Shown here one piece after another: positions 1-64,000 of a stretch of DNA of 64,000 nt. How positions within the stretch are numbered: position 1 is the first letter of the stretch; the number at the start of each line of letters is the position of its first letter. Position numbers and translations under genes: made by a program. The notes under the pieces are model-generated. The model did no database searches. It was not told the DNA's origin and saw only the letters and a list, made by a program, of their open reading frames with translations. This DNA comes from Paenibacillus sp. E222 (lineage in GTDB: Bacteria > Bacillota > Bacilli > Paenibacillales > Paenibacillaceae), in assembly GCF_013401555.1 (NCBI RefSeq), contig NZ_CP058552.1, positions 5,642,001 to 5,706,000 of the forward strand, written 5' to 3'.

Positions 1-657
1 AACCAGAGCGAGTGTTCCAAGAGTAACCAGCGTTTTCTTGAACGATAAACGTTGGAACTGGCGGAGCAGCACATCAAACAAAATGGCAAGCAATGCGGCC
101 GGGATGGCTCCCAGAATAATCAATGCAGTATCATTTCGATCGATACCAAGCAAAATGAGTTCACCCAGACCCCCTGCACCAATCAGGGCAGCAAGTGTTG
201 CTGTACCTACAATCAGAACCATTGCGGTACGAATCCCTGCCATAATGACAGGCATCGCGAGTGGCAGCTCCACTTTGGTCAGACGTTGACGACTGTTCAT
301 GCCCATTGCATTCGCTGCCTCGACCATGGAAGGATCAACTTCGGATATGCCTGTGTACGTGTTGCGAAGTACGGGAAGCAGGGCATACACGACAAGTGCA
401 ATAATCGCAGGAAGTGTACCAATGCCGAATAACGGAATGAGCAATCCGAGAAGGGCCAGGGAAGGGATCGTTTGCAATACGGCTGTAACCCCAATAATCG
501 GCTCAGCCACTCTTGGCTTACGTGTCAGGTAGATGCCAAGCGGGATCGCGATCAGAACGGCAAAGAACAACGCGATAAATGAGATTTGAATATGCTCAAG
601 CAGGGCAGATAATAACTGTCCATTGCGCTCGCTGAACACTTCCGTAAATCTACTCAT
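1..657 (-). CDS. Quaternary-amine/osmolyte ABC transporter permease (partial, runs off window)
   Basis: This is the inner-membrane permease of an OpuC/ProW-type ABC importer (glycine betaine, carnitine, choline or a related amine). About 219 residues are visible, hydrophobic with several membrane segments and the EAA-loop motif [13 protein letters not shown] that docks on the ATPase. The ATG at 657 overlaps the end of the upstream ATPase gene by 8 bases, so the two are co-translated. The frame is still open at base 1 and a new hydrophobic segment ([13 protein letters not shown]) begins where a stand-alone OpuCB would end. It may therefore be a permease fused to a substrate-binding domain, as in EgtU-type ergothioneine/choline systems. 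Family is secure; substrate is not. Confidence 0.85.
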
Positions 658-1693
658 GTCCCTCACCTCGTTCCTGCAACTGCCCGGACCAGTACCGGAT
701 CAGATCGGCTCGACTGACTTCCCCTATAATCTGGCGGTCTCTCTCAACCAGTAAATGGTCATGGGCAGACATGATCTCCACAAAATCCGGCAGCGTAATC
801 GATACGGGAACAGCCGTTTTGGCTGACTTCGGAACATGCCCGGGTGAGAGCGGTGACATGATCGTTTCAAGATCAAATTTTGAAGACAGTCGTTCTTTTT
901 CGCCGGATACCTTTTGTATTTCATACATTGGGGCGCCCCCACCAGATTCAGGCTGCAAACTCCTCTCCGGAGCTGAACTACCAACAAAGTCACGTACAAA
1001 TTCATTCGCTGGCTGGTGGATTAGTTCTTCCGGGGTGCCTACCTGTAACACTTGCCCATCCTTCATGATGCAGATACGATCCCCCAGCTTCATCGCTTCC
1101 TGAATATCATGAGTAACAAACACAATCGTCTTCTTCATCTGACGCTGAATGTCCAGAATATCATCCTGTAACTTCTCGCGGCTTATCGGGTCAAGTGCAC
1201 TGAATGGTTCATCCATCAGTACAATTTCGGGATCGGCAGCGAGTGCACGCAATACACCGATTCTCTGTTGTTGTCCACCAGATAGCTCAGCAGGCTTCCG
1301 ATCACTGTATGTGGTACCTTTCAGTCCGACCATGTCCAGCAAAGTATGTACGCGCTCCTTGATTTGCTCTGACTTCCACTTTCGGAGTTCAGGAACAACC
1401 GCAATATTTTCGGCAATCGTCATATGTGGGAACAGTGCAATCTGTTGCAGCACATAACCGATATTCCAGCGCAATTCATGAATGTTATATTCATCGATAG
1501 GTCGTTCGTTAATTCGTACGGTCCCATCTGAACGCTCGATCAGGCGATTGATCATTTTGAGCATTGTAGTTTTGCCGCAACCGCTCGGACCAATCATGAC
1601 GAACAGCTCTCCCTTATTAATATTGAGATTAACCTGACGCAGAGCATGGGTTCCATCAGGGTATTGCTTGGATACATTTTCGAACTGAATCAT
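650..1693 (-). CDS. opuCA: OpuCA/ProV-type ABC transporter ATP-binding protein
   Basis: This cytoplasmic ATPase energises uptake of betaine-like compatible solutes with the adjacent permease. It has 347 residues. Walker [10 protein letters not shown] lies at about 35-43, the ABC signature LSGGQ at 137-141, Walker B IVLMDEP at 158-164 and the switch His in FVTHD. The region after about residue 240 ends in a CBS-like segment (about 270-345), which in OpuCA-type proteins senses ionic strength or nucleotide. A long linker precedes it. The ATG has a weak upstream AGAGAG-like site. The 3' end overlaps the permease start by 8 bases. The ATPase assignment is strong; the symbol is by family, since OpuBA and EgtV are close relatives. 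Confidence 0.85.
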
Positions 1694-1838
1694 CCGCTCT
1701 CTTCTCTCCTTTTATCAAACAATCATTCTCATCTATTTCCCCAAAAGCGTACACATATAATCACCGTGCTGAGTGGGGTATTGTTGTTTCAGTAGAAATT
1801 GGAATACGAACGGGTTCCTCCAAAGGTTGAACAATCAG

Positions 1839-1871
1839 CAAAAAAGACGGGCCTTCCGGCACCGTCTTCTT
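1839..1871 (-). terminator. Hairpin with U-run upstream of the osmolyte ABC operon
   Basis: The arms AAGACGG (1844-1850) and CCGTCTT (1862-1868) pair, with an inner GCC/GGC stem. Read on the minus strand the hairpin is followed by six T. No intact minus-strand gene lies upstream. It either ends an eroded transcript or is an attenuator in the leader of the ABC operon that starts at 1693. The rest of 1694-1985 shows nothing else recognisable. Confidence 0.4.
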
Positions 1872-1985
1872 ATTATTCAGCAGAATTTGCTTCCAATATT
1901 TTTATAATAATTCTTCTATGATTCCCCTCATTGCATATGCACAGCTCATATCATTACGGGGCCGGAAACCCTGTAAGTTGCTGGC

Positions 1986-2212
1986 ATGTTCAGTCGTTTA
2001 TTGGATCAGTCCATACAGCATGAATCTTTATCAGATGCGGAATTGAGGAACAGCATGATTCAGGCGGGAATGTCGGAAGATTACGCCGGTTATATAGGTC
2101 CGTCTTCATCAACGGAAGCACTGCCAAGCAATACGAATCGTTTAACGCCGCCCATAACGCTTCCTTGAGGAACGGAATCATTACGGCTTCCGGTGATCAG
2201 TCAAGAAAATAA
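1986..2212 (+). pseudogene. C-terminal remnant of an NmrA/SDR-type NAD(P)-binding oxidoreductase
   Basis: An ATG-led frame gives residues such as LSDAELRNSMIQAGMSEDYA. These resemble the C-terminal part of NmrA-like NAD(P)H-binding oxidoreductases, whose usual form is roughly SxEExRxALxxAGMPExxA. Near base 2095 the likeness shifts by one frame and continues as TAKQYESFNAAHNASLR, resembling the family's final TFEEFARDHAAAFR-like segment, to a TAA at 2210-2212. The N-terminal Rossmann domain is absent and a stop lies in frame at 1974. I read this as a decayed 3' fragment with a frameshift or small deletion. The likeness is from memory of the family. Confidence 0.45.
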
Positions 2213-2216
2213 ATGC

Positions 2217-2243
2217 TTCGATTTTTGCCAAAGTGGTATAATG
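2217..2243 (+). promoter_or_regulatory. Candidate promoter of the HesB-like gene
   Basis: A perfect TATAAT lies at 2238-2243, about 67 bases before the ATG at 2310. The -35 is poor (TTCGAT at 2217-2222, spacer 15). It sits just after the remnant's stop codon. Confidence 0.4.
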
Positions 2244-2309
2244 ACAGTAGAAGTTGAATTCATTCATTTACCATTACGATCATGCCAATATATAAAGGAG
2301 TGTAGCGAT

Positions 2310-2672
2310 ATGCATATTCAAATTACAGATTTGGCTGCTGCGCGATTAACTGAAAGCCTGAATGATCAGCCCGGTTATTTCAAAGTGATCTATGATATGG
2401 AAGGTTGTGGCTGTAACGGAATTATCGCCATACTTATCGTGGATAAACCTGAAGCTCTGGATGTACAAATTGAAACCAATCTGGTGCCATTCTATGTCGA
2501 TCCGAAGCAGCAGCTAAACCTGGAGCAGCACATGAAGCTCGATACGGAACCCAACTATCCTTCTTTCAAATTAAGCAGTGATTCCGGTGTACTCAGCAGC
2601 AATGTGCGTGTTCGGGATGCCCGCGCAGTGGCTGTTGGAAGCTCCAGCAATTCTGTTTCATGCGAGCTGTAA
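2310..2672 (+). CDS. HesB/IscA-like iron-sulfur biosynthesis family protein (YqkB type)
   Basis: This 120-residue protein is of the HesB-like YqkB group, linked by family to Fe-S cluster handling in the cytoplasm. It starts MHIQITDLAAARL and has the characteristic YDMEGCGCNG segment near residue 30. The CxC pair lies in the N-terminal third, rather than at the C-terminus as in classic IscA. The frame is open further upstream, but AAAGGAG at 2293-2299 places the start at 2310. A transcription terminator follows at 2731. It appears monocistronic. Family call is good; biochemical role is inferred. Confidence 0.8.
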   Translation: MHIQITDLAAARLTESLNDQPGYFKVIYDMEGCGCNGIIAILIVDKPEALDVQIETNLVPFYVDPKQQLNLEQHMKLDTEPNYPSFKLSSDSGVLSSNVRVRDARAVAVGSSSNSVSCEL

Positions 2673-2730
2673 TCCAAAGATTTGTGGCTGATATAATGAG
2701 CATTTGATTCGCCTATCTATGTATACACAA

Positions 2731-2762
2731 AGACTTTGCACAAAAGGTGCAGAGTCTTTTTT
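2731..2762 (+). terminator. Rho-independent terminator after the HesB-like gene
   Basis: AGACTTTGCAC (2731-2741) pairs with GTGCAGAGTCT (2747-2757) around a five-base loop, followed by a T-run. Confidence 0.8.
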
Positions 2763-2917
2763 GTGTTCTTTTTCTCGCCAGACAATTAAAAGCTATGAAT
2801 CTCGCAAACTTTGTTTACAACTCGGAAACAATTGGAGAACCTATGGATATAATCCTCTAGTATACTCGGTATATAACAAATCACGAGATTGATATAACCC
2901 GAGGAGGAACACACATC

Positions 2918-3694
2918 ATGAAATCTTTCACACGTAAATCCATCGTATCCACGATACTTATAGGTTCTGTCGTAGCAGGCTCAGCATTCACCACGCTGCC
3001 CTTCACTAAGGAGCTGAATCCAGTCGCATCTGCTGCCAGCTCCAGCTTTACTCAATTCCTGCACGATAATGCACCTGGACGCACAATCAAAACGAGCAGC
3101 AGCGGTGTGGCAACGGTAACGAATCTATCAAGCACGGTTGTGCTTGTAAATAAAAAGAGAAACCTGCCTTCAACTTATGCACCTCAGGATCTGGTTGTTC
3201 CTAACATTCCATTCAGCTTCTCCGGCTCCAGTCCGAAAAAGCAAATGCGTAAAGTAGCTGCCACAGCAATCGAGAACTTGTTCGCAGCAGCGAAAAAAGA
3301 CGGCATTGATATCAAAGCGGTGTCCGGTTATCGCTCTTATGCCACCCAGAAATCCATTTTTGACCGTAATGCAAGTATCAAAGGCGAAGCCGTTGCCAAT
3401 AAAACCAGTGCTCGTCCTGGACAAAGTGAACATCAGACCGGACTTGCGATGGATATCTCCAGCGCATCAGCTGGATATGATTTGCAGCAAAGCTTTGGAA
3501 ACACCAAAGAAGGCAAATGGCTGAAAGCCAATGCCCATAAATACGGATTTATCATTCGTTATGGCAAAGATCAGGAGAAACTGACAGGCTACTCTTATGA
3601 GCCATGGCATGTGCGTTATGTTGGCGTGTATATTGCGGGGGAAATTACGAGTCAGAACCTTACACTCGAACAGTACCTGGAGCGCGCCAAATAA
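2918..3694 (+). CDS. Secreted M15B D-alanyl-D-alanine carboxypeptidase (VanY/DdcY type)
   Basis: This extracytoplasmic zinc peptidase trims the terminal D-Ala from peptidoglycan stem peptides. It has 258 residues. A signal peptide (MKSFTRKS, hydrophobic core about 9-25, AxA-like cleavage near residue 40) is followed by a linker and the M15 catalytic domain, about 110-250. Visible motifs are SGYRSYATQ, EHQTGLAMD (zinc His and Asp) and EPWHVRY (catalytic Glu and second zinc His), all intact. The ATG at 2918 has a strong CGAGGAGG site. It stands alone between terminators. No vancomycin-resistance genes are next to it, so housekeeping cell-wall maturation is more likely than resistance. Confidence 0.9.
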   Translation: MKSFTRKSIVSTILIGSVVAGSAFTTLPFTKELNPVASAASSSFTQFLHDNAPGRTIKTSSSGVATVTNLSSTVVLVNKKRNLPSTYAPQDLVVPNIPFSFSGSSPKKQMRKVAATAIENLFAAAKKDGIDIKAVSGYRSYATQKSIFDRNASIKGEAVANKTSARPGQSEHQTGLAMDISSASAGYDLQQSFGNTKEGKWLKANAHKYGFIIRYGKDQEKLTGYSYEPWHVRYVGVYIAGEITSQNLTLEQYLERAK

Positions 3695-3769
3695 ACAGTA
3701 GAAATTTGATAACCAAAGGTATTCATTCCACTCTCATATGACTATCGTATGTAAATGACAGATACAACG

Positions 3770-3805
3770 AACAGGACGGGGCCCGAAATCGGGCCCCGTC
3801 CTGTT
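3770..3805. terminator. GC-rich perfect hairpin between convergent genes
   Basis: A 17-bp perfect stem (AACAGGACGGGGCCCGA and its complement) surrounds a two-base loop. It separates the peptidase from the convergent hydrolase. The T-run is short on both sides, so it may act as a bidirectional terminator or simply a barrier. Confidence 0.6.
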
Positions 3806-3905
3806 GAATGATATCTACAACATTTTAATTGTTCTCCAAATCGAAAAGATAAGGATCAGCTCAACCGTGTTGGTGTAAAGGTTACGTTCGATTTATATAG
3901 CAGAT

Positions 3906-4676
3906 TTAATGTTTACTATTCAGTGCTGTGCTCCATTCCTCTACAGCATCAACGACCTGTTTTAATTGCTGCGCTTCCTCAATCGCTGGATCATTGTCCC
4001 CTTTTTGTTTCCCATAAGAGCCAAATTGCCCATGATTCCCTCCTTCTACACTGACATACAAAGTGTCATCAGGTAGATTAGTTTTGGCACTTTCCCAAGC
4101 TTCTTTATTGAGAACTCCATCTGCTGTACCTGTAATTTGCAAAACAGATAAATCTGTGCTTTTTATGGAGCCGCCCTCATCCGCATAAGAAGCCAAGAAA
4201 AATACACCCTTAAGCTTCTCACTGTGTTCTGAAGCATATCTCGCTGCAAATGAACCTCCTAAAGAGTGTCCCCCAATAACAAATGATTCGTCTGGGTGTT
4301 CTTCAAGAAAGGAGTCCGCTTTATTTTGACCAAAAATGGCTAGATTCAGTGGCATTTCCGCAATATATACGCGATGCCCCCGTTGAGCCAGTTCTTTGGC
4401 AAATGGTGAGTAGCTTTCCGGTTCGACTAGACCTCCAGGATAAAAAATAATATTAGGTTCGATTACTTTCCCGGTTTGTGGCTCAAATTTATAACCGTCT
4501 TTGACCTCTGTTACTTTGACCTGATCATCGTTCTGAAATGCGAGTTCCGCTTGATTGGAAGGACTGTAGGTTATCGAATTGAGGTATACCAATAAACCAA
4601 TGATTACAATTACGATGAAAGAAACTCCCCATATCATTATTTTAGTCCATTTGTTTTTCTTCTCTGTTTTTGCCAA
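3906..4676 (-). CDS. Membrane-anchored alpha/beta hydrolase
   Basis: This alpha/beta-hydrolase has 256 residues from the preferred start. One N-terminal membrane segment (about residues 10-32, WTKIMIWGVSFIVIVIIGLL) is followed by the catalytic domain outside the membrane. The nucleophile elbow GHSLGGSFA, an acid candidate in TGTADGVLN and the His in GGNHGQFG form a complete triad. It resembles the hydrolase-5/dienelactone-hydrolase-like group; the substrate is unknown. TTG at 4676 is preferred because AAAGAGG lies 9 bases upstream; an in-frame TTG at 4694 has no such site. It is divergent from a TetR gene with a palindrome between them, so it is probably that repressor's target. Confidence 0.8.
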   Translation of the reverse strand: MAKTEKKNKWTKIMIWGVSFIVIVIIGLLVYLNSITYSPSNQAELAFQNDDQVKVTEVKDGYKFEPQTGKVIEPNIIFYPGGLVEPESYSPFAKELAQRGHRVYIAEMPLNLAIFGQNKADSFLEEHPDESFVIGGHSLGGSFAARYASEHSEKLKGVFFLASYADEGGSIKSTDLSVLQITGTADGVLNKEAWESAKTNLPDDTLYVSVEGGNHGQFGSYGKQKGDNDPAIEEAQQLKQVVDAVEEWSTALNSKH

Positions 4677-4751
4677 AGTTAAAACCTCTTTCAAACATTA
4701 TTTTGGATTAGGTTATCATTGCATTGCTGCTTCAGTTCTAGTAAATTATAT

Positions 4752-4761
4752 TTACCGGTAA
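4752..4761. promoter_or_regulatory. Palindrome between hydrolase and TetR genes (candidate operator)
   Basis: TTACCGGTAA is a perfect 10-bp palindrome with AT-rich flanks, in the 149-base divergent intergenic region. Its position suits a TetR-dimer operator controlling both genes. Binding is inference. Confidence 0.5.
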
Positions 4762-4825
4762 GTAAAATTACAAGTCTAATCTTATTCAATGGATAAGTTG
4801 TCATAAAATATTCACGGAGGTACTG

Positions 4826-5446
4826 ATGAAAATGAATACAGATTCACAACGCTCACCAGGAAGACCTAAACAATCAGAAGATGATTTACCCGTACAAGAA
4901 ATCATTCTGCAAACGGCCGCCAAACTGTTTATGGAGCAAGGGTATGAACCTGTTTCTCTCCAACAGATCGCTAAAGCTTGCAATGTGTCTAAACCATCCA
5001 TTTATTATCACTTCACCAGTAAACCGGAACTTTTTAAGATCGCGGTTACGACCATGTTTAAACATGTGCACCAAACGACGTCACGATTATTAAGAGAAGC
5101 AGACAATCTGGAAACAGGACTGCTACATGTGGCAGAAGCAAGGTTAGCTAATCCTCATGCGGAGATTGAGACCCTGCTCAGAGAAGCGGAGAGATATTTG
5201 AGTGAGAAACAGATCGAGGAAATCAGAGCAGCGGAAAATAAAATTTACATAGAGCTGGCTGATTATTTTAAAGATGCAATGGATAATAACCTTCTTCGAA
5301 GCAACAATTCCATGCTACTTGCCCAAACCTTTTCAACAATGATGGTCATCGGCAATAAGGAAGATACATTAAGAGCACATGATTCCACTTTAAATTTGGG
5401 CAAGGAGATTGTCGAAATTTTTTTGCGGGGTACGATGGTGAGATGA
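4826..5446 (+). CDS. TetR/AcrR family transcriptional repressor
   Basis: This 206-residue protein has a TetR_N DNA-binding domain at about 22-68 (IILQTAAKLFMEQGYEPVSLQQIAKACNV split by the usual turn, then SKPSIYYHF) and a helical ligand-binding C-terminal domain. ATG at 4826 follows ACGGAGG with good spacing. It is divergent from the alpha/beta hydrolase with a shared palindrome, suggesting autoregulation and control of that gene. The ligand is unknown. No terminator is obvious; a REP-like inverted repeat follows. Confidence 0.85.
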   Translation: MKMNTDSQRSPGRPKQSEDDLPVQEIILQTAAKLFMEQGYEPVSLQQIAKACNVSKPSIYYHFTSKPELFKIAVTTMFKHVHQTTSRLLREADNLETGLLHVAEARLANPHAEIETLLREAERYLSEKQIEEIRAAENKIYIELADYFKDAMDNNLLRSNNSMLLAQTFSTMMVIGNKEDTLRAHDSTLNLGKEIVEIFLRGTMVR

Positions 5447-5573
5447 CAGGCCACCAGACTTATTTAAAAATGGTGTTCCTATCTCCTCGTTCGGGGTTGG
5501 AGCAGAATACATGGAGGGTAATAAAGATGAGACGTGATATCAGAGGTTAAAGCGTCTGCAAAATGCTAAACTA

Positions 5574-5660
5574 AAGGAACCTCAGACACGTTATAACGGG
5601 ATTTAGGCATATGTAACGTTTTTTGGAGCATTTTAGCAAATAACGTGTCCGGTGTTCCTT
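5574..5660. repeat. REP-like imperfect inverted repeat
   Basis: The left arm 5574-5594 and right arm 5640-5660 are each 21 bases and match as inverted copies at 18 of 21 positions, sharing GACACGTTAT and AAGGAAC. The loop is 45 bases. A second small inverted pair, AAAATGCT (5560-5567) with AGCATTTT (5627-5634), is interleaved. It lies in non-coding DNA after the TetR gene and has no protein content. It resembles a dispersed palindromic element; copy number cannot be judged here. Confidence 0.6.
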
Positions 5661-5704
5661 ACGATTGAGAAAGAAAGCCCGGGGCCCATAAGCCGTCCTA
5701 TTCC

Positions 5705-5980
5705 TTAAGTAAAGAACATGCTCATGCTCCCTGAACCTTCCTGCCGGCCTGCTATTTTTCTGAAAACGACTGGCAGCCTCTTCACACTTTCTGTTCCAGC
5801 CCAGGAACCAACACCAGCAAGAAGTGCATTATGAAACAGATAAAGCGCCACATTGTAAGCGAGGGTACCCAATACCATCTCCACCACCAAAAAACGTTTT
5901 AACGTGGAAGATTCGATGACGTATACCTGAAATTCATTTCGAGACTTACCAGCCCTGTACCTTGTGATGAATGTTTTCAT
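5705..5980 (-). CDS. Hypothetical small membrane-associated protein, 91 aa
   Basis: I do not recognise a family. The 91-residue product starts MKTFITRYRAGKSRNEFQVYV, is basic at the N-terminus, has one moderately hydrophobic segment at about 29-58 and a basic tail. The ATG is preceded by AAGGTGATTC, a reasonable ribosome binding site. It is monocistronic, between the REP-like repeat and the divergent nitroreductase gene. It could be spurious; the binding site and amphipathic composition are the only support. Confidence 0.45.
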   Translation of the reverse strand: MKTFITRYRAGKSRNEFQVYVIESSTLKRFLVVEMVLGTLAYNVALYLFHNALLAGVGSWAGTESVKRLPVVFRKIAGRQEGSGSMSMFFT

Positions 5981-6045
5981 GAATCACCTTTTCTGTTTTA
6001 TTTTATCGTATGGCAGGCAGGTCTTGTCTTATTCTAAAATAATAC

Positions 6046-6058
6046 TTACATAAAGTAA
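6046..6058 (+). promoter_or_regulatory. Candidate operator upstream of the nitroreductase
   Basis: TTAC-N5-GTAA lies about 52 bases before the nitroreductase start. Similar inverted repeats serve HxlR/DUF24-family regulators (YodB, HypR) that control nitroreductases in Bacillus. No such regulator gene is in the window. Confidence 0.3.
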
Positions 6059-6110
6059 CTTAGTGTGTTATAGTCAGCTTATAAACCATACATAAGCGAG
6101 GGAAATTACT

Positions 6111-6743
6111 ATGAGAGATTTGGAGAATCTGGTCAAAAACCGCAGATCTGCCGTTATTTTTGAAGAAGGAATTGAGATTCCAGAGTCGGAACTGCAAGAA
6201 ATGTTTGCCCTGAACAAATTTGCACCTTCTGCCTTTAACCTCCAACATACGCACTATCTTGTACTGACAGACCCGGATCAGAAAGAGAAAGTATACGAAG
6301 CTTCACAGCAATATAAAGTTAAAACCGCCTCTGCGGTCATTGTGGTATTAGGCGATGTTAACGCACACCATCACATCCGCACAATCAATGAGGGCCTGCT
6401 GAACCTTGGCGCGCTTACTCCGTTCCAATACGAGCAAGAATCACAGAGTGTCATCGAATTTTACGAAACGCGGGGAAGGTTCTTCCAGCGGGAAGATGCA
6501 ATTCGTAATGCCAGCCTGTCAGCGATGCAATTGATGCTGATCGCTCAGGGTCGTGGTTGGGACACCTGCCCCATGATTGGCTTCGATGCGGAAGAGTTGC
6601 AACGCAGTCTGGATATTCCCGACCATTATGTCCCTGCCATGCTAATTACAATCGGCAAAAAGTCGGAAGCCAAACAACGTCCACGCGGATACCGCAAACC
6701 GATTAACGAATATGTCAGCTTCAACAAAATGCATGCCGAATAA
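6111..6743 (+). CDS. Nitroreductase family protein
   Basis: This FMN-dependent NAD(P)H oxidoreductase of the nitroreductase superfamily is cytoplasmic, typically reducing quinones or nitro compounds. It has 210 residues. The N-terminal RRSAVIF segment and NKFAPSAFNLQ (FMN phosphate-binding region) match the fold, as does the C-terminal GWDTCPMIGFDAE with the loop over the flavin. Length is normal. The ATG at 6111 has GAGGGA upstream. It is monocistronic, with a hairpin at 6787. A possible stress-regulator operator precedes it. The B. subtilis YodC/MhqN group is a likely relative; substrate not determinable. Confidence 0.85.
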   Translation: MRDLENLVKNRRSAVIFEEGIEIPESELQEMFALNKFAPSAFNLQHTHYLVLTDPDQKEKVYEASQQYKVKTASAVIVVLGDVNAHHHIRTINEGLLNLGALTPFQYEQESQSVIEFYETRGRFFQREDAIRNASLSAMQLMLIAQGRGWDTCPMIGFDAEELQRSLDIPDHYVPAMLITIGKKSEAKQRPRGYRKPINEYVSFNKMHAE

Positions 6744-6786
6744 CTTGGGAATGTGACATCCGTAACTTTTCACTGATTCCATTACA

Positions 6787-6821
6787 AAAGAGAGGTCGAT
6801 GATCATATCATCGGCCTCTTT
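6787..6821 (+). terminator. Terminator after the nitroreductase
   Basis: AAAGAG-A-GGTCGATGA pairs with TCATCGGCCTCTTT around a short loop. It is followed by a mixed T-rich stretch. Confidence 0.7.
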
Positions 6822-6953
6822 CCTATATTCCCAGAATAAACAAATCACACGTCAAACTAACCAGTCTTTTCCCAAAATACATATGAATATTTTTTTATAC
6901 CATGATAGCATTCGAGATGTAACCCATAACTGTAACGAAAGGAATGAAAATCA

Positions 6954-7418
6954 ATGGAATTCTACATCGAAAACCTGCCAACCTCCCGGATTGCTTATGT
7001 ACGACAAGTGGGTCCGTATGGTCCTGCTAACAGCCACGCGATGGAGACGTTAAAGACTTGGGCCAGATCCGAAAGCCTACTTACAAGGTCGACCATCTTG
7101 TTCGGCATTCCGCAGGATAACCCGGAAACCACCCTCCCCTCTCAATGCAGGTATGATGCTTGTATTGTCATATCGAAGGATTATGGCCTGGATGAGTCGA
7201 CTCCCCATCTTGAAGAAGCTGAACTTCCTGGCGGGCAATACCTGGTTTGCAAAATCAAACATACAGCAGAAGATGTGAAACAAGCCTGGACCGAGATTTT
7301 CCCGTATTTGCAGAGCAATGGTTATATCATGGACAACAAACCCATTATGGAAAGGTATGCGGGTGATCTGCTTCTTCTGGATTTTTGCGAAATATGTATA
7401 CCCGTTAAGCCGCTATAA
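6954..7418 (+). CDS. GyrI-like/SbmC small-molecule-binding domain protein
   Basis: This 154-residue stand-alone GyrI-like (SHS2, AraC effector-binding) domain opens MEFYIENLPTSRIAYVRQVGPYG and contains CRYDACIVI and GGQYLVCKIKH, the two half-domain signatures. No helix-turn-helix is present, so it is not itself a regulator. Members bind hydrophobic drugs or hydrolyse electrophilic ones, and SbmC protects gyrase from toxins. The ATG at 6954 has CGAAAGGAA upstream. It is monocistronic, ending at a shared terminator. The exact activity is unknown. Confidence 0.8.
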   Translation: MEFYIENLPTSRIAYVRQVGPYGPANSHAMETLKTWARSESLLTRSTILFGIPQDNPETTLPSQCRYDACIVISKDYGLDESTPHLEEAELPGGQYLVCKIKHTAEDVKQAWTEIFPYLQSNGYIMDNKPIMERYAGDLLLLDFCEICIPVKPL

Positions 7419-7454
7419 AATCATTCAAAGTTGTGGATGCCAAAAACAACAAAA

Positions 7455-7480
7455 GCGACTTCAACGTTGAAGTCGCCTTT
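7455..7480. terminator. Bidirectional terminator, perfect palindrome
   Basis: GCGACTTCAACG and its complement form a perfect 22-base palindrome with T/A-rich flanks on both sides, between convergent genes. Confidence 0.8.
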
Positions 7481-7509
7481 GTTTATAACCTATTTCCGTA
7501 TTTCACCAA

Positions 7510-8754
7510 TTAAAATGCCCAGTTCCCTTTACGGAATACAGGTTCCACTGTACCATCCTGCAGTTCACCATCAATGTCGAGCTCTGCGGAGCCGATCATA
7601 AAGTCCACATGGGTCAGACTGACGTTGCATTCATGTTTCAGCAATTCCTCGTTAGACATCGTCGTACCATCCTTCATATTGAATGGATATGCACTTCCGA
7701 CGGCCAGATGGCAAGATGCATTCTCATCAATACCGGTATTATAGAAAATACGATTCAAGTTGGAAATTGGGGAATCATGCGGCACCAAGGCCACTTCGCC
7801 AAGATAACGTGCACCTTCATCGGTAGCAAACAAGTTTTTTAGATGCTCTTCACCCGAAGCTGCCGTAAAAGCAACAACCTGTCCATCCTTAAACGTAATT
7901 CTCATCTGGTCTACAAGTTGTCCATTCAGGTTCAGCGGCATCGTGCTGCTGACAAACCCGTTGACTCCACTGCGCTTCGGCATGGTAAATACTTCTTCTG
8001 TCGGCATGTTCGCAACGGTATACACACCTTGCTTGTTTTCGCTACCGCCGCCACCCCAGATGTGGTTGTTCACCAGCTCAATTTTCAAATCCGTTCCGGG
8101 TGCCCGGTAGTGCAGGCTTTTATAATTTTTCTTGTTCAGCAAATCACTCATGGCATTCAAGGTGTCCAGATGTTTTTTCCAGTTCTGAATAGCATCTCCG
8201 CCATCGACACGGTTCATTTTGAAGATGGTATCCCACATCACGTTAATACGATCTTCCTCTGGAATGTCGGCAAACACTTTGTTCGCCCACGCCTTAGTTG
8301 GCGCTTTGATCAGACACCAGCTAATTTCGTGGTTACGCGTATATTTCGAATATCCGCGACGTGCATGAGCCGCCGCTTTGGTTGCACGCGACACGTTGTC
8401 GGAATTGATGCCTTTGTACAATTCAGGGTCAGGTACTTTGATCGTAAGGGTAGCTCCGCCTGCTTCGGCAAACTTCTCCATCATTTCCCCCTTCCAGACT
8501 GGGTAATAATAGAAGCTGTCATCAGAGCCATGTTCAAAACGACTGCGTGTAATATCGTCGTCATCAAAATCAACCTGTACATAATTGGCGCCAGCCGCAT
8601 ACGCTTTTTGCACGATCAGACGGGTGAATTCCAATGTTTCGATGGGTGCCGTTACGAGCAGATCCTGTCCCTTCTGAATATTTACGCCGACTTTGACAAC
8701 CAGCTCTGCGTATTGTTCCAACGACTTTTCAAAGGTTTGTTCAAAATTACTCAT
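7510..8754 (-). CDS. M29 family metallo-aminopeptidase (AmpS/PepS type)
   Basis: This cytoplasmic metal-dependent aminopeptidase of the thermophilic M29 family has 414 residues, close to the usual 410. Family features are visible: an N-terminal domain with NIQKGQDLLVTAPIE, then the catalytic domain with EEVFTMP, SGEEHLKNLFATDEGARYLGEVALV, HLAVGSAYP and THVDFMIGS, which carry the Glu, His and Asp ligands. ATG at 8754 follows AGGAG by 11 bases; a GTG 12 bases upstream overlaps that site and is rejected. It lies 101 bases downstream of the acyl-CoA synthetase on the same strand and may be co-transcribed. Role: peptide turnover. Confidence 0.9.
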   Translation of the reverse strand: MSNFEQTFEKSLEQYAELVVKVGVNIQKGQDLLVTAPIETLEFTRLIVQKAYAAGANYVQVDFDDDDITRSRFEHGSDDSFYYYPVWKGEMMEKFAEAGGATLTIKVPDPELYKGINSDNVSRATKAAAHARRGYSKYTRNHEISWCLIKAPTKAWANKVFADIPEEDRINVMWDTIFKMNRVDGGDAIQNWKKHLDTLNAMSDLLNKKNYKSLHYRAPGTDLKIELVNNHIWGGGGSENKQGVYTVANMPTEEVFTMPKRSGVNGFVSSTMPLNLNGQLVDQMRITFKDGQVVAFTAASGEEHLKNLFATDEGARYLGEVALVPHDSPISNLNRIFYNTGIDENASCHLAVGSAYPFNMKDGTTMSNEELLKHECNVSLTHVDFMIGSAELDIDGELQDGTVEPVFRKGNWAF

Positions 8755-8855
8755 GGTTGTGTTCACTCCTGTTTCATATTTGAATATTCAGAATCGATTC
8801 CTTCCCCTTCACTACTTATGCTGATATTTCCAACTATATTTTTTCACGCAATTAT

Positions 8856-10448
8856 TTAAGCCTTGCGTTTTTCTTGCTCACGCAACTCGATCCGGCGGAT
8901 TTTACCTGAGTTTGTTTTTGGCAGATCGGCTACAAACTCGATTTTGCGTGGATATTTGTAGGGTGCTGTCCATTCCTTCACATGGTTTTGCAGTTCACGC
9001 GCCAGTTCTGGTGATGCGAGAGACTCGTCTCTCAGCACTACAAATGCTTTCACTACGTTACCACGAATCTCATCGGGACTTGCAACAACTGCGCATTCCT
9101 TCACACTGGCATGTTTCATGAGCGCTTCTTCCACCTCGAACGGTCCAATTGTGTAACCTGAGCTGATGATGATATCATCACTGCGACCTTCAAACCAGAA
9201 GTAGCCTTCTTCGTCTTTGCGTGCGCGGTCACCTGTTACAAAATAATCCCCACGCTGATTCGCTTCCTTCCGGCCCTCATCCTGATAATAAGCACGGAAC
9301 AAAGCTGGCATATCCTTATGCACGGCGATATCTCCTACTTCACCAGCAGGTACAGGTTGTCCTTCTTCGTTGATGATCTCAATGAGGCCTGGTGTAATGG
9401 ACTGCCCCATAGAACCGATTCGTACGGGAGCATCTTTCAAGCTGCCGATCAGCAGCGTGCTCTCGGTTTGTCCATATCCATCCCGGATCGTCAGGTCAAA
9501 GTGACGCTGGAAAATTTCAATTACTTCCTGATTCAGCGGCTCACCAGCAGACACCGCGCTGCGCAGTGCGGACAGATCATGGTGACCCAGATCGTCTGTT
9601 TTGGCCATTAACCGATATTCCGTCGGCGTACAGCACAAGACGTTGATCTGATGCTCCTGCAACAGTTCCAGATAACGTTTGGGTTGGAATGATCCATTAT
9701 AAACCAGTCCGGTTGCCCCTCTTCCAAGTACGGACAGAAACGGACTCCAGATCCATTTTTGCCATCCAGGTGCTGCCGTTGCCCAGACCGTATCCGAAGG
9801 CTGAATATCCAGCCATAACGATGAAGCGATCCGCAAATGGGCGTAACCCCAACCATGACTATGTACTACGCCTTTTGGATTGCCAGTCGTACCGGAGGTA
9901 TAAGCGAGAATAGCCATATCGTCACGATGTGTTTCCACCGCAGCCATCGTATCGGACTGGCCTTGCATTAACTGGTGTACATTGACCCAGCCTTCTCCAG
10001 GTACGCTATCATCACCATTTGGTGATGCAACGATGCGATGTGCCAACGCTGGCAGATCTGCATTTATCTTTTCAACTTCAGCAGTCGTCTCGGACCAGAC
10101 AATGACAGCCCGGGCCTCGGAATGCCGAAGACGATACTCCAGATCTTTCGCACGCAGCATTTCGGAAGAAGGAATAACAGCAATGCCCAGTTTCAGGCAG
10201 GCAATGTATATAACATAGGCAATAATCCGGCGTGGTACCATGACCAGCACCCGGTCGCCCTTCTCCAAACCAAGATCACGCAAGCCTCCAGCAAGACGAT
10301 TTGCCTGCTTCAATAACTCACCATAAGTGATCTCTTCCAATTCTTTATGATCGCTTAGCCATCTAAGTGCAACCCGATCCGACGGGTGATTCTCCATCTC
10401 GGATGTCAGGTTATAGGTTTCAGGCGAAATCCACTGTTGAAAATTCAA
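8856..10448 (-). CDS. AMP-forming acyl-CoA synthetase (AcsA/MbcS/YtcI type)
   Basis: This ANL-superfamily ligase activates a carboxylic acid to acyl-AMP, then acyl-CoA. It has 530 residues from TTG 10448. The P-loop motif AYTSGTTGNPKGVVHSHG, the DGYGQTE motif, the hinge TGDRARKDEEGY and the catalytic lysine in PKTNSGKIRR are all present, so it should be active and acetylation-regulatable. It resembles medium-chain/branched acyl-CoA synthetases more than acetyl-CoA synthetase. TTG 10448 is preferred since AAGGAG lies 9 bases upstream; the ATG at 10466 overlaps that site. A FapR-like palindrome precedes it. The M29 peptidase follows. Confidence 0.85.
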   Translation of the reverse strand: MNFQQWISPETYNLTSEMENHPSDRVALRWLSDHKELEEITYGELLKQANRLAGGLRDLGLEKGDRVLVMVPRRIIAYVIYIACLKLGIAVIPSSEMLRAKDLEYRLRHSEARAVIVWSETTAEVEKINADLPALAHRIVASPNGDDSVPGEGWVNVHQLMQGQSDTMAAVETHRDDMAILAYTSGTTGNPKGVVHSHGWGYAHLRIASSLWLDIQPSDTVWATAAPGWQKWIWSPFLSVLGRGATGLVYNGSFQPKRYLELLQEHQINVLCCTPTEYRLMAKTDDLGHHDLSALRSAVSAGEPLNQEVIEIFQRHFDLTIRDGYGQTESTLLIGSLKDAPVRIGSMGQSITPGLIEIINEEGQPVPAGEVGDIAVHKDMPALFRAYYQDEGRKEANQRGDYFVTGDRARKDEEGYFWFEGRSDDIIISSGYTIGPFEVEEALMKHASVKECAVVASPDEIRGNVVKAFVVLRDESLASPELARELQNHVKEWTAPYKYPRKIEFVADLPKTNSGKIRRIELREQEKRKA

Positions 10449-10490
10449 ATGGAGCCTCTCCTTCATATTTCAAATGTATAGCATCTATAT

Positions 10491-10521
10491 ATTATACCCT
10501 AAATCCTAGGACCTGGTGCTA
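10491..10521 (-). promoter_or_regulatory. Promoter with FapR-like operator of the acyl-CoA synthetase
   Basis: On the minus strand TATAAT (10496-10491) has a weak -35. The plus-strand palindrome AGGACCTGGTGCTA (10508-10521) covers the -35 region. It matches at 12 of 14 positions a FapR-type operator core AGTACCTGGTACTA as I remember it. FapR represses lipid genes and is released by malonyl-CoA. Control of this gene is inference. Confidence 0.4.
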
Positions 10522-10613
10522 TGATATGAAATAGTTTAAGAAAAAAATAAACACAGGTCAATTAAGACGAAGCTCTAAAAGGTCTATCTCTACATATAAA
10601 GAATGATATGTAA

Positions 10614-10650
10614 GACAAAAAAAGTGTCCTCCCGACTACAGGAAGACACC
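10614..10650 (-). terminator. Terminator of the aldo/keto reductase gene
   Basis: GTGTCTTCC and GGAGGACAC pair with one G-U, followed on the minus strand by a run of seven T. A small extra hairpin, GACTCTG/CAGAGTC at 10705-10724, lies nearer the gene and lacks a T-run. Confidence 0.75.
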
Positions 10651-10743
10651 TTCGTTATCCCAACATATCTATAACAAATGGATCCATTTAATCATCGTAG
10701 ACATGACTCTGAATTTCCAGAGTCGTATCTCTGCGTTACAATC

Positions 10744-11748
10744 TTACCAAGCGTAGTTTCCGATGCCATTCAAGATGCTTTCGATTTCACTCAGCTCTTC
10801 CGTTGTCAGGTCTGGTGCCTGAAGTGAGGCTACGTTTTCTTCGATCTGGGACACACGGCTTGCGCCGATCAAGGCAGAAGTAACTCGGTTACCACGTAAA
10901 ATCCAGTTCAGCGCCAACTGGGAGATCGTTTGACCTCTACGTTCAGCAACCGCCTGAAGTGCTTCGAACTTGGCGATCCGTTCGTCCGTATAGGCTTCTT
11001 TTCTCAGATTGCCTGTTGGATTGGCGCGCTCTTCCTTGATCTTGTCCACATATTTATTCGTCAACTGTCCCCGGCCAAGCGGACAGAATGCGATCGCTCC
11101 TACGCCGTGCTCATCCAGCACATCCTGCAATCCATCCTCAATCCAGCGATGCAGCATCGAATAGTTTGGCTGGTGAACCAGGCAAGGTGTCCCAAGACGA
11201 CGCAAAATAGTAACTGCTTCTTTCGTCTGTTCGGCATCATAGTTGGACAAGCCTACATACAGAGCTTTACCCTGTCTAACGATATGATCCAGCGCAGTCA
11301 TCGTTTCTTCGATCGGTGTCTCCGGATCTGGACGATGATGATAGAAAATATCTACGTAATCCAGTCCCATCCGGCTGAGACTTTGGTCCAGACTGGCAAT
11401 GAGGTTTTTGCGAGAACCCCATTCGCCGTATGGACCGTTCCACATATGATAACCCGCCTTGGTTGAGATGAGCAGTTCGTCGCGGTAAGGACGCAGATGT
11501 TTTTTGAAAATGACACCAAAATTCTCTTCGGCTGATCCTGGAGGTGGTCCATAGTTGTTGGCCAAGTCGAAATGGTTAATCCCCAGATCGAATGCGCGCA
11601 GGATCATCTCTTCCTGAATATCCAGGGTGCGATTTCCACCGAAGTTCTGCCATAAGCCAAGGGCTATTTGCGGCAGTTTGATTCCGGTTCTGCCAGAGCG
11701 TGCATACTTCATTTCACTGTATCGTTGTTCACTCGCTGTATAAGGCAT
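10744..11748 (-). CDS. Aldo/keto reductase, L-glyceraldehyde-3-phosphate reductase (YghZ) type
   Basis: This NADPH-dependent TIM-barrel reductase has 334 residues. Catalytic tetrad elements are visible: Asp and Tyr in FDLANNYGPPPGSAEENFG, Lys in LISTKAGY and His in YVDIFYHHRPD. The C-terminal SALIGASRVSQIEENV is the cofactor-phosphate motif. The N-terminus MKYARSGRTGIKLPQIALGLW matches the YghZ/GpR group that detoxifies L-glyceraldehyde 3-phosphate and methylglyoxal. The frame is open 40 codons further upstream, but ATG at 11748 fits the family length and follows GAAAAGAGAG. It is divergent from an AraC regulator, probably its controller. Confidence 0.85.
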   Translation of the reverse strand: MPYTASEQRYSEMKYARSGRTGIKLPQIALGLWQNFGGNRTLDIQEEMILRAFDLGINHFDLANNYGPPPGSAEENFGVIFKKHLRPYRDELLISTKAGYHMWNGPYGEWGSRKNLIASLDQSLSRMGLDYVDIFYHHRPDPETPIEETMTALDHIVRQGKALYVGLSNYDAEQTKEAVTILRRLGTPCLVHQPNYSMLHRWIEDGLQDVLDEHGVGAIAFCPLGRGQLTNKYVDKIKEERANPTGNLRKEAYTDERIAKFEALQAVAERRGQTISQLALNWILRGNRVTSALIGASRVSQIEENVASLQAPDLTTEELSEIESILNGIGNYAW

Positions 11749-11951
11749 GGTTAATCTCTCTTTTCCTGTAAAAGTTATTGAATACCCTTTCATCTTAGAG
11801 ACTTTCCATGTAAAACGATATGGCATTTCACTACAACGATATGGAAAAATGATTGGTATCTTCATCAAATGATATTTATAAAACGATTCCTTTCCACCTT
11901 TTATATGTTAAAATGCAAGGTATAACGACCTCATAACAGGAGTGAATAGCC

Positions 11952-12797
11952 TTGATTACGTATATGTGCAAAAACAATCACTTTCAGGAGCTGCAGCTCC
12001 TTCATTACGGCACAGAAGCTTGCGCACCCGGTCACCACTTCGGCCCGGCCATGCGGGATTATTACAAAATCCATTACATATTGGACGGCAAAGGTACCTT
12101 CGAAGTCGGAGGCAAAAAGGTTACGCTGCGTAAAGGCCAGGGATTCCTGATCGTCCCCCATTCGGTCGTTCATTATGAAGCAGATCAGAATGACCCGTGG
12201 GAGTATAGCTGGGTTGCTTTCCAAGGAAGCACCTGCCCGTCGTTATTGCAGCAGGCTTGCTTGTGCGAACACCATCCGATCTTTGAGATGGGCAATGAGG
12301 ATGACGAGATGCGCTCCTGTCTGCACCGCATGATTAGCTCTCGCAACACCCATAAGGGATGGGAGATCAGCATGACGGGATTGCTCTTTCAGTTTTTCTC
12401 CATTTTGATTGATCGGGCCAGTGAGGACAGACCTATTCCGTTCCAGGACTATACAAAAGAAACCTATGTCACTCAGGTAATGGATTTCATTGAGATTAAT
12501 TATGCCAATTCCATAACCGTTCAGTCCATTGCGTCTCATGTTGGGTTGCAGCGCAGCTACTTGTGTTCCCTCTTCAAAGACAAGATGGGCACCAGCATTC
12601 AGTCTTATCTGGTCAATTACCGCATGCGCAGGGCGGCTGAGCTGACGCTGGACCCGGCTTTGACCATTGGGGATATCTCCCGTTCGGTTGGATATGCCGA
12701 CCAGCTGCTTTTCTCGAAAATGTTCAAAAAAGTTATGGGCGAAGCCCCTACGTATTATCGCAAACACAAAACAGCACGTTCCCATTTATGCAGCTAA
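11952..12797 (+). CDS. AraC family transcriptional regulator
   Basis: This one-component regulator has 281 residues. An N-terminal cupin ligand-binding domain (about 20-100, with FEVGGKKVTLRKGQGFLIVP) joins a C-terminal pair of helix-turn-helices (about 180-275, with ITVQSIASHVGLQRSYLCSLF and ISRSVGYADQLLFSKMFK split by the hinge). The cupin type is usual for sugar-responsive AraC proteins. It starts at TTG 11952, with CAGGAGTG upstream. It is divergent from the aldo/keto reductase with 203 bases between starts. The terminator stem includes its stop codon. Confidence 0.85.
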   Translation: MITYMCKNNHFQELQLLHYGTEACAPGHHFGPAMRDYYKIHYILDGKGTFEVGGKKVTLRKGQGFLIVPHSVVHYEADQNDPWEYSWVAFQGSTCPSLLQQACLCEHHPIFEMGNEDDEMRSCLHRMISSRNTHKGWEISMTGLLFQFFSILIDRASEDRPIPFQDYTKETYVTQVMDFIEINYANSITVQSIASHVGLQRSYLCSLFKDKMGTSIQSYLVNYRMRRAAELTLDPALTIGDISRSVGYADQLLFSKMFKKVMGEAPTYYRKHKTARSHLCS

Positions 12798-12815
12798 TGG
12801 GAACGTGCTGTTTTT
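12771..12815 (+). terminator. Terminator overlapping the AraC gene 3' end
   Basis: ACAGCACGTTCCCAT (12771-12785) pairs perfectly with 12797-12811, followed by five T. The stop codon lies within the loop and right arm. Confidence 0.85.
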
Positions 12816-12884
12816 GTATTTTTACACAGGATATCACTACCTGTTTATGACTGAATTCCATTCGTTCGTTCTGCTCGTTTTGCT

Positions 12885-13283
12885 TTAAACTTGCTCCTGC
12901 ATGGTCACGCCTACCACTTGAACTTTAATTTCATTCACCATAATGCCTGTTAATTGCTCGACAGCTTGCTGCACATTATGTTGAAGTTCCTGACAGACTT
13001 CATGCATCTTTTTGCCAAATTGAACATTGATTCGCAGTTGGATAGATGCCTGGTCATCTTTTATCGCAACGTCAATCCCTTTTTGCAAGCTCTTTCCGCT
13101 GATGCTCTTGGCGATTCCTTCGGTAAGACCAACAGACATGGAGGATATTCCCTCTGTAGTCTGAGCAGCCATGCCAACAATTTTGGATACTACATCATTG
13201 GAAATATGAATGGCGCCCATTTGAACAGATTGCGGCTCAATATACTCAGGTTCAGTGTATGGTTGTGGGATGATTTCAGACAT
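12885..13283 (-). CDS. Asp23/Gls24 family envelope stress response protein
   Basis: This 132-residue Asp23 (DUF322) protein belongs to a family that sits at the membrane in Gram-positive bacteria and is linked to cell-wall stress. Typical segments are GAIHISNDVVSKIVGMAAQTTEGI, here shortened by my reading to its first half, then QLRINVQFG and QQAVEQLTGIMVNEIKVQVVGV split across the domain. ATG at 13283 is preferred, 8 bases after AGGAG; a GTG at 13292 overlaps that site. It lies 34 bases downstream of the AI-2E transporter on the same strand, probably the last gene of that transcript. Confidence 0.85.
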   Translation of the reverse strand: MSEIIPQPYTEPEYIEPQSVQMGAIHISNDVVSKIVGMAAQTTEGISSMSVGLTEGIAKSISGKSLQKGIDVAIKDDQASIQLRINVQFGKKMHEVCQELQHNVQQAVEQLTGIMVNEIKVQVVGVTMQEQV

Positions 13284-13316
13284 GATTTCCACTCCTTCTA
13301 TATCATTTATACATGT

Positions 13317-14396
13317 TTAAGCATTTTGCCATTTGTCCTTGAAGAATAGCTGATAGATTCGAACCAAAATAATTTTAACGATCATATAAACAGGGATGAT
13401 AATCAGAATGGCAATAATGCCGCCCAGGTCCCCTGCACCGAGCACCAATATAATGGTGGTAAGCGGGTGAATATCGAGTTTTTTGCCGAATACATACGGT
13501 GCAACCAGATTATCCTGAATTTGCTGTGCGACCAGAATAATAATGAGTGACCAGATCGCAACCGAAGGGGATACCACAAGTCCCATAATGACAATAGGAA
13601 CGGAAGACAGGATCGCCCCGATAAACGGAACAAAGTTCATAATGACCGCAATCACGGTTAACAGCAGTGCATACGGGAGACCAATGATCAGGAAACCGAT
13701 ATACATCAGCACGCCCAAAGCCAGATTCACGAGAACTCGTCCAACAATAAAGCCGCTTAACGCCTGATCGATCTCAAGTACCACGTCACGACTGTCTTTT
13801 TGGAAACGTTTTGGTGCAATGTGCACCAGCTTACGACCAAATTTCTCACCCTGCTTCAACATGTAGAACAATATGATCGGGAAAGTGAACAGAACAATCG
13901 CAAAGCTTGAGATGAGTGAGAAGAATCCACTCACATAGTTCGTGACAAAGGTGAAGCCTTTGTTAATGTAATCCGTAATCTGCGAAAACGGGGTCGACCC
14001 TTCCGGGAACAAAGCCGTAATGACACCGTTCTGTTCCAGCTCTTTAAGCTGCAAACTCAGTGAATTGATCAGATTTGGTGCGTTTTCTACCAGGTTGATC
14101 AACTGCTCGCGTAGTGACGGCCATAGTCCTATAATAAACAGGGCGAACAGTATACCAAACACCAGATAGATCAGCAAAATGCTGAGTGTGCGATTCAGCT
14201 TCTTTTTTTCCATGTAATTGACGAGCGGCCGCAGCAGATAATAAAAGAATACGGACAGCATCATCGGCACGGTAATCACCGTAAGCATGGTAACAAGCGG
14301 TTGGAAAATAAAGCTGACACGTGATAACAGATAGATATTAATCAGTATCAGTGCCAGTGCAATACTGAAACGTACAAACGAATTTACTTTGAACAA
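13317..14396 (-). CDS. AI-2E family transporter
   Basis: This polytopic inner-membrane protein of the AI-2E transporter (UPF0118, TqsA/YdbI) family has 359 residues and about eight membrane segments. The family exports small solutes; some members act as Na+/H+ antiporters and one was proposed to export autoinducer-2, so substrate is open. Conserved stretches include PFIGAILSSVP and the C-terminal HPLTTIILVLGAGDLGGI. TTG at 14396 follows GGAGGGG by 7 bases, a far better start than the ATG at 14441. It lies downstream of a kinase gene on the same strand and upstream of Asp23. Confidence 0.85.
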   Translation of the reverse strand: MFKVNSFVRFSIALALILINIYLLSRVSFIFQPLVTMLTVITVPMMLSVFFYYLLRPLVNYMEKKKLNRTLSILLIYLVFGILFALFIIGLWPSLREQLINLVENAPNLINSLSLQLKELEQNGVITALFPEGSTPFSQITDYINKGFTFVTNYVSGFFSLISSFAIVLFTFPIILFYMLKQGEKFGRKLVHIAPKRFQKDSRDVVLEIDQALSGFIVGRVLVNLALGVLMYIGFLIIGLPYALLLTVIAVIMNFVPFIGAILSSVPIVIMGLVVSPSVAIWSLIIILVAQQIQDNLVAPYVFGKKLDIHPLTTIILVLGAGDLGGIIAILIIIPVYMIVKIILVRIYQLFFKDKWQNA

Positions 14397-14496
14397 AAAG
14401 TTTCCCCTCCACTTAACCTTTTCTATATGAGCATTTTGCAAATGGTGATCAGAATGACAACATGTTTATGTCAACCTTATCCTTTATGTCGGTTCT

Positions 14497-15948
14497 TTAT
14501 TTCGGAATCTGTATAGTGAACACCGTCGTCTCCCGTCCACGCCGGGAAAGTGTCAATCGTCCACCCATTTTCTCGGTGTTCCGCCGCGCAATTGCCAGTC
14601 CAAGCCCCGTACCCCCGGTTCCCGTACGAGCCTCATCCCCGCGTACAAATGGATCAAAGATCGTTGCCCACAACTCTTGAGGGATACCCACACCGGTATC
14701 AGCAACCTCAATAACCACATGGTTGTCCAGTGGGATTAACTCCACACGCAGCTCCGTCCCCCGCGGGTTGTAGGACAAGGCATTTGTAATCAGGTTCTGA
14801 ATTACTCTGGACAAGAGCTCCGGATCATACCTCGCATAGATCTCTTCATCAGGAACGAGCACATGCAGGCCAAAATGGTTCTGCTCAATCTCACCATACG
14901 TATCCGCCATAATCTCACGAACAAATTCGCCGATTTCCCGCTGCTGAATGTGCATACGGAAGTCAGGTGAATCCACTTTGAGCAATTCCAGCATATTCTG
15001 AATCATGCGCGCGACCTGAACGGACTTGTTGTAGATATATCCCAGGTATCGCTGCTGCCTGTCCTTATCTTCCCCTCGCCCTTCCACCAAAGCCTGGGCG
15101 TATCCTTGAATACTCGTGATCGGGGTCTTGAGATCATGCGACAGATCCACAATTAATCGCTGTTTGCTTTCTTCGGCATAACGTTTCTCCGCAGAAGTAT
15201 TCTCAATGACGTCCGCCATATAATTGAAGGTTTCTCCAATCTGGACAAATTCCCTCTCTGCCGAGATGGACATGCGCGTACTATAATTCCCCTGGATCAT
15301 CTGGGTAAGACCTAGAGAGAGAATACTCAGCGGCTTTTTGATTCGCCGGGCGACCCAATAGCTGTAAACAAATATCAGCAGCAAGACCAATCCGATTCCG
15401 ATCATAATGTAAAACGATAACGGATGCTTCAAATTGGTAATCAGCTGATTATCATTAATTCGCACACTGACCAAGTCACGCGGAATCTTCAGCAAAACGT
15501 ACTTTGCAGCTCCCTCTGTTGAAAGCGGACTAATGGAGTAGTAGTATGGCTGTTCGTTTCGGTTTTCGAGTCCTGCATATAGCTCGGCTTCACTGTATTG
15601 AGTGAACGTATCCTGCTTGTCCCCGATATAACGAATGACCTTCCGCTCCGCATCCAGCACTTCAATCCATCCCCCGCTGTCCTTGAGACGCTGAATCTCG
15701 GTATTATTGGCCTCATCGGAACTTCCGGACAGCCACTCGTTCTCCAGTTCGGTCACATACACATGTGCCTCCACATTCAGATCAGGATCCACGACCTGAT
15801 CCGAAATGCGGAAATCGACCACATCCAGATTAATGATAATGTACACGATGGCTACCAGTAACAACAAAAAGAAGTTAAAAAGCAAAAAGTCCAGTGTCAG
15901 GGACGTTTGCAATAGTCTCTTTTCTCTAGCTTTCCATGGGCGCTTCAA
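14497..15948 (-). CDS. Sensor histidine kinase (HAMP, class I)
   Basis: This membrane kinase has 483 residues: TM1 about 16-41, an extracellular sensor about 42-178, TM2 about 180-202, HAMP about 203-256, HisKA with phospho-acceptor His in DLSHDLKTPITSI, and HATPase_c with VIQNLITNALSY (N box), VADTGVGIP (G1) and GTGGTGLGLAI (G2). All catalytic motifs are present. The start overlaps the 3' end of the response regulator by 23 bases, so the pair is co-translated. The extracellular sensor is not one I recognise; its target genes are unknown. Confidence 0.88.
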   Translation of the reverse strand: MKRPWKAREKRLLQTSLTLDFLLFNFFLLLLVAIVYIIINLDVVDFRISDQVVDPDLNVEAHVYVTELENEWLSGSSDEANNTEIQRLKDSGGWIEVLDAERKVIRYIGDKQDTFTQYSEAELYAGLENRNEQPYYYSISPLSTEGAAKYVLLKIPRDLVSVRINDNQLITNLKHPLSFYIMIGIGLVLLLIFVYSYWVARRIKKPLSILSLGLTQMIQGNYSTRMSISAEREFVQIGETFNYMADVIENTSAEKRYAEESKQRLIVDLSHDLKTPITSIQGYAQALVEGRGEDKDRQQRYLGYIYNKSVQVARMIQNMLELLKVDSPDFRMHIQQREIGEFVREIMADTYGEIEQNHFGLHVLVPDEEIYARYDPELLSRVIQNLITNALSYNPRGTELRVELIPLDNHVVIEVADTGVGIPQELWATIFDPFVRGDEARTGTGGTGLGLAIARRNTEKMGGRLTLSRRGRETTVFTIQIPK

Positions 15949-16633
15949 TTTTGTATCCCAGTCCCCTTATCGTTTTTAAATATTCCGGTTGCCTGGAGTC
16001 GCGCTCGATCTTCTCCCGAATGTTACTGATATGTACCATTATCGTGCTGTCCTCGTGAGCGTAATAATCTCCCCAGACGGCTTCGTATATTTTTTTTCGG
16101 GTAAAGACACGGCCTGGCTGCTCCAGCAGAAGCTCCACGATTTTGTACTCTGTAGAAGTCAATGTCACAGGTTTACCCGAGCGAAAAAGGATACATTGGG
16201 ATCGATCAAGCCTGAGTTCACCCAGCACAAGATTTAACTCCTTGGCAGCAGGCACGTCAGGTGCATCAAATTGATTGACTCTTCTGAGCAAAGCTTCCAC
16301 TCTGGCGACAATCTCCAAAGGATTAAAAGGTTTGGAGATGTAGTCGTCTGCACCCAGTCCGAGTCCAAGGATTTTGTCGTGGTCCTGGCTTTTGGCCGAC
16401 AGGAACAGAACAGGCATATGATGTGTGGTCCTGATTTGTTTGATCAACTGGAGTCCATCCATTACAGGCATCATAATATCCAGTATGACCAGATCAATCT
16501 GAGTTGAATGGATACACTCCAGCGCTTCTACCCCATTAACGGCTGTCACAATGTTGTAATCCTTCTCGAGGTACAACTGAAGCAGTTCCACAATTTCGGG
16601 TTCGTCATCTGCAATTAATAGTGTGTATCTCAT
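15926..16633 (-). CDS. OmpR/PhoB family response regulator
   Basis: This 235-residue transcription factor pairs with the overlapping kinase. The receiver domain (about 3-117) has the acidic pocket IADDEPE, phospho-acceptor Asp in LVILDIMMP and Lys in YISKPF. A winged-helix Trans_reg_C domain (about 130-230) ends with TIRGLGYKIE. ATG at 16633 has AGAGGATTCGC upstream. It is first of the operon; 16634-16786 should hold its promoter but I see no clear consensus. Confidence 0.9.
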   Translation of the reverse strand: MRYTLLIADDEPEIVELLQLYLEKDYNIVTAVNGVEALECIHSTQIDLVILDIMMPVMDGLQLIKQIRTTHHMPVLFLSAKSQDHDKILGLGLGADDYISKPFNPLEIVARVEALLRRVNQFDAPDVPAAKELNLVLGELRLDRSQCILFRSGKPVTLTSTEYKIVELLLEQPGRVFTRKKIYEAVWGDYYAHEDSTIMVHISNIREKIERDSRQPEYLKTIRGLGYKIEAPMES

Positions 16634-16786
16634 GCGAATCCTCTCATTCCTATTTCAATAAATTCAGTTTTCAAACGAATTCGTATCCGTACATTCATTT
16701 GTTATTGTTCATATGTCTATACGTTACTACTATATACTACGTCTCTTAAATCAATCTAAACCATTTCTAAAGATAACCTAAATAAA

Positions 16787-16813
16787 AAGCCCGGGCATCA
16801 GGCCAGAGCTTCA
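16787..16813 (-). terminator. Weak terminator after the HpaB-like gene
   Basis: On the minus strand a GC-rich imperfect hairpin (AGCTCTGGCC with GCCCGGGCT, one or two mismatches) is followed by five T. It is placed 40 bases after the stop at 16853. Confidence 0.4.
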
Positions 16814-16852
16814 AATATAAAGCTAAAATAAGTAAAGTTTCAGTACCATTCA

Positions 16853-18292
16853 TCACTGGCTACGTAACCAGGGTTCAACCCGGGCATATAATCGGTCCTT
16901 ATCATATTGCACATACTGACTCGCCCGATTGCGCACCGGGTCACCGGCATAGAAACGTTCATACAGATCATGTCTGGCTCCCAGCGGACTTCCTGTCAGC
17001 TCCCAGGCGAGCTGGAATAACCGAATCTTTTCTGGTGCCTGCATCGTTACGCCTCCAAGATACTTGTTCATCATGGGGCTGATACTTCCTTCGAGCTCCT
17101 GCTTCCCGGAAGGGATCTGAATAAGGCCACCTGCGGCAATCGTCTTCAAAATCTCAACAGCACGCGGGTAATAACGGTTCCCCAGATTACGGGCTGTTTC
17201 GATATATTTGAATGATGGCAGCCAGTTTCCATGAATATCCGGTGCAGCCTGAGCCTCGGATGCGATGATGAGTCCTTCAATCGTATGCATCTGGCTGATC
17301 ATCTCCCCGAGCTGTTCCTGTACATTCAGGAAGGAATCCACTCCAATCTCCTTGGCAACGGAAGACGTGATGGCTGTAATGAATTCCAGCTTTGAATGCA
17401 GCCGAATAATGCTCTGATGGTAAGCCAGACTGGAGGATGCCACGTTGCAGCGAATCTGCCATACCGCTTCCGGATTGTTGTGCAGCAGTACACGCTCCCA
17501 AGGTACAAACACATCGTCAAAAAATAATACAGCATCCATCTCATCATACTGACTACTGAGCGGATGAGCAGTATCTGACTCTAAAGTTGCAAAAGATTCT
17601 CTACATACCATATGTAATCCTGGACTTCCTGCTGCCACAATAACCATATGCGCCAATTCCGGGCGATGTCCGGGAATGCGCTGAATCGGATATGCAATGA
17701 TATCGTCCGCATGTGGAGCAGCAGTCGCCACCATCTTGGCCCCACGAAGGACAACGCCCTCCGTATTGGTACGAATGATTCGCAGCATTGCATCTTCATC
17801 TTCCCCAACGGGCAGAGCGCGGTTAATCTGCGGGTCACGCTGGACTATGGTCAGGAAGACATCCTTCCGTTTTGCCTCCTCATAATAGGCAGCGATTTTA
17901 CCACCATATGCCGGGTCATATACAGCCATTGCATCCCGTGTGGCATACCATCCGGTCAGGCGGGACCGGGCGTAATCCGAGAGACGGCTCATTACACCAT
18001 AGGTGCGATCAGACCACAATCGAAAGGCTGCCGCCCTGCTGCTGATCTCCTGAGCACTACGGGGTACTCGAAAAGCCTGGTGTACATATCCATTCGTCTG
18101 CTCATCCCAATAAGCCACTGTCTCTCTCGTGTCCGCATCATCCACCAGATTGAACAGATCTTCAATCGTTTGCAAGGTTCCCCGGAAGGCAGAATGCTCT
18201 GTTACTCGAATACGTTCTCCATCCAGCCATACATTCCGTTCGTCGTTCAACCGCTCCAGATAAGCTTGTCCACGGGACATCGTTAAGCTCAA
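16853..18292 (-). CDS. hpaB: 4-hydroxyphenylacetate 3-monooxygenase oxygenase component (HpaB family)
   Basis: This FADH2-dependent flavin monooxygenase hydroxylates phenols such as 4-hydroxyphenylacetate. It has 479 residues, the typical length. The HpaB N-domain (about 5-270) and C-domain (about 280-475) are intact: TGWYATRDAMAVYDP, HADDIIAYPI, ESDTAHPLSSQYDEMDA and FDDVFVPWERV are characteristic. It starts at TTG 18292, seven bases after AGGAGG. No HpaC flavin reductase or hpa catabolic genes are adjacent; it must borrow FADH2 from elsewhere. B. subtilis YoaI is a comparable lone homologue. True substrate unknown. Confidence 0.85.
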   Translation of the reverse strand: MSLTMSRGQAYLERLNDERNVWLDGERIRVTEHSAFRGTLQTIEDLFNLVDDADTRETVAYWDEQTNGYVHQAFRVPRSAQEISSRAAAFRLWSDRTYGVMSRLSDYARSRLTGWYATRDAMAVYDPAYGGKIAAYYEEAKRKDVFLTIVQRDPQINRALPVGEDEDAMLRIIRTNTEGVVLRGAKMVATAAPHADDIIAYPIQRIPGHRPELAHMVIVAAGSPGLHMVCRESFATLESDTAHPLSSQYDEMDAVLFFDDVFVPWERVLLHNNPEAVWQIRCNVASSSLAYHQSIIRLHSKLEFITAITSSVAKEIGVDSFLNVQEQLGEMISQMHTIEGLIIASEAQAAPDIHGNWLPSFKYIETARNLGNRYYPRAVEILKTIAAGGLIQIPSGKQELEGSISPMMNKYLGGVTMQAPEKIRLFQLAWELTGSPLGARHDLYERFYAGDPVRNRASQYVQYDKDRLYARVEPWLRSQ

Positions 18293-18431
18293 TTGTAATC
18301 CTCCTTCTCAGTTAGAAAGGCTAGGAAACTCAATAGTGTTGATGGTTTTATTCATTTCAAGAGTCAAGCTACATCGAAATGATACATACTGTATCTATTG
18401 AAATAGTACTTTGCTTTCGAGGAAAAAGTCA

Positions 18432-18462
18432 ACAGACACCGAACCTAAGGTCCGATGCCTGT
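18432..18462 (-). terminator. Terminator of the Bce-type transporter operon
   Basis: A 15-bp stem (18432-18446 with 18448-18462) forms on the minus strand with several G-U pairs, followed shortly by five T. Confidence 0.65.
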
Positions 18463-18477
18463 TCTATTAAAATTATG

Positions 18478-20430
18478 TTAGATCAGTTTGGCATACATAT
18501 TGCGAAGATAACGCCAGCGTACCAGCAGGAAGAACAGAATCTGCATGGAAGCAAATACCAGGAAAATGCGCAAAGTATAACCCATGACGGAGAAATCTAC
18601 TAACTGCTGTAATGCAACAAAGGCCACGGAGCTGTGGATAATGGCCAGGACGATTGGCAAGAAAAACATTAACAGCAGCTGTCTGGTTACGATGTTGCGA
18701 AGCTCCGGCCGACTCAGTCCCATCTTACCAATCATGCGGTACTGCTCTTCATCCCGTTCCAGATCTGCATATAACCGGAAGTAGGTAAAGCTTGCAGCAA
18801 AGGTAAAAAAGACGATGCCAATCAATCCACTCAGAATAAGGATAATGCCATTGGTTTGTTTGGAATTAAGCCAATCCAGCACGAGAGCGCTGATCTCGAA
18901 GTAGCCCCGATTACTTGAGTCATTTTGAATGGATTCAATCAGATCCGGCGCAAACTTCCGCGTCCCCATCCAATCTGTCACAACAAATTGCGTCTTTCTA
19001 TCGGGATAATAATTTTCATCAGCCTCGATTTGAATATTAAATTCCCTATTCATCTTGTCGTACAGCTCATTGGATACCACATAAACTTCCCTTTTGAATT
19101 CAACAGGGATGACGATATCGGTTGCAGGTGTTGTTAATCTGACCTTTTCCTGAACTTCCCACATACTGATATTTTTCTCAGTTGAACCCTGCCCGGCTTC
19201 TGCTCGTAATGTCTTGCGACTCGTAAGATTGCCTGGAGTCATAAAGGAATCGTTCACATTCTCGAGAGTTCGCTCTTGGTAACCGAGCGCCTTGGCAAGA
19301 TGATTATATTCACTTAGTTTGATGATATAGTTCCCCTCGTCATCAAACAGCGGAGTATAACTACCTTTCTGGTACGGAACCTCATTATCGATCAATGTCT
19401 CCTCGATCTTCCTGATGTGCCGTTCTGCGCCAGGTGTATCCCATGAATTTTGGTAGGTAAACGCATATGGATTTGACATCGATGACAATCCCGGATCGCC
19501 GATCGCCAGCATCGTGCCAATGCCTGTAAAGGCAGAAGCCGAGATCACACTTACCATAAAAAACATGACGGCATTATCTTTCATTCGATAGGTAAGTTCG
19601 GACAGAAACAGCAAATTCGTTTTGCGGAAAAACAAACGCTTATTGCTTTTAAGCGCCCGAATGGCATACACACTAAGTTGGGTGAATAACAGATACGTGC
19701 CTGCAATAACCAAAACCACACTGCCAAACAGCAAAGGGAAGGAGTATGTGATCCATACAAAGGCAAATACACCTGCATATCCACCCCCAATGAGTATGAC
19801 GGAGAGAAGTGCTAAAAGACGAGAGGCCTTTGGCTCGGGTTTTGGTTTTTCCTCTGATTTTACAAGGTCAATCAATGACCCTTTTCGCATTAGCAGAGAC
19901 GAGCTCAGCGCAATCACAACAAACAGCAGCAGAAATGCTCCGACAGTAAGTGCGATTGCTTTTAATGGAAAATAGAATCGAAGACTTTCCTCCACAGCCA
20001 GCATCGAACCGCAGATCAACAGGATCAGCTTGGCAAAGATCATTCCTAATCCAACGCCTGCCACAATGGCGGCGAGTCCAATGCACAAGTTCTCCATAAA
20101 TAACAGTCGGTTCATCTGTTTACGTGTCATGCCAATGATTTGAAATATGCCGAATTCTTTTTTGCGCGTCTTGAGAAATGAACCTACGGAATAGAGTAGA
20201 AACAGAAACGAAAAGATGAAAATAATGATTTCAGCAATCAAAAAACCCTGATTCGCAAGCATGGTCACTGTCCCACTTGAACCCTTCAGTCCATCCTTCA
20301 GATCCGGGTGAAACAAAAGCAGCGCATACGTAAAAAAGATCATGACGGAAAACGTACTGCTCAGGAAATGAGCCAGATAAATTCGTTTGTTCCGAACAAC
20401 ATTATTAATGGCGAACTGGCGAAAATTCAT
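18478..20430 (-). CDS. BceB-type ABC transporter permease
   Basis: This large membrane permease of the peptide-detoxification (Peptide-7 exporter) class works with the ATPase encoded just upstream. It has 650 residues, with about ten membrane segments. A long extracellular domain between the seventh and eighth (about 310-540) is the hallmark of BceB and is thought to contact the antimicrobial peptide-lipid complex. The FtsX-like segments flank it, including RKKEFGIFQIIGMTRKQ and the C-terminal RDEEQYRMIGKMGLSRPEL. It starts at ATG 20430 after GGGAGG and overlaps the ATPase gene by 26 bases. With the kinase below it would also serve as the stress sensor. Confidence 0.88.
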   Translation of the reverse strand: MNFRQFAINNVVRNKRIYLAHFLSSTFSVMIFFTYALLLFHPDLKDGLKGSSGTVTMLANQGFLIAEIIIFIFSFLFLLYSVGSFLKTRKKEFGIFQIIGMTRKQMNRLLFMENLCIGLAAIVAGVGLGMIFAKLILLICGSMLAVEESLRFYFPLKAIALTVGAFLLLFVVIALSSSLLMRKGSLIDLVKSEEKPKPEPKASRLLALLSVILIGGGYAGVFAFVWITYSFPLLFGSVVLVIAGTYLLFTQLSVYAIRALKSNKRLFFRKTNLLFLSELTYRMKDNAVMFFMVSVISASAFTGIGTMLAIGDPGLSSMSNPYAFTYQNSWDTPGAERHIRKIEETLIDNEVPYQKGSYTPLFDDEGNYIIKLSEYNHLAKALGYQERTLENVNDSFMTPGNLTSRKTLRAEAGQGSTEKNISMWEVQEKVRLTTPATDIVIPVEFKREVYVVSNELYDKMNREFNIQIEADENYYPDRKTQFVVTDWMGTRKFAPDLIESIQNDSSNRGYFEISALVLDWLNSKQTNGIILILSGLIGIVFFTFAASFTYFRLYADLERDEEQYRMIGKMGLSRPELRNIVTRQLLLMFFLPIVLAIIHSSVAFVALQQLVDFSVMGYTLRIFLVFASMQILFFLLVRWRYLRNMYAKLI

Positions 20431-21175
20431 GTCCTGAGCCTCCCATCAGGGATAATACGTTGATGATTCGCTGATAAAACGTTGATCGGTTATCTCCATA
20501 GTGAATTTCGTTGTACAGTCGTCCATCCTTAATAAATACAACCCGGCTGCAATAACTTGCCGCAACAGCGTCATGCGTGACCAGCAGCATAGTGGCCCGA
20601 TCTTCCTGGTTGCGACGCTCCAGCATCTCCATTACATCACGCGCTGCCTTCGAATCGAGATTTCCTGTAGGCTCATCAGCCAGCACCAGCTTGGGAGAAT
20701 GGATCAGGGCTCGTGCGATTGCTGTCCGCTGGGCCTGACCTCCGGAAATTTCATACGTGCGTTTGTTCAGCAGAGAGGCGATGCCCAGCTTCTCTGCGAG
20801 TCGATCAACACGTTCATTCATCTCCTCAACCGATACTCCGTCGAGCGTAAGCGGCAGGACAATATTTTCTTTTACCGTGAGTGTGTTGAGCAGGTTAAAC
20901 GACTGAAATACGAATCCCAGCTCTCGGCGTCTGAACAGAGCAAGTTCATCGTGATCCAGTTCAAACGGGTTCTTTCCTGCAATCTGCAATTCCCCTGAAG
21001 TCGGGTGGTCAATGGTTGAAATCATGTTTAGCAACGTTGTTTTACCGCTGCCTGATGGACCCATGATGCCGACGAATTCACCCTCCTGAATACTGAGATC
21101 AATTCCTGACAAGGCTTCGTATGACACGATCCCTTTATAAATTTTGCTAATCTGTTTCACTGAACATATCTCCAT
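20405..21175 (-). CDS. BceA-type ABC transporter ATP-binding protein
   Basis: This ATPase drives the BceB-type permease. It has 256 residues. Walker A GPSGSGKTT is at about 39-47, Q-loop GFVFQSFNLL, signature ISGGQAQR, Walker B LVLADEPTGNLD and switch VTHD; all intact. The family (MacB/LolD-like) frees membrane peptides such as bacitracin complexes from lipid II-cycle targets. ATG at 21175 follows AAAGGAG. The 279-base gap upstream should hold the regulator-controlled promoter; the minus strand there has TGTA-N6-TACA near 21320, a weak candidate operator. It overlaps the permease gene. Confidence 0.88.
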   Translation of the reverse strand: MEICSVKQISKIYKGIVSYEALSGIDLSIQEGEFVGIMGPSGSGKTTLLNMISTIDHPTSGELQIAGKNPFELDHDELALFRRRELGFVFQSFNLLNTLTVKENIVLPLTLDGVSVEEMNERVDRLAEKLGIASLLNKRTYEISGGQAQRTAIARALIHSPKLVLADEPTGNLDSKAARDVMEMLERRNQEDRATMLLVTHDAVAASYCSRVVFIKDGRLYNEIHYGDNRSTFYQRIINVLSLMGGSGHEFSPVRH

Positions 21176-21377
21176 AGGTTAATGGCTCCTTTTAGATTTC
21201 GAATTTGAATTAAACCACGTTGAACTGAACTTCTTCGCCATTCGAGGTCGTTCTCTACTTTCTGACTTCAGTCTATCGAAGTTTCGACCATTCTCCTATG
21301 GATTAACCTTTCATCTTCATGACATTATTGTAAGGTTATACAGTCTCACTATCCGACAATCGTCCTCTCATATGTAG

Positions 21378-21429
21378 AAAATGAGAAAGACGCCGATCCC
21401 TATCAGGGCACCAGACGTCTTCTCATTTC
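21378..21429 (-). terminator. Terminator after the Bce-type regulator/kinase pair
   Basis: AAATGAGAAAGACG (from 21378) and CGTCTTCTCATTT form the outer stem of a hairpin 26 bases after the kinase stop, separating the two-component genes from the transporter genes. Confidence 0.65.
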
Positions 21430-21454
21430 ATTCCGCATTATGCTGCTTTATATT

Positions 21455-22441
21455 TCAGGTTTCAAATGTAATGGTTACCGTTGTCCCTTCTCCCTGAACG
21501 GATGTAAGGTCAATCTGATGGTTCATTCGTGTCAGGACATCCTTTACAATATACAGTCCCATCCCCGTGGATTCTTTAAAATGTCGCCCATTCTCTCCGG
21601 TGAAAAAAGGCTGGTACACTCGGTTAAGATCCGACTTGGGAATACCCACTCCCTGATCCTTCACTTCAAGAATGATGGAACGTGTGGATTCATAAGCCTG
21701 GATGATTACCTTTTGCCCGTTTCCCCCGGAAGAGTACTTGATGGCATTGGATAACAGTTGTACGAGGACAAACCGAATCCACTTCGCATCCGACTGGACT
21801 ATTAACCCAGAATCAATTTTCATCTCGGGATACACGTGATTGCGAATGAAGAAACGTTTTAGTTCATGGATAGCTTCTTCTCCGGCCGCCTTGAGGGATA
21901 CTGGTTCCACACTGAAATCTTGTTCAAATGTCTCCAGCCGCGCCATGTATAGCACGGTTTCCAGCCCTCGTCTCATCTGGTCTGCTTCCTCTCGAATGCT
22001 GATGAAACGGGCGTCCTCATCCTCCTGATCCTCAACCGTCAGTTCAATGACGGACAACGGTGTCTTCATCTGATGAACCCATTGATTCATAAAAGTCAGG
22101 TATTCCTGTTGACGCTGTTCCAGACGATGCAGATGCGCATGATAATGACCGTACTGTGAGTCCAGCAGTTCTGACAATGCCTGCGGCAAGGGCGCGGGCT
22201 CATTCAGTGGAACAAATTCTTTCAGATCATTCATTCGATGGGACATCCGGGAATAAAACATGCGATGGGACAGATACCGATAAATGAGATAGGCTGCATA
22301 TAGGACTAACCCCAGAGATACCGCATAAGCGGCCGTTAACCAGTGGTCATAGCCGTCGTACCAGAAGACCGCAACCACGGTGAACAGCATAACGATTACC
22401 CAACAAGTCAGTACAATATGTTCTTTGATAAACAACTTCAT
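21455..22441 (-). CDS. BceS-type intramembrane-sensing histidine kinase
   Basis: This kinase has 328 residues with two membrane helices close together (about 8-28 and 33-53) and almost no extracellular loop, so it cannot sense the drug itself. BceS-like kinases read flux through the cognate transporter. The phospho-acceptor His is in WVHQMKTPLSVIE; the ATPase domain has LLSNAIKYSS, VKDQGVGIP and STGMGLYIVK. ATG 22441 overlaps the regulator stop as ATGA, giving coupling; the longer TTG start at 22462 is less likely. A terminator separates it from bceA. Confidence 0.88.
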   Translation of the reverse strand: MKLFIKEHIVLTCWVIVMLFTVVAVFWYDGYDHWLTAAYAVSLGLVLYAAYLIYRYLSHRMFYSRMSHRMNDLKEFVPLNEPAPLPQALSELLDSQYGHYHAHLHRLEQRQQEYLTFMNQWVHQMKTPLSVIELTVEDQEDEDARFISIREEADQMRRGLETVLYMARLETFEQDFSVEPVSLKAAGEEAIHELKRFFIRNHVYPEMKIDSGLIVQSDAKWIRFVLVQLLSNAIKYSSGGNGQKVIIQAYESTRSIILEVKDQGVGIPKSDLNRVYQPFFTGENGRHFKESTGMGLYIVKDVLTRMNHQIDLTSVQGEGTTVTITFET

Positions 22442-23142
22442 GAGGGCGACGATGCCTTCCAATTACTGTTGAGTCGATAACCCGAACCTCGTACCGTCTC
22501 CAGCGCATCTGTAATTCCCAGCTCAGTCAATCGTTTACGAACTCGGGTCACATTCACGCTAAGTGTATTATCATCCACAAAGGAATCATCCCACAGCTTT
22601 TCCAAGATGGTTTCACGGCTAACCAGTTTGGGACTCCGACGCAGCAACGTCTCCAGCAAAATGGTTTCTTTCTTGGTCAGCTGTATCTTGCGGTCACCGA
22701 GCTCCATCTCCAATCTTTCCAGATAAACAGTTAATCCATCCAGCTCCACCTTTCGCTCTTCATGACGCGCAGCGTAATCGCCATACACCCGGCGCAGCTG
22801 ACTTCGAATTTTGGCCATGACAATCTCATGCTCAAACGGCTTCGTAATATAATCGTCCGCACCATTCTCCAGCGCCATGACCTGATCCATCTTGCCACTA
22901 CGGGCCGAGATGAAAATAATCGGACAAGTGGAGATGGAGCGAATTTGGCGACACCAATAGAACCCATCGTAACTCGGCAAGTTGATATCCAGCAGCACGA
23001 CATGCGGCTTAATCTGTTCAAACTGCTGGACGACCTGCTCAAAATCCTCAACCGCAACGGCCCTGTCACCATATCTCTCGATATGGGATTGAAGTAAACC
23101 CGCAATCTTCGGATCATCTTCAATAATCATTATCGTATACAT
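22438..23142 (-). CDS. BceR-type response regulator
   Basis: This OmpR-family activator has 234 residues. The receiver (about 3-115) shows IIEDDPK, Asp in VVLLDINLP and Lys in YITKPFEHE. The winged helix (about 130-228) ends GSGYRLN. It should bind upstream of the transporter genes at 21176-21380 when phosphorylated by the kinase. ATG 23142 follows GAGGTGAG. It lies 73 bases downstream of the NagZ gene on the same strand; it may be read from that transcript as well as its own promoter. Confidence 0.9.
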   Translation of the reverse strand: MYTIMIIEDDPKIAGLLQSHIERYGDRAVAVEDFEQVVQQFEQIKPHVVLLDINLPSYDGFYWCRQIRSISTCPIIFISARSGKMDQVMALENGADDYITKPFEHEIVMAKIRSQLRRVYGDYAARHEERKVELDGLTVYLERLEMELGDRKIQLTKKETILLETLLRRSPKLVSRETILEKLWDDSFVDDNTLSVNVTRVRKRLTELGITDALETVRGSGYRLNSNWKASSPS

Positions 23143-23215
23143 AAAAAGGTCTCACCTCTAACCTGTCATAATGGAATATGCAATTCTCTTTCCAAAATCA
23201 TAACACAGGTGGGTA

Positions 23216-24553
23216 CTATCGGGCATCGACCTTCTTGCGCCAATCCACAATGTCAGCGTTCAGCTGCTTCAAATCTCCAGATGGCTGCTGCTCATCGGAC
23301 AAGTTATACTTCTGTTTCAACGCCAGAATTCGATATACACTTTCATTAATTCGGGATTCTGAAATTTTTCCTGACTTCACCGCACTCTTCAGCGTATCAA
23401 AAATAGTCTTGGCACTCTCATAACTGTGAGCTACCAGCAGAATATCGCTCCCTGCCTGAACCGTCGCCACGGCAGCATCGTTCAGCTTATAATTTTTCGC
23501 GATCGCGCCCATGCTCAGATCATCAGTGATGACCACACCGTCATACTTGAATTTGCCACGCAACTGCTGACCAATAATGACGTCCGACAAGGAGGCCGGA
23601 TGGTCGGGATCCAGCTTCGGAAACAGAATATGGGCTACCATAACCGCCTCCACCTGTTCCTTCACCGCTGCCTCAAACGGAATCCACTCCAGCTGGGCAA
23701 GTTGCTGTTCCGTTTTGTTCACGACAGGCAGATCCAAGTGGGAGTCCACTGACGTGTCTCCGTGACCGGGAAAATGCTTCACCACCGGAATAATCCCTTC
23801 GCTGCGCAGCCCTTTCATTTCGGCTATACCCATTTGGGAGACCAGACTGGCTGAACTTCCAAATGAACGATCCCCTATCACCGGGTTATTCGGATTACTG
23901 TTTACATCCAGCACTGGAGCAAAATCGACGTTAAAACCTACCAGTTGAATTTGTCTTGCTAACAATTTGCCCATCGTTTCAGCCAAATCAGCATCCTTCG
24001 TCTTGCCCACTTTCCCATTGGAGGGTATAGTCTCAACCGTTTCCGGCATACGACTAACTTTGCCACCCTCCTGATCCACACTCATGAAAATTGGAACCGG
24101 ATTGGAACGATTGGCATCCTTGATGGATTGTACGAAGTTTGCTGTTCCTGGCACGGTTGAGACATTATTGGCATAGAAAATAATCCCTCCCACCTTCTGA
24201 TCCGTGATCATCTGTTTCGCTTGAGCATCCAAAGTGGTTCCCTGAACACCCGCCAGAATCATTTGTCCGATCTTCTCATCCAAAGACAATTGGTCGAGCT
24301 GCTCTTGTACCGGATCTTTCTCTTCCTGCGTAGGCACTGTATTCTGTTGATCATCCTGACCATTCTGATCTTCTGCACCTGCGTTTGAATTCGCATTCGT
24401 CTCCGTTCCGGCATTATTGTTATTTTGGTCTGACGAGGAAGGCTTCTGTGACTGCCCACATGCGGATAAGAGCAGGACTATTCCGAATAGCAGGAACAAC
24501 ATTTGAAGCATGTTTATGTGTTTGTTTTTTAACTTGCGATTATGGTAATACAA
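23216..24553 (-). CDS. nagZ: Lipoprotein beta-N-acetylhexosaminidase (GH3, NagZ)
   Basis: This surface-anchored exo-glycosidase removes terminal GlcNAc from muropeptides in cell-wall recycling, as B. subtilis NagZ/YbbD does. It has 445 residues. A signal peptide with lipobox LLSACG (Cys about 32) is followed by an acidic Asn/Gln-rich linker (33-80) and the GH3 barrel. Motifs are VDQEGGKVSR, KHFPGHGDTSVDSH (the NagZ His/Asp catalytic dyad) and DDLSMGAI. Only the catalytic barrel is present; the C-terminal domain of YbbD-type enzymes is lacking. It starts at TTG 24553 after AAGGAGG. The leader contains a long inverted repeat. Confidence 0.88.
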   Translation of the reverse strand: MYYHNRKLKNKHINMLQMLFLLFGIVLLLSACGQSQKPSSSDQNNNNAGTETNANSNAGAEDQNGQDDQQNTVPTQEEKDPVQEQLDQLSLDEKIGQMILAGVQGTTLDAQAKQMITDQKVGGIIFYANNVSTVPGTANFVQSIKDANRSNPVPIFMSVDQEGGKVSRMPETVETIPSNGKVGKTKDADLAETMGKLLARQIQLVGFNVDFAPVLDVNSNPNNPVIGDRSFGSSASLVSQMGIAEMKGLRSEGIIPVVKHFPGHGDTSVDSHLDLPVVNKTEQQLAQLEWIPFEAAVKEQVEAVMVAHILFPKLDPDHPASLSDVIIGQQLRGKFKYDGVVITDDLSMGAIAKNYKLNDAAVATVQAGSDILLVAHSYESAKTIFDTLKSAVKSGKISESRINESVYRILALKQKYNLSDEQQPSGDLKQLNADIVDWRKKVDAR

Positions 24554-24948
24554 GGATGGTCATCCTCCTTAAGAGTTGTTGTCATTCAGGCTGAGTGTGG
24601 TTCAGGCATAACCTTATCATAAGGTGGTTCATTTTCAAAATGGAGACAGCCCAAGTACAAATTCTTAAGATGCAGCCTGAATGACGCAAAAAAATTTTCC
24701 CCTTGTGGGGTTAAAGTGTGGTATCTCATGGTGTTATTCCTTGGGCGTGTGTGATTGGAGGGGATGAGATAAGGTGTCAGCGGTGCAAAAAATGGTTTTC
24801 TATTGTGAATTTTTCATATGTTGAAATTGTTATTATAGTGAGGTGAAAAAGCCGCCTTTCGGCGGCAATATGTTTTATTTTCGTTGTTGTAGTCGTTGGT
24901 TTTCGTTGCTGTTGGCATTTGTTCTTTCCAAGCCTTAAAGATTATTCT
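24554..24948. other. Intergenic region with nested inverted repeats before nagZ
   Basis: No gene is seen. A 13-bp perfect inverted repeat, GTCATTCAGGCTG (24581-24593) and its complement (24673-24685), encloses 79 bases. Inside it is ACCTTAT-C-ATAAGGT (24611-24625), a perfect palindrome. On the minus strand that palindrome contains TATGAT, a possible -10 for nagZ. A small CCCC-TTGT-GGGG hairpin lies at 24702-24713. Confidence 0.5.
24846..24866 (-). terminator. Terminator of the old yellow enzyme gene
   Basis: GCCGCC-TTTC-GGCGGC hairpin (24851-24866) is followed on the minus strand by five T, 83 bases after the stop at 24949. Confidence 0.8.
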
Positions 24949-26052
24949 TTAATAGAGTGTTTTCAACACTTCTGTTGTAAAAGGGACGATTTCGGACTGG
25001 CTGCCTTCGCGAACTTTGTTTGGCCATTCCGGATCACTCAGAAGTACACGCCCCAACGCGATCAAGTCAAATTCATTATTCTCCATTTTCGCGTTCAACT
25101 GATCCAGATGAGCGTCACCCGTTCCCTGGTTTTCGTTCGCTCTGTCCACGAATTCCGCTTCAAGCCCTACTGATCCAACGGAGATCGCCGGTTTGCCACT
25201 TATTTTCTGTGTCCAGCCTGCAAGATTCAGCTCTGAGCCATCAAATTCCGGCAGCCAGAATCGACGAGTCGAGCAGTGGAAAATATCTACACCTGCCGCC
25301 GTGAGGGGTGCAAGGAATTGCTCCAGTTGTTCTGGCGTTTCCACCAGACGTGCGTCATAGTTCCCCATTTTCCATTGGGAGAAACGAAGTACAATCGGGA
25401 AGTCAGGACCTACTGCAGCACGGCATGCTTCAATAACTTCAACTGCAAAACGCGTGCGCTGTGTCAGATCGCCACCGTATTTATCCGTACGACGATTGGT
25501 CTGCTCCCAGAAAAATTGATCAATCAGGTAGCCATGAGCCCCGTGAAGCTCAATACCATCGAAACCGATACGCTGCGCATCAGCTGCAGCTTGGGCATAC
25601 GCCTGGATAATACCCTTGATCTCGTCCTCTGACAAAGATTCTCTCTCAGGTTCACCTGCCATGCTTATTCCCGATGGGCCTACCGGCTCAGCTTCTGCAT
25701 TGGGCAAATCACCTGAACGGCGGGCTGTACCTACATGCCATAATTGTGGCATGATTTTGCCACCTGCCTCATGGACAGCCTTGACTACATTCGCCCAACC
25801 CTGCAGTGATTCTTCGCCATGGAACAACGGAATGCTTGCGCCACTAATGGATGAGGGGTGGTTAATGCCCGTTCCTTCCGTAATGATCAGCCCTACACCT
25901 CCGGCTGCTCTGCGACGATAGTATTCCACGACCTCTGGTCCGGGTACTCCTTCGGGTGAAAATCCACGAGTCATAGGCGCCATGACGATCCGGTTGGACA
26001 GGTTAAGCTTGTCCGAGGTGAATGGTTTAAACAAAGCTGACGGTACATTCAT
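24949..26052 (-). CDS. NADH:flavin oxidoreductase (old yellow enzyme family)
   Basis: This FMN-containing TIM-barrel ene-reductase has 367 residues. It reduces activated C=C bonds of enals, enones or nitro compounds with NAD(P)H. N-terminal NRIVMAPMTRG binds FMN, GFDGIELHGAHGYLIDQF carries the active-site HxxH, and the C-terminal IALGRVLLSDPEW binds the FMN phosphate. ATG 26052 follows AAAGGAG; a 19-codon in-frame extension upstream lacks a ribosome binding site. It stands alone with its own terminator. No dedicated regulator is adjacent. Confidence 0.88.
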   Translation of the reverse strand: MNVPSALFKPFTSDKLNLSNRIVMAPMTRGFSPEGVPGPEVVEYYRRRAAGGVGLIITEGTGINHPSSISGASIPLFHGEESLQGWANVVKAVHEAGGKIMPQLWHVGTARRSGDLPNAEAEPVGPSGISMAGEPERESLSEDEIKGIIQAYAQAAADAQRIGFDGIELHGAHGYLIDQFFWEQTNRRTDKYGGDLTQRTRFAVEVIEACRAAVGPDFPIVLRFSQWKMGNYDARLVETPEQLEQFLAPLTAAGVDIFHCSTRRFWLPEFDGSELNLAGWTQKISGKPAISVGSVGLEAEFVDRANENQGTGDAHLDQLNAKMENNEFDLIALGRVLLSDPEWPNKVREGSQSEIVPFTTEVLKTLY

Positions 26053-26248
26053 TGTGTATTGCTCCTTTACGATCAGATTGGAAGAAAACATGTAAACTTT
26101 CTTGCACAAAAAAATAGAGCAAGTTCAATGTAGCTTCTTCTAAGAAGTTCTACGATTTCAGCCTGCCCTACTTTTAACCCAAAACCGCCCTCTCTGTAAC
26201 CAAAAATGTGGATGAAGCATAGTATATAATCCATAATCTTCCTTCAAA

Positions 26249-27562
26249 TTAATTAGAATTAACAGGAATATCATTGCGATTAACTCTGAGCAGTTTGCCT
26301 GATGAAGTGGATAGAACATCCGGGTCTGTGCCCAGCCCAAAGTAGAAATCACCTTCGTGTTCTTCAAAAGACCTGGCGTACGTGTCTTGGTTAAAACGGA
26401 GAATTTCATTCCATGTGTTCAGATCTGTCGATTGATACACCCGGTTTATATAGAGATTCGCACTTTTGCGTGTGTAGGTAAGCACATAGACTTTCCCGTC
26501 CCGAAGCAGTAGATCCGTAGGAAGAGCTTGAGTATCTGGCAAAATGACGCGTACTGCCTGATTAATGTCGGTCATGACATTCAAGGATTTGGGTAATAGC
26601 TGCCCATCATTGAATACCCCTCCGGCAATATAAAGCAGCTTATTGTTGAAATTAATGTTTTTCCCTATTTTATTATACGGCACTGTGCCGGTTTGGTAGG
26701 ATAAGCCTGGGAGCATTTTGCTACCATAGATGACGACATCTTTCTTTTCAAACTTCTCATTAATCTCTAATATATTGGTTTTATCACCCCAAATTTTATT
26801 GGCAGGATACATCATGCCTGATGCATATAATTTGCCCTTGATTTCAAATAACGTATATGCCCTGAAGCCAAACGTGTTGATGGTCGCGAATTTTTGCCAT
26901 GTTTCGCCTTGATCATGAGAGATTAATACAGTAGGTTTCTGCTCGGTGCCCAGCGCTGCGAACAGTTTGCCCTGATAGGACGCCAAATCATATACGTGTA
27001 CACCTAGCGGCAGATTGCGATACTTTGTCCATACATCTCCATCTAACCGGTAGAAGTTTCCCATATCCCACTGCTCACCATCCGAATCATTTCCGGGAAT
27101 ATATAATTTGTCGTTCAGCACTTTATAAATGTCAATCTGTTCCTCATCCACGTACAATTTGGTCGAAGGAACGATGCTCGGATTACTACTGGTGACGGAC
27201 TGGGTTATAAATTTGGGATGGGCTGTATCGTAATAAATGACTGGAATAGGACCCGCATTAGGTGAAACACCCAAATTACTGCTGTTCCCATGACCCATAT
27301 ATATTTTCCCTCTGTACAGCTGCAAGTCCCAGACATTATTGGCATACGGTGCTTTCTTAAAAGGTTTTCCAAGCAACTCGATCTTGGACGTCACATCGGC
27401 TGATGTGATAGGCGTGCTAGACACCTTGGCAAGTGCCCGTTCGGCAGTCGGCTGCTGATCGGTTGAAACATTGTTTTTGGGTTTCGAATTCCCCATAAGC
27501 AGCCAGCCCATGCCTGCAACAATCGTCAAAATCACGGCTGCCCACTTCGTATTCCTCTGCAT
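26249..27562 (-). CDS. Membrane-anchored beta-propeller-like protein, function unknown
   Basis: I do not recognise a named family. The 437-residue product has an N-terminal signal-anchor (about 7-24, AAVILTIVAGMGWLL), a short linker, and a long domain of repeating strands. An Asp-box/BNR-like motif SHDQGETWQKF occurs near residue 230, and related SxDxxTWxxI (STDLNTWNEI) near 400, typical of sialidase-like propellers. No sialidase catalytic Arg/Tyr set is evident. ATG 27562 follows AAGGAGG by 8 bases. It is monocistronic. It is likely extracytoplasmic; ligand unknown. I saw no terminator close to its 3' end. Confidence 0.7.
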   Translation of the reverse strand: MQRNTKWAAVILTIVAGMGWLLMGNSKPKNNVSTDQQPTAERALAKVSSTPITSADVTSKIELLGKPFKKAPYANNVWDLQLYRGKIYMGHGNSSNLGVSPNAGPIPVIYYDTAHPKFITQSVTSSNPSIVPSTKLYVDEEQIDIYKVLNDKLYIPGNDSDGEQWDMGNFYRLDGDVWTKYRNLPLGVHVYDLASYQGKLFAALGTEQKPTVLISHDQGETWQKFATINTFGFRAYTLFEIKGKLYASGMMYPANKIWGDKTNILEINEKFEKKDVVIYGSKMLPGLSYQTGTVPYNKIGKNINFNNKLLYIAGGVFNDGQLLPKSLNVMTDINQAVRVILPDTQALPTDLLLRDGKVYVLTYTRKSANLYINRVYQSTDLNTWNEILRFNQDTYARSFEEHEGDFYFGLGTDPDVLSTSSGKLLRVNRNDIPVNSN

Positions 27563-27687
27563 GTCCGCTTCCTCCTTCATTTTTTATGAGATAACACCTT
27601 TATATCAAAATGATACAAATTGTATCTTTTTATATTATGTAAAATGGAATGTACTTGCAACAAATTCCGCCCGCTCTGTGCAAAAAA

Positions 27688-27723
27688 AATAGACAATCGC
27701 ATCCGAAGATGCGTTGTCTATTT
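27688..27723 (-). terminator. Terminator of bdhA
   Basis: AATAGACAA-CGCATC stem arms pair, one with a single-base bulge, followed on the minus strand by eight T. A palindrome AGTTGAACTTCAACT lies at 27768-27782 between it and the gene. Confidence 0.8.
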
Positions 27724-27846
27724 GTCATTCATTCGTTGTGGCGCCTACCACTTACGCAACAGCTCAAGTTGAACTTCAACTGGGTGACTGTTGCCATTCG
27801 TTGACTTCCACCCTATTAAATTGTCTTGTTGTATGGCTTGGTAAAT

Positions 27847-28896
27847 TTACTCTGCTTTTACCAGAATTTTAACCTGGTTTTTCTCTTTCAGCAGTGCTTC
27901 AAATCCATGCTCCACCACTTCGTCCAGGCTGATTCGTTTGGTTACCAGCTTGTCAGCTGGGAAGAAACCTTTAGCCATCAGGCTAATCACAGCCGGGAAT
28001 ACGTCACGGTAACCGATAATGCCATTGACCGTACGCTCCTTCATGACAATGGAGTTTGGCACAATCGGTGCTTCCTGTTCAAAAATGCTGACGATCATCA
28101 ATTCACCGCCAATACGCGTTGAATCAATCGCTTGTTGCAGTACGCGCGGTACACCCGTTACTTCATAAGCTACATTTACGCCGCCTTGCGTACGTGCATG
28201 AATTTCGTCCACCACATTGTATTGTGTAGGGTCAATAACAATGGCACCAAGTTCTTCCGCTTTGGCTTTACGTTCCTTGGATAATTCCACGACATAAATA
28301 TCCGATGCGCCAGAAGCTTTCAACGCTTCAATAACCAGCAACCCGATAGGACCCGCACCAAAAACAGCGGCAGTGTCGCCGACTTTCAGCTTGCTTTGAC
28401 GAACCGCATGAAGAGCTACTGCGGAAGGCTCCACCAACGCTCCTTGCTCGTACGAGATGGAATCAGGAATGGCGTGCACCATATATTCCTCAGCTGTTAC
28501 ATACTCTGAGAAACCTCCTCCTCCACCAGCCAGGCCCAAGAAACCCATCTGATCGCACAAATTGTATTTCCCCTGTTTACAGGCTTCACAATGACCACAT
28601 GCATAAATCGGTTCGACCACTACGCGGTCACCTGCCTGAAAACGTGTCACACCTTCTCCTACTTCAACGACTTGTCCTGAAAATTCATGCCCCATCACAA
28701 CAGGTGCTTGTTCCCCTGTTAGCGGATGCGGCGCTTGAGCCGGAATGAAGATTGGGCCAGCAGTATACTCGTGCAAGTCACTGCCACAGATCCCACACCA
28801 CTCCACTTTTATTTTAACCTTCCCCTGTTCAGGGCGGGGTTCATCAATATTTTCGAGACGCAAATCTTTTACTCCATGCCAACGCAATGCTTTCAT
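27847..28896 (-). CDS. bdhA: (R,R)-butanediol dehydrogenase / acetoin reductase
   Basis: This zinc medium-chain dehydrogenase interconverts acetoin and 2,3-butanediol with NAD(H), a fermentative overflow route. It has 349 residues. Catalytic zinc ligands are in EWCGICGSDLHE and GHEFSG; structural zinc cysteines are in CGHCEACKQGKYNLC (partly lost in B. subtilis BdhA but complete here). The Rossmann motif is AVFGAGPIGLLV. Long stretches (PIFIPAQAPHPLTGE, MGFLGLAGGGGGFSEYV, GIIGYRDVFPAV) agree with B. subtilis BdhA. ATG 28896 follows GGGAG. A LacI-type palindrome lies 37 bases upstream, shared with the divergent LacI gene. Confidence 0.9.
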   Translation of the reverse strand: MKALRWHGVKDLRLENIDEPRPEQGKVKIKVEWCGICGSDLHEYTAGPIFIPAQAPHPLTGEQAPVVMGHEFSGQVVEVGEGVTRFQAGDRVVVEPIYACGHCEACKQGKYNLCDQMGFLGLAGGGGGFSEYVTAEEYMVHAIPDSISYEQGALVEPSAVALHAVRQSKLKVGDTAAVFGAGPIGLLVIEALKASGASDIYVVELSKERKAKAEELGAIVIDPTQYNVVDEIHARTQGGVNVAYEVTGVPRVLQQAIDSTRIGGELMIVSIFEQEAPIVPNSIVMKERTVNGIIGYRDVFPAVISLMAKGFFPADKLVTKRISLDEVVEHGFEALLKEKNQVKILVKAE

Positions 28897-28932
28897 TTGT
28901 TTCATCTCCCAGATCATAATTTTTGATATAAT

Positions 28933-28946
28933 CGGAAACGTTTCCG
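28933..28946. promoter_or_regulatory. LacI-type operator upstream of bdhA
   Basis: CGGAAACGTTTCCG is a perfect 14-bp palindrome with a central CG, as bound by LacI-family dimers. It lies just before an AT-rich TTATAT that may be the bdhA -10. It nearly matches the site at 29281. Confidence 0.7.
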
Positions 28947-29280
28947 TAAGTTAAATATGTCACATTTTAAATAGGCTGTCAAACATAATTTGTCACACAT
29001 ATGTCTATCTTATGAATTTTACGTCGATAATTCTGGTGAAATGTCAGCGTTTTCAATATATCTAAAGTTTTTGCTCTGTGGCTTCCTCTCCGTTCTCGTG
29101 TAAATGTTTAATTCAATGGATATAGAATAATACGCTATTTATCTCAACTCCCCTTAGGTTCTTTTGGGAAACCCAACAGACATCTCTGAACTTTCAATCG
29201 TATTCACGAGATACTTGTTGGCTCAAATGTTATAATCAAGGTATAGGATTGACATTCCATTCGTACATATTTTCAAAATT
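28947..29280. other. Divergent bdhA/lacI intergenic region
   Basis: No gene is seen. The region is AT-rich. TTGACA at 29249-29254 is a good -35 for the LacI gene; the -10 is unclear (TATTTT around 29268). A separate TATAAT occurs at 29231-29236 without an obvious -35. Confidence 0.5.
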
Positions 29281-29294
29281 CGGAATCGTTTCCG
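29281..29294. promoter_or_regulatory. LacI-type operator before its own gene
   Basis: CGGAATCGTTTCCG matches the bdhA site at 13 of 14 bases. It lies 22 bases before the GTG at 29316 and downstream of the putative promoter, a roadblock position for autoregulation. Confidence 0.7.
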
Positions 29295-29315
29295 ATGAAG
29301 TGAGGTTAACTAAAC

Positions 29316-30353
29316 GTGAGTAAAGATCAGAAGGTTACGATCAAGGACGTTGCAGAACTTGCAGGTGTAGGTATCGCTACCGTCTCCCGAGCCATTAACA
29401 ATTCCGAAGGCATTAGCAACAAAACACGGGATAAAGTCTTGCAGGCCATTGAGGAGCTTGGATTTGTCCCCAATACCTCTGCCCAGAGTTTGAAAATACG
29501 CCAGACGCATCAGATCGCACTGGTTGTACCTGACATACGCAATGCCATCATTCCCGAGATCTCTTGGTCTGTTGAACAAACGGCGAAGCAGCACGGGTAT
29601 CATGTGGTTCAAATCAATACGGCGGGTAATGCACGAACGGAACTGGAAACCATTCGTACGATCAAAAAATTGCACGTGGACGGACTTGTTTTCATGCCTC
29701 TGGCTTATCCCAAAACGTTGCCTGGCTTAATTGATAAAGCTCCTCTTCCCATTTCCATGATCAATTACGGTAAAAAGCTGGACCCCGGCATGAAAGCAGA
29801 TGTTGTTTCTCTTTCACAGCCTGAAGGGAAACTGGTGATGGAACATCTGATTAAGATTGGCCGGACCCGCATTGCATACGCTGGTGCTCCGAAAGATATT
29901 ATCGAAGAGCGTTATCGGGCTTATGAGCAGGCGCTCGGACATGTAGACATCTCGCTTGTTTACTTCGGAGAAGATTTTTCATTGAATACGGGGGCTAATG
30001 CAGCGGATTATTTCTATGGGCTGACTCACATGCCAGATGCCGTATACGCGATTAACGATATGGTCGCCATCGGACTGGTAAATCGGTTTAAAGAACTCGG
30101 CGTTCGTGTCCCTGAAGATATCGCTGTTGTGGGTGTTGATAACAACCAATGGACTACCGTTACGTCTCCGCAGATCAGTTCAGTCTCGATCATGGGCGAA
30201 GAAGTGGCCAGACTTGCAACGGAATTGCTGTTAAAACGGATTCGAGAGATGAGCACCACGGATTACGAGCATATTCAATTTGAACCACGGTTAATTGTGC
30301 GCGAGTCCAGCGTAGCCATGATCCGCTCATCTTCACAAGGACCACGCGCATAA
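29316..30353 (+). CDS. LacI family transcriptional regulator
   Basis: This 345-residue repressor has the LacI helix-turn-helix and hinge at 6-60 (VTIKDVAELAGVGIATVSRAI) and a periplasmic-binding-protein-like effector domain at about 62-335, with SMINYG, YAINDMVAIGL and VPEDIAVVGVD. It starts at GTG 29316 after GTGAGGT. It is divergent from bdhA with near-identical palindromes at both ends of the intergenic region, so it probably represses bdhA and itself. The effector is unknown; CcpA itself is unlikely because the operators are gene-pair specific and the protein lacks obvious HPr-contact features I can name. Confidence 0.88.
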   Translation: MSKDQKVTIKDVAELAGVGIATVSRAINNSEGISNKTRDKVLQAIEELGFVPNTSAQSLKIRQTHQIALVVPDIRNAIIPEISWSVEQTAKQHGYHVVQINTAGNARTELETIRTIKKLHVDGLVFMPLAYPKTLPGLIDKAPLPISMINYGKKLDPGMKADVVSLSQPEGKLVMEHLIKIGRTRIAYAGAPKDIIEERYRAYEQALGHVDISLVYFGEDFSLNTGANAADYFYGLTHMPDAVYAINDMVAIGLVNRFKELGVRVPEDIAVVGVDNNQWTTVTSPQISSVSIMGEEVARLATELLLKRIREMSTTDYEHIQFEPRLIVRESSVAMIRSSSQGPRA

Positions 30354-30407
30354 GAATCATTGCGAAAACACCGGATGTAATGGACAGTCCCAACCATCGA
30401 TAAACAC

Positions 30408-30459
30408 AAAAAAGGTGTTCACCAGGAATAAATTCCGTCCTGAGAAACACCTTTTTTTT
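30408..30459. terminator. Bidirectional terminator between lacI and the dehydrogenase
   Basis: AAAAAAGGTGTT and AACACCTTTTTT arms with an inner CAGGA/TCCTG stem give U-runs on both strands between convergent genes. Confidence 0.85.
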
Positions 30460-30502
30460 ATCTTCATTCACACCTTTTTATCTCAAACCCACCTCCGAGC
30501 AA

Positions 30503-31477
30503 TTACTTCTTCGAATGCAATTGTCTGATCGGTGTTCCTTTCATAAACATCTCAATATCCTCTACGGTATGGTTAAAATAAATGGCATAGTTGCCTTGAG
30601 TCACATAACCCAGGTGCGGTGTTGCCAGCAGATTGGGCAGTGTACGCAACGTATGATTCACAGGAAGAGGCTCCTGTTCATATACGTCCAGGCCCGCCCC
30701 GGCAATCCACTCCTTCTGTAAAGCTTCGACCATCGCCTCTTGATCCACAATGCCTGCACGGGACGTATTGATCAATAAAGCGGTATTTTTCATCCGTTGC
30801 AGCTCGGCTCGTCCGATCAGATTACGTGTCCGATCACTAAGCACTAGATGGATGGAAACAATATCGCTTTGTTCCAGCAGCTGTTCCTTGGTCTCTGCCC
30901 ATTGGACGCCCTGTTCCTCCGCTCGTTCCTGTGTCAAATTCTCACTCCAGGCGATCACGTCCATGCCAAAGGCATGGGCAATCTCTGCCATCCGGCTGCC
31001 AATCTTGCCTAGTCCGAGCAATCCCAATGTCTTTCCGTACAAATCCATGCCAACTGTACTCTGCCAATTCCGATTGGAACGCAGTGCGTTATTTTCAGTT
31101 ACCAGTTGTCTGGACAGACCCAGTATCAGCGCCCATGTGAGTTCAGTCGGAGGGTTCGAGCTGCCTTCCGTGCCGCACACGATTACACCGCTTTCTTCCG
31201 CAGCCTGGAGGTCAATGGAGGCATTGCGCATGCCGCTTGTAACAAGAAGCTTAAGATTGGGTAATTGAGTTATCACAGATTCAGGAAAAGGTGTACGCTC
31301 ACGCATCAAGACAATAATCTCAAAATCCTGCAGTTCCTGAACGACCTTCTCTTCTGATCCCATGTAATTATTGAACGTCTGAACTTCAACCCGATCCAGG
31401 ATAGGAGTCCAATCTGCTGAAGAAAGGGCTACATTCTGATAATCATCCAATATGGCACAACGCAACTTCGTCTGCAT
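30503..31477 (-). CDS. D-2-hydroxyacid dehydrogenase family protein
   Basis: This NAD-dependent dehydrogenase of the PGDH/formate-dehydrogenase-like superfamily has 324 residues. The nucleotide-binding GLLGLGKIGSRMA is at about 145-157, the catalytic Arg in LINTSRAGIVD, Glu in DVYEQEPLP and His in TPHLGYVT are all present. It is cytoplasmic and would reduce a 2-keto acid to a D-hydroxy acid; the substrate cannot be told. ATG 31477 follows GAGGAGGAG. It is monocistronic, ending at the shared terminator. Confidence 0.87.
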   Translation of the reverse strand: MQTKLRCAILDDYQNVALSSADWTPILDRVEVQTFNNYMGSEEKVVQELQDFEIIVLMRERTPFPESVITQLPNLKLLVTSGMRNASIDLQAAEESGVIVCGTEGSSNPPTELTWALILGLSRQLVTENNALRSNRNWQSTVGMDLYGKTLGLLGLGKIGSRMAEIAHAFGMDVIAWSENLTQERAEEQGVQWAETKEQLLEQSDIVSIHLVLSDRTRNLIGRAELQRMKNTALLINTSRAGIVDQEAMVEALQKEWIAGAGLDVYEQEPLPVNHTLRTLPNLLATPHLGYVTQGNYAIYFNHTVEDIEMFMKGTPIRQLHSKK

Positions 31478-31623
31478 GGTTGAATCTCCTCCTCAATATG
31501 TGCATCATCGAACAAGGTTTAACATGTTTCTCGCATATGTAAATCATATGATACATCCTAATTTTATCTATACCCTATCTGTATTGTATCAACTCAGACC
31601 CGATCTGCCCAATGTCCTCAGAC

Positions 31624-31655
31624 ACAAAAAAGAGCAGGAACACGCTCCCGCTTCT
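31624..31655 (-). terminator. Terminator of the 83-aa membrane protein gene
   Basis: AGCGGGA pairs with TCCTGCT (one G-U), followed on the minus strand by CTCTTTTTT, just after the stop at 31666. Confidence 0.65.
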
Positions 31656-31665
31656 CTCTTTCACA

Positions 31666-31917
31666 TCAAAACAGTTTGAAAAGCAACGCCGTGATCAAAA
31701 TGGCCATCGCTACTAGAAACAAGGACCGTATTTTCGCAAAAATCGTATCCAATTTCGATTGATTATTCTCTGTCAGGGAACCCACAATAGCAATAAAAGC
31801 AAGCACGGCAATTACAATCAAACTGAACTCGATGATCCCCATCCCACCGTACGTTGTTAGCAGCACACCTATAATGTATAAAACGACAAGGTAGATCCTA
31901 TGAATATAACGCTCCAT
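31666..31917 (-). CDS. Small membrane protein, 83 aa, unknown function
   Basis: No family is recognised. The 83-residue product has three hydrophobic segments (about 8-26, 29-46, 64-82) separated by a polar loop TENNQSKLDTIFAKIRS. ATG 31917 follows AAAGGGTG. It lies 33 bases downstream of the TetR gene on the same strand and has a terminator, so it is probably co-transcribed with that regulator. It could be a minor efflux accessory, but nothing in the sequence shows this. Confidence 0.65.
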   Translation of the reverse strand: MERYIHRIYLVVLYIIGVLLTTYGGMGIIEFSLIVIAVLAFIAIVGSLTENNQSKLDTIFAKIRSLFLVAMAILITALLFKLF

Positions 31918-31950
31918 ATGAACACCCTTTCTAAAAATGAAATTGCTCCC

Positions 31951-32535
31951 TCATCCTTCTAACAACGATAACGTAACCTTAATACTCTGCTGCACAAATG
32001 AGCGATCCGGCTCCGATTTCATCATTACGGTCAATCCAATCATCGATACCACCAGAGATTTTGAGAGATCATTTGCGTCAAGGTCGTTAGACAATTCCCC
32101 TGTTTCCTGCCCCCGTTCAATCGTCTCCTTGAAAATCGCCGCCAGATACATCTGGTGCTCGCGTGTCAGAACAGCGAATTTGGGGTCATGCGGAGCCAGT
32201 TCAACCATCGTATTGATGCAAAAACAGCCGTGACGAGCATCTGTCACATCCCCTTCTGCTCCGATATGTTCAAATAAAGCATGGAAGGCTTCTTTTACAG
32301 AGGATGTATGTTGAAGCCTGAATCTGACCTGAGCAGCATGCAAAGTCGTATATCTGCGAAGTGCCGTTTCAAACAATTCCTTTTTGTCACCAAAAGCCGC
32401 ATATAGACTGGGGCGCTGAATCCCCATGACTGTTGTCAAATCACTTAAGGATGTCGCTTCAAATCCCTTATCCCAAAAAATCTGCATTGCCGCTTCCAGT
32501 GCCTGATCCGTATCAAATTCCCGTTGTCTAACCAT
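31951..32535 (-). CDS. TetR/AcrR family repressor, next to MFS exporter
   Basis: This 194-residue TetR protein has the DNA-binding domain at about 8-55 (DTDQALEAAMQIFWDKGFE then GIQRPSLYAAFGDKKELF) and a TetR_C-type helical domain. It belongs to the YxaF/AcrR-like group common beside efflux pumps. ATG 32535 follows GAGGGTG. Two similar GATC-centred palindromes flank the intergenic region shared with the MFS gene, supporting repression of both. The inducer is unknown. Confidence 0.87.
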   Translation of the reverse strand: MVRQREFDTDQALEAAMQIFWDKGFEATSLSDLTTVMGIQRPSLYAAFGDKKELFETALRRYTTLHAAQVRFRLQHTSSVKEAFHALFEHIGAEGDVTDARHGCFCINTMVELAPHDPKFAVLTREHQMYLAAIFKETIERGQETGELSNDLDANDLSKSLVVSMIGLTVMMKSEPDRSFVQQSIKVTLSLLEG

Positions 32536-32553
32536 GTATTCACCCTCTTTGTG

Positions 32554-32565
32554 TATCGATCAGTA
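32554..32565. promoter_or_regulatory. TetR operator, repressor-gene side
   Basis: TATCGATCAGTA, on the other strand TACTGATCGATA, differs by one base from the site at 32697. It is 19 bases upstream of the TetR start. Confidence 0.55.
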
Positions 32566-32649
32566 TATAACTATTTTAATCTACATCCCATTCCCATGTC
32601 AATTTCATCTCAATTTATAAAAAGAAAATTAAACATTCCACTTCAACTC

Positions 32650-32679
32650 TTGACATCGTGTGAAAGCGTGAAGTATGTT
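32650..32679 (+). promoter_or_regulatory. Promoter of the MFS exporter gene
   Basis: TTGACA (32650-32655) is followed after 18 bases by TATGTT (32674-32679). The operator at 32697 lies just downstream, where a bound repressor would block initiation. Confidence 0.6.
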
Positions 32680-32696
32680 TATTCCGAATTGTAATG

Positions 32697-32708
32697 TACT
32701 GATCGGTA
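32697..32708. promoter_or_regulatory. TetR operator, MFS side
   Basis: TACTGATCGGTA is a near-perfect 12-bp palindrome (one mismatched pair), downstream of the MFS promoter. Confidence 0.6.
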
Positions 32709-32778
32709 TATTTATATTCAACAGTGTTCTTTCTGCTTCCCTACTTCCCACATTCGAATACAGAAAGGTGAATCATTC

Positions 32779-33999
32779 ATGCAAAATGCATCTCATCAAG
32801 CACATCCCTTCAGCGAAGGACGAACGAGTATGTCCCGCCTTGTGGCGCTGTTATTTGCCCTGTGCAGCGGACTGGCGGTAGCCAACATTTATTATGCCCA
32901 GCCTTTGCTCGACTCCATTGCGGACGAGTTCAATATCGCGCATTCATCCATTGGCATCGTTATTACCGTAACGCAGATTTGTTACGCCCTCGGATTGTTA
33001 TTACTCGTCCCTCTTGGTGATCTATTGAATCGGCGCAAGCTGATCATGATCCAGATGCTTTTATCGGTAATCGCCCTGATTGCTGTCGGTACCTCATCAT
33101 CCAGCCAGGTTCTATTTATTGGAATGGCTGCGATCGGGTTGCTTGCCGTGATTACACAAACACTCGTTGCCTTTGCCGCCTCCCTGGCTGCACCATCTGA
33201 ACGAGGGCGTATCGTCGGTCTGGTCACAAGCGGAATCGTCATCGGTATATTACTGGCGCGAACCATAGCAGGCACCTTAAACGATTGGATTGGCTGGAGA
33301 TCGGTCTATCTCTTCTCTGCCAGTCTGACATTACTGGGGATTATCGCCCTGTTTCTTGTACTGCCCAAACACGAACCCAAGCGAGAGAAACTCACCTATA
33401 CCCAATTAATCGTTTCTGTCCTGCAACTATACCGGGAGCTGCCTATTCTGCGAACACGCGGCGTTCTCGCCACGTTGATCTTCACAGCCTTCAGCATCCT
33501 ATGGACTTCCATGGTGCTGCCGCTTAGCGCTCCCCCCCTTTCCCTGTCACATACTGCTATCGGAGCCTTTGGTCTTGCGGGAGCTGCTGGTGCGCTGGCT
33601 GCTGCACGTGCTGGAAGACTGGCTGATCGGGGATTGGGACAAAAGACGACGGGTGTTGCTCTTGTCATATTGCTTCTATCCTGGCTGCCCATAGGCTATG
33701 TTCACCACTCTGTATGGCTGTTTGTAGCTGGGGTAATTATGCTGGACCTTGCCGTACAGGCCGTACATGTCACCAACCAGAGTCTGATCTATGAAGTCCG
33801 TCCTGAGGCGCAGAGCCGTTTGACAGGCGCTTACATGATCTTTTATTCGATTGGAAGTGCTACCGGCTCCATTGCTTCTACTCAAGTGTACGCATGGGCA
33901 GGTTGGACTGGCGTTTGCTGGCTGGGTGCAGGCGTGAGTGCCGCTGCGCTTCTGTTCTGGACCATTGACCGGTATATTCATCGGAATTCGGATCAATAA
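32779..33999 (+). CDS. MFS transporter (efflux type)
   Basis: This major facilitator exporter has 406 residues and twelve predicted membrane segments. The signature between TM2 and TM3 reads GDLLNRRKLIM, the MFS motif A; PLLDSIADEFNI in the first loop is typical of AraJ/YgaY-like proton-driven exporters. ATG 32779 follows GAAAGGTG. Its promoter has a TetR operator and the divergent gene encodes a TetR repressor, so it is probably a drug or metabolite exporter induced by its substrate. The stop is only 6 bases from the convergent small gene, with no terminator between. Confidence 0.85.
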   Translation: MQNASHQAHPFSEGRTSMSRLVALLFALCSGLAVANIYYAQPLLDSIADEFNIAHSSIGIVITVTQICYALGLLLLVPLGDLLNRRKLIMIQMLLSVIALIAVGTSSSSQVLFIGMAAIGLLAVITQTLVAFAASLAAPSERGRIVGLVTSGIVIGILLARTIAGTLNDWIGWRSVYLFSASLTLLGIIALFLVLPKHEPKREKLTYTQLIVSVLQLYRELPILRTRGVLATLIFTAFSILWTSMVLPLSAPPLSLSHTAIGAFGLAGAAGALAAARAGRLADRGLGQKTTGVALVILLLSWLPIGYVHHSVWLFVAGVIMLDLAVQAVHVTNQSLIYEVRPEAQSRLTGAYMIFYSIGSATGSIASTQVYAWAGWTGVCWLGAGVSAAALLFWTIDRYIHRNSDQ

Positions 34000-34005
34000 A
34001 TAAAC

Positions 34006-34164
34006 TTAATCCAGCTTATTCCATACCACGATAAACAGCGTGGCTAACGGACCAAATAACAGGGAAATCAGAAACCAGTTACGACCACTTCTGTTTTTTC
34101 CCTGAGCAAGTCCGGCATTAATAAGAGCAAGTGTACCCCAACCCACAAAATATTCGTTTTCCAT
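34006..34164 (-). CDS. Small membrane protein, 52 aa
   Basis: This short gene is read from ATG 34164 (or TTG 34167) after AGGAGG. The product begins MENEYFVGWGTLALINAGLAQG, is followed by a basic GKNRSGRN loop and one strong membrane segment (about 31-46, FLISLLFGPLATLFIVV). It lies 30 bases after the SRPBCC gene on the same strand and is probably translated from the same message. I do not recognise a family; two-helix hairpin proteins of this kind are common in Paenibacillus. Confidence 0.65.
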   Translation of the reverse strand: MENEYFVGWGTLALINAGLAQGKNRSGRNWFLISLLFGPLATLFIVVWNKLD

Positions 34165-34194
34165 CAAACATCATCTCCTCCTGACAGATCAGCT

Positions 34195-34653
34195 CTATCT
34201 ATTCTCTAGTAACGTCTTTAGCTTCAAGTTACGGCTCTCCAGGAAAGCCAGCATATACCTCTTGAGTACAATTCGCTCTGCAACCCAACCCAGAACACCA
34301 AGGGGAGCTTCAAATCTCAGTGTGTCTCTCATACAAGTGGTCTGCTCGCCAAGCTTGCTGAAGCTGTGTTCATGTCTCATGCTCTTGAAAGCACCTTTCT
34401 CCATCTGATCCACAAAAAGATATGGCCGATTGTACTCGGCGATCCGGGAAGTCAGCTTCTGCCTTATCCCGAAATGGCTTGCTTCAAAAGTTACCGTATC
34501 GCCTTCACCAATTCTGCCCGTTGTAACACCCGCTACAGCCTGCTCACGGGTATGTTTCCAGACCGTCCGGGTATGAATATCAATATCCCGCGCATAGTCA
34601 AAACACCGCTCAATCGGGGCATGAATTGTAATCTCGGTTACCACTTCAATCAA
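34195..34653 (-). CDS. SRPBCC family (START-like/polyketide cyclase) protein
   Basis: This 152-residue protein has the helix-grip SRPBCC fold, which binds hydrophobic ligands in a deep cavity. The N-terminus VVTEITIHAPIERCFDYARDIDIHTRT shows the usual IxAPxExVFD pattern, shortened here; later strands FRIAEYNRP and MRHEHSFSKLGEQT are typical. It starts at TTG 34653 after AAAGGAG. It is probably the first gene of a two-gene message with the 52-residue membrane protein. No enzyme activity can be assigned. Confidence 0.8.
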   Translation of the reverse strand: MIEVVTEITIHAPIERCFDYARDIDIHTRTVWKHTREQAVAGVTTGRIGEGDTVTFEASHFGIRQKLTSRIAEYNRPYLFVDQMEKGAFKSMRHEHSFSKLGEQTTCMRDTLRFEAPLGVLGWVAERIVLKRYMLAFLESRNLKLKTLLENR

Positions 34654-34761
34654 GGACGATCTCTCCTTTTCCGCTTCTGTTTCCTAAAAAGGAAGATTAA
34701 GGTCTTTGCAAAAGTATACTCCTGGTCACCATGAAGAACAACGCAGTGCGTCATATAAATG

Positions 34762-34800
34762 AAAAACGGGTCCCCTGTCATCGTACAGGAGGCCCGTTTT
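34762..34800 (-). terminator. Terminator of the HD-GYP gene
   Basis: AAAACGGG and CCCGTTTT outer arms with an inner CCTGT/ACAGG stem are followed on the minus strand by five T, 28 bases after the stop. Confidence 0.8.
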
Positions 34801-34827
34801 CGGTATGAATTCATTCGTTATTCAAAC

Positions 34828-35919
34828 TTAGATAATTAATTCATTAATGGCAAGTGTGCGTTCTTTGGACAGATCACGATATTGTTCCGATTCCACCTTG
34901 ATCAGTGGTTTGAAAATATCGGAAGTATTGTTCATGACAATAACACCCCGCTCGCCGTTGCTCAGCAGTACTTGTTTGCCAATAAAATTAGGAAGCAGAT
35001 GCTGCATCAAGGCCTGAACCGGCTTCTCATTCAATTTGCCGAACCCCATCGCATAAATATCGCGCAAGTTGTTGATCAGGTTCGGATTGCTGCTTCCGTG
35101 ACTGCCCGATCTCATCCCGATGTATATGTCAGCGACAGATACGATCTGTGTGTATGGATGGATTTCGCCTTTCTTCAGTTGCATCGGATATCCGGTACCA
35201 TCCTCCAGTTCATGATGCTGAAGAGCTACCAGCGCTGTAGCTTCATCCGTCATGGAACTTTTGATAATATCATGTCCATAGATCGTGTGACGCTGCAATT
35301 CGAGCTGTTCATCTGCGGTTAACGGTTCCATCTTGTTGCGTATCCGATGGGATACCTTGCATTTGCCGATATCATGAAGATAGCCACCACGACTGATCTG
35401 ATAACTTTCTTTTTGGGAATAACCAAGCCAGTTGGCCAGGTAAAATGATAACAGCCCAACCTGAATGGAATGGGTGTAGTTATTGACATCATCCCGTTCC
35501 AGCATCATCAGGAGATGTACGACATCCTTTTGCTCGTCCAATCCCTCTACCATCGGTTGAAGCGCATCGTCCACCATGGTTGCGTTGAACTTACCCACCG
35601 TCAGTGCTTCGAGAAACGCAGATTGATAGTTATGTACAGTTTGTATAAATTGAGATTTCATTTCTTCTTCAGGCGGTTCTTCCTTGGTGCTTGTGCTTGC
35701 TCCAGATGCAAATTTTGCTGCAGCAGCAAAGAATTCCGCTTCCGTGATCTCTTCCTCGCGTGGTTCAATATCCACATAGTCTACGCGGTGCTGCATCAGC
35801 AAGGTGATATCTTCACTTTTGATCACAGTACCCTGACCCAGAACGTGTAATCCCGCTTCGCTGAATGTATCCGCAGTTAGACGGTCTCCATCTTGCAGGT
35901 TCATAATATGGATTCTCAA
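34828..35919 (-). CDS. HD-GYP domain phosphohydrolase (putative c-di-GMP phosphodiesterase)
   Basis: This 363-residue cytoplasmic protein has an N-terminal domain (1-130, MNLQDGDRLTADTF-like) and an HD-GYP domain (about 135-320). Metal and catalytic residues are present in GGYLHDIGK (HD), RHTIYGHDI and QHHELEDGTGYP (the GYP motif), then SVADIYIGM. HD-GYP enzymes cleave cyclic di-GMP. The C-terminal extension has GVIVMNNTSDIFKPLI, often seen in Paenibacillus copies. TTG 35919 is favoured because AGGGGG lies 8 bases upstream and the family usually starts there; ATG 35940 is the alternative. Monocistronic; I found no c-di-GMP riboswitch in the leader. Confidence 0.88.
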   Translation of the reverse strand: MRIHIMNLQDGDRLTADTFSEAGLHVLGQGTVIKSEDITLLMQHRVDYVDIEPREEEITEAEFFAAAAKFASGASTSTKEEPPEEEMKSQFIQTVHNYQSAFLEALTVGKFNATMVDDALQPMVEGLDEQKDVVHLLMMLERDDVNNYTHSIQVGLLSFYLANWLGYSQKESYQISRGGYLHDIGKCKVSHRIRNKMEPLTADEQLELQRHTIYGHDIIKSSMTDEATALVALQHHELEDGTGYPMQLKKGEIHPYTQIVSVADIYIGMRSGSHGSSNPNLINNLRDIYAMGFGKLNEKPVQALMQHLLPNFIGKQVLLSNGERGVIVMNNTSDIFKPLIKVESEQYRDLSKERTLAINELII

Positions 35920-36156
35920 ATCGGTATTCCCCCTGAACAATCATTTATAGTCAACAGCACCCGTTAGATCGGGTCCCAAAAATCCCTATACTACTTTATA
36001 TCGATAAATACATTCTTTTTCTCCATAGTCCAAACGACCTTAATCGTAAAAGGAAATACGAACGTATAAGACTTTATTCTCAGTCCCATTTTCAAAAAAG
36101 TCCCGGTTTGATTTTGCATTTTGATAACGGACATCTTGCTTTACACATATATAACC

Positions 36157-36186
36157 AAAAAGCCCAAAAAAATCTTTGGGCTTTTA
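36157..36186 (-). terminator. Terminator of the UbiD-like gene
   Basis: AAAAGCCCA and TGGGCTTTT pair around a short A-rich loop, 10 bases after the stop, with T-runs on both sides. Confidence 0.8.
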
Positions 36187-36196
36187 TTGAATTCAA

Positions 36197-38032
36197 CTAT
36201 ATTTTGATCGAGCTCAGACTCGCTCCCTGTACGAAAAAGCGTTCAATCCCTTTCTCAACAGATGGGTCCGGAATTAACGGTGGCGCCTGATGCGGCTTCA
36301 CTCTGGCATCGATAATGATCTGGTCACAGCCCCAATGTTTATAGTTGTAACTGCTGTTCACACCGTACATATCATGAGACGGATTACTGCGGGTAAATGT
36401 CGCCCACAAGAAGTTGCTGAGATTCGCACTCAGGAAAGAACTATCATCACATAAAACAATCATTGGACAAGAAGACAGATCTCCCTTTTCCTTCAGCATG
36501 TCCGTAAATGCCTTCATTTCTTGTTCTGTATCCGCATAACTGGTGAACGGCGCACTCTGAATAGCTATAATTCCTGGCATCACGAACTGTGGATTGTTAT
36601 ATCCCCGAATATCCTTCAATGTCTCCGGCACTCCAAGGCACAACTCCCGTTTCTTCTCCCCATAGGCTGCAAATACAACCTTGCTGCCGCTGTTCAACCC
36701 GGTTCCCGAGTAATCCAGCGTATCGATCGTTGTATTGGTATGGAAATGAATGTCCCGCTGCAGATCCATTCGTTCCAGGATGTACGTCAGGAATTCCACT
36801 TCACGGTGCGTATCCAGCGGTTGCTGATCTTCTGCTGTGATAAACAAGTACTTCGCCAGACTGAGCTGGCCTGTGCCCAGAATACGACTCGCAATGGTCA
36901 GCAGCTCTGTTGGCTGTTTTACCGTCTGGTAGGGCGTATAACGCTCACTTCCAATCGCAAAAAGAAGTGGATGTACTCCTGCTGCATCAACTGCGTGGAC
37001 TTCTTTTACGCCCGGAATCTCCTGTTTAATGGCATCACCCGTAATTTCGTGAATCAGATCCCCAAATGCGGTATCCTCTTGCGGAGGACGACCCACCACG
37101 GTAAATGGCCAGATCGCATTTGGCTTGGCGTACACTTTATGCACTCTCATTAGTGGGAACGGATGGGTCAGACTGTAATATCCAAGATGATCACCAAACG
37201 GTCCTTCAGGCTTTGTCTCGTCCGGGTAAATATCACCGGTGATGACAAAATCGGCGTCATTGCTGATGCAATATCCGTCCTTATAGCTGTAGCGGAAACG
37301 ACGGCCGGCAAGTAGCCCTGCGAAAGTCATCTCACTGAGGCCTTCCGGCAAAGGCATCACTGCAGAAAGTGTATGTGCCGGCGGCCCCCCAATGAAGATG
37401 CTCACTTTCAGAGGTTCTCCCTTTTTGACCGCTTTGGCCTGATGAATACCAATGCCGCGATGGATCTGATAATGAAGTCCAATTTCCTTATTCAGTTCAT
37501 AATCATTACCACTTAGCTGTACCCGGTACATGCCCAGATTGGAGTTCATAATGCCTGGCTTGTCCGGGTCCTCCGAATAGACCTGAGGCAGCGTAACGAA
37601 TGCTCCACCATCCATGGGCCAATGCTTGATCAACGGCAGATCCGAGATCTGAATCTCTTGCGCGGTTACAGGCAAACTGATGGACTTCTGCTTAGGGAGA
37701 GCCTGCCAGGCGGCAAGACCTGTGCTGATATGCTGAAATGGCGTCTTAAGTGCCTTCATTGGATCATCCCGGACAGCCATGACACGCTGTACACCTTCAA
37801 GCGTTCCACGGAACATGAATTTGCTTCGTTCCAGTGTACCGAACAGGTTCGAAACTGCCTGGAACTTCGAGCCTTTCACATTTTCGAAAAGCAGAGCTGG
37901 GCCTTTCGCCTCATGCACTTTCATATGTATCGCTGCCATCTCCAAATGAGGGTCCACTTCTTCCTTCACGCGAATCAAATGTCCGTGCTGCTCCAGATCA
38001 TTAATGCAATCTTCCATATTGCGATATTTCAT
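36197..38032 (-). CDS. UbiD family decarboxylase
   Basis: This prenylated-FMN-dependent (de)carboxylase has 611 residues, longer than E. coli UbiD (about 500) but usual for one Firmicutes branch. Motifs are GMYRVQLSG, IGLHYQIHRGIG, FIGGPPAHTLSAVMPLPEG and EGPFGDHLGYYS, which carries the catalytic Glu and metal-binding residues. The last 110 residues (NFLWATFTRSNPSHDMYGV and following) also match the family. ATG 38032 follows GGAG. No ubiX-type prenyltransferase is nearby, so cofactor must come from elsewhere. Substrate may be an aromatic acid or a menaquinone precursor; the neighbours give no clue. 38033-38232 is non-coding. Confidence 0.87.
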   Translation of the reverse strand: MKYRNMEDCINDLEQHGHLIRVKEEVDPHLEMAAIHMKVHEAKGPALLFENVKGSKFQAVSNLFGTLERSKFMFRGTLEGVQRVMAVRDDPMKALKTPFQHISTGLAAWQALPKQKSISLPVTAQEIQISDLPLIKHWPMDGGAFVTLPQVYSEDPDKPGIMNSNLGMYRVQLSGNDYELNKEIGLHYQIHRGIGIHQAKAVKKGEPLKVSIFIGGPPAHTLSAVMPLPEGLSEMTFAGLLAGRRFRYSYKDGYCISNDADFVITGDIYPDETKPEGPFGDHLGYYSLTHPFPLMRVHKVYAKPNAIWPFTVVGRPPQEDTAFGDLIHEITGDAIKQEIPGVKEVHAVDAAGVHPLLFAIGSERYTPYQTVKQPTELLTIASRILGTGQLSLAKYLFITAEDQQPLDTHREVEFLTYILERMDLQRDIHFHTNTTIDTLDYSGTGLNSGSKVVFAAYGEKKRELCLGVPETLKDIRGYNNPQFVMPGIIAIQSAPFTSYADTEQEMKAFTDMLKEKGDLSSCPMIVLCDDSSFLSANLSNFLWATFTRSNPSHDMYGVNSSYNYKHWGCDQIIIDARVKPHQAPPLIPDPSVEKGIERFFVQGASLSSIKI

Positions 38033-38232
38033 TGGATGGCTCCATTCTGTATATAATAAATTGTTATGTTCATATATTCACATAGATGTGTAAGGGTAGC
38101 GGATAGAATAAAACGTTGAATCTACTTCACTCTCGTCACACTACTATTGGATTGATGCTCGCATCTCCTCTATCTTATCAAATCATCTGCCACTAAACAA
38201 AACAATATATGAAATCGATCACGCAGCACTCA

Positions 38233-38304
38233 CCAAAAAGCAATATTCAGGCAATAGGAGTCCTGTATCATGCGGACCACGATTGCTTAAATATTGCTTT
38301 TTGG
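38233..38304 (-). terminator. Terminator of the ABC/two-component operon
   Basis: A long hairpin has outer arms CCAAAAAGCAATATT and its complement (38233-38247 and 38290-38304) and an inner GCAAT/ATTGC plus GGTCC/GGACT-like stem. It lies 6 bases after the kinase stop. Confidence 0.65.
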
Positions 38305-38310
38305 GCTTTT

Positions 38311-39648
38311 TTAAGACGTAGCCGAAGGTCTGGGGATCGTAACTGTAAACTGCGTTCCTTCTCCAACCCTGCTCTCCACATTAATTGCACACTCATGTAT
38401 TTTCAAAATTTTAATCACGATGGAAAGCCCTAGTCCATTGCCTCTAAGAGCACTGCTCCGCGCTTTGTCTACCATATAAAATCGATCGAAAATATACGGA
38501 AGGTCTTCCTCGGGTATTCCTTGTCCTGAATCTCTAATGGATACCTTCACAGATGACGTGGACATCTCGATTGCGATGTGAATGACCCCATCGGAACCTG
38601 TATATTTTATCGCATTGTTGATTAAATTCTGCCAGACCTGCTCAAACAGATCTTTATCAACGGTAATTTCGCAAGGCAATAAATCCAATTCAATCCTGAT
38701 ATTTTTGTGCGCCCACTGGGGTTCAGCTAATACGATCGCTCTTCTTAACTGTTCATCTAATTGGAAGGTCGTGAGATTAAACGGATGGTGCTCGGAATCC
38801 AGTGAGGCTAACCGAAGTAAATTATCGCTCAGCCTGGACAGGCGTAATGTTTCCTCATATATGATATCCAGATGCTCTTTCTGCTCTTCCAATGGGATAA
38901 CACCATCTTGCAGCGCTCGTGTGAATCCCCTGATTGATGTTAGTGGAGACTGCATTTCATGAGAGACATTGCTGACAAAATCGTCACGCACCGAGTCTAT
39001 TTTTTGCAGCTCACGGGCCATATGATTAAAGCTCTCCATCAGCTCACCAAACTCATCTGGATTGTTATGCTTCAACCGGACGGATAGATCGCCTGATGCC
39101 ATTTTCTTAGCTGCAGCAGTTAACTTTTTGATCGGTTTCACAATGTACCCAGACATGAACATGATTAATAAGCTTCCTATGACTAAGACAGTGAGTAGCG
39201 ATATAAATAATGTACGTTTCACATTATGAAAAATCGATGAAAAATTAATTTTGATCAGGAGCGCATCTTTCTCTTCATTCATCCTGGGAACACCGACGAT
39301 GGCCGTTTCATCTTTTTTGGACATCATAAACGCTTTCGTCGAACTTTCATCGAATAATTCATGAACCTTATCATCCGGTAAGGAAGCAAGTACTTCACTT
39401 TGTTCGTTCACGGAGTTGATGTCCAAGCCGTATCGTGCAAAGATATCCAAGCTTGTTTTCACTTTTTCCGGATCATCAATCAGGTTTATTATCGTAGCGA
39501 TATCCTCGGCAATCGTAATCATGGAATGATTTGGTGTGTTTTCCTGAGACCGCATATTTAAGATAAAGGAGAGAATTAAACTGACGATCACAATGCCAAA
39601 AAAGGTAACTACGATTCGTAAACGCAGGCTTTTCCTCACGATTTTCAT
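38311..39648 (-). CDS. Sensor histidine kinase of MacB-like transporter operon
   Basis: This class I kinase has 445 residues: TM1 about 10-28, an extracellular sensor about 29-142, TM2 about 143-163, HAMP 164-217, HisKA with His in NVSHEMQSPLTSIRGF and HATPase_c with LINNAIKY, IRDSGQGIP and GNGLGLSIV. The start overlaps the response regulator stop (ATGA) and follows GGAGAG. It is third in an operon with the fused ABC transporter and regulator. Unlike the Bce kinase at 21455 it has a real extracellular sensor, so it probably detects its signal directly. Confidence 0.88.
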   Translation of the reverse strand: MKIVRKSLRLRIVVTFFGIVIVSLILSFILNMRSQENTPNHSMITIAEDIATIINLIDDPEKVKTSLDIFARYGLDINSVNEQSEVLASLPDDKVHELFDESSTKAFMMSKKDETAIVGVPRMNEEKDALLIKINFSSIFHNVKRTLFISLLTVLVIGSLLIMFMSGYIVKPIKKLTAAAKKMASGDLSVRLKHNNPDEFGELMESFNHMARELQKIDSVRDDFVSNVSHEMQSPLTSIRGFTRALQDGVIPLEEQKEHLDIIYEETLRLSRLSDNLLRLASLDSEHHPFNLTTFQLDEQLRRAIVLAEPQWAHKNIRIELDLLPCEITVDKDLFEQVWQNLINNAIKYTGSDGVIHIAIEMSTSSVKVSIRDSGQGIPEEDLPYIFDRFYMVDKARSSALRGNGLGLSIVIKILKIHECAINVESRVGEGTQFTVTIPRPSATS

Positions 39649-40313
39649 ACACTCTCCAGACGATATCCAAGTCCTCTTATCGTCGAAATGATCAGCTCGG
39701 GGATCGGTTCCAGCCGTTCTCTTAACCTTTTGATATGCACATCAACGGTACGCTCATCACCTTCATAATCGATTCCCCATATATCTTCTATAAGCTGTGT
39801 ACGTGTGAATATTTGCCCTGGCAAACTCGCCAGAGCAAACAACAATTCACATTCCTTCTTTTTCAATTCAACCGTTTGGGCTCCTGCATCCACTGTCAAT
39901 TTGCTCAGATCAATCGTTGCACCGCCTATATGAATAACATTTGATGAAATCTTGTTGTATCTCTTCATTAAGGATTTCACACGCAAGATTAACTCTACAG
40001 GATCAAAAGGCTTTACTAAATAATCGTCTGACCCTGCATTGAATCCTCTGACCTTATCCTTGGATTCTCCCTTGGCAGTCACCATCAGAATCGGAATATC
40101 CATATAAGATCGAATATCTTCGGTCAGTTCAATACCATCTACACGGGGCATCATCACATCTACAATTGCTAAATCAATTTTGGTATGAGACAAGATGTTC
40201 AGTGCTTCTTGGCCATCCGGCGCTTCCACAACGGAAAACTGATTTTTTTCGAGATAAATTCGGATTAATTTGCGGATATGCGAATCATCATCAACCACAA
40301 GAATCGTGTTCAT
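39645..40313 (-). CDS. OmpR family response regulator of MacB-like operon
   Basis: This 222-residue regulator has a receiver (3-115; VVDDDSH, Asp in LAIVDVMMP, Lys in YLVKPFDPV) and a winged-helix domain (about 128-220) ending STIRGLGYRLE. It sits 45 bases downstream of the transporter gene and overlaps the kinase by 4 bases. It likely autoregulates the whole three-gene unit. ATG 40313 follows AAAGGATAATG. Confidence 0.88.
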   Translation of the reverse strand: MNTILVVDDDSHIRKLIRIYLEKNQFSVVEAPDGQEALNILSHTKIDLAIVDVMMPRVDGIELTEDIRSYMDIPILMVTAKGESKDKVRGFNAGSDDYLVKPFDPVELILRVKSLMKRYNKISSNVIHIGGATIDLSKLTVDAGAQTVELKKKECELLFALASLPGQIFTRTQLIEDIWGIDYEGDERTVDVHIKRLRERLEPIPELIISTIRGLGYRLESV

Positions 40314-40358
40314 TTATGCATTATCCTTTCCGCAATTTTCAATATTCACTACTTGGTT

Positions 40359-42323
40359 TTATTCATATCGTAAGGATTCCATCGGGTCGAGCTTGGCTGC
40401 TTTGGATGAAGGCATCAAACCAGCGATGATACTAATCACTGTACTTACAACGATTCCGAACAAGATATAATATCCCGAGAGATGAATCAGTTTTGCTCCA
40501 AACGCATTGTCCAAAAGAATATTTAATACATAACTAATAATTATCGCAAATACTACCGCAATGATACCACTGAATACCCCCAATAGAGCAGATTCAGAAA
40601 AGAAAATTCGCTTGATATCCTTCTTTCTTGCTCCAATCGCACGAAGGATTCCGATTTCCTTTGTTCGTTCCACGACACTAATATAAAGCACAACCAATAT
40701 CATAATACCGGATACAATCAACGAAATGCCTGCAATACCAGACAGAACGATCGTGGCCATGTTCACATATGTCGTGATATTTTCCATGATTTTTGCCGTC
40801 TGGGAGCCTGAGAAGCCCGCATCTACAGCAGCAGCATTAATATCATTGACATATTTCATATCGGTTGCATATGCATTAACCTGAATTGGCCCAATCGTTA
40901 TTCCATTGTCCGTATACATTTGCTCCAACGTCTGTGATGAAATGTAACCCGGTGATTGCTGCATGGGTGATCTTTGATCTGACGCTTGATATATACCTGA
41001 TATGGTTATTTCTTTCTCCAAAGTTACCGGTTTATTATTGCCATCCATCTCATTGATATATAGAAACACAGACTTGCCGATCATCGATTCAGCTTGGTCA
41101 TTTCCGCTTAATTTATTCGCCGTATCGAGGGGTAACAACATCTCATTTTCTACCGGAAGCGTACCCTTTGTTATCATTGCTGGATCAAAAGCATCCGTTA
41201 ACGTCGTTAACTGCGTGAGTGCCACACTTTGCTTTGCATGAACCATAGTCGATTTGCCTGTAATGGTAGTGATCGTCGCTACATGATCCACATTAGGGAA
41301 TTTGCGAATGGTCTCAATATCAGCTGCTGTGAACGGTTCACCTGTTGCCATCAAGGCTTCCGGGCCTTGCATATCTTTGGCATCTGCACTGGGCTTCGTT
41401 ATATCCACGAGTAACGGGTCCATGCTTGAATTGATTTCGTCGTTCATATATGTCGTTATTCCATTACCCAAGGAGAGCATCAGGAGTACGCTTAAAATTC
41501 CTATCGACCCACCTAATGCTACCAGTATATTTCGCTTGCCGTTGAGTTTCATGTTTTTGAGAGCCATTTGGAAAGAAGCCAGTAAGCCCAGGTTTCTCGA
41601 AGCACCACGACTACCCTCATAGGTAGTCAAGGAACGATCTTTTAAATGGATATCATCCTTAATCCGCCCCTCCTCAACCTTGACTATACGTGTACCGGAA
41701 TCGGCCACTTTCTGCGAGTGAGTTACCGCAATGACCAGCATCCCTTTTTGCGCAATACTGTCCAGCAAAGCCAGAATTTGATCCCCGTTTTCCTTATCCA
41801 GAGCACCCGTTGGTTCATCCGCCAAAATAATGTCTGGATTGTTCGATAATGCACGAGCAATGGAAACCCGTTGCTTCTGTCCACCCGACAGCTGGTTGGG
41901 CCGTTTATTCAGATGATCCTTCAGTCCGACCTCGGTCAAAATATCTATAGCACGCTTGTTGCGTTCCTTTTCACTAGTATCCGTCATTTGCATAGCAATC
42001 GTAACATTTTCCAGTACAGACAGATGTGGGATCAGATTGAAATTTTGAAACACAAAGCCGATATTATTCTTGCGATAATCATCCATTTCCTTTTCCGTCA
42101 TGGTACTTAAGTTCTTACCACGAACAAGGATCTCCCCTTCAAAATCGGAGTCCATTCCACCAATAATATTCATAAGGGTTGACTTTCCGCAACCCGATTC
42201 ACCAAGGATCGAGACGAACTCTCCTGTCTCAAAGCTCAAATTCACATCGTGGAGCACGGGTACCTTTTCCTTACCATACAGCGTGTATGATTTCTTCACA
42301 TGTTTAACTTCTAATATAGTCAT
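40359..42323 (-). CDS. Fused ABC transporter ATPase-permease (MacB-like)
   Basis: This 654-residue protein joins an N-terminal ATPase (1-225) to a MacB-type permease. Walker [10 protein letters not shown] (about 37-45), [12 protein letters not shown]-loop, LSGGQKQR signature, [12 protein letters not shown]alker B and VTHS switch are intact. TM1 at about 264-286 is followed by a MacB-PCD extracytoplasmic domain (about 290-525) and three C-terminal membrane segments (about 530-645), the FtsX-like mechanotransmission fold. ATG 42323 follows GGAAGAG. In E. coli MacB works with MacA and TolC; none is needed or present here. With its kinase and regulator it suggests export of, or defence against, a peptide or lipid-like compound. 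Confidence 0.88.
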
Positions 42324-42443
42324 CTTGATCTCTTCCTCTCCAAGTCATACACCCTGTCTATCTATTGAACATTTCACATTCTAACAAATTTGTGTGAACT
42401 GATAATGAACTGGACAAGTCGTGTCTGCCTGGCAAAAGAAAAT

Positions 42444-42490
42444 ACACCTGCAATGACTTGAGTTGAACCATATCAAGTCACTGCAGGTGT
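42444..42490 (-). terminator. Terminator of the amidohydrolase gene
   Basis: ACACCTGCAATGACTT (42444-42459) pairs with 42475-42490 with one mismatch, followed on the minus strand by a T-rich stretch, 7 bases after the stop. Confidence 0.8.
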
Positions 42491-42496
42491 CAAAAA

Positions 42497-43789
42497 TTAA
42501 ATCCCTTCAACAATACGCTTCGCCCGAACCTCTACCTGACGGAAAAGTTCTTCCTCATCTATCGTTAGCAGCTGCCTGCCTCTCATCAACACCCGACCAT
42601 TCACAATGGTGGTATCTACATCGGCGCCGTTCACGCTGTATGCAAGTAATGATTCCAGCTCGTGAACCGGCTGCAAATGCGGTTTCTTCAGATCAATCAG
42701 AATCAGGTCGGCCTTGCGCCCAATTTCCAGCACACCCACTTCATCCTGAAGGTTCAACAGACCTGCACTTCCCCGTGTAGACATGTATAGTACCTCTCTT
42801 GCCGACAACCGGGTAGGGTCACCATAATCCAGCTTTTGCAGCCAGGTCGCAGCCTTGATCTCTTCAAACATATCGACGTTTGTCGCACTTCCTGCCCCGT
42901 CGGTTCCAAGACCCACGTTAATTCCCTGTGCAATCATCTCCGTAATTGGGGCAATTCCGCAGCCAAGCTTCAGATTGCTGACCGGATTGTGTGCTACTCC
43001 ACCACGCATGCCTTTCAGTCTGCCAATATCTCTACGATTCAGGTGTACGCCATGGGCAAGCAGTACGTGTAGTTTTTCGAACATACCTGCCTCTTCCAAA
43101 TACTCCGTTGGCGTCATGCCATAGCGTTCACGAATCTTCACAACTTCCTCTTTCGTCTCAGCCAGATGAATGTGGATAGGCACATTCTCCTGTTCCGCCA
43201 TCGCAATGACTTCCCGCAAAGGTTCTACTGGGCAAGTATAAGGAGAATGCGGGCCATACATCGTCGTAATTCGACCCTCCGCCTTCCCCGACCAACGTTG
43301 TACCAAATCGACCGCTTCCTGTAATCTGCGCCCTCCGTCATCCTCCACGAATACCATTCCGCGTGTGAGCGATGCCCGAATGCCGGTTTCCGTCACCGCT
43401 TCTGCGATTTCATTCATGTGAATGTACATATCAGCGTAAGCTGTAGTTCCTGAACGGATCATCTCGGCGATGGATAATTGTGCTCCCCAGTATATATCTT
43501 CGGGTGTCATCCGGGCTTCTGCAGGCAGCATCTTACGGTCAAGCCAGTCCATCAGCTTCAGATCATCCGAGAATGCTCGTAACAGACTCATCGGTGTATG
43601 CTGGTGAGCATTGATCAGGCCCGGCATTGCCAGTTTATGTTGACCATCCATAATGTCATCACCCGGTTGAGCCTGAATGTGGGGAGCAATCTCTGCGATA
43701 CGGTCGCCTACAATGCGAATATCCCCCTTGAAGGGGGAATCGGTGTCTTTCATCGTTAAGATTGTGGCTTGCTGGATTAATATACTCAT
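42497..43789 (-). CDS. Amidohydrolase, MtaD/TrzA-type deaminase (5'-methylthioadenosine/SAH deaminase-like)
   Basis: This 430-residue metal-dependent hydrolase of the TrzA/AtzA branch deaminates purine-type substrates. Metal ligands are in NAHQHTPMSLLR, MYGPHSPYTC, IHIHLAETKEE, LLAHGVHLN and GLGTDGAGS. The family includes 5'-methylthioadenosine/S-adenosylhomocysteine deaminase, which salvages products of SAM chemistry. ATG 43789 fits the family N-terminus (MSILIQQATILTM); a 26-codon upstream extension is probably untranslated. It is downstream of a 97-residue protein, a saccharopine-dehydrogenase-like protein and a SAM methyltransferase on the same strand, a context that suits SAH disposal. 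Confidence 0.85.
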   Translation of the reverse strand: MSILIQQATILTMKDTDSPFKGDIRIVGDRIAEIAPHIQAQPGDDIMDGQHKLAMPGLINAHQHTPMSLLRAFSDDLKLMDWLDRKMLPAEARMTPEDIYWGAQLSIAEMIRSGTTAYADMYIHMNEIAEAVTETGIRASLTRGMVFVEDDGGRRLQEAVDLVQRWSGKAEGRITTMYGPHSPYTCPVEPLREVIAMAEQENVPIHIHLAETKEEVVKIRERYGMTPTEYLEEAGMFEKLHVLLAHGVHLNRRDIGRLKGMRGGVAHNPVSNLKLGCGIAPITEMIAQGINVGLGTDGAGSATNVDMFEEIKAATWLQKLDYGDPTRLSAREVLYMSTRGSAGLLNLQDEVGVLEIGRKADLILIDLKKPHLQPVHELESLLAYSVNGADVDTTIVNGRVLMRGRQLLTIDEEELFRQVEVRAKRIVEGI

Positions 43790-43869
43790 TCGTTTCACAA
43801 CTCCTCTAGGTTTGGATTGCCTTACTTCCAAATCCGAGGATAAGCCTTCACGTAACGGCAAGGTCAAGA

Positions 43870-44163
43870 TTAAGTTAATTTTTGAGTCGTCATTGTTCTG
43901 AAACTTTGGATAAAAGGTTTGGGATCTATGTTGACCATATAAGGATAGACTCCGGTGCTGGTATGTAGATAGAAAAAACCACCTTCATTCCCCATTCTCC
44001 GAAAGGACATGTCGAACACTTCCGTAATATTAAACTCACGGTATTTCGTTACAATCTTGTCCGAGTACAGGATCATGGACCGATCGCTCTGCAGTATTTC
44101 CTGTGCGAGACCCGTCACTTCTCTCTGTACTTTGTAATATGGCAATACAGCAATGCAGTTCAT
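43870..44163 (-). CDS. Conserved hypothetical protein, 97 aa
   Basis: No named family is recognised. The product starts MNCIAVLPYYKVQREVTG, shows alternating hydrophobic strands, and ends GGFFYLHTSTGVYPYMVNIDP then FIQSFRTM, which look like a small PH-like or beta-rich fold; similar small proteins occur in Bacillus. ATG 44163 follows ACGGAGGGAG; the frame extends 26 codons upstream without a binding site. It is 87 bases after the saccharopine-dehydrogenase-like gene and 80 bases before the amidohydrolase, all on the same strand. Function unknown. Confidence 0.65.
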   Translation of the reverse strand: MNCIAVLPYYKVQREVTGLAQEILQSDRSMILYSDKIVTKYREFNITEVFDMSFRRMGNEGGFFYLHTSTGVYPYMVNIDPKPFIQSFRTMTTQKLT

Positions 44164-44250
44164 GATCTCCCTCCGTTCTAGCATGATTATTTGTTCCATC
44201 ATATCAGATCGGAGAGCCTGAGCAAAAAATGATCCAACCACATAGATGAT

Positions 44251-45348
44251 TTACGTGATCTTCGTTGTTACTCTCAATGGAAAACGAAGTGCTTCCTGAA
44301 TGTTCTGCAAGGACAGGCATTGTTCAATGTGGAAAACACCGTGCGGCAGTTCCGTCCGATACATTCGCTCCGCTACCGCCGCCGCAACTGCTGCTGTTGC
44401 ATCTGCTTCACGTTCGCCAATCAGCAGCTGCTCGACATGGACTGGTTTGCCCTTTTTCCATCCCATTGCATCTACCTTAACTGCAAACATCGGCTCCCCT
44501 CCGGGAATAACCCCAAATGCCTTGACCGTACCCTTACGAAGGGAGGGAATACGCAATAGTGAGAACAGACCAATACGTTTGAAGATGGCCATGGATCTGG
44601 TCATCCAACGGGAATCGAGACATAACCTGGTGGACACCGTTGGAATACGAAGTGTACGAGCAACGACGTGTTGATCCGAAAAGTTAAACCGATACGCTTT
44701 CCTGCGGCCCAGGTCTGCGCCAAAATCAATCCATTTACCATCGTGAAAACTTACCACTTCGGCTGGCTTGCCCTTTTTCATAACCTGATAGGCAGCATTC
44801 ATCTGATCCACAGTCCACTCCACCGCGGCTTTTCCGTGTTTCTCACCCAGTCCCAACATGACAGTGATGTCCGCTTCGTCCACTTGGTCCATATGGGTAC
44901 CTGCTTCACGCACAAGCAGATTGGTCATACCAGGCGACAGTCCCACACTGAGCATCGCTGTTGCTTTGGAACGCTGCATTTTGGAATGCAGCCGTTCGAC
45001 CTGACCCAGAAAATCATAATTGGCCGAAATATCGATATAATCTGTCCCTGCTTTCGCACAAGCCTCGACAAATCGGGTATCTGTCTGGTCCACACACATG
45101 ATCACCAGCTTGACTGATTGAAGCATACCAGGATTAATGGCTTTTCGTACATCCAATTGAAGCGGCTGGACTATACCACCCGTAGATCGGCTGAATTCCT
45201 CAGCCCGGTTCATCCGTGTACCTGCCGCCCATACCTTGCCGGGAAACGAGCGTCCCAATTGCGTACATATCATTTGCCCCACCTGACCATATCCGCCAAC
45301 AACCCAAATCTGGTCTTTCACAGACTCTATTTTAGTTTCGTTTCGCAT
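44251..45348 (-). CDS. Saccharopine dehydrogenase-like NAD(P)-binding protein
   Basis: This 365-residue protein of the saccharopine dehydrogenase NADP-binding family opens with a Rossmann motif, WVVGGYGQVGQMIC (about 15-28), and has ACAKAGTDYIDISANYDF and LSVGLSPGMTNLLVREAG, both characteristic. The C-terminal catalytic region differs from true lysine-pathway enzymes and is shorter. Activity cannot be assigned; relatives act on amino acids, polyamines or lipids. ATG 45348 follows GGAGGGATATT and overlaps the methyltransferase gene by 17 bases, implying coupled expression. Confidence 0.82.
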   Translation of the reverse strand: MRNETKIESVKDQIWVVGGYGQVGQMICTQLGRSFPGKVWAAGTRMNRAEEFSRSTGGIVQPLQLDVRKAINPGMLQSVKLVIMCVDQTDTRFVEACAKAGTDYIDISANYDFLGQVERLHSKMQRSKATAMLSVGLSPGMTNLLVREAGTHMDQVDEADITVMLGLGEKHGKAAVEWTVDQMNAAYQVMKKGKPAEVVSFHDGKWIDFGADLGRRKAYRFNFSDQHVVARTLRIPTVSTRLCLDSRWMTRSMAIFKRIGLFSLLRIPSLRKGTVKAFGVIPGGEPMFAVKVDAMGWKKGKPVHVEQLLIGEREADATAAVAAAVAERMYRTELPHGVFHIEQCLSLQNIQEALRFPLRVTTKIT

Positions 45349-46039
45349 AATATCCCTCCACCCAGAATGCTCCGAAATAACATGTAATGTGCGAGAATCC
45401 GCATTCTTTCATCAGCTCTACCATTTGTTCAGATGAGATGGGATCCGACTCTCGGCCTAGGGAAGCTGCAAACCGCTCCCATTCATCAGGCTGAATGCCA
45501 CTACTTAACATGTGATCCTGCCAGGCTTGCATCATGGTTGGATATACAGGCGAATGAAGATCGGCATTCACTGCCGCAATAATGAGTGGCGCTCCAGGCT
45601 TAAGTCTGGCCGCAAGGTTGGACAGGAACCGTCTTTTGGACTCGATCCCCTGAATAAAATGCAGCATTAGCATGCTTGTCGCCCCGTCGTATACAGCCTC
45701 TTCCGGCAACGCTTCAAGCGTCATGGATTTAAGTTGCACTCTGGCGTCGACTCCCGCTTTCTGGACTCTTCTCTCTGTTAACTGAAGCATTGGCTGAGAA
45801 GGATCTACTCCGGTAAACGTCCATCTCTTATGGCGAGAACCAAGCAGAGCTATTTCCTTACCTCCACCGGCTCCGACAATTAGTATTTTAGCTTCGTTGT
45901 TATCCGTGATAGAAGCGGCAAGCAGCCGCTCCATCAGATCATGCATATGAGAATAACCCGGAATTTTCAGGGCTATCGATTGTTCATAACGGTTTTCATC
46001 CGCCGTATCCCAGCTCATAGGTGGTTGATTGTGGTCCAT
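45332..46039 (-). CDS. Class I SAM-dependent methyltransferase
   Basis: This 235-residue methyltransferase has the SAM-binding motif I ILIVGAGGGKEIALLG (about 52-67), acidic loop FTGVDPSQPML and motif IV-like YDGATSMLMLHFI. The target is unknown; it resembles UbiE/tellurite-type small-molecule methyltransferases more than RNA or protein enzymes. ATG 46039 follows GAGGAG. It is first of a probable operon (methyltransferase, saccharopine-dehydrogenase-like, 97-aa protein, amidohydrolase), divergent from a LuxR regulator 132 bases away. Confidence 0.85.
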   Translation of the reverse strand: MDHNQPPMSWDTADENRYEQSIALKIPGYSHMHDLMERLLAASITDNNEAKILIVGAGGGKEIALLGSRHKRWTFTGVDPSQPMLQLTERRVQKAGVDARVQLKSMTLEALPEEAVYDGATSMLMLHFIQGIESKRRFLSNLAARLKPGAPLIIAAVNADLHSPVYPTMMQAWQDHMLSSGIQPDEWERFAASLGRESDPISSEQMVELMKECGFSHITCYFGAFWVEGYYAKRN

Positions 46040-46170
46040 TGATACTACACTCCTCGTGAATTCAAGTTAGACTTGACTCTTCGTTCGTCTAATTTCATTA
46101 TAAAAGGATACGCAGAGCGTACAATCCCAGAACAATGGGATATCTGCATGAGGAGAGGAGAGAGAGCTTT

Positions 46171-47286
46171 ATGACATCACGTATGGAACGGAACCAGCGA
46201 CTCATTACTTCTCTCGAAAAAGGAACCTGGACCTCTCGCACCTACCGGGAAGCTGTACTGAAACAAATTCAGAATATCGTTCCCTATGACGCGTATTGCT
46301 TCACAACAGTTGATCCACAGACTCTTCTCTCAACAGGTGCCGTGACGGAAGACGGCATTGAAGCCGTTCATGACCGGCTGTTCGTTAATGAATACATGGA
46401 AGAAGACATACATAAGTATGCTGATTTGATTCACAGCGGCGACTATACAGCGATCCTTCATGCATCGATAAGCGAAAACCCTGTATCAAGCGTTCGATAT
46501 CATAACATCCTTCAACCAGCAGGTTTCGGTGATGAACTTCGAGCTGTACTGGTCAGTGCCGGAGCCTGTTGGGGGTATCTAACCTTATATCGCAGGACGG
46601 AAGAACCCGTATTCACGGAGGAGGAGCGACTGAGCATTCAGGCTTGGACACCTTCTATTGCATTGATGTTACGATCCACAAGTCTGACTCTTCTGGACGA
46701 GATGAAGAGCGGAAGTCCCTCGGACCCAGGTATTATGATCACATCGGACGCTTTCGAGCTGTTATCCGTGAACGCTCCCGCTCAATATTGGCTATCGCAA
46801 TTACGTTTACTGGAGCATGTGGGACCAGATGTATTGCCACGTCCAGTCCGTGCTGTAAGTTCGCATTTACAGCGTCAGATTCGTACAGATTCCGATTTGA
46901 TGGTTGTGCAAGAACCTATCCTTCATTCGCCTTCCAAAGTCTGCATTCAACTCCTGGATGGTCGTTACCTTGTGCTTCATGCCAGCCGTATGCAACAGCT
47001 TTCAGGTCCAGATCAGATTGCGATCAGGCTTGAACAGGCTATGCCACAGGACTTGCTGCCTTTACTCGCCGAGAGTCATGGGTTGTCCATTCGGGAACGG
47101 GAGTTGTTAGGTTACGTGCTGCGCAGCTATTCTTCCAAAGAAATTGCTGAAGCAATGCATATATCAGCCTACACGGTACAGGATCATTTAAAATCCATTT
47201 TTGCCAAAACAAACGTATCCTCCCGCCGTGAGTTAATCTGGTATTTTGTATCCCGTTTCCAGTTGTCTGATGAGCCGGCAATTTGA
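46171..47286 (+). CDS. LuxR family transcriptional regulator
   Basis: This 371-residue regulator has an N-terminal GAF/PAS-like region (about 1-290) and a C-terminal LuxR helix-turn-helix (about 305-365): LSIRERELLGYVLRSYSSKEIAEAM then VQDHLKSIFAKTNVSSRREL, with all the usual positions (each given here in part). It is not an AHL receptor; similar proteins are stand-alone GAF-LuxR regulators of unknown ligand. ATG 46171 follows a purine-rich GAGGAGAGGAG stretch; the frame opens 12 codons earlier. It is divergent from the methyltransferase operon, its likely target. Confidence 0.85.
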   Translation: MTSRMERNQRLITSLEKGTWTSRTYREAVLKQIQNIVPYDAYCFTTVDPQTLLSTGAVTEDGIEAVHDRLFVNEYMEEDIHKYADLIHSGDYTAILHASISENPVSSVRYHNILQPAGFGDELRAVLVSAGACWGYLTLYRRTEEPVFTEEERLSIQAWTPSIALMLRSTSLTLLDEMKSGSPSDPGIMITSDAFELLSVNAPAQYWLSQLRLLEHVGPDVLPRPVRAVSSHLQRQIRTDSDLMVVQEPILHSPSKVCIQLLDGRYLVLHASRMQQLSGPDQIAIRLEQAMPQDLLPLLAESHGLSIRERELLGYVLRSYSSKEIAEAMHISAYTVQDHLKSIFAKTNVSSRRELIWYFVSRFQLSDEPAI

Positions 47287-47308
47287 ATGTTATAACCTGG
47301 ACATACAA

Positions 47309-47342
47309 AAAGATGCCTTGTCCCATGGGACAAGGCATCTTT
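47309..47342. terminator. Bidirectional terminator between luxR-type gene and yidC
   Basis: AAAGATGCCTTGTCCC and its perfect complement form a 16-bp stem between convergent genes. The T-run is better on the minus strand (yidC side). Confidence 0.85.
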
Positions 47343-47430
47343 GCGCTGCATGATGGTGAAGAACATCCGTTATATCAACACATACTTTAAATTTATATGA
47401 TTCTAGTGCACCAATCTCATGAGTGAAAAC

Positions 47431-48297
47431 TTAGGACTTAGCGGGCTTCGCAGGTTTGATGTTTTTGTTCTTTACCTCTACAGCCACGGGCTCTTGCGGA
47501 TGTTCTACCGGATACAATTTGCGGAACAATAACGTCTGCAAGACCAGGAATGAACCGCCGATCGTCCAATACAGCGGCATCGCTGCAGGTGCGGAAAGCG
47601 AGAAAAAGGCCATCATCAATGGAGAGATATATCCCATGATTGCGAATTGTTTTCGCTGTTCCGGCGCCATATTGGCTTGTGAAACTTTGGCTTGAATCAG
47701 ATAAATAATAGCTACCACGACTGCAAGCACATAGTCCGGCGCTCCTAATTTGAACCACAGAAAGGAGTGGGATGACAACTCCGGCGTAAGCCGGATAGCC
47801 GTGTAGATACCTGACAGAATGGGCAATTGAATCAGCAGTGGTAAGCATCCGATATTCAGCGGATTGAACTTGTGCTTCTTGTACAGCTCCATCGTTTCCT
47901 GTGAAAGCTTCTGCTTATCAGCTGGGTCGTTTTTGCCCTCATACTTTTTCTTGAGCGCATCCATCTCCGGCTTCATAGCATTCATGATCACTCGGGTACC
48001 CTGCTGAGATTTTGCTTGTCGCATCATCAATGGCAACAACGCAAGACGGATAACGAGGGTGATCACAATAATAGCTACCCCATAACTTCCATTAAATATC
48101 GTTGCGATGTGCTGAATGAGATACGACAGTGGAAATACAACATAATGGTTAAAGAACCCTGGTGTTGATGAATTAATCTCTGAGACGTTGTTACTGCATC
48201 CAGCCAGTAGCATAACTGCAAATAGAATTGCAATCAGGCCATAGATCCGTCCCTTGCCAGATGTAAAAGTGAACCCCTTGCTTGTCTTATGTTCCAT
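47431..48297 (-). CDS. yidC: Lipoprotein membrane protein insertase YidC/Oxa1
   Basis: This essential-type insertase places membrane proteins into the bilayer. It has 288 residues. A signal peptide with lipobox LLAGC (Cys 34) is followed by the five-helix YidC core (about 60-265). The conserved groove Arg is in ITLVIRLALLPL, with the cytoplasmic hairpin AMKPEMDALKKKYEG and the NPLNIGCLPLLIQLPIL helix. The basic tail ends KPAKPAKS. ATG 48297 follows AGGAGG by 6 bases; the binding site is half buried in a perfect stem-loop, and an upstream leader ORF runs through it. It is not next to rnpA/oriC, so it is probably the accessory, regulated copy, like B. subtilis YidC2. Confidence 0.92.
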   Translation of the reverse strand: MEHKTSKGFTFTSGKGRIYGLIAILFAVMLLAGCSNNVSEINSSTPGFFNHYVVFPLSYLIQHIATIFNGSYGVAIIVITLVIRLALLPLMMRQAKSQQGTRVIMNAMKPEMDALKKKYEGKNDPADKQKLSQETMELYKKHKFNPLNIGCLPLLIQLPILSGIYTAIRLTPELSSHSFLWFKLGAPDYVLAVVVAIIYLIQAKVSQANMAPEQRKQFAIMGYISPLMMAFFSLSAPAAMPLYWTIGGSFLVLQTLLFRKLYPVEHPQEPVAVEVKNKNIKPAKPAKS

Positions 48298-48584
48298 ATA
48301 TATCCTCCTCGTTGATTTGTAGAACGTACATTCAACGAGGAATGGCAATCTGGTTCATCTTCATCCGGGGATTCTCTTCGTCTGACGATTCGACTTAAAG
48401 CTTCAGGTCTGTGTTGTCCGTCCAAAGACAAGGTTGGCAATCCAGGTTCCAGACCACCTCCGGCGCCACCTTCCATCCAGTACTCTGTAATGCCGCAATG
48501 CAGATGGGCAATATACGCGTAACTGACTGTGAAAATGAGTCCGAGTGAAAATATATACGGTATCAATTCCTGAAGTTCAAACAA
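48234..48584 (-). CDS. Leader ORF upstream of and overlapping yidC (candidate arrest peptide, MifM-like)
   Basis: This 116-codon ORF starts at TTG 48584, eight bases after GGGGG, and ends 64 bases inside yidC. Residues 8-29 form one hydrophobic membrane segment (IPYIFSLGLIFTVSYAYI and on). A Gly-rich linker 39-44 follows, then basic RIVRRR (65-70) and acidic ESPDEDEPD (71-79). In B. subtilis, MifM lies at the same place before yidC2: it is a single-TM nascent chain with a RI..W motif and an acidic DEEDEED run, where translation pauses when insertion fails. I see analogous order but no clear identity. The last 37 residues overlap yidC and look unconstrained. Possible alternative: chance ORF. 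Confidence 0.6.
   Translation of the reverse strand: MFELQELIPYIFSLGLIFTVSYAYIAHLHCGITEYWMEGGAGGGLEPGLPTLSLDGQHRPEALSRIVRRRESPDEDEPDCHSSLNVRSTNQRGGYIWNIRQARGSLLHLARDGSMA
48303..48341 (-). promoter_or_regulatory. Stem-loop masking the yidC ribosome binding site
   Basis: TCCTCGTTGA (minus strand 48341-48332) pairs perfectly with TCAACGAGGA (48315-48306) around a 16-base loop. The second arm contains the first four bases of AGGAGG (48309-48304). The stem begins at leader codon 82, just after the acidic run ending at residue 79. A ribosome with its P site near codons 76-80 would open it, exposing the site. Confidence 0.7.
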
Positions 48585-48616
48585 GGGATTCACCCCCTTT
48601 ATAGGTTAGTTTTTAT

Positions 48617-48622
48617 AGTATA
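48617..48622 (-). promoter_or_regulatory. Candidate -10 of the leader-yidC transcript
   Basis: TATACT on the minus strand lies about 33 bases before the leader TTG; no convincing -35 is seen upstream. Confidence 0.3.
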
Positions 48623-48676
48623 ACACTTACATATTGATTTTGCATAAATTCATTGCTGGAAAACAGGTAGATGGAT

Positions 48677-50323
48677 TCATTCCCTTCTCAATTTGGACAA
48701 TTCTAGCTGTGCTCTATGTCTCGCCGTATTAAAAGAAGCCCACGAACTGTCTGTTTCATCCAGGACGAAGCTCGCTTGACGCTCCAGCATTTCCCCTTTC
48801 AAATCCGGGTACTCTCTCTCAGCAAACTCTCGCAGTAGCGGAACGGCATCAGCAGATAAACTCGCCAAGTAGGATGCATCAATATGGCCTGTCTGATGAT
48901 ATCGTTTAATATTAAGCTCTGCAATCCGATTATCCATACCCACATAGTTGACAATCACATAGGCTGCAAGGGATAGTACGATATAGCAGCGGATCAACGG
49001 CATAGACGTATAACGAATTCGAAGAGCGGCAATAAGCAGAAGCAGCGCCAAAAAAATCATAAATGCATGTACGAGAAATCGAATGTAGGTATAACCATAA
49101 GCCTGTTCATACAGGTTGAGGCGTATAAACGCCGAGTACAGCATGATTGCGGAACAACTCACCAGGACAAAGAGCAGCACCTGATGCACAACAGAACCTA
49201 TTTTGCCGCTTGAACGCGTGAACTGAAGGGAGATGATCAGGATGAAAAAATTAATGCCTGTTACCAGTATCAGCTCCACAAATCCACTTCTTGCATACTC
49301 CGCGTAGGACAAGTCTGACGGAAGATGCCCCTCACCCGCCCCAAAAAGATAAGAAAATTGTACAAGCACAAACAGAACATATAAACAGTTGATAACCAAC
49401 AGCATCGTGCCCACAATGATGGGGTCCAATCTTATAGGTTCACGATGAACTTGAGTAGAGATCGTCTCAGGTGAGATCTTATTTGCTGTCTGACCCTCTA
49501 TCATTGAGTTCGAGGAAGGATTCTCATGTATGGAATTCACGGAAACGTCTTCTCGCTCTTCGATTTCTGAAGCAACCGTAATTGCTTTTCCATTTTTCCA
49601 ATGTGCATTTTCTCTTTTCTCCGCTTCATATTGCATCGGCTGTACGAATCCCCATACGTAACTGAACAATAAAACGCCCGCGATGAGAATCCAGATCACT
49701 CTCGGAAAACCTGGTGTTAGTGTCAGTTGATTTAACCATACCGGAAAACCGGATAAATACTGATTAAAAATCCCATCTGCTGAGGAGAGCAGTGCTACGA
49801 CCACGATGAGAATGGGAACGGATGCTATAAGGCCAATGAGTACTTTGAAGGCAACCGTTTTCTGCGTTTTACCTAACCCTCGTCCTCCTGTTTTCATAAC
49901 AATGCTGGCGACCGTTCCCCAATGACGGATGGATTGTGGCAGCAAATGGTCCATAGCGGTACCGATCAATCCAATGTCCCACCATTGTCTCTGTTTTCTG
50001 CCAACCAGATAAGTCATATGTAAGATAATAAGGCCCGGTATGACCAGAAAATTAAGGATACGCAGCGGTTCATTGTCGTATAACAGAAACGTCAGCGCCA
50101 GCATCAGCACCACTCCAGCCATAAAAGCATCAATGATGGACAATGGCCGCAAGCGGTCCCTGGCAAATAAGAACATAAAGCCATAAAAAAGGATAACAAA
50201 GATGGGATAAGAAACGCCAACCTCCTTGCCATAGAACAAATACTGATGAATGATAGCTAACATTAATGCGGATAGTAGCGTAATTAAAGCGCGGTTGGGT
50301 GAAGCCATTATTTTATCAATCAT
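48677..50323 (-). CDS. DUF4153/DUF4173-type polytopic membrane protein
   Basis: This 548-residue integral membrane protein has about eleven hydrophobic segments and a central polar insert (about 260-310, rich in Glu/Ser). LLSSADGIFNQYLSGF and TGINFFILIISLQ are typical of the DUF4153 family. The C-terminal 100 residues are soluble and contain the family segment NRIAELNIKRYHQTGHIDASYL, given here only in part. ATG 50323 follows GGAGG by 8 bases; the longer frame lacks a binding site. It is divergent from an SgrR-like regulator. Function unknown. Confidence 0.8.
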   Translation of the reverse strand: MIDKIMASPNRALITLLSALMLAIIHQYLFYGKEVGVSYPIFVILFYGFMFLFARDRLRPLSIIDAFMAGVVLMLALTFLLYDNEPLRILNFLVIPGLIILHMTYLVGRKQRQWWDIGLIGTAMDHLLPQSIRHWGTVASIVMKTGGRGLGKTQKTVAFKVLIGLIASVPILIVVVALLSSADGIFNQYLSGFPVWLNQLTLTPGFPRVIWILIAGVLLFSYVWGFVQPMQYEAEKRENAHWKNGKAITVASEIEEREDVSVNSIHENPSSNSMIEGQTANKISPETISTQVHREPIRLDPIIVGTMLLVINCLYVLFVLVQFSYLFGAGEGHLPSDLSYAEYARSGFVELILVTGINFFILIISLQFTRSSGKIGSVVHQVLLFVLVSCSAIMLYSAFIRLNLYEQAYGYTYIRFLVHAFMIFLALLLLIAALRIRYTSMPLIRCYIVLSLAAYVIVNYVGMDNRIAELNIKRYHQTGHIDASYLASLSADAVPLLREFAEREYPDLKGEMLERQASFVLDETDSSWASFNTARHRAQLELSKLRRE

Positions 50324-50456
50324 GGGAAAAACCTCCATTAACTTTCTAGACTTCATTCTAGATGATAAAATAAGAATATAAATAGAAATTAAAAACGATA
50401 AAACTTCTTATTTTATTATATTGTGTCAGCTACAACCTCCAGGAGGGATCAAAACC

Positions 50457-52235
50457 TTGAAATTACATCAGCAATATTTGCTGCTTCATAGCCGGTTTGG
50501 TCACATGTTAGAACATGAAGTAACGCTCTCTGACCTCGCCGAACTGCTCGATTGTACACACCGTAACACGTTAACGATCGTCAAAAAAATGGTTGCCCAC
50601 GAATGGATTCGGTGGGTGTCCCAGCGCGGACGTGGACGGCGTTCTACGCTGACCCTGCTTGTTCCGGCTGATCAAATTGCAGCTGCATACATGATGCAGG
50701 CCATGAATCGCCGCGAGTTGCAGCAAGCTGCTGAACAGGTTGGTGCTTTCTCCAGTTCTACAACAATGCAGGATCACCTGAACAAGTGGCTGCTTGGATA
50801 TTCTGGACACCATACAGAAGCTGGCAGCCATAATGAGCGAATTGATACGCTCAGGTTACCGATCCGCCAACAGCTGCATGCCCTTGATCCGCTTTATATC
50901 AATTTGCTGGCTGAATCTTTTGTCACCAGTCATGTGTTCGACGGGCTGGTTCAACGTAATGAACATGGTGAGATTGTTCCCTGTCTGTCCCACACCTGGG
51001 ATGTCAGTTCAGATCGGAAGACATGGTTTTTTTATTTGCGTAAAGGGATTACTTTTCACAATGGACATCTGCTGACAGCCTCAGATGTGGTGTATACATT
51101 TGAACGACTGCAATCCTCAGAACGACGGACATTATACCGCGATGTGAGCAAACAGATTCTATCGATTGAAGCAGCAGATCCCTTGACCGTTTGTTTCAAG
51201 CTTAAAGCCCATCACGAATTGTTTTTGCCCTTTCTTTCGACAAGCCGTGCGGCGATTGTTTCACAAGCCACGTTCGGGCAACATAAAGATGGAGACAATG
51301 AACCTGATCTACCGATTACCATGCCAAAGCCTGTAGGAACAGGCCCTTTCAAGGTCACAACCTGGGATAATCACCTGTGCAGACTTGAAGTTTTTCCGAT
51401 GTATTTTCAAGGCAGAGCCCATCTGGACCGGGTAGATATTCTACAAATTCCGTGGAGTGCCCCTGAACATTTGGATGAAAAGCAAGATATCGAATCTCCC
51501 TTCTTCCACCTTGTTCATAATCCATCCTCGTCTGAGGGTAGGGACTGGACACAGATTAGTGCAGGTGTGATGGTACGCAAATTAGTTACTTGTAATACGC
51601 AAAAAACCGGACCGCTAAGCGATCCGGGTGTAAGAGCACATGTTCAGGCGTGTATTACTAAATTGTATGTGAATGACATAAATGAAAGTAATGAAGGTGA
51701 TCCAGGAGATGCTGATAAACTGTTGATGAATGCAGAAGAATTGACTTATTTGTCTCAGCACCCTACTTTTGATCTACCTATACCCTTGCACATCACAACC
51801 ATTCCTCAGTATCGGATGGATGCTAGACGTTTGGCATCGTCATTGGAAATATACGGCTTCACATGTACTGTCCGCATTGGCACGATGGAGCAATTCAAAG
51901 GGAACCTGAGACTGGAATCCGATCTGATTCTCTTCTCCCTGATTCGGGACCGAGACGAAGAATTACGCAGATACGATCTCTATCTCACTTTATCTGAACA
52001 TCTGGAGGACTCTTCCAAGAAGAGTATACAAGAGATGCTGCAAACCGTTGTTGCTTCGCAAATATCTGCAGACCGAGCTGCCGAACTGGACCGGATTGAA
52101 CAATTTTTGGTGCAGCAGAGTTTATTGTTCCATTTAACTGAAAAACCTGTGGAGACTGCCTACCTGCCTTCCGTTCGTGGCCTCTCCTTCAACAGCCAGG
52201 GATGGGTAAACCTCAGGCACATCTGGTTCCCGTGA
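50457..52235 (+). CDS. SgrR-like regulator: HTH fused to solute-binding family 5 domain
   Basis: This 592-residue protein joins an SgrR-type winged helix (about 1-110; LSDLAELLDCTHRNTLTIVKKM) to an extracellular-solute-binding family 5 domain (about 125-590; RLPIRQQLHALDPLYINLL, HNGHLLTASDVVYTFERL, GTGPFKV). There is no signal peptide, so the binding domain works in the cytoplasm as a sensor, as in SgrR. B. subtilis and Paenibacillus have several, often near transporters. It starts at TTG 50457 after AGGAGGG. It is divergent from the DUF4153 gene, which may be its target. Ligand: a sugar phosphate or peptide by family analogy. Confidence 0.85.
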   Translation: MKLHQQYLLLHSRFGHMLEHEVTLSDLAELLDCTHRNTLTIVKKMVAHEWIRWVSQRGRGRRSTLTLLVPADQIAAAYMMQAMNRRELQQAAEQVGAFSSSTTMQDHLNKWLLGYSGHHTEAGSHNERIDTLRLPIRQQLHALDPLYINLLAESFVTSHVFDGLVQRNEHGEIVPCLSHTWDVSSDRKTWFFYLRKGITFHNGHLLTASDVVYTFERLQSSERRTLYRDVSKQILSIEAADPLTVCFKLKAHHELFLPFLSTSRAAIVSQATFGQHKDGDNEPDLPITMPKPVGTGPFKVTTWDNHLCRLEVFPMYFQGRAHLDRVDILQIPWSAPEHLDEKQDIESPFFHLVHNPSSSEGRDWTQISAGVMVRKLVTCNTQKTGPLSDPGVRAHVQACITKLYVNDINESNEGDPGDADKLLMNAEELTYLSQHPTFDLPIPLHITTIPQYRMDARRLASSLEIYGFTCTVRIGTMEQFKGNLRLESDLILFSLIRDRDEELRRYDLYLTLSEHLEDSSKKSIQEMLQTVVASQISADRAAELDRIEQFLVQQSLLFHLTEKPVETAYLPSVRGLSFNSQGWVNLRHIWFP

Positions 52236-52296
52236 ATAATCATTTAACGAGCATTACAATCCCTTCGTTTCAAGATGCGGTAATGATTTTGCATGC

Positions 52297-53646
52297 TTAT
52301 GAACTGGTCATTGGGTCGGCATCCACCTTCTGCCGTATTTTTTCATTTTTCTTGGGAATGGTATCCTTCCGACGGTACACACCGAGAAGTAAACCGAGCA
52401 TGGCATATTCGAAAAGCAGGTGATTTCCATATCCTATTAAAGGAAAAACAATGCTAAGAATTGGAGCCTTCCCGGTAGTCATCGCCAACGAATAGATGAT
52501 TTGCAACGCAAACATGGATGTGATACTGAAAATTATCATTCGACCGAAATCATCCCGAATGTGAGGAAGGATCTTCACCATACTGGCAACAAACCAGATG
52601 ATACCCACCAATAACAATATTCCGGCTGACCAGCCAAACACATCAATGAGCAGCACACCTGGGTAATCTAAATAACTCGTTTTAAACATGTCGAACGTTG
52701 TATCAATTCCATTCCCCCACCAGCCGGCTGATTGAATAATTTCAATAATGGAATTGTTGCTATAGCCACCGTAAGGGTCATCCTGAAGATTCAAAACGAC
52801 AGAAAGCCTCTTCAGGCGTCCGTATTGATCTGCAAAAAACAATAACAATACAAAAATACTTCCTGTTACAACAGCACCTAAGGCTGTATAAAGCCATTTT
52901 CGCGTGAGCCAGCCAAATAAAATAATGGACATTGTGCCAAACAGAAACATGCGAACCCAGTCCGACATTTGAAACAATAGCACTACAGGTAACGCTACCA
53001 GAGCAATGTAGGTCAATATGGATTGCATATTGCAGTTTGAACGAAGCTTGTCCTGCACAATTGCCCCTATGGCAAGTGGCAAAATCCACACTGAAGCAGT
53101 GGTAAGGTCTATTACAAATCCAAGTGGTGCAATCAGGAATCTGCTCATACCATAAAAATCCGTAGATATCATTGGATTAATCCACAAAAGGGCATTAAGC
53201 AGAATATAGATCCACCAAGCAGCTTTTTTCAACTTACGATAATCAAAGTAAATAAAGAACAACATCAACATTACACCTATAACGGTATACACCACATGCC
53301 CCCGATATAAGGACTGATACTTTTCATCTGCGACATTCGTCGTAAAAATCCATATCAGTAACAGGCTAGTTATAGACAAGCCAATTAATCCAACTAACAA
53401 CCCCCAATGCATACGATGACGATGCAATCTATGCATACTTTTGCCCACCACTGCAGGATCACCCATCTGCTCTATGGCGTATGCAGCTGCCTCTTCTTGG
53501 CTCAGTCCCTCTTGCTCCTTGTCCAACATCATTTCTTCCATGTGGTTGCCAAGCTCATCACGCAGATCAGTATGTACTTCACGTGCCTTAACCTGACTAC
53601 ACAGTTGATCAAGATAATGTTTAATCTTCTCATGTCGATCCGTCAT
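52297..53646 (-). CDS. FtsW/RodA/SpoVE-like SEDS protein with permease prefix domain
   Basis: This 449-residue protein has a soluble N-terminal permease-prefix (HAAS-like) domain at 1-80 (EEMMLDKEQEGLSQEEAAAYAIEQMGD, in part) and about ten membrane helices of the FtsW/RodA/SpoVE superfamily. SEDS proteins polymerise glycan strands. The segment IIQSAGWWGNGI fits the family; where RodA/FtsW have HTDF the present protein has YLDY, keeping the Asp but not the His-Thr. It may therefore be a divergent or inactive relative. ATG 53646 overlaps the PadR stop (ATGA) after GAGGGAGG. PadR probably controls it in cis. Confidence 0.8.
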   Translation of the reverse strand: MTDRHEKIKHYLDQLCSQVKAREVHTDLRDELGNHMEEMMLDKEQEGLSQEEAAAYAIEQMGDPAVVGKSMHRLHRHRMHWGLLVGLIGLSITSLLLIWIFTTNVADEKYQSLYRGHVVYTVIGVMLMLFFIYFDYRKLKKAAWWIYILLNALLWINPMISTDFYGMSRFLIAPLGFVIDLTTASVWILPLAIGAIVQDKLRSNCNMQSILTYIALVALPVVLLFQMSDWVRMFLFGTMSIILFGWLTRKWLYTALGAVVTGSIFVLLLFFADQYGRLKRLSVVLNLQDDPYGGYSNNSIIEIIQSAGWWGNGIDTTFDMFKTSYLDYPGVLLIDVFGWSAGILLLVGIIWFVASMVKILPHIRDDFGRMIIFSITSMFALQIIYSLAMTTGKAPILSIVFPLIGYGNHLLFEYAMLGLLLGVYRRKDTIPKKNEKIRQKVDADPMTSS

Positions 53647-53978
53647 GTTAAGCCTCCCTCTCCAAGCACCCGATCCACGGCACCGCGGAATAAAAGCCAC
53701 TCGGCTTTTTTATGCTGTAACGCCTCCACACCCTTGTCACAGATGGAATAATATTTACGTTTCCTACCTTCAACCTCCATCCAGTAGGACTCCACCCATC
53801 CCTCAAGCTCCATCGCGTGAAGAATAGGATATAACGTACCTTCCTTCAAACTAAACACACCTTCGGATTGACGATGGAGTTCCTTGATCAATTCATAACC
53901 GTAAAGCGGCTGTTCCTTTAATAATGTAAGAATCAATGTCTCCGTGCTGCCTTTAATCATTTGTTTGTTTACCTGCAA
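53643..53978 (-). CDS. PadR family transcriptional regulator
   Basis: This 111-residue PadR-s1 repressor consists of the winged helix (STETLILTLLKEQPLYGYEL then GTLYPILHAMELEGWV) and a short dimerising helix. TTG 53978 follows GGGAG by 8 bases; the GTG 9 bases upstream overlaps that site. It is co-translated with the FtsW-like gene by ATGA overlap. PadR-plus-HAAS-membrane-protein pairs are common in Paenibacillus and Bacillus, and the PadR usually represses its own operon. Ligand unknown. Confidence 0.85.
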   Translation of the reverse strand: MQVNKQMIKGSTETLILTLLKEQPLYGYELIKELHRQSEGVFSLKEGTLYPILHAMELEGWVESYWMEVEGRKRKYYSICDKGVEALQHKKAEWLLFRGAVDRVLGEGGLT

Positions 53979-54267
53979 AGCTGCCACTCCCTTTTGTTCA
54001 TGCTTCCACGTTTAATAACAATAACCACTTTTTTAAAACTTCAACATGAACCTAATAAAACACTTGGCTACATACATCGGAAATCTATGCATAGTAAAAC
54101 TAGGTATAATATTACCTGATTCTTCCTTTTCTGTCTAGCTATCAATTGGAGGCGTTTATGATAAAATAAACAAGTCATTTCACACCAGGGGTGTCATCAT
54201 GAAATCTCTTATTCGTACTCACACATTACATATTCTTTCTATCGACTATGAGGAGGCAATTCAAACC

Positions 54268-54852
54268 ATGAGCAAACTGATTTTCTTTCTTGGCGGGGCC
54301 GGGAGCGGCAAAACAACCCTTGCCAAAGCCCTCTCGCGTAAACATAAAACTGCTTTCTTTGATATGGATATCCTGCTGCGTCCAGCTGCTGAAGCAATCA
54401 TGACCCTGCAGGGACTCGATCCATCCGATCGGGATTCACCGGAATACAAACGGCTGTGTCGTGACTTGGGATACCGAATCACGATGGATGCTGCACTGGA
54501 CAACGTGCAATTGAGTATCGATACGGTGGTTGTAGGGCCTTTTACCAAAGAAATCGGAACTCCGGACTGGATCGAGCAGGAACTCGCGCGGATTGGACGT
54601 TCCCTCGATGATACGGATGTACGTGTGGCCTATATTTATCTTGCAAATGAAGCGTTGTATCGTGAGCGGATTACAGCCAGACAATCCCCGCTGGATGAGT
54701 GGAAGCTGGAGAACTGGGATGCCTTCACAGCCTCACTTGCCCGTAAACAAGTAGCCTGGCCGTTGCCCACCTCTGCTGTGGCTTATATCGATAATTCCGG
54801 TGGAAACCCTGATATCGCTTTTGCTGAAGTCGAACAACGAATGTACGAATAA
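54268..54852 (+). CDS. P-loop NTPase, putative small-molecule kinase
   Basis: This 194-residue AAA/kinase-like protein opens MSKLIFFLGGAGSGKTTLAKAL with a clear Walker A (GGAGSGKTT), a DMD nucleotide-kinase-like acidic pair in AFFDMDILL and a C-terminal LID-like RERITARQSPLDEW. It looks like a shikimate- or gluconate-kinase-type phosphotransferase. The phosphate acceptor is not known. ATG 54268 is chosen since AGGAGG lies 11 bases upstream; the frame opens at 54199 with no better site. Monocistronic, followed by a strong terminator. Confidence 0.75.
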   Translation: MSKLIFFLGGAGSGKTTLAKALSRKHKTAFFDMDILLRPAAEAIMTLQGLDPSDRDSPEYKRLCRDLGYRITMDAALDNVQLSIDTVVVGPFTKEIGTPDWIEQELARIGRSLDDTDVRVAYIYLANEALYRERITARQSPLDEWKLENWDAFTASLARKQVAWPLPTSAVAYIDNSGGNPDIAFAEVEQRMYE

Positions 54853-54935
54853 AATATGAAATGGAATGGGATGACCGTTCACTTCTCCAATCTCTTTTCA
54901 TGCTGCTTATACGCTCAATAAAACTAATCCACACC

Positions 54936-54994
54936 CAAAAAGGGGTATTTGTCATGTGACCCGCGCAGGTCCAACGTGACAAATACCCCTTTTT
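54936..54994. terminator. Bidirectional terminator between kinase and TerD-like gene
   Basis: AAAAAGGGGTATTTGTCA and its complement pair, with T-runs on each strand, between convergent genes. The loop contains a further small GC-rich hairpin. Confidence 0.85.
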
Positions 54995-55030
54995 ACAATG
55001 AACTATGGTCAAACATCTGAACCTGACTCG

Positions 55031-57181
55031 TTACAAAAACTGCTTCATAATATACTCTTGCTCCAGAGGAGTAATAACGGTGCGATCCACGGGTGGACCT
55101 TCTGTCAGATACTCTGCCACTTCAGCCACACGATTGGATTCCAGTTCCGCTGTAAATACAAGATTGGCCATCCCTAATGTCTCTACCTGTGTTCCCCGCG
55201 CTTTAGCGTGAAGCATAAATAAGGTATATAAATCCGGTGGTTTCAACTCCGTCATTGCCCAGGCGATCAAAGCCAAGTCGGCTTTGTTGTCCCCCACCGG
55301 AGGATGCGCTTTAGGCTGTCTTTTTAGTCCAAGATCGCACCACAAAATGCGCCGCTCCTGCATATCAATAATGGCTGGAATACAATTACGGGAATCTGCC
55401 GTCAGATCAATTCGCTCCTGCACCGTGGAAGGTTCAAATATTTCATCCGACTGTGGCGCCTGACGCATCATCCAGCCAGCATAACACTCCGGCAAATCCT
55501 GGATAGCATTATCCTTGAATGTGTTAACCATAATTATAATATAACGTGCGCCTAACCTAGAAAGGGAAGGCAAATGCAGATCCATATACTTCGCCGCTCC
55601 ATCTGGTACAGTCACCATAAACCCGCTATTTGCAGCTACATATTCATTTGATTGCAGAGGGGTCCGGGGTGTTTGGTCCACATAACGCCAATCCTCATCA
55701 TACAGTACACCGGACAGATCGGAATTCACACATTCGATTCGCTCCTCACCGCCTAAGCCTTCTCTCCACGACAGAAAAAAACGAACGGTATCTCCTGTGG
55801 GTAACGATATCCATGACGCACGCGATAGAGCCCGAAGAGATTCGCTTTCCCTGCGTTTTCCCGATGGAACTGAAAATTCTTGAAGTCTTTCATCAATGTA
55901 GACATTACCGAGTGGTGGAAGTACGGCAAACCGTTTCAACAGTGTATGTTCTACCGCCGATATCATCGCATGAACATCCTCAACGTTGAGGGGCGGCAGC
56001 GGCTGAGTGGAGACATACAGATTTGCCGTGTTGCCTTGAGGGAAAAAGCTCCTCCTGACCTGAAACTGCATCCGTGTGCCGAAATGAGCCATCACTTGCA
56101 GTAGCGCCCTTGTTGATACCTTCTCTTCCACAGTTTCCATTTTGCCGATCACTTGCTGTACCGGAATACCTGAACGTATCATTCGGTCCAGTTGACCAAC
56201 CATCTCTCCCGGACGTTCGACGAGCGTCTCCAGAATAAGCATGTTATCCTTCTGTTCAAATGCCCGCTCTACTCTGCCATGAAAGGTAAGTGGTCGTTCC
56301 CCACATCGCAACTGGTCCAGCGCCACTACTGCTCTTGGATAACGGTGACGATATTCACCCGGATGCAGTCGCTCGGCCAATCTCTGCCAGCGCCCTTTAT
56401 ATCGAAACAAATCCTCCAACGGGTCCGAAGCACTCTCCAATAAAGCAAGTATTATCCGACGTTCAGATCGGGTAAATGAACGGAAGCGGGTATTCTTCTT
56501 CAGACTGACATCTCCATTAGAACACGCTACAGCCAACCGCAATATATCTGTTGCTGTGTGTAATTGCCGCTGGAGTTGCTCCACCGAAGCACGCCCCGCC
56601 TTTAATAAAGCCGCGCAATACACGGCTGCATTTTCCCTCACAGGTATTTGGCCTGCCTCTGGCTCAAATGCGGCCCAGCCTTCGTACTTTGTTGCAAACC
56701 AGATCAACTGCTCTCTTGCAACTGGCGTTAACGAAGCTTTTGCTGTAAGCAGGTCCATTCCCACTTGGTAAAAATCTGCTTCACTGCCGAGATGAATTAC
56801 ACGCAGCCGCAGCTTGTTGAGCAGTAATATGCGCTGCTCCTGTTCATGAGACTGCTGTCTCCAAGAATGCATCAGAGCATTTAAATAAAATTTACTCTCC
56901 TGAATATTCATTTTTCGCTTGGGAAATCTCGGATACATGAGGGTTTCCTTTAAATTGATTCCTTTTATCTGTCGAAGCTCGTCCATCAGCCGTTCGAACC
57001 AGGAAATGAATCTATCACGTTCCCAGCTGCTCAGCACATCCATCAGTTTCGTCGAAAACGTATATCCCAGCGATTCCAAATTTCTCAGTGCAGTCGCCAA
57101 TATACGCACAGGCAGCTTGCCCTCGCGCTCTGCGATGATCACTTTCAAATTCCTGCTGAAATAGATTGAGAATAAGTCCAT
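55031..57181 (-). CDS. Large TerD-like protein (MXAN_6230/SCO0854 type)
   Basis: This 716-residue soluble protein has a long helical N-terminal region (about 1-455; scaffold-like with LESASDPLEDLFRYKGRWQRLAERLHPGEY in part) and a C-terminal TerD-like beta domain (about 460-705). The latter contains VRFFLSWREG, SGVLYDEDWRYV, DLHLPSLSRLGARYIIIMVNTF and IPAIIDMQERRILW, as in MXAN_6230/SCO0854-type proteins. TerD domains bind Ca2+ and are linked to tellurite and stress responses; the calcium residues are not clear here. ATG 57181 after GGGAG is preferred; the frame is open to 57274 but there is no binding site. Role unknown. Confidence 0.7.
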   Translation of the reverse strand: MDLFSIYFSRNLKVIIAEREGKLPVRILATALRNLESLGYTFSTKLMDVLSSWERDRFISWFERLMDELRQIKGINLKETLMYPRFPKRKMNIQESKFYLNALMHSWRQQSHEQEQRILLLNKLRLRVIHLGSEADFYQVGMDLLTAKASLTPVAREQLIWFATKYEGWAAFEPEAGQIPVRENAAVYCAALLKAGRASVEQLQRQLHTATDILRLAVACSNGDVSLKKNTRFRSFTRSERRIILALLESASDPLEDLFRYKGRWQRLAERLHPGEYRHRYPRAVVALDQLRCGERPLTFHGRVERAFEQKDNMLILETLVERPGEMVGQLDRMIRSGIPVQQVIGKMETVEEKVSTRALLQVMAHFGTRMQFQVRRSFFPQGNTANLYVSTQPLPPLNVEDVHAMISAVEHTLLKRFAVLPPLGNVYIDERLQEFSVPSGKRRESESLRALSRASWISLPTGDTVRFFLSWREGLGGEERIECVNSDLSGVLYDEDWRYVDQTPRTPLQSNEYVAANSGFMVTVPDGAAKYMDLHLPSLSRLGARYIIIMVNTFKDNAIQDLPECYAGWMMRQAPQSDEIFEPSTVQERIDLTADSRNCIPAIIDMQERRILWCDLGLKRQPKAHPPVGDNKADLALIAWAMTELKPPDLYTLFMLHAKARGTQVETLGMANLVFTAELESNRVAEVAEYLTEGPPVDRTVITPLEQEYIMKQFL

Positions 57182-57285
57182 CACTTGTACTCTCCCACAT
57201 GACGATAATATATTCAGCATTGGTATAACTTGGCCTAACTCGTGGCGATTCTTCATATGTATGACACAATCCAAAAAACTAAAAA

Positions 57286-57352
57286 AATCAGGGAAGCGGT
57301 ACCCCTAATACCATTGTAAGAGTTCAGAAGGAAGGGATACCATAGCCTGATT
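57286..57352 (-). terminator. Second terminator after the isomerase operon
   Basis: A compound hairpin with a run of seven T on the minus strand, 139 bases after the isomerase stop; it isolates the TerD-like gene. Confidence 0.55.
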
Positions 57353-57400
57353 AATGCATATTATATCTTATAATTGCCGATTAGAGAATATCACATCGGA

Positions 57401-57457
57401 AAGAGAGCGCCAGAAACCACTTAACCCGAAAGGTAAGATTATTCTGACCGCTCTCTT
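57401..57457 (-). terminator. First terminator after the isomerase operon
   Basis: A 9-bp perfect stem encloses an inner CAGAA/TTCTG stem. The T-run is stronger on the plus strand, but no plus-strand gene needs it. Confidence 0.5.
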
Positions 57458-57490
57458 TTTGTTTATTTTTCACCGCTATTCTCTTGCCGA

Positions 57491-58456
57491 TTATCCGTGC
57501 TGACGTGCCGCTTGACGTCCGGCGATACGAGCTGTAATTAACTGATGACTCTCATCAATCTCTTCCGGTGTGCAGGCTTCCTTCAACTCATATACTTTGA
57601 CTGGAGAACGATCAATGATGTCCAGAAATGAATCAAAAAATGCCATGTCCTTACTATGTATATAAGGACACCAATGATCCGACAAACCTACCGTCTCATG
57701 AATATGGACCCCGACGACATGGTCTATCAATTCATTTGCTTCGCGTACATTATTATAGAGCCCCATACGGTCCATCATCATACCGTGACCAATATCGTAC
57801 CACAAACCGAGTGGTGCACCTTTCATACCGTGGATAATCGCGCCCGCCTCCTGCAGCGTCGGCATCTGGTAACAGCGTGATCGAGTTTCAATGCCAAAAT
57901 TCACTCCGTAGCCGCGCTGTTCAGACAACTCACACACTTCTTCCAGACTTTCCTGAATCCGTTTCAGGTAATGTGTGCTGCTCGCCTCACGCTTCTCCAG
58001 CATCTCTTGCCACAACGATTGATAGTCCGAGGAGTCTGGCCCTAGATCGTGATATATCTTTTTCAATGCTTCATCAATGTTATATTCAAACGGCACCTCG
58101 CCTGGATGCACGACGACTGCCTTCGCACCATACCGGTGTGCATATTCAGCTGAACGGAGTAACAATTCAACGGCGCGCTTACGACGAGGCTCATCGTCGA
58201 AACCGAGCAGAACCGAGTCGGTTCCATAATCCGGATCAGCTACATGCGGAAACGTGTTGTGCACACTGGATATACCGATTTCCCCCCGCTCAATCATCGG
58301 TTCGATCGTTTGCAGCATTTCGTCCGTCACGTTATAGTTCAGCTCCACCTGTCTGAACCCTAGAGATTTGATCTCCTCAATCATGCCTTGACCCGTAGTA
58401 TGACGTTTGATGTTCCAGCAAGTCGAAAATGAATATTCCTTTTTGTCGGTAAACAT
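57491..58456 (-). CDS. Sugar phosphate isomerase/epimerase family TIM-barrel protein
   Basis: This 321-residue member of the AP-endonuclease-2/xylose-isomerase-like TIM-barrel family has metal ligands suggested by AVVVHPGEVPFE, GVNFGIETRSR, LWYDIGHGMMM and VVGVHIHETVG. Relatives epimerise or isomerise sugars or inositol derivatives. The substrate is unknown. ATG 58456 follows AGGAGG. It is third of a probable operon (ROK regulator, 563-aa protein, this), suggesting catabolism of one carbohydrate. Confidence 0.82.
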   Translation of the reverse strand: MFTDKKEYSFSTCWNIKRHTTGQGMIEEIKSLGFRQVELNYNVTDEMLQTIEPMIERGEIGISSVHNTFPHVADPDYGTDSVLLGFDDEPRRKRAVELLLRSAEYAHRYGAKAVVVHPGEVPFEYNIDEALKKIYHDLGPDSSDYQSLWQEMLEKREASSTHYLKRIQESLEEVCELSEQRGYGVNFGIETRSRCYQMPTLQEAGAIIHGMKGAPLGLWYDIGHGMMMDRMGLYNNVREANELIDHVVGVHIHETVGLSDHWCPYIHSKDMAFFDSFLDIIDRSPVKVYELKEACTPEEIDESHQLITARIAGRQAARQHG

Positions 58457-58528
58457 GGCGTTGTCCTCCTAATATGCAATGTTCAACCCGTTCAATGTCT
58501 GATGAATCTTCTCTATTTTTAAATCAGC

Positions 58529-60220
58529 CTAGCTGATGTTTAATTCAAATCTCATTTTGTTCGCACTTGCCCCAGGTACATAACGATAGATGATTTCAGC
58601 ATGATTCACGTAGAAAAGTACAGAAGGCTCTGGAGCCTCGGCTTTCACGTCACACACCAAACCCGGGAAACGCCATTGTTCTTGTAAAATGTCCTGCTGC
58701 CGAATGGATGGTCCTCTGATCTCAAAATAAATCTCGATCTCATCCGCCGTGTCCAGATCTACCTCAATAACTAACGAATCTTTCGTCACATCAGCTTCAA
58801 ATGTTAACCCACGCAAATGGGTGTTCCATCCCTCCCCCACTTCACGACGAGCCAGTCGAAGATCATAACGTTCACCAGTCTCCGATTGCCAATGAATAGT
58901 CGCAGGGTACATCTGCCCGTTAGTGTTGCGGCTGCCGGACATCGCACCCATCATTCGATTCGCGCCAATCCAGGCTTTGGCTGTACATAAATTGCGATTG
59001 GCATGAGGCTCATCACGTTCGCAAAGCTCCATGAACTGTTTTTGCACAAGTCGATCACCCTGATGTGCCTGGAAATAAGGCACCGCTTCAACCGGCACAT
59101 CTACACCCACAAGCGCTATCAAAGGGTCATGCCCTGATTCACAGTTGATCCCTGCAAGATGCTCATACCCTTCTCCGAACAAAAGGTAAAGAAATACGCC
59201 TATCGAGCTGTGCTCCCTCATCTCCATGTCATATGCCCTTGCAAACGGTCCGGACAAATTCTCCAGGTTGGCATTATAATAGAGTGCAATGTTATTCCAC
59301 AATCCAGCCTCTATCTTATGCCCTATCTCGGTCAACCGCTCCGTGAATGCATATTTTCTCCACATTCCCAGTACAGACAGATCAACCCCGTAATAGGTTG
59401 TTGTGTTGAATTCGGCAAAAGTACCACCAAATTGGTCGAACTCTCGAAGGAAGGCTTCAGCCTGTTCATCCGAATGACGAATCCATTCCGTACGGTTGAA
59501 GCGGTGTCCATAATAATGGGTAATGAAGATATGCATCAGTTCAATATTGGTATTCATCGGGATGGCGTCCGACATACGACGATCAATGGAAGCCTGCACG
59601 GCCAGTTCCATTGCTTGATCCATTCGTTCCAGCAGCGTTCCTGGCACAAGAGTGGCGAATTCTGCGGTCATGATGGCACACACACACGCAATAAACTCAC
59701 GCCAGTTCGGATCATAACTGATCCAGACGGGTGGAAGTATCTGATTCACCGCATCATGAAAAAGCTGTTTCATCCGTTTTCCATCTGCCTGATCAGTCAG
59801 AATTGAATCCGCATCCTGCAGATCATGGATAAACTGTGCAGACACCTTTTCAAAGGTACGTTCCAGGAAATATGCCGTGCCTGGCGCAAAGGATTTCCAA
59901 GCGTAGTGGCCCACAGGTGGATGAATTGCATCCGGTCTGGTCCGAAAGGTTCCGTGATAAATTTCATCGGGTGCATCATATTGCATATCAAGCACCTTGT
60001 GGAACACCCGAACAGCGCGCTCCACATCACCCGTTTCATTTCGCACCAACAAACCGAGTGCATAATGCGCACTTGACCTTGTGCTATGTTGCGATGAATT
60101 CTCTTCAAAACTCCTCATCAAATCCAGTTCCTTGTCATAGAAGTTATCCATCATTAACATAGACTGGTTTACAAGAAACTGCTGTTCTTTGGACATCTTT
60201 TCAACCATTCGCTCTGTCAT
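58529..60220 (-). CDS. Putative alpha/alpha-toroid carbohydrate-active protein, 563 aa
   Basis: I do not recognise the family with certainty. The 563-residue product has no signal peptide. Its first 400 residues are helical with repeated aromatic and His motifs (THYYGHRFNRTEWIRH, EFNTTTYYGVDLSVLGMW, DMEMREHSSIGVF) like glycoside hydrolase or heparinase-type toroids. The last 150 residues are beta-rich (IHWQSETGERYDLRLARR). The enzyme would act in the cytoplasm on an imported sugar. ATG 60220 follows AGGAGGG. It lies between the ROK regulator and the isomerase on the same strand. Enzyme class is inference only. Confidence 0.6.
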   Translation of the reverse strand: MTERMVEKMSKEQQFLVNQSMLMMDNFYDKELDLMRSFEENSSQHSTRSSAHYALGLLVRNETGDVERAVRVFHKVLDMQYDAPDEIYHGTFRTRPDAIHPPVGHYAWKSFAPGTAYFLERTFEKVSAQFIHDLQDADSILTDQADGKRMKQLFHDAVNQILPPVWISYDPNWREFIACVCAIMTAEFATLVPGTLLERMDQAMELAVQASIDRRMSDAIPMNTNIELMHIFITHYYGHRFNRTEWIRHSDEQAEAFLREFDQFGGTFAEFNTTTYYGVDLSVLGMWRKYAFTERLTEIGHKIEAGLWNNIALYYNANLENLSGPFARAYDMEMREHSSIGVFLYLLFGEGYEHLAGINCESGHDPLIALVGVDVPVEAVPYFQAHQGDRLVQKQFMELCERDEPHANRNLCTAKAWIGANRMMGAMSGSRNTNGQMYPATIHWQSETGERYDLRLARREVGEGWNTHLRGLTFEADVTKDSLVIEVDLDTADEIEIYFEIRGPSIRQQDILQEQWRFPGLVCDVKAEAPEPSVLFYVNHAEIIYRYVPGASANKMRFELNIS

Positions 60221-60290
60221 GATTCCATTTCCCTCCTGAGAGTTTAGCCTTTTACCGCACCTACCATTACACCACTAATGAAGTAACGCC

Positions 60291-61487
60291 TTATTCCAAT
60301 GCCTCTTGCTGAAGATTCAGCATCGTCTGTTGCAAGGCTATCTGCACTGCTCCAGTCACTACAGCCCGCTCGCCCAGCTCTGAACAGATCAGTTCCGGCT
60401 TCACCGGGAACTGATCAGATACGATCTGTCTGAGACACGGCAACAATACGTCCCCATTTCCCCCAATACCTCCGCCAAGTACAACGAGATGTGGAGCAAG
60501 GACGACACAGATATGCCGCAGAGCCGATGCAATCATTTGGCTGTATGGTTTCAGAATCTGCACAGCCTGTGTTTCTCCACTTCGCGCAGCTTCGAACAGA
60601 TTCTCAGGAGTGAGGTGTTCACGAAGATCTTCTATACCAGAATGAGGGTCTTCAAGAAGACTGGCATCCAACTGACACTTGGCCAGTTCCATCAAACCAT
60701 CAGCAGACAGGACATCTTCCAATCGACGCCCCCCTTCCAACAACATCTCCGCGAGCTCGCCTGTCAACCCGCCCATGCCTCGTAGCAATTGCCCGTTCAC
60801 CATGATGCCTGCACCTGTTCCAGTGCCGATGGAGAAAAAAACAAACAGATTGGAATCCGCTGCTGCTCCCCTCCTGAACTCACCAAGTGCGGCCAGGTTC
60901 ACATCGTTCTCCAGAATCACTTCACACGGGAAGACTCCCGACAATGATTCAAGCGAGAGCAACTTTTCCATTCCCTCTAACGGGGCAACGATTCGATCAA
61001 CATCTCCAGATTCGGGCAGTACAACACCTGGAATGCCAAAACCAATACATCGAATCTGCTCCCAATTCAATTGATTTTCTGTCAGTAATTCATCCATATG
61101 GCTTCGTAGCACATCAAGGATTGCCATCCCTGCTCGATTATCAGTTTGACCGGATAACGTTGGATACGTTCTGTAATCCATAATCTCACCATTCAGATTA
61201 GAGAGTGCGATCCGAATTCGGGTTGCCCCAATATCGATGCCACAGACATAATAAGCGGTTTCGTTGAATCGAATGAGTGTCGCCTTACGACCCTGGGCAT
61301 TGTCGGCTCTACCCGTTTCCAGCACCAGGTTTCGTTCAATCAGATGTTCAACCGCCGACGACACCGTAGGTTTGCTGAGTCCCGTATGACGACTGATATC
61401 TGCCCTGGACATCCCACCAGAAGCGATCAGCGCATCCATGATCAGATTCTCGTTCAGATTGCGAATATATTGCGGTGTGCCAGCCAT
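60291..61487 (-). CDS. ROK family transcriptional regulator
   Basis: This 398-residue regulator has an N-terminal winged helix (about 15-65; NLIMDALIASGGMSRADISR then GLSKPTVSSAVEHLI) and a ROK sugar-kinase-like domain (about 80-385). DIGATRIRIAL binds phosphate and FFSIGTGTGAG the sugar; no zinc-binding CxCGxxGCxE cluster is present, unlike NagC. ATG 61487 follows AGGAGG. A palindrome 24 bases upstream suggests autoregulation. It heads the operon with the toroid-like and isomerase genes, whose substrate should be its inducer. Confidence 0.87.
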   Translation of the reverse strand: MAGTPQYIRNLNENLIMDALIASGGMSRADISRHTGLSKPTVSSAVEHLIERNLVLETGRADNAQGRKATLIRFNETAYYVCGIDIGATRIRIALSNLNGEIMDYRTYPTLSGQTDNRAGMAILDVLRSHMDELLTENQLNWEQIRCIGFGIPGVVLPESGDVDRIVAPLEGMEKLLSLESLSGVFPCEVILENDVNLAALGEFRRGAAADSNLFVFFSIGTGTGAGIMVNGQLLRGMGGLTGELAEMLLEGGRRLEDVLSADGLMELAKCQLDASLLEDPHSGIEDLREHLTPENLFEAARSGETQAVQILKPYSQMIASALRHICVVLAPHLVVLGGGIGGNGDVLLPCLRQIVSDQFPVKPELICSELGERAVVTGAVQIALQQTMLNLQQEALE

Positions 61488-61510
61488 TTTATCGCCTCCT
61501 TCTATAGTTA

Positions 61511-61525
61511 GTTAAGTTTCTTAAC
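61511..61525. promoter_or_regulatory. Candidate ROK operator
   Basis: GTTAAG-TTT-CTTAAC is a perfect palindrome 24 bases upstream of the regulator start, with AT-rich flanks. Such inverted repeats are typical of XylR/NagC-type ROK binding. Confidence 0.55.
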
Positions 61526-61654
61526 GAATTAAATTTAATATATCATCGGCTTTATAACGTGTACAGCTTTTTGTCTGTATAGGATCAGATGATTTTAAAA
61601 ATCAAAGCCTGATCTCATCGCGGTCCTTTAATTTCAACTTTGCACCCTATAAAT

Positions 61655-61687
61655 CAAAAAAAGCCGCAGGTGATAAACACCGCAGCT
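61655..61687 (-). terminator. Terminator of the YitT-family gene
   Basis: AGCTGC-GGTG and CACC-TGCGGCT arms pair with one bulge, followed on the minus strand by seven T. Confidence 0.75.
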
Positions 61688-61713
61688 CCTTACTTCCTTA
61701 TATATACGTTTTA

Positions 61714-62553
61714 TTACGATTTGGACAACTCAATGAACCCTTCACCAAATACGTCACGCACATCATGGATCGTTATGAAAGCAATTTCATCCTCCGCTCG
61801 CACAATCTTCTTGAGCATTGGAACTTCTTGTTTGCTAATGACAATATATAAGATCTCTTTCGGGTTCTTCGTATAATAGCCATGACCAGACAGGACGGTG
61901 ACTCCCCGATCCATCTTCTCAATGACCTGTTGAGCAATGGCATCCTGTTTCGTAGATATAATGGTGACTGCTTTTTTTGGATTGAGCCCTTCAATAATGA
62001 ACTCCATCGTTTTCGTGCCGATGAACAGCATGACAATCGTACACATCAACCCTTGCGGCCCGATAATGAAGAACGACGAGAACGCCACGATCAGATCGAA
62101 GAATAACAGCCCATAACTGATGTTCCAATCCAGATATTTGTTGGCAAGTCGGGCCAGAATAACCGTTCCCGCCGTAGTGCCGCCTACTCTAACAATCAAG
62201 CCGATACCCAGACCGGCAAATAATCCACCAAAAATGGTATTGATCCAGAGCTCGTCCGATGCAATCGTCCAGCTCTCGGTCAGGTGCAGGAACAACGAGT
62301 TGAACACCACCGCAATAATGGTATACACCGTTGTGGTTCTGTCCAGAAACTTGTACCCCACAATCAGCAGAATACCATTCAGGAGCAAGTTCATCAGTCC
62401 TGGAGACCATTCAAAAAGGTAATACAAAATAATTGTAATGCCCGTAACGCCGCCTTCAGCCAGATCATTCGGGATGACGAACAGGTTCACTGCAAGTGCA
62501 AACAGAAATGCACCCGCCATAATAAATAGAATATCCGTTATTCTTTTCTTCAT
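61714..62553 (-). CDS. YitT family membrane protein (DUF161/DUF2179)
   Basis: This 279-residue protein has about five or six N-terminal membrane helices (about 5-185, opening DILFIMAGAFLFALAVNLFVI and IPNDLAEGGVTGIT) and a C-terminal DUF2179 ACT-like cytoplasmic domain (about 200-275, AVTIISTKQDAIAQQVIEKM in part). The family is widespread in Firmicutes and its transport role is unsettled. ATG 62553 is chosen by GGAG spacing; ATG 62556 is 3 bases away. Monocistronic with its own terminator. Confidence 0.85.
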   Translation of the reverse strand: MKKRITDILFIMAGAFLFALAVNLFVIPNDLAEGGVTGITIILYYLFEWSPGLMNLLLNGILLIVGYKFLDRTTTVYTIIAVVFNSLFLHLTESWTIASDELWINTIFGGLFAGLGIGLIVRVGGTTAGTVILARLANKYLDWNISYGLLFFDLIVAFSSFFIIGPQGLMCTIVMLFIGTKTMEFIIEGLNPKKAVTIISTKQDAIAQQVIEKMDRGVTVLSGHGYYTKNPKEILYIVISKQEVPMLKKIVRAEDEIAFITIHDVRDVFGEGFIELSKS

Positions 62554-62744
62554 CATGCACTCCATCCAATCCATCAGAAAATCAACCTATCAACCAATTT
62601 CATAAGTTGTCATAACCACTCAATGATAGATTCTACCATGCCATGAGCAAAATTTGTATACATAATACAAATTGTTGCGCGAATTGTACAAAGGAATCTG
62701 AAATTGCTGTTATTTTAGGCTCTACAGAGCCTATTCACTTCACC
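62554..62744. other. Divergent YitT/desaturase intergenic region, YitT side
   Basis: AT-rich, with no gene. I see no convincing promoter for the YitT gene; TTGTAT-like stretches near 62657 and TACAAT-like stretches near 62668 may serve either strand. Confidence 0.35.
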
Positions 62745-62766
62745 ACCCATGACAAATGTCATGGGT
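62745..62766. promoter_or_regulatory. DesR-like operator upstream of the desaturase
   Basis: ACCCATGACA and its perfect complement are separated by two bases, giving a 22-base palindrome about 65 bases before a TATACA at 62830-62835 that is probably the desaturase -10. Position and TGTCAT half-sites suit DesR-type activation; a further TGACA half-site occurs at about 62795. Confidence 0.6.
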
Positions 62767-62928
62767 CATCATTGATATTCATCATTACAGTGTACTGACA
62801 CTTATGACTTACTGCACTGGATGCATTCTTATACAATGATAAAAACGCCTCACTTGGAGACATCTTCCCAGGAAGCGTTCGGTTATAACTGATTACAGTT
62901 ATTGACCATCGAAGGAGGACATAAGTCT

Positions 62929-63987
62929 ATGAGCAGAACCAAAGAAATGGCCCTTAAAAAAGAAGTAACCCCTTATGAGAAAAATAATCTTCGCCTGAGT
63001 ATTCAACAATTAGTGAATTCCATACTGCCATTATTATTATTATGGGCCGCAGCGTACTATAGCTTGTCCGTGTCCTACTGGTTGACATTTCCGATAGCCC
63101 TCGTAGCCTCGGGATTTGTTCTTCGAACGTTTATCATCTTCCATGACTGCTGTCATGGTTCATTCTTTAAGAGCAAACGTGCCAACGACATTCTCGGCAC
63201 CATTACAGGTGTATTAACGCTCACACCGTACCTGCAATGGAAAAACGAGCATTCCATTCACCACGCAACCAGCGGCAATCTGGACAAACGTGGAGTTGGC
63301 GATATCTGGGTGATGACAGTTGAGGAATACAAAGCCGCTTCCCCTTGGGGTCGTTTGTTCTACCGGATTTATCGTAATCCGTTTGTCATGTTCGGTATTG
63401 GACCCATCTATGTGTTCCTTTTTGCCTACCGCTTTAACCGTAAAGGCGCAAGACGCAAAGAACGTATGAATACTCACCTGACTACAGTGTTGATCGTAGC
63501 GCTCTACGCCTCCATGTGCTGGTTGATCGGCTGGCAGGCTTTTGTTCTGGTGCAGGCACCCGTCTTTTTCTTCTCCGGCTTCTTCGGCATCTGGCTGTTC
63601 TACGTACAGCATCAATTTGAAGATACGTACTTTGAAAATGAAGATGAGTGGAGTTATGTGAAGGCTGCTGTAGAAGGTAGTTCATATTATAAATTGCCTA
63701 AACTGCTGCAATGGATCAGTGGCAATATCGGGTTCCACCATGTGCATCACTTGAGCCCACGTGTACCCAACTATTATTTGGAAGAAGCCCATAACGCAAC
63801 ACCGCCATTGCAGAAGGCTACAACGATTACGCTGCGTTCCAGTCTGGCTGCCCTGCGATTCCGTCTGTGGGACGAAGAATCCAAGCAATTTGTCAGTTTC
63901 AGAGAGATCAAAAACTTAACTCGCAAGCCTTACGTTCAACCGCCTATTCGAGTAAACAACCAAGCGAGTCTGACAGAGAAGCCTTAA
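62929..63987 (+). CDS. des: Membrane fatty acid desaturase
   Basis: This acyl-lipid desaturase introduces a cis double bond to keep the membrane fluid in the cold. It has 352 residues and four main membrane helices. The three His boxes of the diiron centre are present: HDCCHGS (about 80), HSIHHA (about 116) and HHVHH (about 281). Length and order fit Bacillus Des (delta-5). ATG 62929 follows AAGGAGG by 10 bases; a TTG start at 62902 overlaps that site. A 22-base palindrome upstream suggests DesK/DesR control; that two-component pair is not in the window but could lie beyond base 64000. Confidence 0.9.
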   Translation: MSRTKEMALKKEVTPYEKNNLRLSIQQLVNSILPLLLLWAAAYYSLSVSYWLTFPIALVASGFVLRTFIIFHDCCHGSFFKSKRANDILGTITGVLTLTPYLQWKNEHSIHHATSGNLDKRGVGDIWVMTVEEYKAASPWGRLFYRIYRNPFVMFGIGPIYVFLFAYRFNRKGARRKERMNTHLTTVLIVALYASMCWLIGWQAFVLVQAPVFFFSGFFGIWLFYVQHQFEDTYFENEDEWSYVKAAVEGSSYYKLPKLLQWISGNIGFHHVHHLSPRVPNYYLEEAHNATPPLQKATTITLRSSLAALRFRLWDEESKQFVSFREIKNLTRKPYVQPPIRVNNQASLTEKP

Positions 63988-64000
63988 CTCTGTCGGATTC

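Follow-up and report, generated by a model that had tools for sequence, protein, structure and literature searches.

Three arrest peptides linked to yidC genes, namely MifM, ApcA and CliM, are described in a paper of May 2026 (PMC13183943). The MifM nascent chain stalls the ribosome with D89, A90, G91 and S92 in the P site, and the residues reported to act in this arrest are R69, I70, W73, I74, M80, N81 and the acidic run DEED at 86-89 (PMC4423224). CliM (uC_KYxIW) of the Clostridia is a YidC-monitoring arrest peptide encoded upstream of yidC2 (PMC13183943). The published MifM cluster comprises 572 sequences from 592 Firmicutes genomes, and its members were chosen by an acidic run, with a local charge of less than -0.3 over five residues between positions 70 and 100 (PMC10987492). 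The main text of that paper, which is the part considered here, does not name Paenibacillus, and a literature search for arrest peptides, MifM or YidC leader peptides in Paenibacillus returned nothing on the subject, as judged by titles.

In this study, we analysed a 64,000-nucleotide stretch of the genome of Paenibacillus sp. E222 (hereafter the window), in which a short open reading frame precedes and overlaps a yidC gene (Table 1). The data make it very likely that this frame is a MifM-type, YidC-monitoring leader with a putative arrest sequence, which controls the translation of yidC2. Other genomes and loci are given by our G and L numbers.

Table 1. Features of the leader-yidC2 locus, in positions of the window
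Feature	Position	Strand	Basis or remark
Extended -10 promoter-like element, TGTTATACT	48617..48625	minus	conserved in same-genus loci
Leader ribosome-binding site, AAAGGGGGTG	48591..48600	minus	sequence and same-genus loci
Leader ORF, TTG start, 116 codons	48234..48584	minus	residues 1-80 conserved; no protein-level conservation in 81-116
Transmembrane segment, about residues 7-28	48501..48566	minus	hydropathy, conservation
Putative arrest region, residues 62-80, ALSRIVRRRESPDEDEPDC	48345..48401	minus	codons 78-81 align with MifM D89-S92
Left arm of SD-masking stem, from leader codon 82, UCCUCGUUGA	48332..48341	minus	fold, covariation
Right arm of stem, UCAACGAGGA, overlaps the yidC SD	48306..48315	minus	fold, covariation
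yidC2 Shine-Dalgarno (SD), AGGAGG	48304..48309	minus	sequence, fold
yidC2, the genome's second YidC/OxaA insertase, 288 aa, PF02096	47431..48297	minus	

The leader opens with the TTG at 48584, behind a G-rich site as had been predicted, and is closed by the TGA at 48236-48234. Counting the stop codon, it ends 64 nt inside yidC2 (ATG at 48297), which agrees with the overlap claimed from the sequence at first reading. The TTG is the leader start in all 72 same-genus loci with an assigned start (L052 is without an assignment). Upstream, an extended -10 site is kept in 64 of 72 same-genus loci, in the forms TGTTATAAT (35 loci), TGCTATAAT (19), TGTTATACT (8) and TGGTACAAT (2), and therefore leader and yidC2 probably have their own promoter at this element. 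A consensus promoter scan found no promoter for leader-yidC2. Searches of positions 44000-53000 of the window against Rfam, and of three leaders against NCBIfam and Pfam, gave no match. The neighbours are a DUF4153 protein (48677-50356, minus strand) and an SgrR-like regulator with a solute-binding domain (50421-52235, plus strand), with a LuxR-type regulator (46135-47286, plus strand) beyond yidC2; no tie of these three window neighbours to the switch was seen.

The single membrane helix placed by the original prediction at residues 8-29 was recovered as the only hydrophobic segment of the leader, the best 19-residue Kyte-Doolittle window being 7-25 with a mean of 1.73. Its hydropathy is moderate in the group as a whole, as 24 of 132 leaders lie below 1.6 on this scale, and the best window lies away from the N-terminus in at least seven of the 132. 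The acidic N-terminus and the basic C-terminal side suggest an N-out/C-in orientation.

Non-conservation of residues 8-79 and a substitution pattern of non-coding DNA had both been named as observations that would speak against the leader. Our results point the other way, because the dN/dS over residues 1-80 is 0.073 (42 unique sequences from 44 close loci, L007-L050, leaving out L052 and L051 onwards), and the two other frames contain stops in 42 of 42 unique sequences. By part, the value is 0.032 for residues 1-30, 0.138 for the spacer 31-61 and 0.101 for residues 62-80. Judged by these patterns, the leader is a real gene element under selection. The predicted extent of 116 codons holds as an open frame, and its residues 1-80 are conserved, but the 36 residues after C80 are not: where leader and yidC2 overlap, the dN/dS is 2.43 in the leader frame vs 0.229 in the yidC frame, and therefore conservation at the protein level is lacking in the tail beyond C80. 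The leaders of L077-L079 cross the yidC SD in another frame. An in-frame TGA at leader codon 52 was observed in L052 (G043), with motif, stem and yidC still downstream; decay or a sequencing error would account for it, and the G043 assembly is fragmentary.

The leader was matched in 73 of 75 same-genus genomes, its own genome counted, and the two same-genus genomes without it (G014 and G074) have a single yidC each. A profile built from 25 leaders matched 206 of 394 genomes of the family, in 13 of 19 genera, at E up to 0.01. By these profile matches, the leader is spread across the Paenibacillaceae, beyond the source species. The genome studied here has two yidC genes, and the other copy lies in the order rnpA-yidC-jag-mnmE (names assigned from translations), which in terms of gene order is the primary spoIIIJ-type place. 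Across the family (386 genomes with yidC among 388 searched), the 25-leader profile matched 203 of 231 genomes with at least two yidC genes vs 3 of 155 with one, counts which ignore kinship; yidC duplication is closely followed by the leader switch. Among the three single-yidC genomes, G368 is 63% complete and G165 and G238 have weak leader matches. The other side comprises 28 two-yidC genomes without a match to this profile, at least five of which have a related leader or a match to a wider profile: G075 has a shorter related leader, and G161, G195, G213 and G251 have leaders matched by wider profiles.

A 10-bp stem three codons beyond the acidic stretch, covering half of the yidC ribosome-binding site, had also been predicted. 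This stem starts at codon 82, and its right arm takes in AGGA, four of the six bases of the yidC2 SD. The fold of 48360-48285 reaches -22.5 kcal/mol vs -11.6 +/- 2.9 in 200 shuffles (z -3.8), none of which was as low. Covariation was examined in 75 distinct 42-base pieces, which came from the 103 loci with the SD exactly 92 nt after W0 (the position aligned with MifM W73), out of 152 loci with an assigned SD. Across these pieces, 91.6% of the stem cells pair. The compensatory changes called for at first reading were found, with two-sided changes in seven of the ten pairs (64 cells vs a shuffled mean of 16.2, and none of 500 shuffles as high). When the partner was slid by 1-3 columns, 27-70% of the cells paired and the covariation score, 0.260 in the true register, did not exceed 0.074; the true register was the best among slides of -3 to +3. 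In the predicted fold from the motif to the yidC start, at least three SD bases are paired in 150 of 153 loci, and the three counted as unpaired are L126 and L140, with a misplaced SD, and L191, in which the SD was not found.

The block ahead of this stem reads R65-I-V-R-R-R70 and E71-S-P-D-E-D-E-P-D79, at the very residues given in the original prediction, then C80 and H81, with the stem from codon 82. Over 94 unique windows from 133 loci, the consensus of the region is L-x-R-x-V/I-K/R-R-K/R-E-A/S-P-D-x-D-x-x-D-C. Pro73 is invariant (94/94), C80 is present in 89 of the 94, and conservation of the motif ends there, one codon ahead of the stem. W is found at W0 in 26 of the 94. The near-invariant Cys at codon 80 is without counterpart in MifM or in the inspected intermediates described below; it may occupy the P or the A site in the putative stall. 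R-A-P-P and R-A-G-P, known from the RAPP/RQH arrest peptides, are absent from the leader motif, which has E-A/S-P-D-x-D instead, and the K-Y-x-I-W motif of CliM is absent from the leader consensus. Residues 74-78, DEDEP, have the local charge used to define the MifM cluster. Since the leader passes this charge test and connected-component clustering could reach it, Paenibacillus members may be present, unnamed, within the published 572 sequences (PMC10987492).

The relation to MifM was examined with a MifM sequence that is letter-for-letter identical in PDB 3j9w. A gap-free alignment places MifM W73 on A62 and D89 on P78, so that the MifM stall codons fall on leader codons 78-81, near the codons 76-80 proposed at first. 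Of the MifM arrest residues, at best I74 (as L63) and a portion of the acidic run are retained in the leader; leader R69/R70 stand in place of M80/N81, and MifM R69/I70/W73 are poorly kept. Direct profile comparison of 39 Paenibacillaceae leaders with eight MifM proteins gave a weak likeness (P 0.0048, probability 7%). A profile made from MifM alone matched 4 of 200 genomes of the class; three of these belong to one genus, and the fourth match is weak. With the Paenibacillaceae-only profile, matches at E up to 0.1 were obtained in 78 of 398 genomes of the class, and most of the weaker ones outside the family look like chance; the places outside the family that were inspected were those taken up as loci or matched again by the mixed profile described below. 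Among the matches of the Paenibacillaceae-only profile are also ORFs that precede yidC in other families of this class (L191, L192 and L197-L199). Further places were raised by a mixed profile that includes MifM, and six were inspected (G707, G471, G571, G659, G512 and G425). In five of the six, yidC lies downstream; G512 (L241), a weak match and the exception, was dropped, as no recognisable yidC adjoins it.

Nine intermediates were compared with both sides, two of them coming from the mixed profile only. As a group they gave P 3.8e-16 to the Paenibacillaceae and 1.4e-7 to MifM, and the seven matched by the Paenibacillaceae-only profile gave 1.8e-5 to MifM, the two MifM values being inflated because L237 and L240 had been picked by the profile that contains MifM. 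L237, one of the seven, has E 0.015 with the Paenibacillaceae-only profile and was singled out by the mixed one. A strict set, rebuilt with seven members and not including L237, gave P 5.4e-20 to the Paenibacillaceae and 1.9e-4, with a probability of 48%, to MifM; it aligns with MifM over the arrest region with the register unchanged. The arrest regions form a gap-free series, from the B. pumilus type (WISKVIRMKRSSNDDEDH) through L237 (WISKVIRRKVCPNDDGEE) and L240 (WILTCVRRKECPNDEDDH) to the Paenibacillaceae (WLARRIKRKEAPDGDSADC). In gap-free windows of 23 residues, L237 outscores all 55,497 decoys against both MifM sequences and against the L135 and L116 windows, and B. subtilis MifM against the leader of the present locus did no better than 597 of the 55,497 decoys.

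The intermediates match both sides and the direct likeness is weak, so the link to MifM is made by transitivity. These data suggest that the leader is likely, although not proven, to be a remote MifM homologue with a rewritten arrest sequence, linked through intermediates in other families of the Bacilli. The same working might also have arisen from a different ancestry, with an independent arrest peptide converging on the MifM layout, as is thought for ApcA and CliM. The weak direct comparison, the loss of M80/N81 and poor retention of R69/I70/W73, and a MifM link of only P 1.9e-4 once the best intermediate, L237, is set aside are in keeping with such convergence. We regard it as unlikely, as ORFs in the same position in other Bacilli families align gap-free to both sides over the arrest region, the strict set lies in the same MifM register, and the spacing of the stem agrees with that of the Bacillus-type mifM loci. 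The original prediction of MifM logic with a different arrest sequence is well supported as regards the membrane segment, the arrest-like sequence and the SD-masking stem, and is modified in that the leader is probably a remote MifM homologue, not an unrelated look-alike.

In the Paenibacillaceae, the SD starts 91-99 nt after W0 in 131 of 133 loci, exactly 92 nt in 103 of them, and the other two are the loci with a misplaced SD (L126 and L140). The distance from W73 to the SD is 86-90 nt in five distinct Bacillus-type mifM loci (G611, G691, G406, G543 and G457; L200 and L246 are one locus, hence five), and W0 to SD is 80-94 nt in the intermediates and relatives outside the core set. The arm that pairs with the SD starts at +60 in the five Bacillus-type loci and at +56 to +61 in 119 of 131 Paenibacillaceae loci. 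In 129 of these 131, the leader frame continues without a stop beyond the yidC start and ends 31-163 nt inside yidC (this overlap count and the clustering below leave out L126 and L140, in which the SD is misplaced); in the Bacillus-type loci, the first base of the leader stop codon lies 17-20 nt before the SD. After clustering at 70% identity, the frame is open in 42 of 44 clusters vs 32.9 +/- 2.8 (maximum 41, 500 runs) with the loop bases shuffled, which we read as mild selection for run-through, by which unstalled ribosomes would sweep the yidC2 start. The shorter leaders of L193, L195, L196 and L236, from the same family, stop ahead of the yidC SD as in the Bacillus mifM layout, and their motif is of the RWI-x-R...RR-R/K-x-APDEE/DED type.

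These observations are consistent with the following mechanism. The N-terminal helix of the leader peptide would enter the membrane with the help of YidC. When YidC capacity drops, the segment R-x-V/I-K/R-R-K/R-E-A/S-P-D-x-D-x-x-D-C would be held in the tunnel, and the ribosome would stall at about codons 78-81. The usual ribosome footprint reaches 15-17 nt, and with the P site at 78-81 the ribosome would thus extend to about codons 83-86, inside the arm beginning at codon 82. In the stalled state its leading edge would enter the left arm and hold the stem open, and yidC2 would be translated. Unstalled ribosomes would read on to the stop inside yidC2, and the yidC2 start would be occluded. Of these steps, the arrest and the codons at which it would occur, its release on insertion, and the additional blocking of the yidC2 start are our inference.

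The overlap of the leader with yidC and the masking of the SD by the stem would suit a plain translational coupling, of a sort that is common, in which translation of the leader by any ribosome is enough to open the stem and let yidC2 be read, with neither nascent-chain arrest nor sensing. This reading is quite improbable in our view. It leaves unexplained the conserved block that ends one codon short of the stem, the conserved membrane segment (dN/dS 0.03) and the likeness to MifM; moreover, a running ribosome would itself cover the yidC start, because the leader frame is open through that start in 129 of 131 loci. That the leader encodes a functional small membrane protein, for example a partner of YidC2 that happens to lie in its operon, would fit its conserved N-terminal membrane segment and coding pattern, but is very improbable given that the residues after C80 are unconserved and in some relatives cross the SD in another frame, that the conserved block lies at a narrow distance from stem and SD, and that the element occurs almost only with a second yidC.

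Returning to the YidC-monitoring arrest leader, a more specific form of it may be put forward tentatively, and we hold it to be possible but somewhat doubtful. The leader would descend from MifM and use a new arrest code, and its off state would have two parts. The motif would make contacts unlike those of MifM, most likely with Asp79 or Cys80 in the P site, and when insertion succeeds, run-through ribosomes would block initiation in addition to the stem. If true, this two-part off state would make a tighter switch than that of Bacillus mifM. The run-through layout provides a testable claim on how the off state is enforced.

Compared with the known systems, the locus is closest to MifM (YqzJ)-yidC2 (yqjG) of B. 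subtilis, in which likewise an ORF lies upstream of the second yidC and the primary yidC is located elsewhere. Both leaders have an N-terminal membrane segment (by hydropathy in the present leader) and an acidic run in the arrest region, and both are followed, a few codons past the acidic run, by an SD-masking stem, the SD lying 86-90 nt after W73 in the five Bacillus-type loci and 92 nt after the equivalent codon here. The leader differs from MifM in lacking M80/N81, in its D-x-D-x-x-D with the near-invariant Cys, in the K/R-R-K/R-E before the invariant Pro, and in running on into yidC, whereas Bacillus-type leaders stop before the SD. As a probable MifM relative with a different motif found across a family, it gives a natural series from Bacillus through the intermediates to the Paenibacillaceae, in which the rewriting of an arrest sequence under unchanged geometry and task can be studied. 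CliM shares with the leader the N-terminal membrane segment and a stem that masks the initiation site (PMC13183943), but it is set apart by its KYxIW motif, and it arrests at both elongation and termination. ApcA of the actinobacteria is similarly an arrest peptide encoded upstream of a presumed secondary yidC, but has an R-A-P-G-type motif, and the structure predictions given for it contain no SD-masking hairpin (PMC7897499).
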